Source: a virus
Direction: 5' to 3' (one strand)
IMG/VR virus record: IMGVR_UViG_3300045912_000072
Coordinates: 1-35,202 of that record
DNA: 35,202 nucleotides
Part shown: piece after piece, positions 1 to 35,202 of the stretch
Layout of the letters: each line of letters opens with the position of its first letter
Numbering within the stretch: the first letter of the stretch is position 1
Translations under genes and position numbers: made by a program
Notes under the pieces: model-generated
Databases searched by the model: none
What the model was told of the DNA's origin: nothing
Seen by the model: only the letters and a program-made list of their open reading frames with translations

Positions 1-90
1 CGGGCAGTATCGGGCGGCGTGGCTGTGGCTGGTGAATATTTCGCCGCAGTAGCCGCACTCGCGGCGGTAGGTTTTCCTCGGCTTCGCCAC
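1..90 (-). CDS. Zinc-finger protein, N-terminal part (runs off left edge)
   Basis: From a GTG at 90 the - strand encodes MAKPRKTYRRECGYCGEIF followed by a His-rich stretch ending RYCP at the edge. The C-x2-C pair and later H/C residues look like the treble-clef zinc fingers found beside HNH nucleases and in small phage DNA-binding proteins. No good ribosome binding site is seen, and the frame overlaps the preceding gene, which is also open here. If the window ends are joined, this frame continues without a stop into the partial gene at 35068-35202, giving about 74 residues. The alternative is that only one of the two overlapping frames is real. Function is not known. Confidence 0.45.
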   Translation of the reverse strand, partial: MAKPRKTYRRECGYCGEIFTSHSHAARYCP

Positions 91-212
91 TGGCGCAGAA
101 TATCGTCCAGCGTCCGCCACTCGTGCGGGCATTGGTCGGGGAATAACCATCGTCTGCCCTCGTGTTTGCATTGCAGGCAGAACACGATAAGTCGTCCAGT
201 GTCCAGCGTCAT
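1..212 (-). CDS. Zinc-ribbon protein, N-terminal part (runs off left edge)
   Basis: The ATG at 212 overlaps the stop of the upstream membrane protein gene (ATGA), which supports the start by translational coupling. The first 35 residues hold a zinc-binding pattern, FCLQCKHEG then WLFPDQCPHEW. The same WLFPxQCPHxW signature occurs in the partial protein at the right edge (35068-35202), so the two are paralogous or related. After about residue 45 this frame becomes Ala/Thr-rich while another frame shows a better zinc finger, so the real gene may end sooner or contain a frameshift. Role unknown. Confidence 0.55.
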   Translation of the reverse strand, partial: MTLDTGRLIVFCLQCKHEGRRWLFPDQCPHEWRTLDDILRQWRSRGKPTAASAATAAKYSPATATPPDTA

Positions 213-901
213 CCCCCAGCCGAATCCGTGCCGTCTCGAAAAGGGGCGCCCTGTTCGGGCTTTTCCTCCAGGATGGGCGGGACGAATGTCGTCTGCTGGT
301 AGCGTTTTTTGTCGGCGGGCAGGATGGGCATTTTCGGGTCGGCTTCGATGAGTCCCAGGTCACGCTTGACTTGTGACACAATATCGTTGTGTATCGTGTA
401 TGCCAGTTGCGCCTTTTGCTCGTCCAGTTGTTTCGTCGCCTGCTGGATGGCTTCGGTGACGATCTCGCCGCGGGCAATGCCCACGTTTATCTTTTCGTGG
501 ATATCCGGGGCGGTCGCATGGTGGGCGTAGAGCAGGGCGGCGTGCAGGGCGGTGACGATAATGAATCCGTACACCATCCATTTACCGATGTCGCCGCCTT
601 CGATCTGCCCGCTGGACAGCATGACTTCGGCGCCGACCATGCCCAGGGTGCCGACGAAGCCGACGATAAAGCCGAGGGCGGACGTGGCATATTGTCCCGT
701 ACTCTCGGACTTGAACACGAACGCCAGCGCCCAGCACATGGCGGCAATGTCGAACATGACCAGTCCCCACATGCGGTTTACCAGGCTGTCGGGGAAGATG
801 CGGGCGAGGGCGGAATACGTCAGAGACATGAGCAGGGCGAGGACGGCTACACCGAACGCGCCAAAGATGTACTTGCTTGCGACTTGAAGAACCTTTTTCA
901 T
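209..901 (-). CDS. Four-helix membrane protein with cytoplasmic tail
   Basis: This 230-residue protein begins with about 115 residues carrying four hydrophobic segments (near residues 13-35, 42-64, 75-97 and 108-126), then a polar tail with a helical, Gln/Lys-rich stretch and a Pro-rich end. It overlaps the upstream lipoprotein gene by a few bases, so both are probably translated together. A protein of the same architecture (four membrane helices plus charged tail) lies at 33401-34078, again beside an SH3b lipoprotein and a zinc-ribbon gene. No family is recognised. A role in the host envelope, such as superinfection exclusion or lysis control, is conceivable but not shown. Confidence 0.8.
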   Translation of the reverse strand: MKKVLQVASKYIFGAFGVAVLALLMSLTYSALARIFPDSLVNRMWGLVMFDIAAMCWALAFVFKSESTGQYATSALGFIVGFVGTLGMVGAEVMLSSGQIEGGDIGKWMVYGFIIVTALHAALLYAHHATAPDIHEKINVGIARGEIVTEAIQQATKQLDEQKAQLAYTIHNDIVSQVKRDLGLIEADPKMPILPADKKRYQQTTFVPPILEEKPEQGAPFRDGTDSAGG

Positions 902-1212
902 TTTGTCACCTCACAATAGTTTGAATGAATCCAGCCTGCGCGGGTGAGCAACCACGCGCCGCGCTGGTCTAGAATGGTTACGGCGTTTCCCGCCCTCAGC
1001 CAGCCAGTGACGGGATGCTCGATGCCCGGACCAGAACGCACATTCAACGCCTCGGCGGTCACCGTGCAGGTGGTGACGGTCGCCGTCTGTGTCGCTGTGG
1101 GCTGTGGGACTGTGGCTGTGGGTTGTATGGGTGTTTCGGTCTGCGCGGGCATGTCCAGCGACACGCACGCGGTGAGAAGAAGGACGATGATGCAGAGCAT
1201 GGCGGTTTTCAT
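898..1212 (-). CDS. SH3b-domain lipoprotein
   Basis: The 104-residue product has a lipoprotein signal peptide (MKTAMLCIIVLLLTAC, lipobox LTAC with Cys16), a linker of about 30 residues rich in Thr, Pro and Gln, and a C-terminal bacterial SH3 domain with the typical ALNVRSGPG start. SH3b domains usually bind cell-wall peptides. It is expected on the outer face of the cytoplasmic membrane or in the outer membrane. It overlaps the genes on both sides (stop/start overlaps), so it belongs to one operon with the membrane protein downstream. A second phage lipoprotein of this design is encoded at 32575-32949. Phage lipoproteins often block superinfection; that role is inference. Confidence 0.85.
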   Translation of the reverse strand: MKTAMLCIIVLLLTACVSLDMPAQTETPIQPTATVPQPTATQTATVTTCTVTAEALNVRSGPGIEHPVTGWLRAGNAVTILDQRGAWLLTRAGWIHSNYCEVTK

Positions 1213-1400
1213 GGATTCGCCTCGTCTGCCAGCATGTCGCGGACGCGCTCGACCAGGTCGGCGGTTACCATTGCCGCGGCAACGGCTTTGGGCGTGTTGC
1301 CCTCGTTCAATGCGGCTGTGATGACCTCGGTCGCGTCCGATGCCGCGTCCAGGACGCTCAGGACTTCCAACAGTTGGCGGTCATTCAATCGCGGGTTCAT
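1209..1400 (-). CDS. Small hypothetical protein
   Basis: A 63-residue acidic, mostly helical protein (MNPRLNDRQLLEVLSVLDAA...). The start is supported by a strong GGGAGGTGA ribosome binding site 6 bases upstream of ATG at 1400, and its stop overlaps the start of the lipoprotein gene. No family is recognised. It sits in a tight run of small - strand genes, suggesting a shared transcript. Confidence 0.75.
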   Translation of the reverse strand: MNPRLNDRQLLEVLSVLDAASDATEVITAALNEGNTPKAVAAAMVTADLVERVRDMLADEANP

Positions 1401-1404
1401 AGTG

Positions 1405-1608
1405 TCACCTCCCGATGACTTTCACGATCTTGCCCGTGGCGCGTTCGACAAGCGCGTATTCGGTCAAGCCGACCGGGGACAGTTGATATCGCGTCCAGGT
1501 CACATCCGCGCCGCGTTTGCCGATGCGCCGATAGTGTTCGCGCCCGTGGCGTTCGAGGGTTGCCAGCCCTCCGCGCCTGCCTGCCTGCTGTTTGGTGGTT
1601 TTGCTCAT
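1405..1608 (-). CDS. Small basic protein with Gly-Gly/RHG repeats
   Basis: This 67-residue, strongly basic protein has the pattern RRGGLATLERHGREHYRRIG, which resembles the GG-x-AT-x-(K/R)(H/Y)G-x-EHF-x-x-IG repeat of KGG/stress-induced small proteins common in phages and soil bacteria. The ribosome binding site GGAGG overlaps the stop codon of the integrase remnant just upstream (1624-1626). A nucleic-acid-associated role would suit its charge, but none is established. Confidence 0.75.
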   Translation of the reverse strand: MSKTTKQQAGRRGGLATLERHGREHYRRIGKRGADVTWTRYQLSPVGLTEYALVERATGKIVKVIGR

Positions 1609-1623
1609 GATGCGCCTCCTATG

Positions 1624-1732
1624 CTATGGGAATGAAATCGGATGCACTCGCTTCGAGGTCAACCGCGAGGTTTAGATACCGCTGGGTTGTGGCTACGTTT
1701 TCATGTCCCAGCAGAGTCGAAATTTGGGGCAG
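1624..1732 (-). pseudogene. Tyrosine recombinase remnant (C-terminal catalytic end)
   Basis: One - strand frame reads QISTLLGHENVATTQRYLNL and about 14 more residues to a stop. LLGH-x5-TTQRY is the last catalytic block of phage/Xer-type tyrosine recombinases: the His of LGH and the Tyr nucleophile of QRY are both present. Everything upstream (the Arg box and core-binding domain) is missing. The fragment is fused at DNA level to the 5' part of a lipoprotein gene read in another frame. It does not show the TTMIYTHV form seen in integron integrases, so it looks like an ordinary phage integrase remnant. Confidence 0.8.
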
Positions 1733-1829
1733 GGGAGAGGGTCACGGTCGGCGCCGCGGTCTCGGTCGGCAAGGTCAGGCACGCCGAGAGGGTCACGGTC
1801 AGAATTGCAGTGAGTAATAATCGCGTCAT
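1701..1829 (-). CDS. Truncated lipoprotein (42 aa) fused into integrase remnant
   Basis: The product starts with a lipoprotein signal peptide, MTRLLLTAILTVTLSAC (lipobox LSAC, Cys17), followed by a short T/P-rich linker, and ends at a TGA inside the integrase remnant. The ATG has a good GGAGG site. The 5' half resembles the start of the SH3b lipoproteins at 898-1212 and 32575-32949 but the SH3 domain is gone. The simplest reading is a deletion joining a lipoprotein gene to an integrase gene. It begins about 45 bases past the last attC site, so it is either the final cassette gene or the sequence flanking the array. Confidence 0.6.
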   Translation of the reverse strand: MTRLLLTAILTVTLSACLTLPTETAAPTVTLSPAPNFDSAGT

Positions 1830-1873
1830 TCAGCCTCCAGTTTTGGGTTATAGTCGCGCGATCGCGGCGTGCC

Positions 1874-1932
1874 GTCTAACTCGTCTGATTTGGCGGACAC
1901 GTTAGCCCCGTCCGCTGCACGCGGTGTTCGGC
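1874..1932 (-). mobile_element. attC: attC recombination site e (59 bp)
   Basis: Read on the - strand the site begins with R'' GCCGAAC (1926-1932) and ends with R' GTTAGAC (1874-1880), fitting the attC consensus RYYYAAC...GTTRRRY. The inner arms GCGGAC and GTCCGC are complementary. At exactly 59 bp it has the length of the classical 59-base element. The segment next to R'' (ACACCGCGTGCAGCGGACG) is nearly the same as in sites c and d. The gene 1876-2109 ends inside it, as cassette genes often do. Confidence 0.85.
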
Positions 1933-2109
1933 GGCTTGCTGTGGAGTTACGATTTCGATGACGCGCACTATCACAATTACCTTGTTAGTTTTTTTAGCAA
2001 GATCAAGCGCGTGCCTCATTGCTACGGGTTTCTTTTTTGCACTAGCGTCAAAGACGCTGTGTAAATCTTTGTGCGGAACTATCAAATAATTATCGTAAAG
2101 AATTGGCAT
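1876..2109 (-). CDS. Cassette-borne small protein
   Basis: A 77-residue protein beginning MPILYDNYLIVPHKDLHSVF. Its start lies inside the end of the preceding gene (20-base overlap), so the two share one cassette and are probably coupled. The last 19 or so codons are read from the attC site itself. Base composition is more AT-rich than the phage backbone. No family is recognised; the middle has an alternating basic/hydrophobic pattern without clear motifs. Confidence 0.65.
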   Translation of the reverse strand: MPILYDNYLIVPHKDLHSVFDASAKKKPVAMRHALDLAKKTNKVIVIVRVIEIVTPQQAAEHRVQRTGLTCPPNQTS

Positions 2110-2560
2110 ATATTCCTTCTTTTGGCTTTGCTAATTCAGAAGACATTTGAGCGCGTGTAACGCGGTTTGCTAATTGTTCTGGAGACTCAATTGACGTATA
2201 AATTTTTCCATTGGTAAGGCGAATTTCTGACGTGTTTCCTTCGCGTTCAATTATCGCTTCAATCAAACCAACATTCAGGTAAAAGGTATCTCCACCAGCG
2301 CGGGGTCTTAGTGAAATCATCATATTATTTTCCTTTTTTTGGCTCTCGCACTGTCCACACATCACAACCTTATCGCCGCTCACTGGATCAATAACAATCC
2401 AGTCATCTAATTCATCTTCCTTAATTTCAAAAGGCTGTTCGCAGTAATCGCAAAATATCGTCATGCAAGTTCTATCACCGCGCCCGAAATCTAACGCGCT
2501 GAAACACCTATTCCTCGGGTAATCTTCGCCATGCAGATCAGCCCATTCTTCGAGTGACAT
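2090..2560 (-). CDS. Cassette-borne protein with CxxC zinc-binding motifs
   Basis: The start was set at ATG 2560 because GAAAGAAAGG precedes it; a TTG at 2587 in the same frame is the alternative. The 156-residue product has CDYCEQPF and, 28 residues on, MCGQC, forming a likely zinc ribbon, then a region (about residues 80-135) with beta-like pattern (LRPRAGGDTFYLNVGLIEAI). The gene starts about 35 bases past the R' end of attC d, the normal place for a cassette gene. It is AT-rich relative to the phage. Function unknown. Confidence 0.75.
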   Translation of the reverse strand: MSLEEWADLHGEDYPRNRCFSALDFGRGDRTCMTIFCDYCEQPFEIKEDELDDWIVIDPVSGDKVVMCGQCESQKKENNMMISLRPRAGGDTFYLNVGLIEAIIEREGNTSEIRLTNGKIYTSIESPEQLANRVTRAQMSSELAKPKEGIYANSLR

Positions 2561-2594
2561 AATTTTTACCTTTCTTTCGGTTAGCAAGGAAGCC

Positions 2595-2719
2595 GCCGAA
2601 CGGTTTGCGTCAGCGGCGGGGCGGTTTAGTATCGCAACCGCTCAAACACAAACCACTTTTAGCAGATTTATCTGAGCCACACAAAGCGCAAGCCCCGTCC
2701 GCTGCACGCTGTGTTAGAA
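2595..2719 (-). mobile_element. attC: attC recombination site d (125 bp)
   Basis: On the - strand R'' TTCTAAC (2713-2719) opens the site and R' GTTCGGC (2595-2601) closes it. The arms AGCGG-A-CGGGGC and GCCCCG-CCGCT pair with one unpaired A, the extrahelical base typical of folded attC bottom strands. The central part is long and imperfect, as in 100-130 bp attC sites. The R''-proximal segment is nearly identical to that of site c. Confidence 0.85.
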
Positions 2720-2880
2720 AGCGTTTTACGTTTGCCGCGGTAACATCTTGCGGGTGTTGGGCGGCTACATGCCTCACAGTAGTAGTAACCATCTATAACA
2801 ACCATAGATGGGATATAGTGTACTTCGTGACACTCACCACAGTGACCATATTCATCATTTAATAGTTCAAGAGCATCCAT
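2668..2880 (-). CDS. Cassette-borne 70-aa CxxC protein
   Basis: ATG at 2880 follows an AAGGA site. The protein holds CGECHEV and, about 20 residues on, YYYCEACSRP, a four-Cys zinc ribbon in its first 40 residues. From about residue 55 the codons come from attC d, so the functional part is probably only the zinc ribbon. It is the only gene in its cassette, which is about 310 bp in all, small but within the usual range. Confidence 0.7.
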   Translation of the reverse strand: MDALELLNDEYGHCGECHEVHYIPSMVVIDGYYYCEACSRPTPARCYRGKRKTLSNTACSGRGLRFVWLR

Positions 2881-2905
2881 TTTTGTTTTCCTTTCTGGGC
2901 GTGCC

Positions 2906-3030
2906 GCCCAACGGTTTGCGTTAGTTGCGGGGCGGTTCTGGCAAGACCGCTTCGCTCTCACGCACATCAGCAGGCAAGACCCGCTGGAATTGGGACGCAG
3001 TAGCCCCGTCAACTGCACGCTGTGTTAGGT
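2906..3030 (-). mobile_element. attC: attC recombination site c (125 bp)
   Basis: R'' ACCTAAC (3024-3030) and R' GTTGGGC (2906-2912) bound the site on the - strand. Arms GTTG-A-CGGGGC and GCCCCG-CAAC pair with a single extra A, at the same place as in site d. The matching change in both arms (GTTG/CAAC here, GCGG/CCGC in d) is a compensatory difference, which argues that the folded form is selected. Confidence 0.88.
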
Positions 3031-3664
3031 GCGCTAATGCCTTACCGCCTATGTATTCGGTATATGCTGGCGGAACTGCTTCACGCAACCCTTCAAAGTC
3101 CATCCAATCAATGCCGTATGCTTCGGGGGCGTATGACGTTGATTTTCTTTTTACACCTTCAACCAATGGGCGGGCGTGACAACTGTTACTGCCTGCCGTT
3201 GTCACGAATAACTGCTCCATGCTGTGATTGCATGTTGCAGGTGAAAAGATTGTGAATGATGTTTCAAAGAAACGGTGACGGCGTGTTTTTAGATTGAACA
3301 TCGTACCGCAAAGTAAAAGCGGAGCATGTAATAATTTTCTTGCGCCTGCCACATTTTCAATGCAATAAGGCTTTCCAAACTTGCGGAGTATTTCAACGAC
3401 AACAGGAAGTAAATCAGGATGATTATCTTTCGTATGCTTTGGGGTCATCGTTGAATATCTTTGGCAAGGTGGCGAAGCGTGAATAAAATCGAACTCGTGA
3501 CCATGCGCCGCTAGGTATTCGAGCGCGTCTGCTTGGTGGAACTCGAAGGGATATTGTGGCTGTGGGTCTCGGTCAATTCCTACGACTTCAAAACCAGCGC
3601 GGGAATAACCCATACCACAACCACCAGCCCCACAAAATAAATCGAGCAACTTTGCTTTTGCCAT
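2921..3664 (-). CDS. C5-cytosine DNA methyltransferase (cassette gene)
   Basis: The 247-residue protein transfers a methyl group from S-adenosylmethionine to cytosine C5. Visible motifs: I (KLLDLFCGAGGCGMGYSRAG), IV (SPPCQRYS, with the catalytic Cys), VI (IENV), and VIII-like RRHRFFE. It is shorter than bacterial restriction-linked enzymes (usually over 320 aa), like several phage orphan enzymes. The start at ATG 3664 lies five bases after the R' core GTTAGGT, whose AGGT may act as the ribosome binding site. The C-terminal 35 or so codons come from attC c. No restriction endonuclease is next to it, so protection of phage DNA is the likely role. Confidence 0.9.
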   Translation of the reverse strand: MAKAKLLDLFCGAGGCGMGYSRAGFEVVGIDRDPQPQYPFEFHQADALEYLAAHGHEFDFIHASPPCQRYSTMTPKHTKDNHPDLLPVVVEILRKFGKPYCIENVAGARKLLHAPLLLCGTMFNLKTRRHRFFETSFTIFSPATCNHSMEQLFVTTAGSNSCHARPLVEGVKRKSTSYAPEAYGIDWMDFEGLREAVPPAYTEYIGGKALAHLTQRAVDGATASQFQRVLPADVRESEAVLPEPPRN

Positions 3665-3669
3665 GAAGC

Positions 3670-3796
3670 ACCTAACGGATTGCATTACTGGCAGGTGGCG
3701 GGCTGAGATAAAACCCGACGAGCCGATAATGCCTGAAGTGTAGTAAATGTTTGGGAGGTGGACGATTCCACCTGTCCAGTGCATGCGGTGTTCGGC
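3670..3796 (-). mobile_element. attC: attC recombination site b (127 bp)
   Basis: R'' GCCGAAC (3790-3796) and R' GTTAGGT (3670-3676) on the - strand. Arms ACTGG-A-CAGGTGG and CCACCTG-CCAGT pair perfectly around one extra A. Its arm sequence differs from sites c, d and e while keeping the fold and the AACACCGC-TGCA start, as expected for different cassettes from one integron lineage. Confidence 0.88.
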
Positions 3797-4209
3797 GGCG
3801 TAAAGACTACTATGCTTAGAGGCTGAGGTAAACCATGCTCTGCGCCTACGAATTTAGGACGACCACGAACAAACCTGACTTCACCTTTCATGCAAAAATC
3901 GTGCCACCAATTTGTATTTGTGCGAGAAGGCAAAAGACAAACAACGGTTGCGCCTTCTTGCGCTGACTGATAAGCCTTGCGAACCCATTTCCCCTGCTCA
4001 CCAAATGGCGGATTCATCCAGCAGATACCTTTCCAAACTTGTGCAAGCCCGTTGTCGGCAATCGTGTAAAATTGTGGACACTTGGCATTTTGAGCCGTAG
4101 CGCACACATCGAGAGTAAAGCCAAACTCATTATTCAACGGGTCAAATAATACCGCTGGCGTTTCCCAATCTTGGCGCACGCTATCGAACTTCGTTTTGAA
4201 CTGTGCCAT
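3685..4209 (-). CDS. Phage-type N6-adenine DNA methyltransferase (cassette gene)
   Basis: ATG at 4209 follows AAGGAG. The 174-residue protein matches the small Dam-like family of phage N-6-adenine methyltransferases: an early WETPAVLFDPLNNEFGFTLD block, motif IV as WMNPPFGEQGKWVRKAY, and a late VVFTP strand. It methylates adenine with S-adenosylmethionine; the target sequence cannot be read. The last 35 or so codons run into attC b. Together with the cytosine methyltransferase in the next cassette it makes a DNA-modification pair, presumably used against host restriction. Confidence 0.9.
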   Translation of the reverse strand: MAQFKTKFDSVRQDWETPAVLFDPLNNEFGFTLDVCATAQNAKCPQFYTIADNGLAQVWKGICWMNPPFGEQGKWVRKAYQSAQEGATVVCLLPSRTNTNWWHDFCMKGEVRFVRGRPKFVGAEHGLPQPLSIVVFTPPNTACTGQVESSTSQTFTTLQALSARRVLSQPATCQ

Positions 4210-4229
4210 TAGACTCCTTTTTCTTAGCC

Positions 4230-4349
4230 GCCGAACGGTGGGCTTTACAGGCGGCGGGCGGGATGTGCCTGAGTAGCGAGTAAAGCCCAACCATAACTAA
4301 TGATTTTTCGCGGGACGTACCCCGCCGTCCTGTGCAAGCGGTGTTAGGT
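4230..4349 (-). mobile_element. attC: attC recombination site a (120 bp)
   Basis: R'' ACCTAAC (4343-4349) and R' GTTCGGC (4230-4236) bound the site on the - strand. Arms CAGG-A-CGGCGGG and CCCGCCG-CCTG pair around one extra A. The segment after R'' (ACACCGCTTGCA) fits the form shared by all five sites. It is the first site met when reading from the promoter at 4939. Confidence 0.85.
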
Positions 4350-4506
4350 GTGTTTCACCATTTATCACGCTTGTTTCATACGCCGACCAACTGGAGTAGC
4401 CAGCCTGCATAGCCTTCTGATTCAACTGCTCGCGGCGTTTGCTCTGGCGTTGTGTAATAGTGCTATCTTTCCAGTGTGCTTGGTGAGTACGAGTTTTCTT
4501 TTTCAT
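4297..4506 (-). CDS. Cassette-borne small basic protein
   Basis: A 69-residue Lys/Arg/Gln-rich protein (MKKKTRTHQAHWKDSTITQR...). It starts four bases after the stop of the 123-aa gene, so the two are one transcription unit inside the first cassette. The final 17 codons lie in attC a. The basic N-terminal half may bind nucleic acid, but no motif is recognised. Confidence 0.6.
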   Translation of the reverse strand: MKKKTRTHQAHWKDSTITQRQSKRREQLNQKAMQAGYSSWSAYETSVINGETHLTPLAQDGGVRPAKNH

Positions 4507-4510
4507 GGTG

Positions 4511-4882
4511 TTACTTGATGACTGCTAATACTTTGGCGTTTTCGATAACTCGCTCACCTGGATCTGTGCCTTGCGACTCGCTCCAGCCACCAAGTAAAAC
4601 GATATGCTTGCCACCATGATAGGGAGCAACATCAGATATTGATTCTTCAATTCGTTCGATCAAATCTCCCGCCCCTTCCAACCACGAATTATCAAGCATG
4701 ATTGCCGATGTTCCATTCAGCTCTTCGTCAGATGAGCAATCATTTTCCATGTCCCAATCGTAGCTGTTGCGGGCATAATCGCCAACCGTGTACTTCTCGT
4801 CAGGGCAAGCACTTCGCAAACCTAAAACATTGTACTTGCTGATTTCTTCGTAGTTGTTGGTTACTTGATTTTTCCAGTTCAT
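4511..4882 (-). CDS. Cassette-borne acidic hypothetical protein
   Basis: The 123-residue protein (MNWKNQVTNNYEEISKYNVL...) is acidic, with a central LDNSWLEGAGDLIERIEESI helix and a Gly-rich HIVLLGGWSESQG strand-turn near the end. AAGGAG lies at the right distance from ATG 4882, and a consensus promoter lies 30 bases further upstream. It is the first gene of the cassette series and so would be the most strongly expressed. The family is not recognised; the composition is AT-rich compared with the phage. Confidence 0.75.
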   Translation of the reverse strand: MNWKNQVTNNYEEISKYNVLGLRSACPDEKYTVGDYARNSYDWDMENDCSSDEELNGTSAIMLDNSWLEGAGDLIERIEESISDVAPYHGGKHIVLLGGWSESQGTDPGERVIENAKVLAVIK

Positions 4883-4910
4883 TTCATTTCTCCTTGATCG
4901 TTATATTCCT

Positions 4911-4939
4911 ATCTTACTGCACGTTATATAGCGTGTCAA
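4911..4939 (-). promoter_or_regulatory. Promoter for the cassette array
   Basis: On the - strand TTGACA (4934-4939), a 17-base spacer and TAAGAT (4911-4916) make a near-consensus sigma70-type promoter. Transcription should begin near 4904, 22 bases before the first cassette start codon, and run through all the cassette genes. Because it lies downstream of the core-site motif at 4988-4994 it would be inside the first cassette. Confidence 0.8.
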
Positions 4940-4987
4940 GGGTTGGAGAGACACCAATTTGGGCTGTAATGAGTTTGCAAGGTACAC

Positions 4988-5010
4988 ACCTAACTAGAGA
5001 TTAGACGGAA
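4988..5010 (-). mobile_element. Possible cassette insertion (attI-like) core site
   Basis: The - strand has GTTAGGT at 4988-4994, an exact R' core of the kind ending the attC sites. Five bases before it is GTCTAAT, one base off the inverse core RYYYAAC; a short-spaced L/R pair like this is the simple-site layout of attI. It marks a plausible left boundary of the first cassette. A 19-codon frame (4990-5049, ATG overlapping the stop of the upstream gene) ends on this motif, which could be a cut-off gene. No integrase gene is nearby, so attI identity is only inferred. Confidence 0.4.
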
Positions 5011-5045
5011 CGAAGCAAGATGTTCATACGCTAGTTTTTCAAAAC

Positions 5046-5207
5046 TCATTGTGAAACTCCTTTCATAAACGCCCGTACGGCGTCCATCACGAATTTTTTT
5101 ATCTGTCCGCCGCGGCCACGTGAGACGCTGTAGCCCATCGCGCGCGCGGCATTGACAATCTCCTCGTGGTCTTTTTTGCTAATAAAAATGGTAGTGTAAT
5201 CTTTCAT
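5046..5207 (-). CDS. Small possible ribbon-helix-helix-type protein (53 aa)
   Basis: ATG at 5207 opens a 53-residue frame beginning MKDYTTIFISKKDHEEIVNA and ending in a basic/hydrophobic helix (IKKFVMDAVRAFMKG). A beta-strand-like TTIFIS followed by two helices is the size and layout of small Arc/CopG-like DNA-binding proteins. It has its own promoter at 5214-5242 with an operator-like spacer, so it could be a regulator acting on that site. This is inference from size and pattern. Confidence 0.6.
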   Translation of the reverse strand: MKDYTTIFISKKDHEEIVNAARAMGYSVSRGRGGQIKKFVMDAVRAFMKGVSQ

Positions 5208-5213
5208 GCTCTA

Positions 5214-5242
5214 ATCTTATCGGATAATCTATAGTTTGTCAA
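5214..5242 (-). promoter_or_regulatory. Promoter with operator-like spacer, inside dnaB 3' end
   Basis: TTGACA (5237-5242), 17-base spacer, TAAGAT (5214-5219) on the - strand. The spacer contains TATAGATTATC, also found between the -35 and -10 of the early promoter at 11874-11901. The shared sequence inside both promoters is a good candidate repressor or activator site. Confidence 0.75.
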
Positions 5243-6551
5243 TAGCCGCGCTTACAAATTCAGTAAACTGCGGTCTCCAGATGACCTTGACGCTGCCAGT
5301 CTTGCCGTTGCGGTGTTTCTGCACGAGCAACTCGGTTCGAGTATCTTCATCCTTGCGGTAGATGAAGATGACCGCATAAGCGTCCTGTTCCAACGCTCCG
5401 CTCTCCCGCAAGTCGGAAAGCACAGGACGCTTGTCTGCACGCTGTTCAACTGCACGTGATAACTGCGCGGCGGCAATGACCGGGACATTCATCTCTTTCG
5501 CAAGACGTTGTAATCCACGCGAGACTGCGGCTACCTCCTGCTCGCGCGTAAAAGCGTCCTCGTCACTGCCAGCGAGTTGGACGTAGTCGAAGAAAACAGC
5601 GTCTACTTTTCCATATTTCGCAACAGCGCGGCGCGCGATATTCCGCACTTCAGCAATCGTAAGTCCTGACATGTCATTGAAAATGAAGTTATTTTTATAC
5701 TCTTCAAGCCGCTCAATTGCCTGATGGCATCGTCCCCATTCTTTTTCGTCCATCTTCCCCCGCATGATTTTGAATAAATCAACCTGCGCCTCTTGTGAGA
5801 TAAGGCGCTGCGCGAGTTGCGCCTTTGACATTTCGAGCGAAAAGAATAAGACGCGCTTGCCGCTCTTGACCGCGTTCCGCGCGATTGTCAGCAGTAACGC
5901 GCTTTTGCCCTGACCAGGACGCGCGGCAACGATGTACAGGTTCGACGGCAGGAATGAACCGATGAGACGGTCGAAGTCAATAAGACCGCTTGCGATGCCA
6001 ATCTCTTCATCGCGTGCGGCGCGTTCGGTCGCATCATACGCTTCCGATAACGCTTCCGCAAGGTCGGCAGTGTACTCGTCGCCGGCGCCTGGAGGCGTCA
6101 TCTTCTGTAGTTTGCTGTACATGTCCGCGATAATGTCCGCCGCTTTGCGTCCATTCAAACTCTGCTCCGCAAGTTGATTTGCAAGCATGAGCAATCTGCG
6201 CTTCAGGCTGTAATCAACGACCAGGCTTGCGTAGTGTTCAGCCGCTCTTGGCTTGCCGTTGTCTATCATCATCGAGAGAACCGCGCGTCCGCTCCATGAA
6301 CCGCTGGCAAGTTTTTCGATTTCGCCGTTGCGCTCTAACTCGTCACCAACCGTGATTGAATCAATGCATAAGCTCTGCTCGTGTACCGACCTAATCGCGC
6401 TCCAGACGGTTTTATGCACGCCATCATAGAAGTCGTCTTCTTGAACGATTGTACTGACCTTCTCGTACACATCTCTGCCGCCGAGCATGACGCTGCCGAG
6501 TAGCGCCTGTTCGGCATAGCGCACCGCGTTTACATTGACTGCTGCATCCAT
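5229..6551 (-). CDS. dnaB: Replicative DNA helicase, DnaB family
   Basis: The 440-residue protein has the DnaB N-terminal helical domain (starts about residue 8: RYAEQALLGSVMLGGRDVYE), a linker, and a RecA-fold ATPase domain with Walker A ARPGQGKSALL (about residue 210), a Walker B-like DAVFFDYVQL and the later LSDLRESGALEQDA region with RKDEDT typical of DnaB. It unwinds DNA ahead of the fork as a hexamer. Length matches the family (about 450). It follows an initiator-like gene with iterons, so the phage brings its own helicase. The start overlaps the end of the upstream gene by 22 bases. Confidence 0.95.
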   Translation of the reverse strand: MDAAVNVNAVRYAEQALLGSVMLGGRDVYEKVSTIVQEDDFYDGVHKTVWSAIRSVHEQSLCIDSITVGDELERNGEIEKLASGSWSGRAVLSMMIDNGKPRAAEHYASLVVDYSLKRRLLMLANQLAEQSLNGRKAADIIADMYSKLQKMTPPGAGDEYTADLAEALSEAYDATERAARDEEIGIASGLIDFDRLIGSFLPSNLYIVAARPGQGKSALLLTIARNAVKSGKRVLFFSLEMSKAQLAQRLISQEAQVDLFKIMRGKMDEKEWGRCHQAIERLEEYKNNFIFNDMSGLTIAEVRNIARRAVAKYGKVDAVFFDYVQLAGSDEDAFTREQEVAAVSRGLQRLAKEMNVPVIAAAQLSRAVEQRADKRPVLSDLRESGALEQDAYAVIFIYRKDEDTRTELLVQKHRNGKTGSVKVIWRPQFTEFVSAAIDKL

Positions 6552-6766
6552 GATGAAAAATCCTCCATGTTCTTAAATCTGATTTTTACACCGTCTTGTT
6601 TCACCATAACAGAAACATCTTCAGGTGTAACTGTGACCGACTGCTCTAACTCTTTCAGATATTGAATATACCGCGTCATCATCTCGATGACGACCGCCAA
6701 CTCTTGCTGGCTCGGCTGCTCTGGTAACATCTCCAGCGCGGATTGCAGGGTATCTTCAAGCGACAT
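6530..6766 (-). CDS. Small acidic protein between initiator and helicase
   Basis: A 78-residue acidic protein (MSLEDTLQSALEMLPEQPSQ...) with two predicted helices, then a strand pair (VSVMVKQDGVKIRFKN). It overlaps both neighbours (start inside the initiator gene's end, stop inside dnaB's start), so it is translationally coupled. The position suggests a replication accessory such as a helicase loader or regulator, but it lacks an ATPase motif and no family is recognised. Confidence 0.75.
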   Translation of the reverse strand: MSLEDTLQSALEMLPEQPSQQELAVVIEMMTRYIQYLKELEQSVTVTPEDVSVMVKQDGVKIRFKNMEDFSSWMQQSM

Positions 6767-7679
6767 GCTTCCTCCTTCCTGGATTTGGTACGGCTGTTCG
6801 CTCCATCTCCTCTATCTCCGCAAGAACATCTCTATCTTGCGACGCGCGGGTTTCGCGCGGCGGATTGGCAATGTCTATCGCCGTGCGTCTCACGGAATGT
6901 AAGTCCACGCACGGCAGCCCGCTGGACACCAACTTACGCACGGCGGCGGCGATATGCTCTGGCTGCACGTTCGCCTCGAACATCTCGCGCAACGCTCGGC
7001 GATAGCCTTTGACGCCGTCCAGCGGCATGACGATGTCTCGCTCCTGCATAAACGCCAGCGCCGCCGCAACGTATTTTTCCGCCTGGACGCCGGTCCCGGT
7101 GGCTATCAGATTTGCCACGTCCAGCATCCGTTTCGTTTTCTCTGAAAGAAGGTCGGTTTCGGTGACCTGCTCGCCGTGAGCGATTTTCCAGTCTAACGGC
7201 GAGTTGGGAATTTTCGGCGCGTCAGCGCCATTTAATGGTTTAATGATGGTTAATGATGGTTTAAGTCTACCGGCTTGACTCGCGGAGTCAACCGGCTTGA
7301 CTCGCGGAGTCAACCGGCTTGACTCGTCCGAGTCAACCGGCTTGACTCCTGTATCTTGAGGCAGTTTCCCCCCCAGCGCCTTGAGCGCCTCGACGTTTAT
7401 GGCATAGTTGTTTGTCTGATGTCTGGATTTTCCGCGAAAAATGATTAGTCCATTGTGTAGCAGCGCGTCATAGGTGTTGAGTATTCCCTGCCTGCTGAGC
7501 GCGGTTTTTATTTCCATTTTATCTAGACCTGGATAGATGCCTTCTCCGTCATCGCTGGCGTGGTCTGCCATAGCCAGCAAGACAAGTTTAGCGGTACTCG
7601 CTTTTGTAACGTTTCCGTCGGCGTCCTTCAGGTCTTGAAACTCTGTTTCAAAAATGAGCGACATCAGTTTTATGCTCAT
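6756..7679 (-). CDS. Replication initiator-like protein (helix-turn-helix, O-type)
   Basis: The 307-residue protein opens with a winged-helix-like domain (about residues 20-105; TASTAKLVLLAMADHASDDG is the usual start of phage replisome organisers), a low-complexity linker encoded by iterons (residues about 110-140), and a helical C-terminal domain (about 170-290). This layout, DNA-binding N-terminus, iterons inside the gene and helicase gene next, parallels lambda O/P and DnaD-like initiators. A strong AGGAG site precedes ATG 7679. A terminator-bearing leader directly upstream probably controls expression. Confidence 0.75.
   Translation of the reverse strand: MSIKLMSLIFETEFQDLKDADGNVTKASTAKLVLLAMADHASDDGEGIYPGLDKMEIKTALSRQGILNTYDALLHNGLIIFRGKSRHQTNNYAINVEALKALGGKLPQDTGVKPVDSDESSRLTPRVKPVDSASQAGRLKPSLTIIKPLNGADAPKIPNSPLDWKIAHGEQVTETDLLSEKTKRMLDVANLIATGTGVQAEKYVAAALAFMQERDIVMPLDGVKGYRRALREMFEANVQPEHIAAAVRKLVSSGLPCVDLHSVRRTAIDIANPPRETRASQDRDVLAEIEEMERTAVPNPGRRKHVA
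7231..7348. repeat. Iterons plus AT-rich tract: candidate replication origin
   Basis: Two perfect 22-bp copies (7270-7291, 7292-7313), one 23-bp variant (7314-7336) and a partial fourth (7337-7348) share CCGGCTTGACTC. Each full unit contains the palindrome TTGACTC-n3/4-GAGTCAA. On the left is an AT-rich stretch with three GGTTTAATGAT-like direct repeats (7231-7266). Iterons plus an AT-rich unwinding element inside an initiator gene is the arrangement of lambda-type origins. Confidence 0.7.
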
Positions 7680-7694
7680 TATTTACTCCTATGA

Positions 7695-7829
7695 TAAAAA
7701 ATCCCTTTTGTGGACGCTCTGCGCCTTATGGCAGTGCCGGCTATCTCGGCTTTGCACAAAGCGCCCACAAAAGGGATTGATAGCCTTTCCCGCTGCCATA
7801 CGGGGTGACACATTTCTCGTGCCACGTTG
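7695..7829 (-). promoter_or_regulatory. Structured leader with terminator (candidate attenuator)
   Basis: Read on the - strand, a long hairpin (14 perfect base pairs, 7765-7778 with 7700-7713, extended to about 22) ends in a T6 run: an intrinsic terminator just before the initiator gene. Upstream, CCCG-TATGGCAG-CGGG (7789-7804) shows an 8-base loop complementary to CTGCCATA in the terminator loop (7727-7734), and GGCTATC (7779-7785) is complementary to GATAGCC in the same loop (7739-7745). A further hairpin, GTGGCAC/GTGTCAC, lies at 7805-7825. The alternative pairings enclose the terminator's 5' arm and could block it. Confidence 0.75.
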
Positions 7830-8441
7830 TCATTCTATCATAATTCGGCTTTTTTCGCTACTCTCTTTGTAATCCTCCCAGCACTTCAGCAAATACTCGC
7901 GCGCCTCGTCAGCGTCCAGGTCGCGGAATATCATGGCAATACGCCGCCTGACCAACTCGTACAGGTCTAATTCCTGCGCGTCACTATCTTCACGCTTCCG
8001 CAGCGTTTTGGCGATAGCCAGCAAGCCGCCGATGGTCACCTCATAGCCGCTGGCGACTTTTTCGTCAACGTATCTGTGAAAATCTTCTTCAGGAATTTGC
8101 GCCAACAACTGCCAGCGTTCGGCTTGCTTTGCTGTAATGCCAATCTCGCTGTACGTAGGCGGCGCGTCAGGCGATGACACGATGTCATCGCCTGCGAGAT
8201 TTGCCTGTATCTGCCCGCGCGCTCCAGGATTTTTCGGCATCTCCAGCAGGAATTGACCTGCCTTGCGTGCCGCCATGATGGACGCTATTTTTGCCTGCTG
8301 CGCCGCTTCGTACAATCCACGAGCGGCATAGAACGCCTGCGCCGCGTCAGCGAGGGACTTCAACTCGATTGCCTCGATGACGCTTACGGCGCGGTCGAGC
8401 ATTGTCTGAAATTCAGTCAGCGTTAGCAGGCTCTTGTTCAT
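7830..8441 (-). CDS. Phage protein with ParB/DUF3102-like helical core
   Basis: A 203-residue helical protein. The segment KAGQFLLEMPKNPG followed by TYSEIGITAKQAERWQLLA is the recurrent pattern of phage and plasmid proteins in which a helix-turn-helix-like ITxxQxxRWQ block follows a Gly-rich loop; the family is of unknown exact function. The C-terminus is acidic and helical. It overlaps the end of the upstream gene by 29 bases. It ends 150 bases before the initiator gene, and that gap holds the attenuator-like leader. Role in replication regulation is possible. Confidence 0.7.
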   Translation of the reverse strand: MNKSLLTLTEFQTMLDRAVSVIEAIELKSLADAAQAFYAARGLYEAAQQAKIASIMAARKAGQFLLEMPKNPGARGQIQANLAGDDIVSSPDAPPTYSEIGITAKQAERWQLLAQIPEEDFHRYVDEKVASGYEVTIGGLLAIAKTLRKREDSDAQELDLYELVRRRIAMIFRDLDADEAREYLLKCWEDYKESSEKSRIMIE

Positions 8442-8817
8442 CTTTCGCCTCGAACATCTTCATCGGTCCTGGCTGGTCGGCGATTGCCTCAAGAACGATG
8501 CCGCACCAGTGTTCCAACTCTGGACGACCGCTCCATCGTCCTCCAGCGTCTTTGAACACGAAATTGCCGTATTCATCGCGTTGGAAGACAAACCGAAACA
8601 GCGCGTACCACTCGGCGTCGGTCAACTCGCGCGAACTGGTCTTGCCAAAAAGCGCGCGGAGCAGCAACTTTCGATTTTCATTGCTTCCACACGCGCTATT
8701 CAGCGCATTGATGCACGCGCCGCGCAGTCCTTCATGCGAGATGACAAACAGGTCTTTTGCGCCGCCGGCTACAATGTGGTCAATGTGCGCTTTGATTTGC
8801 TGGTAATTCGTAATCAT
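8413..8817 (-). CDS. Hypothetical protein, 134 aa
   Basis: A soluble protein (MITNYQQIKAHIDHIVAGGA...) with mixed helix pattern, an RALFGKTSSRELTDAEWYAL segment and an acidic end. Overlaps the next gene by 29 bases. No motif is recognised; located in the replication arm. Confidence 0.7.
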   Translation of the reverse strand: MITNYQQIKAHIDHIVAGGAKDLFVISHEGLRGACINALNSACGSNENRKLLLRALFGKTSSRELTDAEWYALFRFVFQRDEYGNFVFKDAGGRWSGRPELEHWCGIVLEAIADQPGPMKMFEAKDEQEPANAD

Positions 8818-8824
8818 AATGAAT

Positions 8825-9109
8825 TTATTTTTGCAGTTGCGTCAGCGCGTACTCCAGCGTAACCTCTTCTTCGATAACCCCTTCGCCTTTGCAGTTTGAA
8901 CAGGTGATTTCTTCTGGTGGAAGATTGCCGCCTTTGCACAAATCTGCCCATCCGTTTTCGATAAACCACTTCAAATCTTCCTCAAAATTCGTGATTGTCT
9001 GGTGGCTCTTCCAATACTCACGCCATGCTGGATGCTCGACTACGCCATATCCAGAACAATTCTCGCATGTTTTTTTCATTATGACATAGAAGTTTGTGTT
9101 GTCTTTCAT
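8825..9109 (-). CDS. DnaJ-type zinc-ribbon protein
   Basis: The 94-residue protein has two C-x2-C-x-G-x-G motifs, CENCSGYG (about residue 15) and CSNCKGEG (about residue 70), the signature of the DnaJ central zinc domain, separated by a Trp-rich acidic insert. Phages often encode such single zinc modules without a J domain. Start taken at ATG 9109; a second ATG ten codons in is the alternative. Confidence 0.75.
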   Translation of the reverse strand: MKDNTNFYVIMKKTCENCSGYGVVEHPAWREYWKSHQTITNFEEDLKWFIENGWADLCKGGNLPPEEITCSNCKGEGVIEEEVTLEYALTQLQK

Positions 9110-9124
9110 CTCGTCATCTCCTTC

Positions 9125-9154
9125 GCCTCCCGACGGCGTTAACCATCGGGAGGC
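9125..9154. other. Intergenic perfect hairpin
   Basis: GCCTCCCGA (9125-9133) and TCGGGAGGC (9146-9154) form a 9-bp stem with a 12-base loop between two - strand genes. There is no T run, so it may be a processing or mRNA-stability element rather than a terminator. Confidence 0.6.
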
Positions 9155-9161
9155 GGGTATC

Positions 9162-9353
9162 TCAATATTGCCGCTGCGCTCGCTTCAGCAACTCGTACTG
9201 GCGCTCGATGATTTTAGCAGAGTTGTGCGTCAGCATGTGCAGGCGACCTTCGTCTGCGAGTTTCTTCCACGAGTCAATGAGCGGCAGCATGTATCCGCTG
9301 TAGCGGTCGCGGTTGCGGTAGATTTCCTCGATTTTTTCTCTGATGGTAGCCAT
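9162..9353 (-). CDS. Small helical protein, 63 aa
   Basis: MATIREKIEEIYRNRDRYSG... is a charged, all-helical protein of 63 residues. Its start is 9 bases downstream of the stop of the upstream 115-aa gene. Not recognised. Confidence 0.65.
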   Translation of the reverse strand: MATIREKIEEIYRNRDRYSGYMLPLIDSWKKLADEGRLHMLTHNSAKIIERQYELLKRAQRQY

Positions 9354-9362
9354 AGTTATTCC

Positions 9363-9710
9363 TTACAGCGCAGCCAGCGCTTTTACGCCTAAAATTTGCC
9401 CAGCCGCATCTCGTACAACGTTCTGCGGACTTGTGTCTGGACGCAGTAAGTCTGTGCGTTGCGGCAGCGCCTGTTGTACGAGCATTGAAACGATATAAAC
9501 AGTACCTTCTCGCGGTTCTGGCAGGTTCTCTACCTTGCCGTACTTGATGCAGGTGACGGGAACACCGTCAATGTCATCAATTACAAGCGTTTCCGATTGC
9601 ACTCGCGCGGCAGGCGCGGTTGGCGGGATTTGCATGATGATATTTTTTCCAGACTGGTCGTAGATAACAACGTCGTGCGGCGTCAAGTTGACAATGTTTT
9701 TCGCTTTCAT
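9363..9710 (-). CDS. Hypothetical beta-rich phage protein
   Basis: The 115-residue protein begins MKAKNIVNLTPHDVVIYD, a beginning shared by many small phage proteins (NLTPH-x-V-x-(V/I)Y), and continues with beta strands, a PREGTVYIVSMLVQQAL helix and a C-terminal region seen in that family (DLLRPDTSPQNVVRDAAGQI). In phages it is found near recombination and replication genes; exact function unknown. Confidence 0.75.
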   Translation of the reverse strand: MKAKNIVNLTPHDVVIYDQSGKNIIMQIPPTAPAARVQSETLVIDDIDGVPVTCIKYGKVENLPEPREGTVYIVSMLVQQALPQRTDLLRPDTSPQNVVRDAAGQILGVKALAAL

Positions 9711-9730
9711 GGTTTACTCCTTCTGGTTGA

Positions 9731-9756
9731 GCCGCCGGCTCACGTGAGCCGGCGGC
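9731..9756. other. Perfect 26-bp palindrome between genes
   Basis: GCCGCCGGCTCAC and its exact complement follow each other with no gap. In RNA it forms a strong hairpin just after the RecT-type gene. It lacks a T tract on either strand, so it could be a stability element, a weak terminator or a protein site. Confidence 0.65.
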
Positions 9757-9765
9757 ATGATTGAA

Positions 9766-10794
9766 TTACTCGAAACCGAGTTCCTTGAGGGTCTTTTTAG
9801 TGTCTTTTTTCTGCTCGGTGGGAGCGTCCATGTTGTAGTCGCTCTTCAAGACGATTTTGATGGCTTCGCGCAGGCGCTCGTCTTCGGTTTGCAGATAGAG
9901 TTCATTGAGACTTTCCGGGTCGAGTTCGGTCAAAAAACGCTGACCGCGCTTTGTCTCAATGATAATCTTCTCTGCGTCTTCGTATGTAATCGGCTTATCC
10001 GCCGGCGCGTCTTTGCGCTCGTCATCATCTTCTTCGATGATTTCCGCATCCGCATCAGCGGATAAAGCCTGTACGAGTTGCGCGTTTTCTGTTCCGCTCA
10101 AATCCGCCCATGAGAGAAGTTGACGCAAAACCGTCTTTTTCTCCATGACCTCGCGTTTTTCTCTGTCGCTCCAGTTCGGGTTTTTTTCGTATTCTTTGAC
10201 GTATTTCCGCGCATGGTCTTCGATTTCGCCGACCGACATGTAAAGCGACTTCTCGAAGCCGTTTTTCATCTTGAAGTATCCGAGCCAGCCGATAATGCGG
10301 CGGTCGGACTTGCGGCGGTTGGTCACGTCAATATAGTTGACAAGGCTTTTCGCTGGGTTGTCGGCGATGAACCCGTTTTGCTCCTGAACGACGTGCATGC
10401 CTGTGCGCGGGTCTTCCAGAACGCGCTGACCTTCGTATACTGGAGACACGTTGATGTTCCAGTATTTTCCAGTCCGCATTGCCAGCGCATGAAGACCTTT
10501 ATAATGCGCGATGAATTGCGCTTCGTAAGCCTGCTTTTGGTTGTTGTAGAATGGCACGAGCCAGGCTTGCTTTACGGCTGGGTCACACGAAAGTCCGAGC
10601 GATGCGGCGCGAAGTGCGGAGCGGAGGATTGACTCTGGCGAGCATTTTTGCAATTGCGGCGATGCGGATACAGCGATGATGACGCTTTGAATATACGGTC
10701 GCGCGTTTTTCTCGCCGAGCAGTTCCTCGAAGCGCTTGACGACATCTTCGCTTTTCATGTACTTTACGATTGATGCGTTATTTGATGTGTTCAT
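9766..10794 (-). CDS. recT: RecT-family single-strand annealing protein
   Basis: The 342-residue protein anneals complementary single strands during phage recombination. Family hallmarks: RFEELLGEKNARPYIQSVII, CSPESILRSALRAASLGLSC (the ...A..GL..DP core), AWLVPFYNN..YEAQFIAHYKGL and the YWNINVSPVYEG strand. The C-terminal 100 residues are acidic, then Lys-rich, as in other RecT proteins that bind helpers. No RecE/YqaJ exonuclease is adjacent; the PD-(D/E)XK-like protein at 34301 is too small and distant to call its partner. Confidence 0.93.
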   Translation of the reverse strand: MNTSNNASIVKYMKSEDVVKRFEELLGEKNARPYIQSVIIAVSASPQLQKCSPESILRSALRAASLGLSCDPAVKQAWLVPFYNNQKQAYEAQFIAHYKGLHALAMRTGKYWNINVSPVYEGQRVLEDPRTGMHVVQEQNGFIADNPAKSLVNYIDVTNRRKSDRRIIGWLGYFKMKNGFEKSLYMSVGEIEDHARKYVKEYEKNPNWSDREKREVMEKKTVLRQLLSWADLSGTENAQLVQALSADADAEIIEEDDDERKDAPADKPITYEDAEKIIIETKRGQRFLTELDPESLNELYLQTEDERLREAIKIVLKSDYNMDAPTEQKKDTKKTLKELGFE

Positions 10795-10860
10795 GGTTTC
10801 CTCTTTCTTTGTGTTTTTTCTGCCTCATATGATGCGTGACGGCTGCGCGTTCTCTGGTCG

Positions 10861-11052
10861 CTAGCCAGCGTGAGCGTCATTCACCTCCTTCTGCTGCGCC
10901 TGTTGCAGCACGTATTCGTACAAGATTTTTCCGCGTTCTTCAGGCGTCAGCGTGAGAATCATGCCGTACTGGTCCGGGCTGGTGACGCGGATGGCGATGA
11001 CGGCAGCCTTTCCGGGGCGGGGACGAGGACCGGGTTTGATTGTATCGCTCAT
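10861..11052 (-). CDS. Small hypothetical early protein, 63 aa
   Basis: MSDTIKPGPRPRPGKAAVIA... has a basic Pro-rich N-terminus, then a predicted strand-helix (LTPEERGKILYEYVLQQAQQ). It overlaps the stop of the upstream gene (ATGA). Not recognised. Confidence 0.7.
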   Translation of the reverse strand: MSDTIKPGPRPRPGKAAVIAIRVTSPDQYGMILTLTPEERGKILYEYVLQQAQQKEVNDAHAG

Positions 11053-11519
11053 GATTTCAACTCCAGTACTTCACCGCCTGAAACGACGAAGCGCGTTCCG
11101 AGGTCTTCGTGAACAGGCTCAGGCTGTTCAAGATATAAGTCATGCGTCTCCATGTGTTCAATCCACTCGTTGCAGGCTTTGAGAAGACCTTCGAGCGTGA
11201 ATGGCTGCTCGGTTCGCTCAAATACATGATGACCGGAGCCGCGCCAGCAGCTGTCTGGAATAAGTCGCTCGTGGGTCAGACTGGTGTAATAATTCAGCCT
11301 GACTTCGATATTACAGATATTGAAACGGATATTCGCGCGCTCGTCGCCTGGTATTGCGTATACATTGTATACGTAGGCATTCTCAATCCCCGCTTTTTTG
11401 AGCAACGCGCGGATTTTCTTTTCCACGCGCTTCTCTTTGCGCTCTCGTTCACGCTCTTCTTTCTCGCGTGCTTTCGCGCGTTGCTGCGCGAGGCTTTGAA
11501 GTTTGGCTTGAAGTGTCAT
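11049..11519 (-). CDS. Early protein with long charged coiled coil
   Basis: The start was set at ATG 11519 because AAGGAG sits nine bases before it; the ATG three codons upstream touches that site directly. The 156-residue product begins with about 45 residues almost wholly of E, K and R (coiled coil), then a compact alpha/beta part (AYVYNVYAIPGDERANIRFN...). No family is recognised. Confidence 0.7.
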   Translation of the reverse strand: MTLQAKLQSLAQQRAKAREKEERERERKEKRVEKKIRALLKKAGIENAYVYNVYAIPGDERANIRFNICNIEVRLNYYTSLTHERLIPDSCWRGSGHHVFERTEQPFTLEGLLKACNEWIEHMETHDLYLEQPEPVHEDLGTRFVVSGGEVLELKS

Positions 11520-11567
11520 GGCTTTCATCTCCTTCTTGTGATTGTGTTTGCGGCTTGCGCCGCCCAT

Positions 11568-11599
11568 CCTGCCTCCCTCCGCGAGGGGAGAGGGGCAGG
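11568..11599. other. GC-rich inverted repeat in an 88-base gap
   Basis: CCTGCC...GGCAGG encloses CCCTC-CGC-GAGGG. This compact GC/purine-rich palindrome differs from its surroundings and resembles REP-like intergenic repeats of bacterial chromosomes, so it may be of host origin. It lies between two early genes. Confidence 0.45.
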
Positions 11600-11607
11600 C
11601 GGGGAGG

Positions 11608-11817
11608 TCAAGCGGAGAAATTACGTGCTTGCTGCGCTCGCTGTTTGGCTTGCCGAACCAGAAATTGGCGATGTTGCTTTGCGCCTTTTCCGGCTGCACT
11701 GTAGACGTCACAGCGGAAATCCAGGTCTCTTTCGCAAAGCCATACTACTTCCGGGTGCCGTTGCGCCCATGTTGGTAAATCTTCTTTTTTAAATTGAACT
11801 TGAATTGTCTCTACCAT
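11608..11817 (-). CDS. First early gene: small basic protein, 69 aa
   Basis: MVETIQVQFKKEDLPTWAQR... has a short beta-start, a WAQRHPEVVWLCERDLDFRC middle and a basic, Ala/Gln-rich tail. It is the first gene after the strong - strand promoter at 11874-11901, so likely expressed immediately on infection. Not recognised. Confidence 0.65.
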   Translation of the reverse strand: MVETIQVQFKKEDLPTWAQRHPEVVWLCERDLDFRCDVYSAAGKGAKQHRQFLVRQAKQRAQQARNFSA

Positions 11818-11873
11818 CTTTCATCTCCTGCTACTGTCTAGCCGTAGCCGCTTTTGAATTATCTTATATCTTT

Positions 11874-11901
11874 ATTATACAGATAATCTATATTTTGTCA
11901 A
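11874..11901 (-). promoter_or_regulatory. Main early promoter (- strand)
   Basis: TTGACA (11896-11901), 16-base spacer, TATAAT (11874-11879): both boxes are consensus. The spacer contains TATAGATTATC, shared with the promoter at 5214-5242. The -35 box is part of a perfect 14-bp palindrome (TTGTCAATTGACAA) that also places TTGACA on the + strand. It should drive the whole replication arm. Confidence 0.85.
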
Positions 11902-11910
11902 TTGACAATT

Positions 11911-11953
11911 TTCTCGAATTTCTCGAAAATCTGTTCCAAAATAGTGATATAAT
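11911..11953 (+). promoter_or_regulatory. Candidate late promoter with direct repeats
   Basis: TATAAT at 11948-11953 sits 26 bases before the first late gene, but no TTGACA lies 16-18 bases upstream. Instead TTCTCGAA is repeated (11911-11918 and, as TTCTCGAAA, 11920-11928), overlapping where the -35 box would be. A -10-only promoter with upstream repeats suits an activator-dependent late promoter. Confidence 0.55.
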
Positions 11954-11978
11954 GCGGGCAAACGAAGGAGAAGAGAAA

Positions 11979-12167
11979 ATGGACTATCTAAAATTGCTCG
12001 AAGCCGTGCTAACGTCGCTCATCGCGTTTGCGCTGAAGTGGCTGTTGTCGCTCATCAACTTTCCGCTCGATGAAGCGACTTTGAACGCGCTGACCGCCGC
12101 CATCGTCGCATTCCTGCTCGCGCAGGTCTTTGGCGCGCCGGTCGCTCGTGCGCTGCGTCTGATGTAA
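11979..12167 (+). CDS. Holin-like small membrane protein, 62 aa
   Basis: ATG 11979 follows AAGGAG. The 62-residue protein has two hydrophobic segments (about residues 8-27 and 38-55) separated by a short polar loop with Asp-Glu, and a basic end (RALRLM). It is the first of four genes leading to a lysozyme, the usual place of a holin, which opens the membrane for lysis. Identity is from context and topology. Confidence 0.65.
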   Translation: MDYLKLLEAVLTSLIAFALKWLLSLINFPLDEATLNALTAAIVAFLLAQVFGAPVARALRLM

Positions 12168-12172
12168 TCACG

Positions 12173-12197
12173 CTCCGCCGCTGACGAGGCGGCGGAG
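12173..12197. other. Intergenic hairpin in lysis module
   Basis: CTCCGCCGC (12173-12181) and GCGGCGGAG (12189-12197) form a 9-bp GC stem with a 7-base loop, ending nine bases before the next start codon. There is no T run. It could limit read-through or tune translation of the second lysis gene. Confidence 0.55.
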
Positions 12198-12205
12198 TCA
12201 TTATC

Positions 12206-12484
12206 ATGATACAAATCCCGGCGTGGATTATCGCCGTATTGTTCATTCTGTATGGGGGAGAGTACCTCATTCGCTTTTTTGAGCAAGGCAGACAAAATCG
12301 CTATATCGCGCTCGGAAAAGCGATTGTGCGCTTTATCTTCGCGTCAACCTACCTGTATTTCTCATTCGTACCTGTTCCCATTGAAATGCGCGCTTCTCTC
12401 GTGCGTTTCAGCCTTCTCATCTTCGTCGTCTCCGAATTATTCTTCCTCGCGCAGGAGCGCATCATGCGGAGATTTATTCAATGA
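12206..12484 (+). CDS. Membrane protein of the lysis module, 92 aa
   Basis: The product has hydrophobic segments near residues 6-25, 41-60 and 64-82, with a basic C-terminus (QERIMRRFIQ). It lies between the holin-like and spanin-like genes and overlaps the latter by four bases. It may be a second holin, an antiholin or another envelope protein. Confidence 0.65.
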   Translation: MIQIPAWIIAVLFILYGGEYLIRFFEQGRQNRYIALGKAIVRFIFASTYLYFSFVPVPIEMRASLVRFSLLIFVVSELFFLAQERIMRRFIQ

Positions 12485-12804
12485 ACCCAGAGTTGCTTTT
12501 ATCGCTCATCTCAGCGTTGTCTGTTTTCATTCTCGGAGTTTTGCAATGGCGCGCGAATGTGCGCTCGGCGGATACGCAAATCCTCAAAGTCAACACGGAG
12601 ACCATCCTGGCTTTGTCTCGCCGCATTGACGAACTCGAAAAACGCGACGAAGAGAACGCGCGCCGCATTGACGAACTCGAAAAAGAAAATCGAGAATTAC
12701 GCCGCGCGATTGCCCGCGCAGTTGAGTACATTCGCCGCAACTACCCTGGCGCGGATATTCCAGATTTTACAATCCCGACCGGTCCCCTCAAACCGTTGAA
12801 GTGA
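12481..12804 (+). CDS. Spanin-like protein: one membrane helix plus coiled coil
   Basis: The 107-residue protein has an N-terminal anchor (about residues 4-23), then a heptad-rich coiled coil with a repeated RRIDELEK unit (residues about 47-80) and a Pro-rich end. This is the shape of Rz/inner-membrane spanins and of some phage anchor proteins next to endolysins. It starts at ATG overlapping the previous stop and ends six bases before the lysozyme gene. Confidence 0.6.
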   Translation: MNPELLLSLISALSVFILGVLQWRANVRSADTQILKVNTETILALSRRIDELEKRDEENARRIDELEKENRELRRAIARAVEYIRRNYPGADIPDFTIPTGPLKPLK

Positions 12805-12810
12805 GGCAGC

Positions 12811-13959
12811 ATGTACGATACTCTCGGAAAATATCTGCGAGATTATGAGCGCGAGCGGTACACGCTCTTCGACCGCATCGGACGCATCTTTGCGCTTCAG
12901 TCTATTATCCTCCCGCCAGAACCAGAACAATTTGCGGATGTGTCCTTCTGGCAGGCTGGCATGGACTGGGACAAATATCCGCACCGTGCCGCTATCTTGC
13001 GCATCGGACAAAATATCTGGAAGGATTCATCGTTCGAGACGTTCTATGCTGCGTGCAAGCAGCGCGGCATCGCCGTCGGCGGCTATGTCTTCTTTGATGA
13101 CCGCGTCACGCCGCAGCAGCAGGCGAGTATGGTCTCAAACGCCATGCTCGGCAAAGCCATGGAGATGGAAATCTTCGTTGACGTGGAGCGGTCATACGGC
13201 GGCGCGTATGGCGGATTTGCGAACATTCGCAAACTCATCGAATTGCTCGAAGCAGCGGGGATACGATGTAAAGGTTTGGGAATTTACACAGGCTATTACT
13301 ACTGGAAATCGCTAGGCGCTTTATCAGCCAGCGATAGCGCATTCTTTGCCGCGCGTCCGCTCTGGATTGCCTGGTACGCCGCGCCAAGCGTGGTAAAAGT
13401 GCCGCCGCCCTGGTCTGACTGGCGGCACTGGCAATACGGCACGCCAGTCGTGCAATGGGGACAACCAACGGCGGAGATTGACGCGAACTACTACAACGGC
13501 TCGCGCAAAGCGTTCGAGAGTTACTACCTGAATATCAGTCAACCGCCAGCAGGAGGCGACATGCACTACTACATTCTGAAATCGAATATCGAAGGCGAAT
13601 ATCGGAGCATTCGCGCTCCGCATCCGACATCTCACATCCAGGGCGCGAAAATCGGGCAAATCAATCCTGGAGCGTCCGCGAAAGCAGTCGAAAAATACGT
13701 CTACGGCACAGATGTAATCGTCAACGGCACGACATACGCCAAAGTCGGCGACATCTGGTGGCGCGTGTACGAAGCGAATGGGCAGCCGATTGACGGCTGG
13801 TGCGCGGAAGTCCATCTGGGCAAGCGCTATCTCATCGTGCAGGAAGTTGGCACAGCGCAGCCGTCCGCGCCTGTGTCTTCAATGGAAATCATGCTTGCGC
13901 CCGGTTCGAGCGTCGTCGTTAAACGCGCGGATGGCACAACTGAAACTTACACCGCATGA
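12811..13959 (+). CDS. Endolysin: GH25 lysozyme with C-terminal SH3-like part
   Basis: The 382-residue enzyme cleaves the N-acetylmuramic acid-N-acetylglucosamine bond of peptidoglycan. The GH25 domain spans about residues 45-245: early VSFWQAGMDWDKYP, the catalytic D-x-E in EIFVDVERSYGG, then WIAWYA and HWQYG...AEIDANYYNG at the end of the barrel. A second part (about 255-355) reads like an SH3b fold (SIRAPHPTSHIQGAKIGQIN..., WWRVYEANGQPIDGWCAE), giving wall binding. It is the fourth gene of the lysis module and overlaps the next gene by four bases. No signal peptide, so it needs a holin. Confidence 0.92.
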   Translation: MYDTLGKYLRDYERERYTLFDRIGRIFALQSIILPPEPEQFADVSFWQAGMDWDKYPHRAAILRIGQNIWKDSSFETFYAACKQRGIAVGGYVFFDDRVTPQQQASMVSNAMLGKAMEMEIFVDVERSYGGAYGGFANIRKLIELLEAAGIRCKGLGIYTGYYYWKSLGALSASDSAFFAARPLWIAWYAAPSVVKVPPPWSDWRHWQYGTPVVQWGQPTAEIDANYYNGSRKAFESYYLNISQPPAGGDMHYYILKSNIEGEYRSIRAPHPTSHIQGAKIGQINPGASAKAVEKYVYGTDVIVNGTTYAKVGDIWWRVYEANGQPIDGWCAEVHLGKRYLIVQEVGTAQPSAPVSSMEIMLAPGSSVVVKRADGTTETYTA

Positions 13960-14699
13960 AAATCACCGTTGATTTTCCTCTAGCGCCGCAGGGTATTTAC
14001 CGCGTCCGCAAGTGGGGAGACCCGCTGCTCGTGCGTCTGGCTGGACTGACCACCCGTCTGATGGGCAGCAATTTCCAGCCAGTGCAACTTGCGGTATTCA
14101 ATTTACAGACAAACATGGCGGAGTTTGGCGCGGTCAGTCTCTTTCAAGAATGCGATGAAGCATTTCTGCGTCGGCTGCAATACGACCAGAGTAATAAATC
14201 GCCGTATGGCTCGTTGACGCAGATTTACAAGTGGCTAATCAACGATGAAGGAAACGCCGAACGTCCGTACTGGTACAAGAACGGCAGGCTGGTATTCGGT
14301 ACAATCGTTTTCGGCGGGCAACTTATTCAGGTTGAGGTGGACGCAGGCGGCAAACCAGTTGAATACGCGCGGCGCGGGCGATACAAAAACGAGACGGATA
14401 AGGACATCAGGCTCTTGACATTCTACAAACTCATCGGCGTGCGCAAATCGCACATTGCTGCCTGGAGCGGCAAAGGTGGACGCGCATTGCACGAGGAATA
14501 TCCTTATCTGGTGCAGCACGCGACCAGCGCAGACATGAACGGCAATCAGCACGACATCTATAACGAGTTTCCGCGCGGGACGGAAATCTTCCATCCAGTC
14601 TGGGACGCGCGGGATTTTCCGCACAATCTTCCAGAAAGCAGGTACGACCCTGCGCTGTACATTGCGCGGGATTTTCTTGAAAAGGAAGCAATAAGATGA
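13956..14699 (+). CDS. Hypothetical protein, 247 aa
   Basis: A soluble protein beginning MKITVDFPLAPQGIYRVRKW with many aromatic residues and mixed beta/alpha pattern. Its start overlaps the lysozyme stop and its stop overlaps the next gene, so it lies in the late operon between lysis and packaging genes. No motif is recognised. Confidence 0.75.
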   Translation: MKITVDFPLAPQGIYRVRKWGDPLLVRLAGLTTRLMGSNFQPVQLAVFNLQTNMAEFGAVSLFQECDEAFLRRLQYDQSNKSPYGSLTQIYKWLINDEGNAERPYWYKNGRLVFGTIVFGGQLIQVEVDAGGKPVEYARRGRYKNETDKDIRLLTFYKLIGVRKSHIAAWSGKGGRALHEEYPYLVQHATSADMNGNQHDIYNEFPRGTEIFHPVWDARDFPHNLPESRYDPALYIARDFLEKEAIR

Positions 14700-14899
14700 C
14701 GTACATGCGCGATCCGGCAAAACGTCTCGCGCAGCAATATGTACGTGAGACGGACACGCCGCAGACGTTCTTTTTCGGAAGCGATGAAGTCCACGACGCG
14801 CCGCCCGATACCGAGATTGTCATCACAATCACAGTGCGGCATAAATCGCGCACGCCGTCAAACGTCACGCGCACGCCGTTCTGGATATATCTCAAATGA
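14696..14899 (+). CDS. Hypothetical protein, 67 aa
   Basis: MTYMRDPAKRLAQQYVRETD... is a small basic protein with a beta-rich second half (TEIVITITVRHKS). Overlaps the previous stop by four bases. Not recognised. Confidence 0.65.
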   Translation: MTYMRDPAKRLAQQYVRETDTPQTFFFGSDEVHDAPPDTEIVITITVRHKSRTPSNVTRTPFWIYLK

Positions 14900-14913
14900 G
14901 GGGAGTGTAGGTC

Positions 14914-16140
14914 ATGGCAAAACCGCGATCGCGATGGAGTCTCATCAAAATCAGACTTGGCGATATTCAAGATTATTCAGGCAACCCGCGCATGAGTACA
15001 AAAGCGCAGGCAGAGCGCATTATCGCCAGTGAGAAAAAATTCGGGCAGCCACTACCGTTCCTTGTCGGCCCCGCCGTTGACGGGCGTTATCCTCTCCTGG
15101 ACGGACACCAGCGTAAGGCGGCATGGCTGACGGTGTACGGCGAAGACTTCCTTGTAGACGCGATGGTATCCGACCGTCCGCTCACAGACGAAGAACACCG
15201 TGAGATGATTATCACGCTGCACGCCGGCGCTACTGGCTCGTGGGACTGGGACGCGCTATCATCGTGGCAGCCGTCCGACTTGAAATCGTGGGGCATGGAT
15301 GAGGCGACACTGAAGCAATGGAATAATGACGCCAACAATCTGAAGGAAATGTTACGCGCCGAAATGCCAACGGCAGACGTTGAGCCGCAGATTGACCGCG
15401 CCGAGGAACTGCGTGAGAAGTGGGGCGTCCAGACTGGAGACCTGTGGCAACTCGGAGACCATCGTCTCATTTGCGGCGACTGCACCGACCGCGCAGTGGT
15501 GGAGCGGGTGATGGGAGGGGAGAAGGCGGGCGTGGTTGTAACCGACCCACCATGGAATGTCGGCTGGAAGTACAGCGAATATAAAGATGATTTAACGCCA
15601 GAAGAATACAAAAACTTTAGCGATAGATGGAGAGAAAATGCGGAAAGAACAGGGGCTGATTTGTTTTTCGTTGCTATGTCAATGAAAAACTATAAGTTTT
15701 TTCATTACTGGTTTCCTATGGCTGAACGGATATTTGCCGAGTGTCAAAACTTTGTACAGCATACCAACGTATACATGCAATACGCTTTTAATCCAATACT
15801 TGTTTGGAATAATCGCAAAGATAAAAAAAAGAGCGAAGCAGGGAAAAGAGATTATTTTATAGCCGAAACCAGTATAACAAAAAGTACGCCAGACAAAGAG
15901 CTAGCGAAGGTGAATACCGCCACTAGATGGCTGCCAACTGTTGAATATATGGTTAGTTTTTCAAACAGCGACGATATTATTTACGAACCGTTTGGCGGAA
16001 CAGGTACAACCATCATCGCCTGCGAGAACCTGAAGCGCAAGTGCCGCGCAATCGAGATTAGTCCAGGATATGTCAGCGTAACTCTGGAAAGGTATTATCA
16101 AGTATTCGGAATTTTGCCAGTTTTATTGGAGCGCAAATGA
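14914..16140 (+). CDS. ParB-like domain fused to DNA methyltransferase (mosaic)
   Basis: The 408-residue protein has an N-terminal ParB/sulfiredoxin-like domain (about residues 10-95: LGDIQDYSGNPRMS, LLDGHQRKAAWL), a linker, and an N4-cytosine/N6-adenine methyltransferase domain (about 160-400) with motif IV TDPPWN and motif I YEPFGGTGTTIIACE placed last, the beta-class order. The phage pattern of a ParB-methyltransferase before terminase genes is common. From about 15560 to 16000 the DNA turns AT-rich with different codon use, covering the target-recognition part. The 3' end meets an inserted HNH gene, and a displaced methyltransferase tail remains at 16761-16838. Confidence 0.9.
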   Translation: MAKPRSRWSLIKIRLGDIQDYSGNPRMSTKAQAERIIASEKKFGQPLPFLVGPAVDGRYPLLDGHQRKAAWLTVYGEDFLVDAMVSDRPLTDEEHREMIITLHAGATGSWDWDALSSWQPSDLKSWGMDEATLKQWNNDANNLKEMLRAEMPTADVEPQIDRAEELREKWGVQTGDLWQLGDHRLICGDCTDRAVVERVMGGEKAGVVVTDPPWNVGWKYSEYKDDLTPEEYKNFSDRWRENAERTGADLFFVAMSMKNYKFFHYWFPMAERIFAECQNFVQHTNVYMQYAFNPILVWNNRKDKKKSEAGKRDYFIAETSITKSTPDKELAKVNTATRWLPTVEYMVSFSNSDDIIYEPFGGTGTTIIACENLKRKCRAIEISPGYVSVTLERYYQVFGILPVLLERK

Positions 16141-16739
16141 CCACCTTCTGTCCAACTGTGACGTATAGAGCAAGCACGACAATATCTGGAACGCCCGCTT
16201 GTTTTAGCCCCGCAACTTTCGCAATGCTTCGGAAAGAATGCGGGGGTGGAAAGTTTTCTTCCATGTTCCTTTTCGTGACAAGTTATACACAAAGTAATGC
16301 CGTTAGATACGTCAAGAGCAAGTTCTGGATGTTTTGCAAATTCTTTTATGTGATGGGCGTGCAGTTTTCCGCCTACTTGACCACATTTTTGGCATTTATA
16401 ATCGTCTCTTTTATAAACTGCAATTCTCCACTTTTTCAATTCCCCTTTAAGCCCACTACGTTTTCTTGTAAGAGAACTTCCACCCTTCCACGCTGGGGCT
16501 TTATCTCCAACAAGGTTTTTCGAACGCCAAGCAGAAGCACAAATTCGAGAACAAAATTTAGACCGCTTATCTCTACTGTTGAATTCATTTCCGCACCATT
16601 TACAAATTTTTGGTTGTGGTGGATTACGGGTAGACCAACAGGCTTTAGAGCAGTAATGAGCCGTTTCAGAACGGTATGCTTTTACCTTAAACGGTTTTCC
16701 GCATTTTTTGCAAATATTTGTAACTTGTGTGTTTTTCAT
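16098..16739 (-). CDS. HNH homing-type endonuclease with zinc fingers
   Basis: The 213-residue protein, on the strand opposite to its late neighbours, has two N-terminal Cys4 fingers (CKKCGKPF...HYCSKAC and CKWCGNEF...KFCSRIC), an HNH nuclease core (CQKCGQ...LHAHHIKEFAKHP...NGITLCITCHEKEH) and a last Cys4 finger (CESCGAKT...RYCRAC). It is AT-rich and overlaps the methyltransferase end by 43 bases. These features, with the duplicated methyltransferase C-terminus on its far side, mark a mobile, free-standing homing endonuclease. A TATAAT box lies just upstream of its start. Confidence 0.92.
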   Translation of the reverse strand: MKNTQVTNICKKCGKPFKVKAYRSETAHYCSKACWSTRNPPQPKICKWCGNEFNSRDKRSKFCSRICASAWRSKNLVGDKAPAWKGGSSLTRKRSGLKGELKKWRIAVYKRDDYKCQKCGQVGGKLHAHHIKEFAKHPELALDVSNGITLCITCHEKEHGRKLSTPAFFPKHCESCGAKTSGRSRYCRACSIRHSWTEGGHLRSNKTGKIPNT

Positions 16740-16760
16740 AATACATATTATAGCACATTG

Positions 16761-16838
16761 TTCCCCGCCTATGTCGCTGTTGCGCTGGAGCGATGGGCGA
16801 CACTGACGGGAAAAACGCCCGTAAAAATTGAAGCATAG
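16761..16838 (+). pseudogene. Displaced C-terminus of the methyltransferase
   Basis: The + strand reads FPAYVAVALERWATLTGKTP and five more residues to a stop. This is the usual last segment of this methyltransferase family, and it parallels SPGYVSVTLERYYQVFGILP at the end of the intact gene before the HNH insert. It has no start and is separated from the gene by the HNH insertion, so it is a leftover of the original gene end. Confidence 0.8.
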
Positions 16839-16849
16839 AAGTTGAAACG

Positions 16850-17302
16850 ATGAACCCGAACAGTCCGCAATCCACCAAACGCGCCAAGACTGCCGAGCGC
16901 AAAAAGCAAGCCCTCGCCCGCAGAATCGGCGGGTGGACGTTCGCGCAGATTGGCGAGGAACTTGGCATTAGCACGCAGGCTGCCTACAACCTGGTCAAAT
17001 CTGCGCTTGCCGAGACGAATGCGAAGACGGCAGAGGAAGCCGAGATACTGCGCCGTCTTGAACTGGAGCGTCTGGACACCATGCGCAGCGCGATATGGGG
17101 ATTAGTGCTTAAGGGAGACGTGCAGGCGATTGACCGCGCGTTACGGATTAGCAAGCGCATGAGCGAACTTACTGGTATTGATGCGCCTGCCAAGACTGAC
17201 ATCACCAGCGGCGGAGAGAAAATCGAGGTCGTTATTAAATATGCAGACCGTGACGATACAACTTCCGAAACTCCACCAGGCGCAGCAGAAAATTCTGCGT
17301 GA
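16850..17302 (+). CDS. terS: Terminase small subunit
   Basis: The 150-residue protein has an N-terminal helix-turn-helix (RIGGWTFAQIGEELGISTQA, about residues 25-45), a helical oligomerisation region and an acidic tail. It recognises phage DNA and passes it to the large subunit. It lies directly before, and overlaps by 62 bases, the large terminase gene. Size and layout fit TerS of HK97-like phages; the call rests on these and position. Confidence 0.85.
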   Translation: MNPNSPQSTKRAKTAERKKQALARRIGGWTFAQIGEELGISTQAAYNLVKSALAETNAKTAEEAEILRRLELERLDTMRSAIWGLVLKGDVQAIDRALRISKRMSELTGIDAPAKTDITSGGEKIEVVIKYADRDDTTSETPPGAAENSA

Positions 17303-18431
17303 GCGCAAGAGGCGCAACGTGATAGCCTGCGGCAGGCGTTTCGGCAAGAATGTGTTGCTGCAAGATTTAGCGGTCGAGTGCGCACTAAAATTACGCGCTC
17401 CGTGCGGATGGGGCGCGCCAGTGTATAAGCAAATGCTCGAAGATTACAATTCTCTCGCCAACACGCTCGCGCCAGTTATCACGCGCAAATCAGCCGCAGA
17501 GATGCGGCTTGACCTGCTCGGCGGCGGCGTCATCCAATTCTGGTCGCTGGAGCGTCCTGACAGCATTCGCGGCAATAAGTACAGGCGTTTCATCGTCAAC
17601 GAGGCTGGCTTCGTGCCTGACCTGCTCGACATCCGCAATTACATCATCATGCCGACACTGATAGACATGCAAGGCGATGAGTACTATAGCGGGACGCCAA
17701 AGGGCATGAACGGCTTTTTTGCGCTATACAACCAGACGGGCGAGGACTGGGCGCACTGGCAAATGTCATCGTACGAAAATCCGCACATTCCGCGCACAGA
17801 GTTGGACGCGCTCAAAAATGTGATGACTGAACGCGCGTTTCAGCAAGAGATACTCGCGCAGTTTCTGGAAGATGGTGGCGGTGTGTTTCGTCATGTGAAC
17901 GCAGCGGCTGTGCTAGAGCCAGAGCAGCCGCAGCCTGGTAAGCAGTACGTTATCGGCGTGGACTGGGGACGCTCCGAAGACGCGACCGTCTTTTGCGTGC
18001 TTGACAGCGAAAGCAAGCGGCAGGTCTGGCTTGACCGCATGACCGACACAGACTATGCCAGTCAGCGGCTACGGCTGAAGGCATTATCGGAACGGTACAA
18101 TAACGCGCCAGTTATCGCGGAAGCGAACAGTATCGGTCAGCCGAACATCGAGGCGTTACAGCAGATGGGCGTAGGCGTGACTGGCTTCACGACAACGAAC
18201 GTCACAAAAGCGCAAATCATTCAGGAATTGGAACTCGCGTTTGAGCGCGGCGAGATTGTGCTGCTCAAAGACGACGTGCAGACAAACGAACTGCTCGCGT
18301 TTCAGAGTGAGAAGTTGCCGAGCGGACTTGTGCGTTACAGCGCGCCAGATGGAATACATGATGATACCGTGATGGCGCTTGCACTGGCATGGCATGGACG
18401 CTCGCGTCCGCTGGTAATTTTTGGAGTGTAA
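17241..18431 (+). CDS. terL: Terminase large subunit
   Basis: Start taken at ATG 17241, as the conserved sequence begins QLPKLHQAQQKIL right after it. The 396-residue motor has Walker A as ACGRRFGKN, Walker B as RFIVNEAGF, a coupling-like YYSGTPKG, and a C-terminal nuclease domain with VDWGRSEDATVF and a closing DDTVMALALAW. It packages DNA into the prohead using ATP and cuts it at the ends. It is slightly short for the family. The Asp of the Walker B DE pair is Asn here (VNEA), which is unusual. Confidence 0.95.
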   Translation: MQTVTIQLPKLHQAQQKILRERKRRNVIACGRRFGKNVLLQDLAVECALKLRAPCGWGAPVYKQMLEDYNSLANTLAPVITRKSAAEMRLDLLGGGVIQFWSLERPDSIRGNKYRRFIVNEAGFVPDLLDIRNYIIMPTLIDMQGDEYYSGTPKGMNGFFALYNQTGEDWAHWQMSSYENPHIPRTELDALKNVMTERAFQQEILAQFLEDGGGVFRHVNAAAVLEPEQPQPGKQYVIGVDWGRSEDATVFCVLDSESKRQVWLDRMTDTDYASQRLRLKALSERYNNAPVIAEANSIGQPNIEALQQMGVGVTGFTTTNVTKAQIIQELELAFERGEIVLLKDDVQTNELLAFQSEKLPSGLVRYSAPDGIHDDTVMALALAWHGRSRPLVIFGV

Positions 18432-18432
18432 T

Positions 18433-19890
18433 ATGGCAAACAACCTCAAGACAATCGTGACCATCCCAGGCTGGGCTGAATTCCTCGAAAGCGACCAGGC
18501 ACGCGAGATTACAATGCCGGCGCAGGCTTACGCTTACGTGCCGCTTGTCGCACGCGCGACACAACTGCGCTGCAACGCGCTCGCTCGTGTGCCAGTGGCG
18601 ATATATGCTGGAGAGAACGAGATAGAGTGGCCGTTCGTGACAAGCGCGTATGAATTGCTGTGGAAGACCGAAGCCAGCCTGCTGCTGCACGGCGCGGCAT
18701 ACATCGAAATCATCCGCACGAAGTTGCGCGGCAAGCCTGTAGATTTACGCTGGATTAATCCGACTACGATGCAGACGAACTACGTCAACGGACAGATTGT
18801 CCACACGCAGAACGGCAAACTCATTCCGAATGAAGACCTGATTTACATCCGCGAGTTTAGCCTGCGCGACGACATTCGACCGGGAGATAGCGCGGCGAAA
18901 ATCGCGCTCATGGACGCTGGCTTGCTGCGCTATATGAGCCGCTTCGCGTCAGCGTTTTTTCAGAACGGCGCGATGCCTGTTACGGTAGCGTTTATCGAAG
19001 GTCTTGCGAACGATGACGAGGCGCAGCGCGTGCAGGGGCGTCTGCGGCAGGTGATGGCTGGTATCCGCAACGCGATGAAACTCATCGTTCTCAATCGCAA
19101 GATTGAGCCGAAAGTCATCAGCCAGCCGCTGAAAGATTTGGCAATGCCTGACCTGTACGCGCAGGCGGTCAATAACGTGGCATGGGCATTCCAGTTGAAC
19201 AAAGCCGTCTTGGAGGACACAGCCAACCGCGCAACAGCGCAGGAATACCGTCTCGGCTTGTACCAGGACGTGGTAGAGCCGCGCGCGCGGATGCTGGAAG
19301 GCGAACTCAATCGCCAACTCTTCAGCACGATGAACTTACGGCTGGAATTCAAATTTGAGCAGATGGACATCTATCAGGAGGACGAATCGCAGCGCGCGGC
19401 AAGTCTGGCGGCGATTGTCAATGCAATCAATACAAATCCAGACGTGGCGCAGTTTGCGATGGACATCCTCGGCTACGATTTATCGGATGAGCAGCGCGCG
19501 ATGCTGGACGCGATTATCCAGCGCAAGAACGACAACCGCGAGCAGATGCAGCAATTACAGCAACGAGCGCAAGAGCAACCACAACTGCAAGAGCAGCAGC
19601 CAGCGCAGCAGAAGACATACGCGCAGATTGACTTGGAACGCTGGCAGAAGAAGTGTCTCAACCGCTTGGCGGATGGCAAGTCTGCCGACTGTGCTTTTAC
19701 CAGCAATGCCATTGACGACTGGACGCGCTTGCAGATTGCAAAGCATTTGCCAGAATGCAAGACCGCCGATGACGTGCGCGAACTGTTCGCGCCGTACTTG
19801 CAGATGAATCGCGGCGTTGGCGAGAGCGAGATAAAGATGCTCGCGGACGCGATAAACAAACTTGCGGAGAAGCATGACGCTCAAGACTGA
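18433..19890 (+). CDS. Portal protein, HK97 type
   Basis: The 485-residue protein forms the dodecameric ring through which DNA enters the head. Family features: VARATQLRCNALARVPVAIY, a LLLHGAAYIEIIR strand, PTTMQTNYVNG, and the NNVAWAFQLNKAVLEDTANR loop-helix. The end (about residues 380-430) is Gln-rich and linker-like, followed by an extra acidic domain. ATG 18433 is preceded by GGAG; the stop of terL overlaps by a base or so. The 3' end overlaps the MuF-like gene by 17 bases. Confidence 0.92.
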   Translation: MANNLKTIVTIPGWAEFLESDQAREITMPAQAYAYVPLVARATQLRCNALARVPVAIYAGENEIEWPFVTSAYELLWKTEASLLLHGAAYIEIIRTKLRGKPVDLRWINPTTMQTNYVNGQIVHTQNGKLIPNEDLIYIREFSLRDDIRPGDSAAKIALMDAGLLRYMSRFASAFFQNGAMPVTVAFIEGLANDDEAQRVQGRLRQVMAGIRNAMKLIVLNRKIEPKVISQPLKDLAMPDLYAQAVNNVAWAFQLNKAVLEDTANRATAQEYRLGLYQDVVEPRARMLEGELNRQLFSTMNLRLEFKFEQMDIYQEDESQRAASLAAIVNAINTNPDVAQFAMDILGYDLSDEQRAMLDAIIQRKNDNREQMQQLQQRAQEQPQLQEQQPAQQKTYAQIDLERWQKKCLNRLADGKSADCAFTSNAIDDWTRLQIAKHLPECKTADDVRELFAPYLQMNRGVGESEIKMLADAINKLAEKHDAQD

Positions 19891-20599
19891 CGTTATCCGA
19901 ACCGTTGTCGCGCGCTTTCCGCTCGTTCGTCGTTATCTCAAAGAGCCAGCACGCACAATCGCTGATGTGCTTGTGCCAGAGGTCAAGACATTTGACTACA
20001 TGGCAAAGCAAATCGAGCGGTTGATTAAGTCGCTCTATAACGATTACATCTCGCGCAATGACTTCCTCGACCTGATGTTCGCGGTCATTCGCGGACAACT
20101 TCGGCAGGCGTATATCGCTGGCATGGAAGAGGCAGGGCTATCCGAGGACGAAATGACGCCAGAAATGAAAAACGAGATGGAGCAATTCATTCTTGACGAA
20201 CTTCCATTTGTTGACCGTCTCGCCGGCGACATCATCAACGCGCGCACACTTGACCGAGCAGAGAACACGCCGGGGCAGCGGCTTTCGCAAATCACCTGGC
20301 GCGCCGACTTATGGGCGAACAGGTACAACGAGGTCATGAACGCTGCAAAGTTGCGTGTAACAGAGCAATTCGGCGGTAAGATGATGTGGGTGCTTGGCGC
20401 AACAGAGCAGCACTGTGAGACGTGCAGCGCGCTCAACGGCAAGGTAGCATTTGCGAATGAGTGGCGCGACAGCGGTCTCATGCCGCAAAGCAGCGTGCTG
20501 ATGTGCGGCGGTTATCGTTGCGATTGTGAACTCGTGCCAACCGACCGCCGGCGCAGTCCGAACATCGCGGATTATCTTGCTAGCGTGCCGAGGAAATAA
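19874..20599 (+). CDS. MuF-like minor head protein
   Basis: The 241-residue protein is helical and ends with the MuF domain: WVLGATEQHCETCSALNGKV, with the Cys pair and a later CGGYRCDCEL, as in SPP1 gp7/Mu F homologues. It is a minor head protein placed between portal and capsid genes in many phages, and may be ejected with DNA. The start overlaps the portal gene. ATG 19874 is preferred over an upstream TTG. Confidence 0.88.
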   Translation: MTLKTDVIRTVVARFPLVRRYLKEPARTIADVLVPEVKTFDYMAKQIERLIKSLYNDYISRNDFLDLMFAVIRGQLRQAYIAGMEEAGLSEDEMTPEMKNEMEQFILDELPFVDRLAGDIINARTLDRAENTPGQRLSQITWRADLWANRYNEVMNAAKLRVTEQFGGKMMWVLGATEQHCETCSALNGKVAFANEWRDSGLMPQSSVLMCGGYRCDCELVPTDRRRSPNIADYLASVPRK

Positions 20600-21090
20600 T
20601 GATACGCTTCAACGTGAAGGCAAAGCCATCCGAATTGATGAAACTCATCTCATCCGCTCCACGAATGGCGCGCGGCAAGATGACCGAAGCCGCGGCGAAA
20701 TACATCATCGGCGACATGGAGCGCGGCGCAAAGCATTATCCGCCGTACAAGTATGTCTCACGCAAACGCGCATACGGTAGGACTTTCGTCAGCGAAAGGC
20801 AGCGGCGATATGTGATGGCGATGATACATGCAGGCAGAATTGACCCTGGATACCCCCACCGCACTGGCATTATCCAGCGCGGATGGTACATCAAAAACAG
20901 CGGCGCAAAGGCGACTATCGCCAATGACGCGCGAGGCGTGGACTTCGTTCACGGTGACAAGAAGCAGGCGCGGCTAAACAAACTCGCAGGCTGGCGCACA
21001 GTCAGCGAAATCGCAAAGGCGAACATCAAAGGCGCGATAAAAGCAGCGGAGCAAGCGCTCAAAGAATACTTGAAAGAAAAGGACTTGTAG
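20599..21090 (+). CDS. Minor head/neck-type hypothetical protein
   Basis: The 163-residue basic protein (MIRFNVKAKPSELMKLISSA) is of the size and position of head-tail closure or gp10-like proteins, with a helical start, a Arg/Tyr-rich middle and a long basic C-terminal helix. No sure family. Its ATG overlaps the stop of the MuF-like gene. The promoter for the capsid leader lies in its last codons. Confidence 0.6.
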   Translation: MIRFNVKAKPSELMKLISSAPRMARGKMTEAAAKYIIGDMERGAKHYPPYKYVSRKRAYGRTFVSERQRRYVMAMIHAGRIDPGYPHRTGIIQRGWYIKNSGAKATIANDARGVDFVHGDKKQARLNKLAGWRTVSEIAKANIKGAIKAAEQALKEYLKEKDL

Positions 21091-21098
21091 AGTAGAAT
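21070..21098 (+). promoter_or_regulatory. Internal late promoter before the capsid gene
   Basis: TTGAAA (21070-21075), 17-base spacer, TAGAAT (21093-21098), a sigma70-like promoter in the 3' end of the preceding gene. Transcription would start near 21105, giving a leader of about 115 bases before the capsid fusion gene. Confidence 0.6.
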
Positions 21099-21104
21099 AC
21101 GTCT

Positions 21105-21200
21105 AACTGAATAACCAGGTGGCGGCTCGTAAACCGCTGGCGAATGTCTCACGAACGTGAAGAGGACTTGTAAATCCTGCGCGTTGGCGTGGGATTTTTT
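21105..21200 (+). ncRNA. Structured leader ending in an intrinsic terminator
   Basis: Three short hairpins follow one another: GCGG-CTCGTAAA-CCGC (21122-21137), TCAC-GAAC-GTGA (21149-21160), AGGA-CTTGTAAA-TCCT (21163-21178). Two share the loop CTYGTAAA. The last overlaps the 5' arm of an 11-bp terminator stem (21172-21182 with 21187-21197, loop GTTG) followed by T6, so the two cannot form together. The transcript may be a small RNA of about 95 bases or a regulated leader for capsid expression. The class is not recognised. Confidence 0.6.
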
Positions 21201-21219
21201 GCGTTAATACGGAGCGACT

Positions 21220-22938
21220 ATGCAAGAGAACGAAAACATGCTCATCAACTTTGGAAGCGCGGTCAAAGCGCTGGACGAAGAAGGCAAGATTGGCGGGTAT
21301 CTCGTTCTTTTCGGAGACGAGAATAATCCCGACCTTGAGGGCGACTACTTCGCCCCCGACACCGACTTCGGCGTTCACACCAAGACGATGGTCTTCTACC
21401 AGCACGGCTACGATAACGAAGTAGGCAAGCGCATTATCGCGGAAGCCGAACTCAAGCGTGATAAAGCCGGCATCTGGATGGAAGCGCAACTCCAGATGCG
21501 CGACGAATACGAGAAGCGCATCATGGAGATGGTCAAGCGCGGCAAACTCGGCTTGTCGTCTGGCACTGCGCCGCATCTGGTGGAGCGTCAGCCGTCACCG
21601 AGCGGGAAGGCATGGAAGATTACCAAATGGCCGCTTGGTCTGGATGCTTCGCTGACGCCAATTCCAGCCGAACCGCGCACGTTTGTAATGCCAATCAAAT
21701 CGTATTTGAAAATGTTATCTGAAAAAGGAGAAACGAAAATGACTGACCAGAACACCACCCCGCAGCCTGCTCAAGAAGTGCAGGTTGACCTGGACAAACT
21801 CGCTGAAGTGGTTGCAGCGAAGATGAAGCAGCCAGAAGCCAAGCAGGAAGTCAAGCAAGAACCGCAGGCGATTGACTTTGACAAACTCGCAGAAGCGATT
21901 GCTGCCAAACTCGATAAGCCTGCCGCGCAGAAGTCCGCGCCGGCTGTCGTCAGTGCGGATAACCTCGGCGACCCCGACCCGTACAAGTCGCTCGTGGAAT
22001 GGGCGCGTGGCGGGCGTCCTCGCGGGTTGAAGGCAATCGGCGCGAACATCATTGACGACACGCAAATCGAGTTTCGTCCGACCAAAGCGCTCAACGAGGG
22101 AACAGATAGCGCAGGCGGCTATCTTGTGCCGCGTGACTTTTACGGTCAAATCGTGACCAAGCGCGACCAGGTGTCTTTTGCTCGCCGCGCCGGCGCTCGC
22201 GTCATTCCAACAAACCGTGATGTAATCGATATTCCAGTCGAAGCGACCAAGATGGAGAACTTCGTCTTGACCGCCGAAGAAGCCGCTTACGATGAAGGCG
22301 ACCCCGCGTTCGGCAACAAAGCCGTGACCGTCTACAAGTACACGCGGATGATTAAACTCTCCGAGGAACTCGTAGAAGACGAAGCGGCCAATCTTGACGC
22401 TTATCTCGCTGAAGCCTTCGGTCGTGCGTGGGGATTGACTGAGAACAATATCGTCATCAACGGCACCGGGACCGGGCAGCCGCAAGGCGTTCTGGCTGGA
22501 GGTACTGCTGGCTTGACGCTTGCTTCCGCTACCGCAATTGACCCCGGCGAAATTCCTGCGCTTTACTGGAAACTGCCTGACCCGTACCACGAAGAGGCGG
22601 TCTGGGTGCTGCGCGGCACTACGCTCGGATACCTGCAAGGTCTTCGCAGCAATAACAACTTCCAGTTGGTGAACCCGATGGTCGGCAATCCGCAGCAACT
22701 CATGCTGTGGAACAAGCCTGCTTATATCACTGACTCTATGCCTGCCATCGCCACTGGCGCGAAGACGCTCATCTTCGGCAACTGGCGCTACTACGCGCTC
22801 GTGGAACGCGCCGGCCTGACGGTACAGCGCAATCCGTACCTGTATCAGGCGAACGGGCAGATTGCCATCTTCGCTAAAATCCGTGTCGGTGGCGCGGTCT
22901 CGCAAGCCGAAGCCTTCCAGTACGCCACGCAAGCCTAA
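21220..22938 (+). CDS. Prohead protease-major capsid protein fusion, HK97 type
   Basis: The 572-residue product joins a prohead protease (about residues 1-165: GGYLVLFGDENNPDLEGDYF, VFYQHG with the likely catalytic His, GLSSGTAP with the likely Ser) to a capsid protein (about 174-572). The capsid part has a charged, Gln/Lys-rich scaffold-like delta domain (about 180-240), then the HK97 fold from LNEGTDSAGGYLVPRDFYGQ onward, with GTGTGQPQGVLAG and a YALVERAGLTVQRNPYL end. A clear AAAGGAG before ATG 21739 (MTDQNTTPQP) could yield free capsid protein from the same gene. Confidence 0.93.
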   Translation: MQENENMLINFGSAVKALDEEGKIGGYLVLFGDENNPDLEGDYFAPDTDFGVHTKTMVFYQHGYDNEVGKRIIAEAELKRDKAGIWMEAQLQMRDEYEKRIMEMVKRGKLGLSSGTAPHLVERQPSPSGKAWKITKWPLGLDASLTPIPAEPRTFVMPIKSYLKMLSEKGETKMTDQNTTPQPAQEVQVDLDKLAEVVAAKMKQPEAKQEVKQEPQAIDFDKLAEAIAAKLDKPAAQKSAPAVVSADNLGDPDPYKSLVEWARGGRPRGLKAIGANIIDDTQIEFRPTKALNEGTDSAGGYLVPRDFYGQIVTKRDQVSFARRAGARVIPTNRDVIDIPVEATKMENFVLTAEEAAYDEGDPAFGNKAVTVYKYTRMIKLSEELVEDEAANLDAYLAEAFGRAWGLTENNIVINGTGTGQPQGVLAGGTAGLTLASATAIDPGEIPALYWKLPDPYHEEAVWVLRGTTLGYLQGLRSNNNFQLVNPMVGNPQQLMLWNKPAYITDSMPAIATGAKTLIFGNWRYYALVERAGLTVQRNPYLYQANGQIAIFAKIRVGGAVSQAEAFQYATQA

Positions 22939-22943
22939 TCCTG

Positions 22944-22972
22944 AGCCTGGCTGGTGAACAGCCAGCCAGGCT
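22944..22972. other. Hairpin after the capsid gene
   Basis: AGCCTGGCTG (22944-22953) and CAGCCAGGCT (22963-22972) pair over 10 bp. It lies in the only sizeable gap between capsid and connector genes and lacks a T run; it may protect the abundant capsid mRNA from 3' decay. Confidence 0.6.
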
Positions 22973-22980
22973 AACTCACG

Positions 22981-23601
22981 ATGGCAATTACCAACGGCTA
23001 CATCACGCTCGACAAGTTGAAAGCCGCCTACCTGCCAGCGGGTGTTATTGCGTCTCCAGCCGATGACGCTTACTACGAGAGCATCATCGAAGCCGCAAGC
23101 CGCATGGTTGACATGCATTGCAAGCGCAGGTTCTACGGCGTGAGCGAGACACGCTACTACTCGACTGAAGACCCGTACACCTGCTACACAGACGACCTGC
23201 GGACAGTCTCTCAAATCGCGCTCGATGTAAATCGTGATGACACCTTTTCAGCCGTGCTAGCGGCAACAGATTATTATCTGTGGCCGTACAACGCTGCTGA
23301 CAATGACGCGCCGTACATGGCTATCGAGATTGCCAAAAATGCAGCGTACCTGTTTCCGACGTACAGACGCAGCGTCAAGGTGGCTGGCGTTTTCGGCTAT
23401 CAGGCGGGCGCGTCAACGTCCTGCCCCGCTCCAATTGCTGACGCAACGCTGCTGATATGTCTGCGCTATCTGGAGCGCAAGAACACGCCGCTCGGCATCG
23501 CAGGCAACGCGCAACTCGGTGAGCAGCGTGTCGTCATTCCTGATGTGAGCGCAGACCCTGACATCCGCGACATGCTCGAGCCGTACAAGAGGCAACTGTG
23601 A
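22981..23601 (+). CDS. Head-tail connector protein
   Basis: The 206-residue protein (YITLDKLKAAYLP...DDAYYESIIEAASRMVDMHC) has the helical start of HK97 gp6-like connector/adaptor proteins, in which ITLDxLKxxLxI is followed by xxxxDxxLxxxIxAAxxxID, plus a later RYYSTEDPYTCYTDDL strand region. It sits directly after the capsid gene, the standard place. It forms a ring below the portal. Confidence 0.8.
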   Translation: MAITNGYITLDKLKAAYLPAGVIASPADDAYYESIIEAASRMVDMHCKRRFYGVSETRYYSTEDPYTCYTDDLRTVSQIALDVNRDDTFSAVLAATDYYLWPYNAADNDAPYMAIEIAKNAAYLFPTYRRSVKVAGVFGYQAGASTSCPAPIADATLLICLRYLERKNTPLGIAGNAQLGEQRVVIPDVSADPDIRDMLEPYKRQL

Positions 23602-24026
23602 GCCAAAAGGATGTACTTCAAGCGATTGTCACTGTCGTGCGCAGCGTGAGCGGCATCAACGGCGTGCCTGATTATCCGCCAGACAAGATACCGGAGCGAG
23701 CGTTTCCGTTTGCGGTTGCCTACCCTGGCAATGGCACGCACACGTTCGGCGTTCCTGGTGAAAAACTGTATCTCGGCGAGTTTGTCATCGAGGTACATGT
23801 CGCTCGAAAAAATCTTCCCGCTGCCGTACAAGGCGTAATTGACTACGGCGATAGCGTGCCTGCTGCGCTTATGGACGACATCATCAACGGCAACATCCTG
23901 CGCACGGCTGGATTGGACACATTTGGCAGCATTCAGCAGACATTCGGCGAACTTGACTGGGGCGATATGCAGACGCTCGGCTATCGCTTCATCGTCACGG
24001 ACGCAAAGATAAGGATGACGATATGA
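23598..24026 (+). CDS. Head closure or tail terminator-type protein
   Basis: The 142-residue protein starts at GTG 23598, overlapping the connector stop. Its alpha/beta pattern with a central LGEFVIEVHVARKNLPAAVQ and a late LGYRFIVTDAKI is typical of the tail terminator or tail-completion family that follows connectors. The assignment rests on position and size. Confidence 0.65.
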   Translation: MSQKDVLQAIVTVVRSVSGINGVPDYPPDKIPERAFPFAVAYPGNGTHTFGVPGEKLYLGEFVIEVHVARKNLPAAVQGVIDYGDSVPAALMDDIINGNILRTAGLDTFGSIQQTFGELDWGDMQTLGYRFIVTDAKIRMTI

Positions 24027-24190
24027 GCAAGGCTTATTTGATTTATCTCGGCGGCGGTTTTCTGGATGGAGTGCCGGCGCGAGATTTGACGAAAGAAGAA
24101 GCGGAAAAATTCGATGTTGCTGCTTTGCTTGCTTCAGGCTTGTACAAAGTCGAAGACAAGAAAGAGCGCAAGAAAGAAGAGGAGGCATAA
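24023..24190 (+). CDS. Small charged protein before the tail tube gene
   Basis: A 55-residue frame (MSKAYLIYLGGGFLDGVPAR...) with ATGA overlap to the previous gene and a GAGGAGG site in its own 3' end serving the next start. The end is a run of K/E residues. Small genes with a YLGGG..GVPARDLT pattern precede tail tube genes in other phages; function unknown. Confidence 0.65.
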   Translation: MSKAYLIYLGGGFLDGVPARDLTKEEAEKFDVAALLASGLYKVEDKKERKKEEEA

Positions 24191-25183
24191 ATGCCTGGCA
24201 TCAAAGCATTACGCAAATTGCAATTCGGGCGCGAGACTACGCCCGGCACTGCCGTTGCTGCAACCACACTGTGGCGCGGCATGGGTGTACTTGACGACCA
24301 ACGCGAGGTTGTGTTTCCAGAAGAGGACATCGGCTACATCTCCGGCGTCAATCGCTCGTATATTCCGAAATATGCCGCCGCGCTTGACATCACGTCAGTC
24401 GAGGCTACGTTTGAGCAACTGCCGCACTTGCTTGAGATGGGCATTGCTACCGTCTCGCCGACCACTGACGGCTCAGGACGTGTGCGCACTTATACATTCC
24501 CGACCACGTCCGACCCTGCCATCAAGACCTACACCATCGAAGGCGGCGATAACCAGCAGGCAGAAGAGATGGAATACTGCTTTGCCGAGGAGATTACGCT
24601 GGAAGGCAGCGCCGGCGAAGCCTGGAAAATGGGCGGCAAGGTCATCGGGCGGCAGGTGACTGCTTCAACGTTCACGAGCGGTATCAGCGTGCCAGTCGTT
24701 GAGGAAATTCTCTTCCAGAAATCCAAACTCTTTATTGACGCTGTGTCAGACACGCCCGGCACAACGCAAGTAAGCAACACGCTGCTCGACGCTTCGCTCT
24801 CCATCAAGACTGGATTGGTGGCGAAGTACACGGCGGACGGGCAACTGTACTTCTCTTTCATCAACCGCGCACAAATGTTCGAGGCTACGCTCAAATTGAC
24901 GTTCGAGCATAACGCCAGCGCGACGACCGAGAAGGACAACTGGCGCAATCAAGTGCCGCGCTATATCCGCCTGCTCGTGGAAGGCAGCAATCTTGCGACC
25001 GCCGGCACGACCTACCAGAAAAAGACGCTCATCGTTGACCTGCCAGGGCGGTGGTCTAAATTCAATCCGCTTGGCGATAAAGATGGAAACGACATCGTTG
25101 ACGCTGAATTTCGTGTCGCATACGACCCGACTGCCGCAACCGCTGGCAAAATCATCGTGGTCAACGAGGTTGCCGCATTATGA
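24191..25183 (+). CDS. Major tail (tube) protein
   Basis: The 330-residue protein is beta-rich with the tube-protein start PGIKALRKLQFGRETTPGTA, a middle FTSGISVPVVEEILFQKSKL and an end VDLPGRWSKF...VDAEFRVAYDP. Its length and place just before the overlapping chaperone frames and the tape measure fit the tail tube subunit. Confidence 0.85.
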   Translation: MPGIKALRKLQFGRETTPGTAVAATTLWRGMGVLDDQREVVFPEEDIGYISGVNRSYIPKYAAALDITSVEATFEQLPHLLEMGIATVSPTTDGSGRVRTYTFPTTSDPAIKTYTIEGGDNQQAEEMEYCFAEEITLEGSAGEAWKMGGKVIGRQVTASTFTSGISVPVVEEILFQKSKLFIDAVSDTPGTTQVSNTLLDASLSIKTGLVAKYTADGQLYFSFINRAQMFEATLKLTFEHNASATTEKDNWRNQVPRYIRLLVEGSNLATAGTTYQKKTLIVDLPGRWSKFNPLGDKDGNDIVDAEFRVAYDPTAATAGKIIVVNEVAAL

Positions 25184-25446
25184 GCAAAATCACCATCAAG
25201 TTTGACCAGAAGAAATTCGCTGATGAAGTTACCGTCGGCGAACTTATCGCCATGCAGCGCAATGACGTGGCGGCTATTCGTGACGTGCTGGCGCGGTTCG
25301 TGGTGGTAGATGGTCAGTATCTTTCACAGGCGGAAGGCGTGAAACTGCTCGACGCGCTGACCATCACGCAGTTGATTGAAGCCGCTGGTAGTTTTCTCGG
25401 CAATGCGGAGAACACTGCCAGCCCCCCGGAGAACGCCCCGGCTTGA
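25180..25446 (+). CDS. Tail assembly chaperone (G-like)
   Basis: The 88-residue protein (MSKITIKFDQKKFADEVTVG) has a beta start and a helical middle, ending in Pro-rich codons that contain the slippery run CCCCCC. It overlaps the tube gene by four bases. It helps wind the tape measure during tail assembly and is made together with a longer frameshift form. Confidence 0.8.
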   Translation: MSKITIKFDQKKFADEVTVGELIAMQRNDVAAIRDVLARFVVVDGQYLSQAEGVKLLDALTITQLIEAAGSFLGNAENTASPPENAPA

Positions 25447-25634
25447 GAGCGGCACTAACCCGGGGAACACCTACCGCGCCGCACTGGACGCTCGTACTCG
25501 AGGCGGCTTCCGAATGGGGAATGCCGCCTTGGGAAATTGACACGAAGACGCCAGCAACAATCTGGTGGCTGCGCTATCAGGTCTACGTCCGCGAGTTAGC
25601 GCGAGCAAGGAGAAACGCAAGTGGCTCAGGTTGA
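25392..25634 (+). CDS. Frameshift extension of the chaperone (GT-like)
   Basis: The -1 frame is open from 25392 to the stop at 25634. The heptamer C-CCC-CCG at 25422-25428, in the right phase with the upstream gene, fits X-XXY-YYZ, so a -1 slip would join the G-like protein to about 68 residues (LVLEAASEWGMPPWEIDTKT...). The W-rich PPWEI and LRYQVYVREL are typical of T-domain proteins. The only start inside the frame is a weak TTG, which supports the frameshift route. Confidence 0.8.
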   Translation, partial: FSRQCGEHCQPPGERPGLRAALTRGTPTAPHWTLVLEAASEWGMPPWEIDTKTPATIWWLRYQVYVRELARARRNASGSG

Positions 25635-27780
25635 AATAGAGGTCGTAGCAAAGGACGCCGCATCAGGAATATTGAGCAAGGTTACCGGCTCGCTCGGCAG
25701 GATGTTCGAGGTTGCCGGCGGCTTTGTGATTCACGACATCTTTGGCGGCATTGCTCACGGCATTGGCGAACTGGCGGGCAAGGCAAAAGAATTTGGCATT
25801 GAGTCAATCCTCGCTGCCGCTCGCGTAGAAGAGATGGCGACGGTCAATGCAGTCCTGGCGGAAAGAGCGGGATTATCAAAGGAAGCGGTGCAAGAAGCCG
25901 CAAAATCAGTCCAGAAAATGGGCATCGAAGCGGCGACATCGCAAGAGGTCATCGCGGAGTTTATCCGCGCTCAACTTGACGTTTCAAAAGCGGCTGACAT
26001 CGCCCGTGTCGCGCAGGACGCGGCAATCATCTCTGGCATCAACTCTTCGGAAGCAACAAATCGTATCGTAGAAGGTATAGTCAAACTTAACCCGCTCATT
26101 CTTCGCAACGCTGGCATCGTCGTTGACCTGGATGAAGCGTATAAGAAAATGGCGGAGCAGTTGGGGATAAATGTGAAGGATTTGACGACCAGTCAAAGGC
26201 AGCAAGCGGCTCTGAACGCCGTCATGGAAGCAGGCGCAAATATCGCAGGCGCGTATGAGGCGGCTATGTCTGAACCTGGAAAAGTGCTGCGCTCATTCCC
26301 GCGCTATTTCAACGATATTCAGGTTGCGATTGGCAAGCCGTTTCAGGACGCTTTCGGTAATGTTATCTTTGCCGCCGCAGACCTGGCGAAATGGTTCGCT
26401 AAAGCGGTGCAAGAAGGAGGGCCGCTTTATCCTGTCTTGAAATCAATCGCGGATAAGGCGACTGAATTATCTGGAAAACTGCGCGACATTGTGAACTCAA
26501 TTGTTGCGGGAGACTTTGACGCGGCTAAAGAAAAATTCTTATCATTATTCCCGCCGCAAATTGCAGGCATTATCGGGACAGTCATTGGAGGGATAGAGAG
26601 CCTGATGTCCGCGCTCGGTGGTGCTGGCGGGGGCGGAATATTCAGCCAATTGCCGGAACTGCTTTCCGTGTTCGCTCCGCTTCTGCCGCTTGTGTCTGGA
26701 ATCGGCGGGATTTTCATGCAGTCGCTATTGCCCGCTTTTACGCAACTTGCACAGCAACTCGCGCCGATTGTGCAGCAATTTTTGCCTGTACTGGTACAAA
26801 TGTTATCGTCAACCGCCATGACGGTTCTCAACGCATTATTACCGCCGTTCGTGCAACTGATTACCACCATCCTGCCAGTGCTAATGTCACTGCTCACTCC
26901 ACTTTTACAGACTTTCGGGCAACTGGTAGCCGCACTCGCCCCGCTCGTTGGCACAATCCTGAATGTGCTGGTCACACTCATCCTGCAACTGGTAGAAGCG
27001 TTTATGCCGCTCGTGCAGGCGATTTTGCCTGTACTGGTGCAACTCATCAGCGTAGTGGCTGGAGCGTTTACAGAAATAATCTCAGCCGTGCTTCCGCCGC
27101 TGATTGACCTTGTGATGATGGTTGTCAATGCGTTCTTGCCGCTTATTCAGGCGGTGCTTCCACTGCTCGCAAATCTTTTGCAAGTAGTAGTTATCGCTAT
27201 CACGCCGCTGATTGCCGCAATCTTACCTGTGCTGGTCAAGTTGATTGAGTTGCTCGTTACCGCGCTCGTGCCGCTTATAAATCTGGTCTTGCCGCAACTG
27301 ACGACACTTTTCGGCGCATTGAGCAACTGGCTGGAGGCGAAGGTCATACCCGCCGCGCAGAAACTTGCGGGATGGCTCAATGAGCATCTCAAGCCAGCGC
27401 TGGAGGGTGTCACTTCCGCAATTCAAACAGCAATTGAATGGCTGAGTAATTTGTGGGATAAATTCAACTCCAGCATCAAACTCCCAGAATGGCTCACGCC
27501 TGGCTCGCCAACTCCGTTCGAGATAGGCTTGCGCGGCATTGCTGACGCGCTGCAAGAAGTATCGGACACTGCCATGCCAGCATTTCAATCATCGCTGGCG
27601 CTTGCGCCTGCCGGCGTCAACGCTCCAGCGGCTGCGTTTGCCACTCCACAGCCAGTGACGGTGGTGCTGAATTATTCGCCAGCGCTCTCGCTTGCTACGC
27701 AAGAAGAAGCGCAGCGCGTTCTCTTGCCATTTATCCAGCGCGGCATTCGAGACGCGCAAAAGAACCAGCAGATACGGTGA
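25621..27780 (+). CDS. Tail tape measure protein
   Basis: The 719-residue protein starts at GTG 25621, overlapping the chaperone extension. It has an N-terminal Gly/Ala-rich helix region, a long central hydrophobic part (about residues 310-580) built from repeated LP-x-LV-x-L-type units of about 10-22 residues, and a C-terminal domain with a PEWLTPGSPTPFEIGL motif. It sets tail length; with about 0.15 nm per residue a tail of roughly 100-110 nm is expected. The hydrophobic repeats may form the membrane-crossing segment on ejection. Confidence 0.93.
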   Translation: MAQVEIEVVAKDAASGILSKVTGSLGRMFEVAGGFVIHDIFGGIAHGIGELAGKAKEFGIESILAAARVEEMATVNAVLAERAGLSKEAVQEAAKSVQKMGIEAATSQEVIAEFIRAQLDVSKAADIARVAQDAAIISGINSSEATNRIVEGIVKLNPLILRNAGIVVDLDEAYKKMAEQLGINVKDLTTSQRQQAALNAVMEAGANIAGAYEAAMSEPGKVLRSFPRYFNDIQVAIGKPFQDAFGNVIFAAADLAKWFAKAVQEGGPLYPVLKSIADKATELSGKLRDIVNSIVAGDFDAAKEKFLSLFPPQIAGIIGTVIGGIESLMSALGGAGGGGIFSQLPELLSVFAPLLPLVSGIGGIFMQSLLPAFTQLAQQLAPIVQQFLPVLVQMLSSTAMTVLNALLPPFVQLITTILPVLMSLLTPLLQTFGQLVAALAPLVGTILNVLVTLILQLVEAFMPLVQAILPVLVQLISVVAGAFTEIISAVLPPLIDLVMMVVNAFLPLIQAVLPLLANLLQVVVIAITPLIAAILPVLVKLIELLVTALVPLINLVLPQLTTLFGALSNWLEAKVIPAAQKLAGWLNEHLKPALEGVTSAIQTAIEWLSNLWDKFNSSIKLPEWLTPGSPTPFEIGLRGIADALQEVSDTAMPAFQSSLALAPAGVNAPAAAFATPQPVTVVLNYSPALSLATQEEAQRVLLPFIQRGIRDAQKNQQIR

Positions 27781-27783
27781 CGC

Positions 27784-29325
27784 ATGACAGATAGACGCTA
27801 TGGCGTAAACAAGTATGGCGACGGTAAACTGTACGGTCATTCTGACCCGCAGCAGTCGCTCGCTTATGGACTTCTGGTGGACTGGGACAGGGACGGCATT
27901 TTCGAGGGCAATGAAGCGGACAGGATGTTATCGTGGTCATCGTTTCGCGGGCGACGCAATTACATCCGTCCGACTGGTGACGGGTACGAACCCGTCCAGA
28001 CTGGCAAACTGACCGTTGACCTGGACAACTCGGACGGACGCTATGATGGCTGGAACGCTGATAGTCCGCTTTATCCGAACGTGACTTACGACGCCGAAGC
28101 GATTTTCCTCGTCCGCGATCGCGATATGACTTCGACCATCAAATATAACATCTTTCGCGGCGTCATCACCGACATTCGCACATCAGGATATGGAAACAAC
28201 GCGCGTGTGACGCTGGAGATTTCAGACGGCTGGCAGTACCTGCGCGACTATTCGGCGCGGGTGGCAATGCAGACGAATATTTCGCCGTCCGCCGCGATTG
28301 GCTTGATTTTGGATTACATCAAGTGGCCGCCTTCTTGGGGGCGCGACTTGTCTCCAAGCACAGACACAATCAAATACTTTTGGGCGAACGGCAATAAGCA
28401 GGCGGCGTCCGTCATTCAGGAGATTACAGACTCATTCGTCGGCTACTTCTACATCACAGCAGACGGCAAGGCAGCGTACCGCAACCGCACAGACATCACA
28501 GCCAGCGTATATGACTACGACCAGTCTGAATTGCTGCGAGACATCGGCTTGCCACAGCCGTATGAGATACGGCGGAACGTCACACGCATCAAGACCTATC
28601 CTCGTGCAATTGCCGCGACTGGCGTCATCTGGCAGTTGGTCGGCGATACGCCGATTATTTATCCTGGCGCGTCGAACAAGAAGACAATCTTCGCAAACTA
28701 CACATACAACGACGAGCCGGTCCCGGCACAAAATGTCATCGCTCCTGTACCGACAACGGATTATCTCGTGAATACAGCGGCAGATGGCAGCGGCACAAAC
28801 ATTACATCGAGTTGCACAGTCGCGCTTACCGACTTTGGCGATACCGCGAAACTCGTCATCACGAACAACAGCGCATTCACGGGGTACATCACGAAGTTGC
28901 AGGTGCGCGGAGACGCGGTGTACCTGCAAAACAACGCTGACATCGTGTACGAGGAGCAGGATAGAAGACCGCCGCGCGAGTTTTTTCTCGATTTACTCTG
29001 GCAGCAGAACACGAACGTCGCCGAAGATTTCAGCAATCTGATTGGGCAGTTCATGAACCGCTTGAATCCATTTCCAATCGTGCAAATCGAAGCGCGGCCT
29101 GAAGCGCAATTCAAGCCAGACCTGTTCGATATTGTGTCGGTCAGTATTCCGAAACTTGGCATACATGGAAATAGTTTTCGCGTCGGCGGCATCGAACATC
29201 ACAGCATCGGCGATAAGTGCAATGCGGTGCGAACCACTTTGTATCTTGAGAGTTATGTCTCATTTGAAAGTCTATGGACTTTTCCGATTACCGACTTTGG
29301 AACAGACACAAGATTTGGAGCATGA
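27784..29325 (+). CDS. Tail tip/baseplate minor tail protein
   Basis: The 513-residue protein follows the tape measure by three bases. The beginning (YGLLVDWDRDGIFEGNEADR, with a Ca-binding-like DWDRDGIFEGNE loop) is common in phage tail-tip proteins; it continues with strand-rich parts (TGKLTVDLDNSDGRYDGWN, YNIFRGVITDIRTSGYG) as in hub-type proteins. It should sit at the distal end of the tail and hold the fibres. Confidence 0.8.
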   Translation: MTDRRYGVNKYGDGKLYGHSDPQQSLAYGLLVDWDRDGIFEGNEADRMLSWSSFRGRRNYIRPTGDGYEPVQTGKLTVDLDNSDGRYDGWNADSPLYPNVTYDAEAIFLVRDRDMTSTIKYNIFRGVITDIRTSGYGNNARVTLEISDGWQYLRDYSARVAMQTNISPSAAIGLILDYIKWPPSWGRDLSPSTDTIKYFWANGNKQAASVIQEITDSFVGYFYITADGKAAYRNRTDITASVYDYDQSELLRDIGLPQPYEIRRNVTRIKTYPRAIAATGVIWQLVGDTPIIYPGASNKKTIFANYTYNDEPVPAQNVIAPVPTTDYLVNTAADGSGTNITSSCTVALTDFGDTAKLVITNNSAFTGYITKLQVRGDAVYLQNNADIVYEEQDRRPPREFFLDLLWQQNTNVAEDFSNLIGQFMNRLNPFPIVQIEARPEAQFKPDLFDIVSVSIPKLGIHGNSFRVGGIEHHSIGDKCNAVRTTLYLESYVSFESLWTFPITDFGTDTRFGA

Positions 29326-29328
29326 GCG

Positions 29329-29853
29329 ATGGATAAAATCTGGACGGCAAAAGATTACGCGCGAATGCGGCATGGCGTTGACACTGTGCGCGAGCGCATC
29401 CGCGCATTGCAAGCAGCATATAAGCAGCGAAACGGCTTGAATGTCACCATCCGCGATTTAGACGGAGAACCATCTGGCGCGCCGGTCCTCGCGCGCATCT
29501 GGCAAGGCTCGTGGATTGCCGACTGCGAATGCGGTGGAGCGGAGTTTGTGGATTATGACGAACCGATTTTCTTTTGCTTCTGCTGCGGAAATCGCGCGAA
29601 CGCTAACCGGCCGCGCCCGGTCATCTTTCCAGAAGAGAGAGAAGCCATCGAGCAGAAAATCCTGGAGCGACCGGTGGACACCTCCTTCGGACTTGACGAA
29701 TTGCAGCAGGCAGAAGCCGCACGTCCGAAGTTGTACGTAGACGGCAAGCCGCTTACGCGCTCGTGGAGACCGGGCGAAACGCTCAAAGATTTAGCACAGC
29801 AGCAGGATGAAGCGATAGCGCGAGCGAAAGGAGAGCAAGATGGCATTCGATAA
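29329..29853 (+). CDS. Hypothetical tail-region protein with Cys motifs
   Basis: The 174-residue protein has a basic helical start (WTAKDYARMRHGVDTVRERI), then DCECGGAEF and FFCFCCGNRAN, a four- to five-Cys zinc ribbon, and an acidic helical C-terminus. Its start follows the previous stop by three bases and its end overlaps the next start by 14 bases. The zinc ribbon is unusual among tail genes; role unknown. Confidence 0.7.
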   Translation: MDKIWTAKDYARMRHGVDTVRERIRALQAAYKQRNGLNVTIRDLDGEPSGAPVLARIWQGSWIADCECGGAEFVDYDEPIFFCFCCGNRANANRPRPVIFPEEREAIEQKILERPVDTSFGLDELQQAEAARPKLYVDGKPLTRSWRPGETLKDLAQQQDEAIARAKGEQDGIR

Positions 29854-30451
29854 TTCCTACACTGCCGTTACAGGCGGCACATTATCCGCCGCGCAATGGA
29901 ATACACACGTGCGTGATAATTTCGCGGCATTATGGCCGTACACTACGGCGGGCGATTTTGCTTATGCCACCAGCGCGACGACATTGGCACGGCTGGCAAA
30001 AGGACTCGCGGGACAATTCTTGAAAATGAATGCCTCTGCCACCGCTCCTGAGTGGAATTATGCGGGCGGCATCAAGATCGATTCGTTCTCAAATGCCACG
30101 CCATACAACGTTGCAGATTTACTTTCAGCGAGAGATATGCCGAACTCATCCAAAGATGTTCTGGTGGATTCGACATCAACCATTGTAGTTATCGGCAATG
30201 TGGTCATGTACGGCCAGGGAACTTACGGTTTTTTTGACGCGCATTTCAACATTGACGGTACAGACGTGGCAACGGCATGGCGGTCAAGACATTATTATCA
30301 AATCAATGAATACGACACCGTGACTCTGATTGGTATCAAAACAGGCGTTCCTGCCGGCACACGGACGATAAAAATCCGCGAGGACGGCGGCGCAGGACAT
30401 ACGTACACGGTAGAGCGTAAAGCCTGGATAGCGTTCATCATCCCGGAGTAA
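29840..30451 (+). CDS. Tail fibre-like protein
   Basis: The 203-residue protein begins with TAVTGGTLSAAQWNTHVRDN, a segment frequent at the start of phage fibre and tail-associated proteins, then GDFAYATSATTLARL, and ends in a beta-rich region. It is probably a structural part of the tail tip adhesion apparatus. Confidence 0.75.
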   Translation: MAFDNSYTAVTGGTLSAAQWNTHVRDNFAALWPYTTAGDFAYATSATTLARLAKGLAGQFLKMNASATAPEWNYAGGIKIDSFSNATPYNVADLLSARDMPNSSKDVLVDSTSTIVVIGNVVMYGQGTYGFFDAHFNIDGTDVATAWRSRHYYQINEYDTVTLIGIKTGVPAGTRTIKIREDGGAGHTYTVERKAWIAFIIPE

Positions 30452-30454
30452 AAG

Positions 30455-31594
30455 ATGACTGACCTGACAAATCTTCAAAAGATTGACCTCGTTGATGACC
30501 ACACAGCAGGTGATTACAACTTCCTTCTCGCTGGCATCTTGCGCGCGTCCGTCTCGAACACGGAAACCATCACTGCGACTAAAGAATTATCGGATGTAGA
30601 TTGCCAGGTGCAAATCATCACGCCAAGTGGAGCAAATCGAACCATCGAATTGCCGCCTGTGAGCGTGAACAATCATGTCTTCTTCATCAAGTGCGCCAAC
30701 GCGGCGACGTATGACATGCTCGTCAAGGATGACAGCGGCGGGACGACATACTGCACGCTTGACGCAGGACAATGGGCGTTATGCCTGCCTGATGGCTCAA
30801 CGTGGAATGTTATTTATTCAGGCGACCTCGGCGCTTCATCGAGTACGGCTTCCAGTATCTCGATAACAGACAGCGGCAATTACTACACAGGTACGGAAGT
30901 CGAGACCGCCTTGCAGGAAGTTGGGAAATACTTTTATAAGAATACCGTCATCGAGGGGATGAAATTGATATGGAATAGCGCGAGCAGCATCAGCGTTGGA
31001 GTTGGCAGGTGCTATGCGGAGAACGGTGACCTGATAAATGCCACAAGTACATTGACGGCATCCAGTCTGAGTTTGAGCGCAAATACATGGTATCACGTGT
31101 ACGTATACCTCAACAGCGGTACGCCAGCGGTAGAAGTTGTAACGACTGCGCCTGCCACTTGGAAAGGAACGGCTTATTCCAAAACAGGCGACACGAGCAG
31201 GCGGTATGTCGGAAGTGTTCGCACAGACGGAAGCGGGAACGTATACGAGTTTTTGCATGTATCCAACGGCGGATTGATTTTATACTCTAGTACATTCCGC
31301 GTATTGAATGGTGGCACTGCTACAACGGCGACTTTGGTTAGCCTGAGCGCATTCATCCCTGTCACGTCACAAGTCGGGTACTTGCGATTATTGAATACAG
31401 CGAACATCTCATTATTTTTTGGCTCAACATCCAACGTTAACGGACCGGCGCTTGGGGCTGGTTCAAGTACGCAAACGAATCTTTTAGGTCAGTTTCCATT
31501 GGCAACAAGCCAGGCATATTATTATAAATTCAATACCGCGCCGTCTTCTGGCGGAGCGACTATTGACGTGTATGGGTATGTTTTTGAGAGATGA
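30455..31594 (+). CDS. Tail fibre / receptor-binding protein
   Basis: The 379-residue protein is Ser/Thr/Gly-rich and almost all beta pattern, with no membrane segment. The segment TGTEVETALQEVGKYF (about residues 147-162) is the short helical repeat seen between fibre domains in many phages. The last third (LLNTANISLFFGSTSNVNG...) resembles a compact tip domain. It is the last large structural gene, where host-range proteins usually lie. Confidence 0.75.
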   Translation: MTDLTNLQKIDLVDDHTAGDYNFLLAGILRASVSNTETITATKELSDVDCQVQIITPSGANRTIELPPVSVNNHVFFIKCANAATYDMLVKDDSGGTTYCTLDAGQWALCLPDGSTWNVIYSGDLGASSSTASSISITDSGNYYTGTEVETALQEVGKYFYKNTVIEGMKLIWNSASSISVGVGRCYAENGDLINATSTLTASSLSLSANTWYHVYVYLNSGTPAVEVVTTAPATWKGTAYSKTGDTSRRYVGSVRTDGSGNVYEFLHVSNGGLILYSSTFRVLNGGTATTATLVSLSAFIPVTSQVGYLRLLNTANISLFFGSTSNVNGPALGAGSSTQTNLLGQFPLATSQAYYYKFNTAPSSGGATIDVYGYVFER

Positions 31595-32022
31595 CAATTA
31601 TGCGTGATAGAGTTGCGGTTTTACTTGCGATTATCGCCTTTGCGTCAATATCATTTGCAGCAGTAAATATTGGCGTTGCTACCATCAACATTCCAGAAGT
31701 GTTTGGTGTGCAAAAAGCATATTATTTATTACTCACACCAAAGCGCGAGACCGCTTTGATTTTCGTTGACTGGGGTGGTAAGATGATGGTCTTCTGGATG
31801 TATGGCAAAATTGACGATAAGTACTCTCGCGGATTTATTCAGCAGATATATGGAGAGCGAATTGAGCAGTATCCCCCATACTCGTGCAGCACTCAAGAGC
31901 GCTGGTGCTATGTGCGGCAAAACAAGCCGCGCTCACGCGGCTGGATAGAATTTCGCGGACACAATCGCCCGTTCTGTTTGACGTTCACAGATGACTTGCC
32001 GCAGACTTGTATGTTACGATGA
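31591..32022 (+). CDS. Secreted or membrane-anchored protein at end of late operon
   Basis: The 143-residue protein has one hydrophobic N-terminal segment (about residues 8-28) and a soluble C-terminal part with four Cys residues (SCSTQERWCYV and later two), suggesting disulfides outside the cytoplasm. It overlaps the fibre gene by four bases. Base composition is a little more AT-rich. Function unknown; envelope action such as superinfection exclusion is possible. Confidence 0.65.
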   Translation: MTIMRDRVAVLLAIIAFASISFAAVNIGVATINIPEVFGVQKAYYLLLTPKRETALIFVDWGGKMMVFWMYGKIDDKYSRGFIQQIYGERIEQYPPYSCSTQERWCYVRQNKPRSRGWIEFRGHNRPFCLTFTDDLPQTCMLR

Positions 32023-32073
32023 TTTATGCTACAATAAAAGTGCGCCGCATCCTCCTTCATCCTCCTTTTGGGA

Positions 32074-32103
32074 AGCCGCCGCCGTCATCTCCCGGCGGCG
32101 GCT
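32074..32103. terminator. Hairpin between converging operons
   Basis: AGCCGCCGCCG (32074-32084) and CGGCGGCGGCT (32093-32103) pair over 11 bp with an 8-base loop. It separates the + late genes from the converging - strand genes. T tracts are short, so termination from the hairpin is probable in position but not textbook. The rest of 32023-32107 holds no gene that I can support. Confidence 0.6.
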
Positions 32104-32107
32104 GGAT

Positions 32108-32278
32108 TTAATTGCCTCTTGCGACGCGTTCGGTCTCTTGTTTGCGGAGATATTCCACGACGACCTCAAACACTTCATCTTCGGAGATGTTGAGCAGGCG
32201 GGCGATTTTCCAAATCTCATTGCCTTCTCTCCACAGTCTCCTGATTTTCTCTTTTGTTTCGCTGTACATGATTACCAT
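32108..32278 (-). CDS. Small helix-turn-helix protein, 56 aa
   Basis: ATG 32278 (or ATG 32269) opens MVIMYSETKEKIRRLWREGN, then EIWKIARLLNISEDEVFEVV, a clear helix-turn-helix of the kind found in small phage regulators, and a charged end. It overlaps the upstream gene by 7 bases and is the last gene of this arm. It probably binds DNA. Confidence 0.7.
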   Translation of the reverse strand: MVIMYSETKEKIRRLWREGNEIWKIARLLNISEDEVFEVVVEYLRKQETERVARGN

Positions 32279-32460
32279 ACTGCCTCCTGATTGACTGGAT
32301 AGACGAGCAGACCATAAGGCGTTTGCTTTGCGCGCCCGCTATAAAGACGCTCGTCATTGTAAATTTTGACGACGACGCGACCGAACAAGTTCGAGACCAC
32401 CTCGACAATCCTTATCCAGCGCAAGCCGTTTTCAAGAATTAGAAAGTCAATGCGTTCCAT
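32272..32460 (-). CDS. Hypothetical protein, 62 aa
   Basis: MERIDFLILENGLRWIRIVE... is a small beta-rich basic protein overlapping the next gene. Start chosen at ATG 32460, four bases after the stop of the upstream gene. Not recognised. Confidence 0.65.
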   Translation of the reverse strand: MERIDFLILENGLRWIRIVEVVSNLFGRVVVKIYNDERLYSGRAKQTPYGLLVYPVNQEAVW

Positions 32461-32464
32461 AACG

Positions 32465-32578
32465 TCATTTCGAGAGAGCAACCAGCGTGCAGATAAAGCC
32501 AATCAGCAATGCAACCATGATTGCCACGACAAAGAGCGCGCAAAGAACCAGAATTGAAAGCACGCGAGTAAGTTTCAT
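32465..32578 (-). CDS. Single-helix membrane peptide, 37 aa
   Basis: The frame MKLTRVLSILVLCALFVVAI and 17 more residues is one long hydrophobic helix with a basic start. ATG overlaps the stop of the lipoprotein gene (ATGA), so it is coupled to it. A small membrane partner of the lipoprotein is likely. Confidence 0.65.
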   Translation of the reverse strand: MKLTRVLSILVLCALFVVAIMVALLIGFICTLVALSK

Positions 32579-32949
32579 TCTGACACCTCTTTCAGATACT
32601 CCGCGCAAATCCGCGAAGGTTGGGTTTGCGCCCAGTTCTTGCAGTTCGGTTCGTCTGGCGTTAGGAGCGTTCCTAACACCTCAACCACGTCTCCTAACGC
32701 CTTATAACCGATGTTTTCATAACCTTCTCCGGGACCGGAGCGGACTTCGAGCGCGTTAGCAGCCACTACTAACGCGTTAGGAGTGTTTGTGCGCGTTGGG
32801 AGCGGCGGTGCAGATGTGAACGTGCGCGTTGGGAGCGCGGTCAGAGATGGTTCAAGCGTTGGGAGTACAGGAATGCACGCTCCTAACGCGAGCGAGAAGA
32901 GAGTCAGGAGCGTTAGGAGCGCATTCCTAACGCGGCAGCAATTCGTCAT
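32575..32949 (-). CDS. SH3b-domain lipoprotein (second copy)
   Basis: Start set at ATG 32949, giving MTNCCRVRNALLTLLTLFSL then ALGAC: signal peptide with lipobox LGAC. A T/P-rich linker and an SH3b-type domain (ALEVRSGPGEGYENIGY) follow, with two Cys near the end. The plan is that of the lipoprotein at 898-1212. Many of the GCGTTAGGAG-type DNA repeats lie within it, in several frames, and add residues such as TPNAL. Confidence 0.8.
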   Translation of the reverse strand: MTNCCRVRNALLTLLTLFSLALGACIPVLPTLEPSLTALPTRTFTSAPPLPTRTNTPNALVVAANALEVRSGPGEGYENIGYKALGDVVEVLGTLLTPDEPNCKNWAQTQPSRICAEYLKEVSE

Positions 32950-33365
32950 CTTCAATCCTCCAGAGCGAAGACGGAAAAATGAGCGCATAAGCGACTGAAC
33001 CATCCTTCAGGCGGATTTTTTTCCACCTGACCAGGTCTCCTAACGCGGCTGCTAACGCCTGAATGAGACGCGAAGCATTAATTACGTCCTGCTGCGAGTT
33101 GACTGTACGTCGGGAAGCCTTCGGGTTTTCTGGACTTGGAATAGTATCCGACGTAGCCGATGTATCGCGGCTTTTTTGTTTCGGGGTGAATGCCACGCTC
33201 GAAGATGGCGAAGCCCGGCGGGTTACGGTCGTTTCGCCGCTCGACGCGCCACTTCGGACTGATACCAATTTGATTTTCTTCTTCTTCGACATTCTCTATT
33301 TCCTCTTCTTCTATGTCTCCTAACGCGTTAGGAGTTTCGTCATAAACTGCTAACGCGTTTGGAGT
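32658..33365. repeat. Cluster of GCGTTAGGAG-type repeats
   Basis: About 17 copies of GCGTTAGGAG or one-base variants occur in both orientations in 0.7 kb, e.g. 32658-32667, 32691-32700, 32793-32802, 32826-32835, 32856-32865, 32880-32889, 32910-32919, 33037-33046. Three pairs are fused head to head as 18-bp palindromes (32766-32783, 33317-33334, 33348-33365), the second of them perfect. They cross a lipoprotein gene, the next gene and the region upstream in different frames, so DNA rather than protein seems selected. Confidence 0.8.
32927..33292 (-). CDS. Hypothetical basic protein, 121 aa (part may be dual-coding)
   Basis: ATG 33292 follows an AGAGGAAATAG purine-rich site. The first 65 residues are low-complexity (Ser, Thr, Lys), while the -1 relative frame over the same DNA reads like an ordinary folded protein. 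The last 50 residues (NASRLIQALAAALGDLVRWK, then a beta pair) look genuine and contain a possible DNA-binding helix. Either the two frames overlap as two genes, or one gene contains a frameshift. Confidence 0.5.
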   Translation of the reverse strand: MSKKKKIKLVSVRSGASSGETTVTRRASPSSSVAFTPKQKSRDTSATSDTIPSPENPKASRRTVNSQQDVINASRLIQALAAALGDLVRWKKIRLKDGSVAYALIFPSSLWRIEDDELLPR

Positions 33366-33413
33366 TTCCGCCGCCTTTGCCGCCAGAGCGGGTAAGGCGG
33401 CTACTGAGGGTTT
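33078..33413 (-). CDS. Possible -1 frameshift extension of the EF-hand membrane protein
   Basis: In the -1 frame relative to the membrane gene, about 110 codons are open to TAA 33078-33080 without ATG, GTG or TTG to start on. The heptamer A-AAC-CCT (33407-33413) lies in correct phase just before the zero-frame stop TAG, followed after five bases by a hairpin GCCGCC/GGCGGC (33379-33401). The encoded part is acidic, then GISPKWRVERRNDRNPPGFA and PRYIGYVGYYSKSRKPEGF. A frameshift product of about 335 residues would result. Confidence 0.45.
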   Translation of the reverse strand, partial: KPSVAALPALAAKAAETPNALAVYDETPNALGDIEEEEIENVEEEENQIGISPKWRVERRNDRNPPGFAIFERGIHPETKKPRYIGYVGYYSKSRKPEGFPTYSQLAAGRN

Positions 33414-34078
33414 GGCTGGCGATGATTATTGCTTCGCGTCTGCGTCAGCATGTCAATGTGCGCTCGCACTGCCTCTTCGCCGTATCGTTCTTCGAGTTCG
33501 CGTTGCTTTTGCAGCGTCAACTCAAGGTCTTTGAGAATCTTTGCGGTAACAGCATTTACGTTGGACTGATGCTGTGCTTTCGCTTGCGCTTTGATTTTCT
33601 CGCGGTGCAGGCGGAAGTTTGCGTCAATCACAACGTACAGCAATAGCATGATGATATACGCCAGCCAAAGCCGCACGACAAGGTTGCTAATCGCAACTAC
33701 ATCGTACTGCTGCGATAAATCAGCAATCCCGAATTGCACAGAAGTCAGCAGCGCGAGAACAGCCATAACGACTGCTATAAATTGCTGCCATCCAGATGCG
33801 AGCGGATACAGCCAGAGTATCTGCGCCAGGTAAAACGGCACAAGCGAAACTGCAACGAAGCCGAGCGAAGTCAGGACGTTGCCGCCTGTGATTTTCATGC
33901 CGACATCCCAGACGCGGATTTCCCCGACGATTGCGAGTACGTCCACCACAACCAGCGCGATTGCTACCGCGCTTGATGGGATGAATGTCGAGACAAATTC
34001 CTTGAAGGTTACTCGACCGTCTTTGTTCAGGTCAAATACCTGACGAATATATTCAGCAAGAGCGTTTTTTGTGTCCAT
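33401..34078 (-). CDS. Membrane protein with N-terminal EF-hand and coiled-coil tail
   Basis: ATG 34078 follows AAAGGAGAAG, preferred over an upstream GTG. The 225-residue protein has an EF-hand loop (DLNKDGRVTFKE, all ligand positions filled) at about residues 15-26, four hydrophobic segments (about 37-165) and a charged coiled-coil tail with a QRELEERYGEEAVRAHID helix. It resembles 209-901 in layout. The N-terminus suggests Ca2+ binding. Function unknown. Confidence 0.8.
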   Translation of the reverse strand: MDTKNALAEYIRQVFDLNKDGRVTFKEFVSTFIPSSAVAIALVVVDVLAIVGEIRVWDVGMKITGGNVLTSLGFVAVSLVPFYLAQILWLYPLASGWQQFIAVVMAVLALLTSVQFGIADLSQQYDVVAISNLVVRLWLAYIIMLLLYVVIDANFRLHREKIKAQAKAQHQSNVNAVTAKILKDLELTLQKQRELEERYGEEAVRAHIDMLTQTRSNNHRQPNPQ

Positions 34079-34304
34079 AATCTTCTCCTTTACTTTCACT
34101 CATTCGGATGTATGTGAGCGCAGGACGTGGAGCGAAGCAGCGATAACAGACCAGGTCTTCAGCGGTATTTTGTTTCGAGCCGCAATTCGTACATGTCCAC
34201 AAATCCTTTCCGTATTTTTTGAGTTCACATTCATCACAACGCACCTTTCTGGCGTAAATCAGTTTGCCACAATCAGGACATCGCTTTTTGAAACCTGTAC
34301 TCAT
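34053..34304 (-). CDS. Double zinc-ribbon protein (RanBP2-like finger)
   Basis: The 83-residue protein has CPDCGKLIYARKVRCDEC and then WTCTNCGSKQNTAEDLVCYR-C, the latter fitting the W-x-C-x2-C-x3-N...C-x2-C RanBP2-type zinc finger. Such fingers bind RNA or proteins. It overlaps the membrane gene by 26 bases at its end and the nuclease-like gene at its start (ATGA). Confidence 0.8.
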   Translation of the reverse strand: MSTGFKKRCPDCGKLIYARKVRCDECELKKYGKDLWTCTNCGSKQNTAEDLVCYRCFAPRPALTYIRMSESKGEDYGHKKRSC

Positions 34305-34684
34305 AGTTCCAAAACCTCCCGAAGCATTCTCTCCATGTCCTTGAAGTCCGAGATGATATAGAAAAACTTGGGAAAATAAAGCCGCAGCACGTGCTCGTCT
34401 TCGGTCAAGCCGCTGTTCTTGGAGCGCGCCGCCTGCGCGGTTTTGACTTCAAGCCAGGCGAATTTTTCACGCTCCGGGCAGAACATCATCCAGTCACTCA
34501 TCATCCCGCCGACGGCTGACACGTCGTAGAGCAGGATGAGATAGCCGTACCAGTACGTCTGATAAACGCGGCTTGTCACACTTCTGTGAAGCGTTAACAC
34601 TTGTGTTTGATGTCCGCGGAAAAACTGAATGACGATGTTATGATTTGCGTCCACGCGGGTTCGTTTAGGTCGGTAAGATGGCAT
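34301..34684 (-). CDS. PD-(D/E)XK nuclease-like protein
   Basis: The 127-residue protein has the pattern SAVGGMMSDWMMFCPEREKF followed by AWLEVKTAQAARSKNSGLTE, i.e. ...D...E-x-K, as in VRR-NUC and Holliday-junction resolvase-like enzymes of phages (GxxDxx..., xxxEVKxxxGxLSxxQ). The size fits VRR-NUC. It probably resolves branched DNA in replication. The glutamine usually found in the last motif is not clear here. Confidence 0.7.
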   Translation of the reverse strand: MPSYRPKRTRVDANHNIVIQFFRGHQTQVLTLHRSVTSRVYQTYWYGYLILLYDVSAVGGMMSDWMMFCPEREKFAWLEVKTAQAARSKNSGLTEDEHVLRLYFPKFFYIISDFKDMERMLREVLEL

Positions 34685-34685
34685 A

Positions 34686-35090
34686 TTATCTCTCTTTCAG
34701 CAACTCATCCAAAGAATACGCACGTCCACTTTGCGCCTGTGAGACTTTTTCTTGCGACAAGCCGGGGATGTAATCATGCTCCCAGCCTTCCATCATGTCA
34801 GCGAGCGCACCGCGCGTTTCCGTGTTTCCACGCGGTTCGATGTGGTATCCGCGAATTTTGTACCAGCGCATTTCCAGCAATTTCCGCACTGGCTGATATT
34901 CGCCGAAGTTGACCACCCACAAATTTTCTGCCACGCGCGTCAGATGAGCAGGTAGGTTGCCGCTCACGTAAGTACGCGAGCCTTCAATTTGGCGAGATGT
35001 TCTCGCTCGAACGAGGAAACACGCGCTGTCGTCACTTACGGCGATGATTTCATTATTGACCTGCACGTCAATCTGTTGGTACTTGAACAT
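34686..35090 (-). CDS. Hypothetical protein, 134 aa
   Basis: MFKYQQIDVQVNNEIIAVSD... is a beta-rich soluble protein with a middle LTRVAENLWVVNFGEYQPVR and a charged helical end. The next gene begins one base after its stop, and its own start overlaps the upstream partial gene by 23 bases. Not recognised. Confidence 0.7.
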   Translation of the reverse strand: MFKYQQIDVQVNNEIIAVSDDSACFLVRARTSRQIEGSRTYVSGNLPAHLTRVAENLWVVNFGEYQPVRKLLEMRWYKIRGYHIEPRGNTETRGALADMMEGWEHDYIPGLSQEKVSQAQSGRAYSLDELLKER

Positions 35091-35202
35091 TGTCGCCTCT
35101 TGGTGTAACGCCTGCGCGATCGCGCATCCACAGTACCGCGCGGTTGTACCATGTCGGCGGAATGTACCACTTGTGCGGACACTGCCTCGGAAACAGCCAC
35201 CG
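35068..35202 (-). CDS. Zinc-ribbon protein, C-terminal part (runs off right edge)
   Basis: The visible 44 residues begin RWLFPRQCPHKWYIPPTWYN, sharing the WLFPxQCPHxW motif with the protein at 1-212, and end before TGA at 35068. The start lies beyond the edge. If the two ends of the window join, the frame runs on from the GTG frame at 1-90. Role unknown. Confidence 0.6.
   Translation of the reverse strand, partial: RWLFPRQCPHKWYIPPTWYNRAVLWMRDRAGVTPRGDNVQVPTD

Follow-up and report, generated by a model that had tools for sequence, protein, structure and literature searches.

An integron-type cassette array without integrase in a tailed-phage genome, and its probable place in a phage-borne integron system

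Integrons are usually viewed as platforms by which bacteria capture genes, phages being occasional carriers. Integron cassette arrays without integrase (CALINs) have already been published in phages by Qi et al. 2023 (PMC9892861), in a set of 21 phages that includes Tetrasphaera TJE1, Polaribacter P12002L, Pseudoalteromonas PH101, Vibrio anguillarum prophages, P1 and a Shewanella prophage. The complete integrons of that set look like captured host ones, and phage attC sites were active with IntI1 in E. coli (PMC9892861). The window analyzed here, the whole 35,202-nucleotide stretch of an IMG/VR virus record, holds a further array of this kind. It is a CALIN inside a tailed-phage genome, as an earlier note on the same DNA had proposed; the array is real, the note's observation is confirmed in part, and its interpretation is supported by the attC scores, the phage hallmark genes and the lack of an integron integrase match.

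The array and its phage setting

1619..1741, minus strand: C-terminus remnant of a tyrosine recombinase (LLGHENVATTQRYLNL), phage-integrase type (PF00589 E 0.002, below the cut-off)
1841..4994, minus strand: integron-type cassette array, running from 4994 down to about 1841
4990..5049, minus strand: 19-codon ORF at the array border, with its stop codon within the first GTTAGG box
5046..5207, minus strand: small phage gene between the array and the DnaB gene
5229..6551, minus strand: DnaB-type replicative helicase flanking the array, 50% identical to that of phage G021
17178..18431, plus strand: terminase large subunit, phage hallmark (phrog_2)
18421..19890, plus strand: portal protein, phage hallmark (phrog_2662/12)
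21220..22938, plus strand: major head protein, phage hallmark (phrog_10)
27784..29325, plus strand: tail protein, 47-52% identical to those of phages G048, G020, G080 and G016

Terminase, portal, major head, tape measure and tail genes identify the window as a tailed phage. The array lies between the DnaB gene and phage accessory genes, with phage genes on both flanks, and all cassettes and attC sites are on the minus strand in the order gene then attC; the single orientation and the position described earlier thus hold. An intI gene, which a complete integron would have, is absent from the window, with no TIGR02249 match anywhere in the whole record. The genes had been called AT-rich, which is true in a mild sense (47.4% GC for the array vs 52.7% for the window). 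The GTT at 4994, previously taken for an attC end, marks where the first cassette begins and falls in the stop codon of the 19-codon ORF. DNA similarity searches of GenBank phages returned short methyltransferase matches only, and DnaB used as bait among viral contigs retrieved only distant relatives. Of the relatives sharing the tail gene, three (G020, G048 and G080) have an IntI gene, and G016 has a fragment of one. We note that the tyrosine recombinase remnant adjoins the decayed end of the array.

attC sites and cassettes

4349-4230, minus strand: complete attC, 120 bp (58.9 bits, E 2e-16)
3796-3670, minus strand: complete attC, 127 bp (75.5 bits, E 2e-21)
3030-2906, minus strand: complete attC, 125 bp (75.9 bits, E 1e-21)
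2719-2595, minus strand: complete attC, 125 bp (64.5 bits, E 4e-18)
1932-1841, minus strand: decayed or truncated attC (16.2 bits), 5' arm kept, 3' arm and GTT box gone

The sites were scored with a covariance model (R1) built from 38 bacterial Anaerolineales-type attCs, free of phage sequence, in a scan with filters off. Four sites belong to this attC family with scores far above the best non-site match in the window (10.3 bits), and hence far from the background level that the earlier note had named as grounds for rejecting them. All four, where a CALIN calls for at least two, have paired R and L arms and extrahelical bases. Of the five attCs originally counted, the fifth is the decayed site. 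It had been described as 59 bp long, ending at an R' at 1880, but the GTTAGAC there sits within the loop, so this length is spurious; the loop position and the intact homologue in phage G021/L021 (L021 10257-10166) refute a complete attC ending at 1880. The consensus RYYYAAC...GTTRRRY fits some R''/R' boxes, while GCCGAAC, TTCTAAC and GTTCGGC depart from it; these spellings recur at sites of other phages and at some bacterial sites. Rather than the single extrahelical A claimed before, two extrahelical positions are seen, one a G close to the spacer and the other the A within the GAC motif.

The attC model alignment covaries strongly, with 116 double-change cells vs 41 in shuffles (0/500). Minimum-energy folding of single sites does not clearly exceed shuffles (z -0.6 to -1.8); the bottom-strand fold of 2595..2719 pairs the L arms in an attC hairpin-like manner. 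The evidence for attC is covariation and not fold stability. An Rfam scan of the window gave zero matches, and thus no attC family to lean on. A generic attC scan was discarded as too insensitive, having recovered 1/4 window sites and 1/4 known phage control arrays, and a class 1 attC alignment of eight sites, mostly near-identical 60-mers, was not made into a model. Pattern matches in viral contigs L012, L016, L022, L027, L028, L035 and L037 are not attC, as model R1 gives no match to them.

4236..4993, minus strand: cassette 1, ORF 4882-4511 (phrog_18666, unknown) and ORF 4506-4297
3676..4235, minus strand: cassette 2, N6-adenine DNA methyltransferase gene 4209-3685 (PF05869 Dam)
2912..3675, minus strand: cassette 3, C5-cytosine DNA methyltransferase gene 3664-2921 (PF00145)
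2601..2911, minus strand: cassette 4, 70-aa ORF 2880-2668
1928..2600, minus strand: cassette 5, ORF 2560-2090 and ORF 2109-1876
2327..2345, minus strand: fusion junction in cassette 5, the place of an attC in L019

The R'' that closes a cassette is complementary to the R' that opens it in cassettes 1, 2, 3 and 5 (9, 9, 7 and 11 of 12 positions). In cassette 4 the match is only 3 of 12, which is accounted for by an R'' remnant within it (GCCCAAC, 2762-2756) that fits the cassette's own start. Over 108 phage cassettes, the ends are complementary for 7 nt beyond AAC/GTT (7.04 of 10 vs 4.36 shuffled, 0/5000), as expected if cassettes excise as circles.

Cassettes are common to different phages, and the turnover of cassettes among related phages is visible; genes carried without such turnover had been offered as the other ground for rejection. 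Within cassette 5, 2341-2619 is 89% identical in DNA to L019 and 2118-2337 is 85% identical to L039, and the two halves are separate cassettes in those phages. The attC found at the junction in L019 is absent in the window, and the reading frame continues. Judged by these alignments, cassette 5 is two cassettes fused through loss of the intervening attC, where a single one had been drawn from 2600 to 1928. The second half of ORF 2560-2090 is FlbD-like, below the Pfam cut-off. Cassette 1 has a promoter-like TTGACA-17-TAAGAT at 4939-4911, from which the cassettes are perhaps transcribed, and a leader that resembles the leader of the first cassette in the IntI phage L194. The Dam and C5 methyltransferases, together with the D12 and MT-A70 methyltransferases and RNA ligase carried by relatives, suggest a set of counter-defence genes that could be swapped.

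Integron integrases in related phages and Anaerolineales

At least 24 other IMG/VR contigs bear the window's attC type, with 1-10 sites in each (24/24) and a terminase or portal match in 19/24; two are complete phages of 34-37 kb. All phages of this system are metagenomic and uncultivated. G020, a complete genome, has terminase, portal and head genes, its own phage integrase and IntI. G021 has eight attCs and has replication, lysis and methyltransferase genes in common with the window, the most of any relative, and gives no IntI match despite its sites.

A full integron integrase is encoded by many related contigs. The intI gene of a complete integron is found in G020 and G029, with profile scores of 396 and 442 bits, and the best PDB match of the G020 IntI is IntI4 (2A3V, E 1e-78). 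Eighteen phage IntIs, to which the window contributes none, form one clade beside the Anaerolineae IntIs (support 100/97, present in all 200 bootstrap trees checked). The first tree also covered 40 further contigs with other IntI lineages; the L187 IntI, an outlier there whose translation is not cleanly readable, was omitted from the second. Phage hallmark genes were scored in a subset of the IntI contigs.

In 16/16 phages checked, intI is followed downstream by the array, both in one orientation, whereas the two are divergent in 9/9 bacterial loci, one of which rests on a weak site (Fisher p 5e-7). At the 3' end of the phage intI, the attI position carries a conserved ...GAATCATGA|GTT, followed by a different first cassette in each phage; the candidate attI of G020 spans the intI 3' end through ...AATCATGAGTT. 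The window border, CTCTA|GTTAGG, is unlike the phage attI (AATCATGA|GTT), and no phage attI is recognisable there. Complete intI genes (452-460 bits, cut-off 265) lie next to attCs of this type in Anaerolineales MAGs. The host of the phage is most likely a member of the Anaerolineae (Chloroflexota).

Proposed origin and comparison with known integrons

Taken as a whole, the data are best explained by an array in a tailed phage that belongs to a phage-borne integron system, a reading we hold with considerable confidence. IntI would excise and insert cassettes by recombination at G|TT of attC, probably with the bottom strand folded, as is the case for other integrons. The related phages encode the enzyme themselves, directly upstream of attI and the array. 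As the window phage is without intI, its cassettes may have been left behind after loss of an ancestral intI/attI, or inserted by an IntI from a co-infecting phage or the host. Rows of attC together with an integron recombinase of their own suggest that certain phages operate gene-shuffling integrons for themselves. It is likely that these constitute a dedicated lineage, with an IntI clade apart from the sampled bacterial ones, a phage-specific, methyltransferase-rich cassette pool and counter-defence swapping, in which the window phage would be an integrase-less participant. The layout of this lineage has intI pointing into the array, attI at the intI 3' end and small cassettes.

Counting against this reading, the window has neither intI nor a recognisable phage attI, and G021 combines eight attCs with no IntI match. 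One attC is decayed and one deleted, so the window array may be static. A stronger version, that the array was once built by IntI and is now a fixed operon without turnover, is possible but doubtful, and is compatible with a phage-borne system as regards origin. The absence of intI from the record, the decayed terminal site, the fused cassettes and the R'' remnant without a site fit it. Against it, the paired arms of four sites are still intact, although decay would be expected of sites that are neither used nor newly arrived; IntI sources are common in hosts and phages, and other phages have cassettes in common with the window at 85-89% DNA identity.

It is unlikely that the phages are passive carriers of CALINs captured from an Anaerolineales chromosomal integron, by host IntI or faulty excision. 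The attC type is indeed that of Anaerolineales integrons with IntI, and host-integron capture by prophages is documented, for example in Vibrio anguillarum phages (PMC9892861). However, no phage cassette has a match, in DNA or protein, in 177 bacterial loci (1.18 Mb), whereas phages have cassettes in common with one another; the phage IntIs are one clade, and their layout is unseen in the bacterial loci. Among 298 Anaerolineae genomes, no IntI exceeds 58% full-length identity to that of G020 (short partial matches reach 63%), and none in a further 400 sampled Chloroflexota genomes is closer. The attC comparison suggested earlier identifies the type as that of Anaerolineales integrons, and the window's cassettes recur in other phages but in no sampled bacterial array. 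The host integrase put forward in the earlier note is not the sole possible source of recombinase, since related phages encode IntI and attI.

Misclassified contigs do occur in viral collections, but bacterial integron contigs taken for viral ones, or chimeric assembly, are a very improbable source of this array: the window has its structural genes and phage genes on both sides, hallmark genes and terminal repeats of 127 bp are present in G020 and G021, and the same architecture recurs in independent samples. Ordinary intergenic hairpins (terminators, REP-like) are common between genes, and the minimum-energy folds, not clearly beyond shuffles, would fit them. This reading is refuted by the covariation, the covariance scores and the cassette-end complementarity: compensatory changes accompany the conservation of a family-specific R'', spacer, L arms, extrahelical bases and GTT box, and complementarity between the two ends of one cassette is not expected of terminators.

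The phage CALIN is a known idea, and the unexpected part lies outside the window, in the probable dedicated phage IntI lineage, of which we found no report. If true, a phage-specific integrase lineage with its own attI and a common cassette pool would turn integrons into a means of viral adaptation too. The sites, integrases and cassettes described here provide material for asking if site-specific recombination lets phages exchange anti-restriction genes, and bear on whether phages carry cassettes between bacteria.

Compared with class 1 attCs (aadA, aacA4, cmlA1 and others), the window sites have the same R'', L'', L', R' order and, likewise read from the sequences, an extrahelical A six bases in from the second extrahelical base; they differ in sequence and loop length. 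The Treponema integrons (PMC3607928) resemble these phages in layout, as their intI also reads into the array, opposite to the usual arrangement; they are chromosomal and bacterial. The chromosomal integrons of Anaerolineales (Chloroflexota) have the same attC family and IntIs 51-58% identical to that of G020, but their intI and array are divergent, their attCs are mostly about 130 bp with a conserved loop, and no common cassettes were found. The phages of PMC9892861 share with the window attC arrays in phage genomes, small cassettes and DNA methyltransferase cargo. Unlike them, the present system has an attC type that recurs across dozens of uncultivated phages, with up to 10 sites, its own IntI clade and attI, and an intI/array layout that is unseen in the bacterial relatives.

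Array, attC sites and cassettes of the window

The window, a whole IMG/VR record, encodes the tailed-phage hallmarks terminase, portal, major head protein and tape measure (PHROGs), DnaB and RecT (Pfam), and an endolysin. A search of the 35,202-base record for a terminal repeat found none. No intI is present in the record. Both results bear out the earlier note, which had described an integron cassette array without integrase (a CALIN) inside a tailed-phage genome. The features discussed here are:

4994 to about 1841, minus strand: array of small genes interleaved with sites that start AACACMGCNTGCASNNGACRG and end GCNAACCGTT or near it
2911-2601: cassette whose two ends do not pair well with each other
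2600-1928: fused cassette
1619-1741: what is left of the C-terminus of a phage-type tyrosine recombinase, immediately next to the decayed array end
209-901: membrane-protein gene near the array

The recombinase remnant hints at a deletion at that point and at a temperate ancestor. The membrane-protein gene is shared with phage G020 (27757-28389; 67% protein and 72% DNA identity), while most of the two genomes is far more different.

Sites of the window form were gathered from bacterial genome records only, and 38 were aligned. Paired cells amount to 93%, both-side changes occur in 116 cells versus 41 in shuffles, and the pairing collapses once the partner is shifted by a single column. A covariance model built from this alignment (R1) recovers four of the five attC sites proposed in the earlier note as full sites, with scores of 58.9-75.9 bits, far over the best unrelated match (10.3). 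The fifth scores 16.2 bits; its homologue in phage G021 keeps a full 3′ arm and the window copy does not, indicating that this site is decayed.

An integron cassette exits as a circle, and its attC joins the cassette's own first and last bases. Both ends of one cassette are therefore expected to be complementary, even where the array brings together two half-sites that do not match. Four of the five window cassettes pair at 7-11 of 12 positions; the exception, 2911-2601, is complementary instead to a remnant of the R″ (AAC-end) box at 2762. Across 108 phage cassettes, complementarity extends seven bases beyond AAC/GTT, with 71-94% pairing at each of them, before dropping to chance level, with a mean of 7.04 of 10 versus 4.36 for shuffled cassettes (0/5000). 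Such complementarity is a signature of the integron mechanism and is not expected of simple repeats or terminators.

Related phages also reveal turnover of these genes. Cassette 2600-1928 is a fusion of two cassettes: the first half matches, at 89% identity, a G019/L019 cassette that closes with an attC exactly there, and the second half matches, at 85%, an L039 cassette that begins just past an attC. Further homologous cassettes are common to phages that otherwise differ. The leader of window cassette 1 contains a promoter-like TTGACA-17-TAAGAT and is similar to the first-cassette leader of the IntI phage L194; a promoter scan gave five matches versus 4.7 expected, so the scan alone proves nothing.

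The window cassettes encode a Dam-type N6-adenine and a C5-cytosine methyltransferase. Cargo elsewhere among the phages includes C5, D12 and MT-A70 methyltransferases, an RNA ligase, a PAPS-reductase-like protein and a ribbon-helix-helix protein, though the majority is of unknown function. Judging from these genes, the cargo may serve in counter-defence.

Phages with their own integrase

The window attC type occurs in all 24 further viral records, each searched whole, 19 of which match one of the two hallmark families covered (terminase, portal). IntI is encoded by G029 (442 bits) and G020 (396 bits; family cut-off 265). A 127-bp terminal repeat marks G020 as a complete phage, and besides IntI it encodes terminase, portal and major head protein as well as a separate phage integrase. 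Its IntI passes TIGR02249 and has the integron integrase IntI4 as closest PDB match (2A3V, E 1e-78). The G013 recombinase (L177:859-1908), at 257 bits just below the cut-off, is divergent (30% identical to G020 IntI) and lies within an attC array. G016 (L181) retains at 20941-21138 only the C-terminal part of intI, near-identical to the end of G029 IntI and adjoining an intact attC array, possibly a step from phage integron to CALIN.

A scan of IMG/VR yields 255 loci with IntI relatives, the weaker of which may include other tyrosine recombinases. The 18 cleanly readable sequences most like G020 IntI form one clade (support 100/97) beside Anaerolineae IntIs. Among the IntI contigs checked for hallmark genes, six of this clade besides G020 have a portal match, three of them also a terminase match. 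The evidence for phage integrons consists throughout of metagenomic contig sequences.

The tree also holds forty other viral contigs (L203-L263) with IntI-like integrases of other lineages, some nearer IntI1; portal matches are strong in two of these contigs (G052, G075). The Anaerolineales-type attC is absent from those that were searched.

The window array begins at CTCTA|GTTAGG, not at the phage attI. By tail gene, the window is nearest to G048, G020, G080 and G016, the first three encoding IntI and the last the IntI fragment. By DnaB, lysin and methyltransferase it is nearest to G021, which is complete by terminal repeat and carries eight attCs in an array at a different place, with no IntI found. 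Integrase and array position thus vary between related phages. The favoured origins of the window array are loss of intI and insertion by an integrase of external origin, and the data fit both alike.

Probable bacterial source and host

Comparison with bacterial attCs, which the earlier note had suggested for finding the donor, leads to the Chloroflexota: pattern matches with a fitting 3′ arm are mostly from Anaerolineales and other members of the phylum, and in two Anaerolineales MAGs the arrays adjoin complete intI genes (452 and 460 bits). IntI is carried by 73 of 298 Anaerolineae genomes sampled, and terminase relatives are found in 43 of 396, the terminase search having covered this class only. 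Phage cassettes had no match in the bacterial loci sampled, a sample of only 1.18 Mb. The hosts are probably Anaerolineae, judging by the type of attC, where IntI falls in the tree, and the terminase relatives. Arrays of the same attC type on two contigs binned as a Bathyarchaeota MAG (L077, CALMWK010000082.1; L132, CALMWK010000005.1) reflect either bin contamination or cross-domain cassettes.

Layout and comparison with known integrons

All 16 phages of the phage IntI clade with detected attCs have the array downstream of intI and co-oriented with it; three of them count only with the contig joined end to end. The same holds for G080 (IntI 43% identical to the G020 protein). In bacterial loci, intI and array are divergent in 9 of 9 (one site is weak, 16.8 bits). 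The 3′ end of phage intI has a conserved CTGTTGAATCATGA or variant, then GTT, then a cassette that differs from phage to phage, which is the pattern that insertion at an attI would leave.

Searches of the open PMC literature (preprints and most subscription papers lie outside it) brought up no account of integrons in Chloroflexota phages and none of an IntI clade particular to phages. Qi et al. 2023 described phages with CALINs (17) and, in a few cases, integrons, with methyltransferase cargo, as in the window, and with attCs acted on by IntI1 (PMC9892861). The layout also has a known counterpart in Treponema integrons, which share with the phage integrons an array downstream of intI and in the same direction (PMC3607928).

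Follow-up and report, generated by a model that had tools for sequence, protein, structure and literature searches.

The leader ahead of the initiator gene

The window, meaning the whole 35,202-nucleotide stretch of viral DNA that was analysed, carries on its minus strand a ~130-nt leader (7825 to 7696) between a gene of unknown function (8441-7830) and an O-like replication initiator gene (7679-6756). A sequence-only reading of this DNA had named the downstream gene a replication initiator, and the matches of its product to O-like and replication initiation families in PHROGs bear this out. The next gene after the initiator encodes a DnaB helicase. Within the initiator gene there are 3.8 tandem copies of a 22-bp iteron, each containing the palindrome TTGACTC..GAGTCAA; as in lambda O-type phages, these repeats probably form the origin. 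The two minus-strand genes just upstream of the leader (7830-8441 and 8413-8817) gave no Pfam, PHROG or PADLOC match, and the nearer one is, by position only, a candidate partner of the leader. The features of the locus are as follows.

6756-7679, minus strand: O-like replication initiator, 307 aa (PHROGs 1032, 6643, 8540 and 391)
7264-7348, minus strand: 22-bp iteron, 3.8 tandem copies, inside the initiator gene (Tandem Repeats Finder)
7832-7840, minus strand: extended -10 promoter-like sequence TGATAGAAT (sequence and pattern scan; a consensus match only, with no good -35)
7819-7825, minus strand: 5' arm of the first hairpin, P2, GTGGCAC (in the minimum free energy (MFE) fold at all transcript lengths of at least 42 nt)
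7805-7811, minus strand: 3' arm of P2, GTGTCAC (growing-transcript folding)
7801-7804, minus strand: 5' arm of hairpin P3, CCCG (MFE fold)
7793-7800, minus strand: block A, TATGGCAG, the 8-nt loop of P3 (sequence, inverted repeats)
7789-7792, minus strand: 3' arm of P3, CGGG (MFE and growing-transcript folding)
7779-7785, minus strand: block B, GGCTATC, in the linker abutting the terminator (sequence, inverted repeats)
7754-7778, minus strand: 5' arm of the terminator-like stem, S2 (fold, inverted repeats)
7739-7745, minus strand: block B', GATAGCC, within the S2 loop, complementary to B (inverted repeats, loop shuffles, hand alignment)
7727-7734, minus strand: block A', CTGCCATA, within the S2 loop, complementary to A (inverted repeats, loop shuffles, hand alignment)
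7700-7724, minus strand: 3' arm of S2 (fold, inverted repeats, alignment with a relative)
7696-7701, minus strand: T6 tract of the terminator (sequence)
7686-7690, minus strand: Shine-Dalgarno (SD) sequence AGGAG, not part of the terminator stem (sequence; unpaired in the MFE fold)

Read 5' to 3', the order is therefore the extended -10, P2, P3 with block A, AAA, block B, the 5' arm of S2, B', A', the 3' arm of S2, T6, the SD and the ATG. The S2 arms are 25 nt each and 88% Watson-Crick paired, higher when G.U pairs are counted. This G+C-containing stem is directly followed by the U-tract and stands upstream of the gene's SD, as expected of an intrinsic terminator. The sequence-only reading had described a T6-tailed terminator between a gene and the initiator SD, with two upstream blocks complementary to its loop and the first displayed as an 8-base loop on a CCCG stem. 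All of these elements were found at the places given when the minus strand was read, and the P3 stem pairs CCCG at 7804-7801 with CGGG at 7792-7789. The extended -10 overlaps the stop codon of the upstream gene and predicts a transcription start near 7825. On the plus strand, a consensus scan of 7550-7830 detected no sigma-70-type match and no extended -10 that could serve as an antisense promoter, bearing in mind that host promoters may differ.

We compared the fold of the leader with that of shuffled sequences. The transcribed strand had an MFE of -71.2 kcal/mol compared to a shuffled mean of -42.1 (z -7.3, reached in 0 of 200 shuffles), and the complementary strand folded more weakly (-57.0, z -4.9). 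When the 30-nt loop alone was shuffled, a nested complement of the observed length (8+7 nt) turned up in 3 of 20,000 cases, a figure that is optimistic because the window was chosen for this feature.

Leaders in a related phage contig

Searching viral contigs with the large terminase revealed a relative, L064, a phage contig of 19,958 bases whose terminase and helicase are 61% and 40% identical to those of the window. Its first leader (10073-10219) has the same arrangement in the same order before its own initiator gene: TGGTATAAT, a GGGCGAAAGCCC hairpin, a CCAC/GTGG hairpin with the loop TGTGGCAG (the counterpart of block A), AAAC, GGTCATA (the counterpart of block B) and a long stem arm homologous to that of S2, followed by TATGACC, TGCCAC, the second arm, a T7 tract at the same place as the T6 of the window, and the start region with its SD and ATG. 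The initiators of the two phages could not be aligned (E 0.12) and neither could their upstream genes, which indicates that the leader was kept while its neighbours differ; both initiators match PHROG replication-initiation families. The first leader of L064 also has a pre-emptor-like pairing, GGGAGTTC/GAACTCCC, which takes in the stem arm.

The stem was aligned between the two phages using MAFFT without structural information. Among 18 aligned pairs, 12 were unchanged, one was changed on one side, four were changed on both sides and one was broken. In this alignment 97% of cells were paired, compared to 33-58% when the partners were slid, and a shuffle control, weak with two sequences only, reached the observed count in 48 of 500 trials. 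Automatic alignment misplaces the 5' half of the two sequences, and P3, A/A' and B/B' were aligned by hand, anchored on the shared T.TGGCAG..GG.AAA..GG. Of these 19 pairs, 11 were unchanged, two were changed on one side, six on both sides (including two of the four P3 pairs) and none was broken; the A' and B' strands were placed by pairing, so the count as a whole leans towards structure. Every loop pairs with the leader it belongs to and with none of the others. The sequence-only reading had named loss of the complementary blocks in relatives as evidence against its proposal; in L064 the blocks are kept, with compensatory changes.

The contig has a second leader (16544-16648), located before a gene for an HNH+AP2 endonuclease-like protein. 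It consists of the promoter TGGTAAAAT, TGTCTGGAGA, CGGGTG, an arm, CACCCG, TCTCCAGACA, the other arm and a T-tract, and it has a third complementary pair, TTTGCCTG/CAGGCAAA. In all, three interleaved blocks of 10, 6 and 8 bp are complementary into the terminator loop. This leader is without a P3 hairpin, and we therefore regard it as an analogue of the design rather than clearly a homologue. Since it precedes an HNH gene, the device is not specific to initiators. TGGTATAAT and TGGTAAAAT stand in their leaders at a spacing equal to that of the extended -10 in the window, and the only two TGNTANAAT sites in the 20-kb contig are exactly those of its two leaders. The window has an HNH-like gene of its own, recognised by eye (16098-16739, minus strand), with a promoter-like TGCTATAAT directly ahead of its start; this gene runs opposite to the surrounding late genes.

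The orthologous position of the first L064 leader makes it an independent check on a feature for which the window had been selected. Shuffling its loop gave an equally good complement in 86 of 20,000 cases (~4e-3), and a simulated background, in which the descriptor matched 13 times in 5.06 Mb of strand, gave ~5e-4 by arithmetic for a 180-nt leader. Folding is better for the sense than for the antisense strand in all three leaders, and in two of the three G.U pairs are commoner on the sense strand. Collectively, these results, which compare two phages and three leaders only, make it probable that the folded leader is a genuine on/off switch for replication and not a chance pattern.

A frame opened by GTG at the predicted transcription start site (7825-7679, minus strand) runs for 48 codons without a stop and closes with TAATG, where it overlaps the initiator start. 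We considered and rejected a leader peptide here: the matching frame in L064 has no start codon, suggesting that the conservation in the leader is more likely that of an RNA than of a peptide.

Folding order and a proposed switch

Growing-transcript folding was performed on all three leaders. In the window, the nested A/A'+B/B' fold, which encloses the 5' arm of the terminator, is the MFE structure at transcript lengths of 99-105, when A' has just been transcribed, and the growing terminator is the MFE structure from length 114. In L064 the nested fold is the MFE structure at about 110-115 in the first leader and at 71-101 in the second. In each case the terminator fold takes over later, once its 3' arm is out. 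The alternative fold is thus predicted to form earlier than the terminator, as in an attenuator, and the two would be geometrically incompatible rather than overlapping in sequence. For the complete leader of the window, the terminator fold is 20 kcal/mol better than the antiterminator (-66.5 versus -46.8), which means that the antiterminator must act kinetically; in L064 the terminator fold is ~6 kcal/mol better in the first leader and about equal in the second. ViennaRNA folds nested structures only, and pseudoknotted or kissing states fall outside these scores. B runs straight into the terminator arm with no linker, and the geometry therefore leaves hardly any room for the two loop helices beside a fully formed 25-bp stem. 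The sequence-only reading had proposed that the upstream pairing competes with or stabilises the terminator. The competition is seen in the nested folding, and stabilisation appears less likely on geometric grounds.

On a narrow balance of judgement, we favour the model that the leader is a transcription attenuator, that is, a co-transcriptional RNA switch with a loop-anchored antiterminator; termination itself, the direction of control, the trigger and the function in vivo are what we infer in it. Transcription would begin at the extended -10 just upstream, and the 5' domain would fold first, leaving block A exposed in its hairpin loop and block B in the linker that follows. Once RNA polymerase has copied the terminator loop, the A/A' and B/B' helices could form. 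They would surround the 5' arm of S2 and hinder completion of the 25-bp stem, chiefly of its lower, A/U-rich part by the U-tract, so that the polymerase would read through and the initiator would be made. If A or B were occupied, or if A/A' and B/B' came apart in time, the terminator would be completed and a leader RNA of ~130 nt released. A or B could be occupied by a protein or, in trans and like the CI RNA of phage P4, by the released leader RNA itself; polymerase pausing is another possible trigger. Our searches found no regulator or ligand for the leader.

An unlikely alternative, though one of some weight, is that the hairpin is a strong constitutive terminator that insulates the initiator gene and does no switching, on this view A/A' and B/B' would cap the hairpin through kissing or pseudoknotting, either stabilising it or shielding the RNA once it is released. 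Among the full-length folds in the window the terminator is best by a wide margin, and the display of A as the 8-nt loop of P3 suits a kissing interaction. However, B abuts the stem without a linker, so that steric hindrance would seem to forbid both pairings once the 25-bp stem is complete. Moreover, an insulator placed before the SD of an essential gene and after the only nearby promoter would silence that gene. Rather improbable, in our estimate, is a terminated leader that works as a trans-acting small RNA, its strands pairing with nascent leaders to set the initiator level or immunity, as P4 CI RNA does. The promoter and the U-tract do bound a compact RNA of ~130 nt, complementary strands of one leader could pair in trans, and P4 has demonstrated the principle (PMC4825925). 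No other target was found, however, as no 12-mer of the leaders recurs elsewhere in the window or in the L064 contig.

Could the interleaved inverted repeats instead be read as DNA, as a cruciform, an operator or part of an origin? Palindromes in DNA would also give changes on both sides, and the adjoining gene is an initiator. Against this, all three leaders fold better as sense than as antisense strands, two of them with more G.U pairs, and the U-tract, the SD and the promoter are all oriented towards the gene; on these grounds we favour RNA over DNA. The likely origin iterons, moreover, lie elsewhere, within the initiator gene, and the second leader stands before an HNH gene and not before an initiator, all of which leaves a DNA element very improbable. 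We give the least credence to an ordinary long terminator with complementarity arising by chance. Loose descriptor matches do occur by chance, as the simulated strand showed, and this feature was the reason for choosing the window, but the arrangement recurs independently at an orthologous site, in the same order and with compensatory change.

Known leaders and searches for further kin

Accounts of how phages control initiator synthesis usually centre on promoters or repressors. In the rep leaders of plasmids pT181 and pIP501, a terminator lies just before the start region and upstream sequence prevents its formation; in pT181-type control, a pre-emptor pairs with the 5' arm of the terminator, and an antisense RNA flips this pairing (PMC5703833). 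The likeness to the leader described here lies in the initiator gene, the terminator before the start region and the upstream counter-pairing. In contrast to pT181-type leaders, A and B of the window pair with the terminator loop and not with its arm, and the consensus scan revealed no antisense promoter. Only the first L064 leader comes closer, as its pre-emptor-like pairing includes the arm.

The sequence-only reading knew of no phage leader of this kind, which does not hold for the general idea: in satellite phage P4 (CI RNA, seqA, seqC) replication genes are blocked by premature termination through pairing within the leader RNA, and the processed CI RNA acts as an antisense RNA on two sites (PMC4825925). 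The window shares with P4 mutually complementary segments in the leader of a replication operon. It differs in that its pairing is a compact, intramolecular helix of 15 bp that enters the terminator loop in two blocks. The architecture itself, if not the general idea, appears new for phages, and no description of it was found in the open-licence literature.

Pseudoknot pairing that competes with a terminator during transcription is also found in preQ1-I, ZTP and fluoride riboswitches. In contrast to these, the leader has no Rfam riboswitch match (Rfam 15 gave 0 matches at E<=10 for 7400-8100 and 0 at the gathering threshold for the whole window, and for the L064 region only sub-threshold chance matches to eukaryotic microRNA hairpins). 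The sequences of A, B and the stem, moreover, differ widely between the two relatives, unlike a ligand pocket. The rep leaders of IncB, IncI-alpha and IncL/M plasmids form pseudoknots by loop pairing and act on translation near the start site. They resemble the present leader in the loop pairing and in the initiator gene that follows; here, in contrast, the SD is not part of the structure, and the hairpin resembles a terminator.

Tentatively, the leaders may represent a new class among phage leader RNAs: a promoter-proximal switch whose 5' domain docks two of its strands into a long terminator's loop, so that the block is topological and involves no sequence overlap. Such a module would stand before unrelated early genes (initiators and an HNH endonuclease), its fold kept while its sequence and the downstream gene change. 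If so, antitermination by strands docking into the terminator loop would be a design unlike that of pre-emptor attenuators, and RNA attenuation of replication initiators would extend beyond plasmids and P4 to dsDNA phages. The design lends itself to simple compensatory-mutation tests.

Further kin were sought in several ways. Gapped duplex-energy scans for T-tailed hairpins did not discriminate well and were replaced by an exact descriptor. Viral contigs searched by the initiator, the upstream gene, the helicase and the portal yielded no useful close kin, as did genome contigs, and the exact block pattern gave only chance matches in coding regions of viral contigs, which were rejected. A blastn search of the element against phages and plasmids detected nothing real, and a scan based on helicase alignments, with poor patterns, returned only the L064 relative and distant helicases. 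Eight cultured phages with initiators of the same type had no comparable leader, and in seven of them there was no unusually folded U-tailed stretch upstream of the initiator. The eighth, Arthrobacter phage AWGoat (L081, 1268-1518), has a strongly folded leader of 251 nt (z -7.1) before a RepA-like initiator. This leader is of a different design, with AGATGACACACA/TGTGTGTCATCT and an SD, AGGAGAT, for which ATCTCCT is a possible pairing partner.
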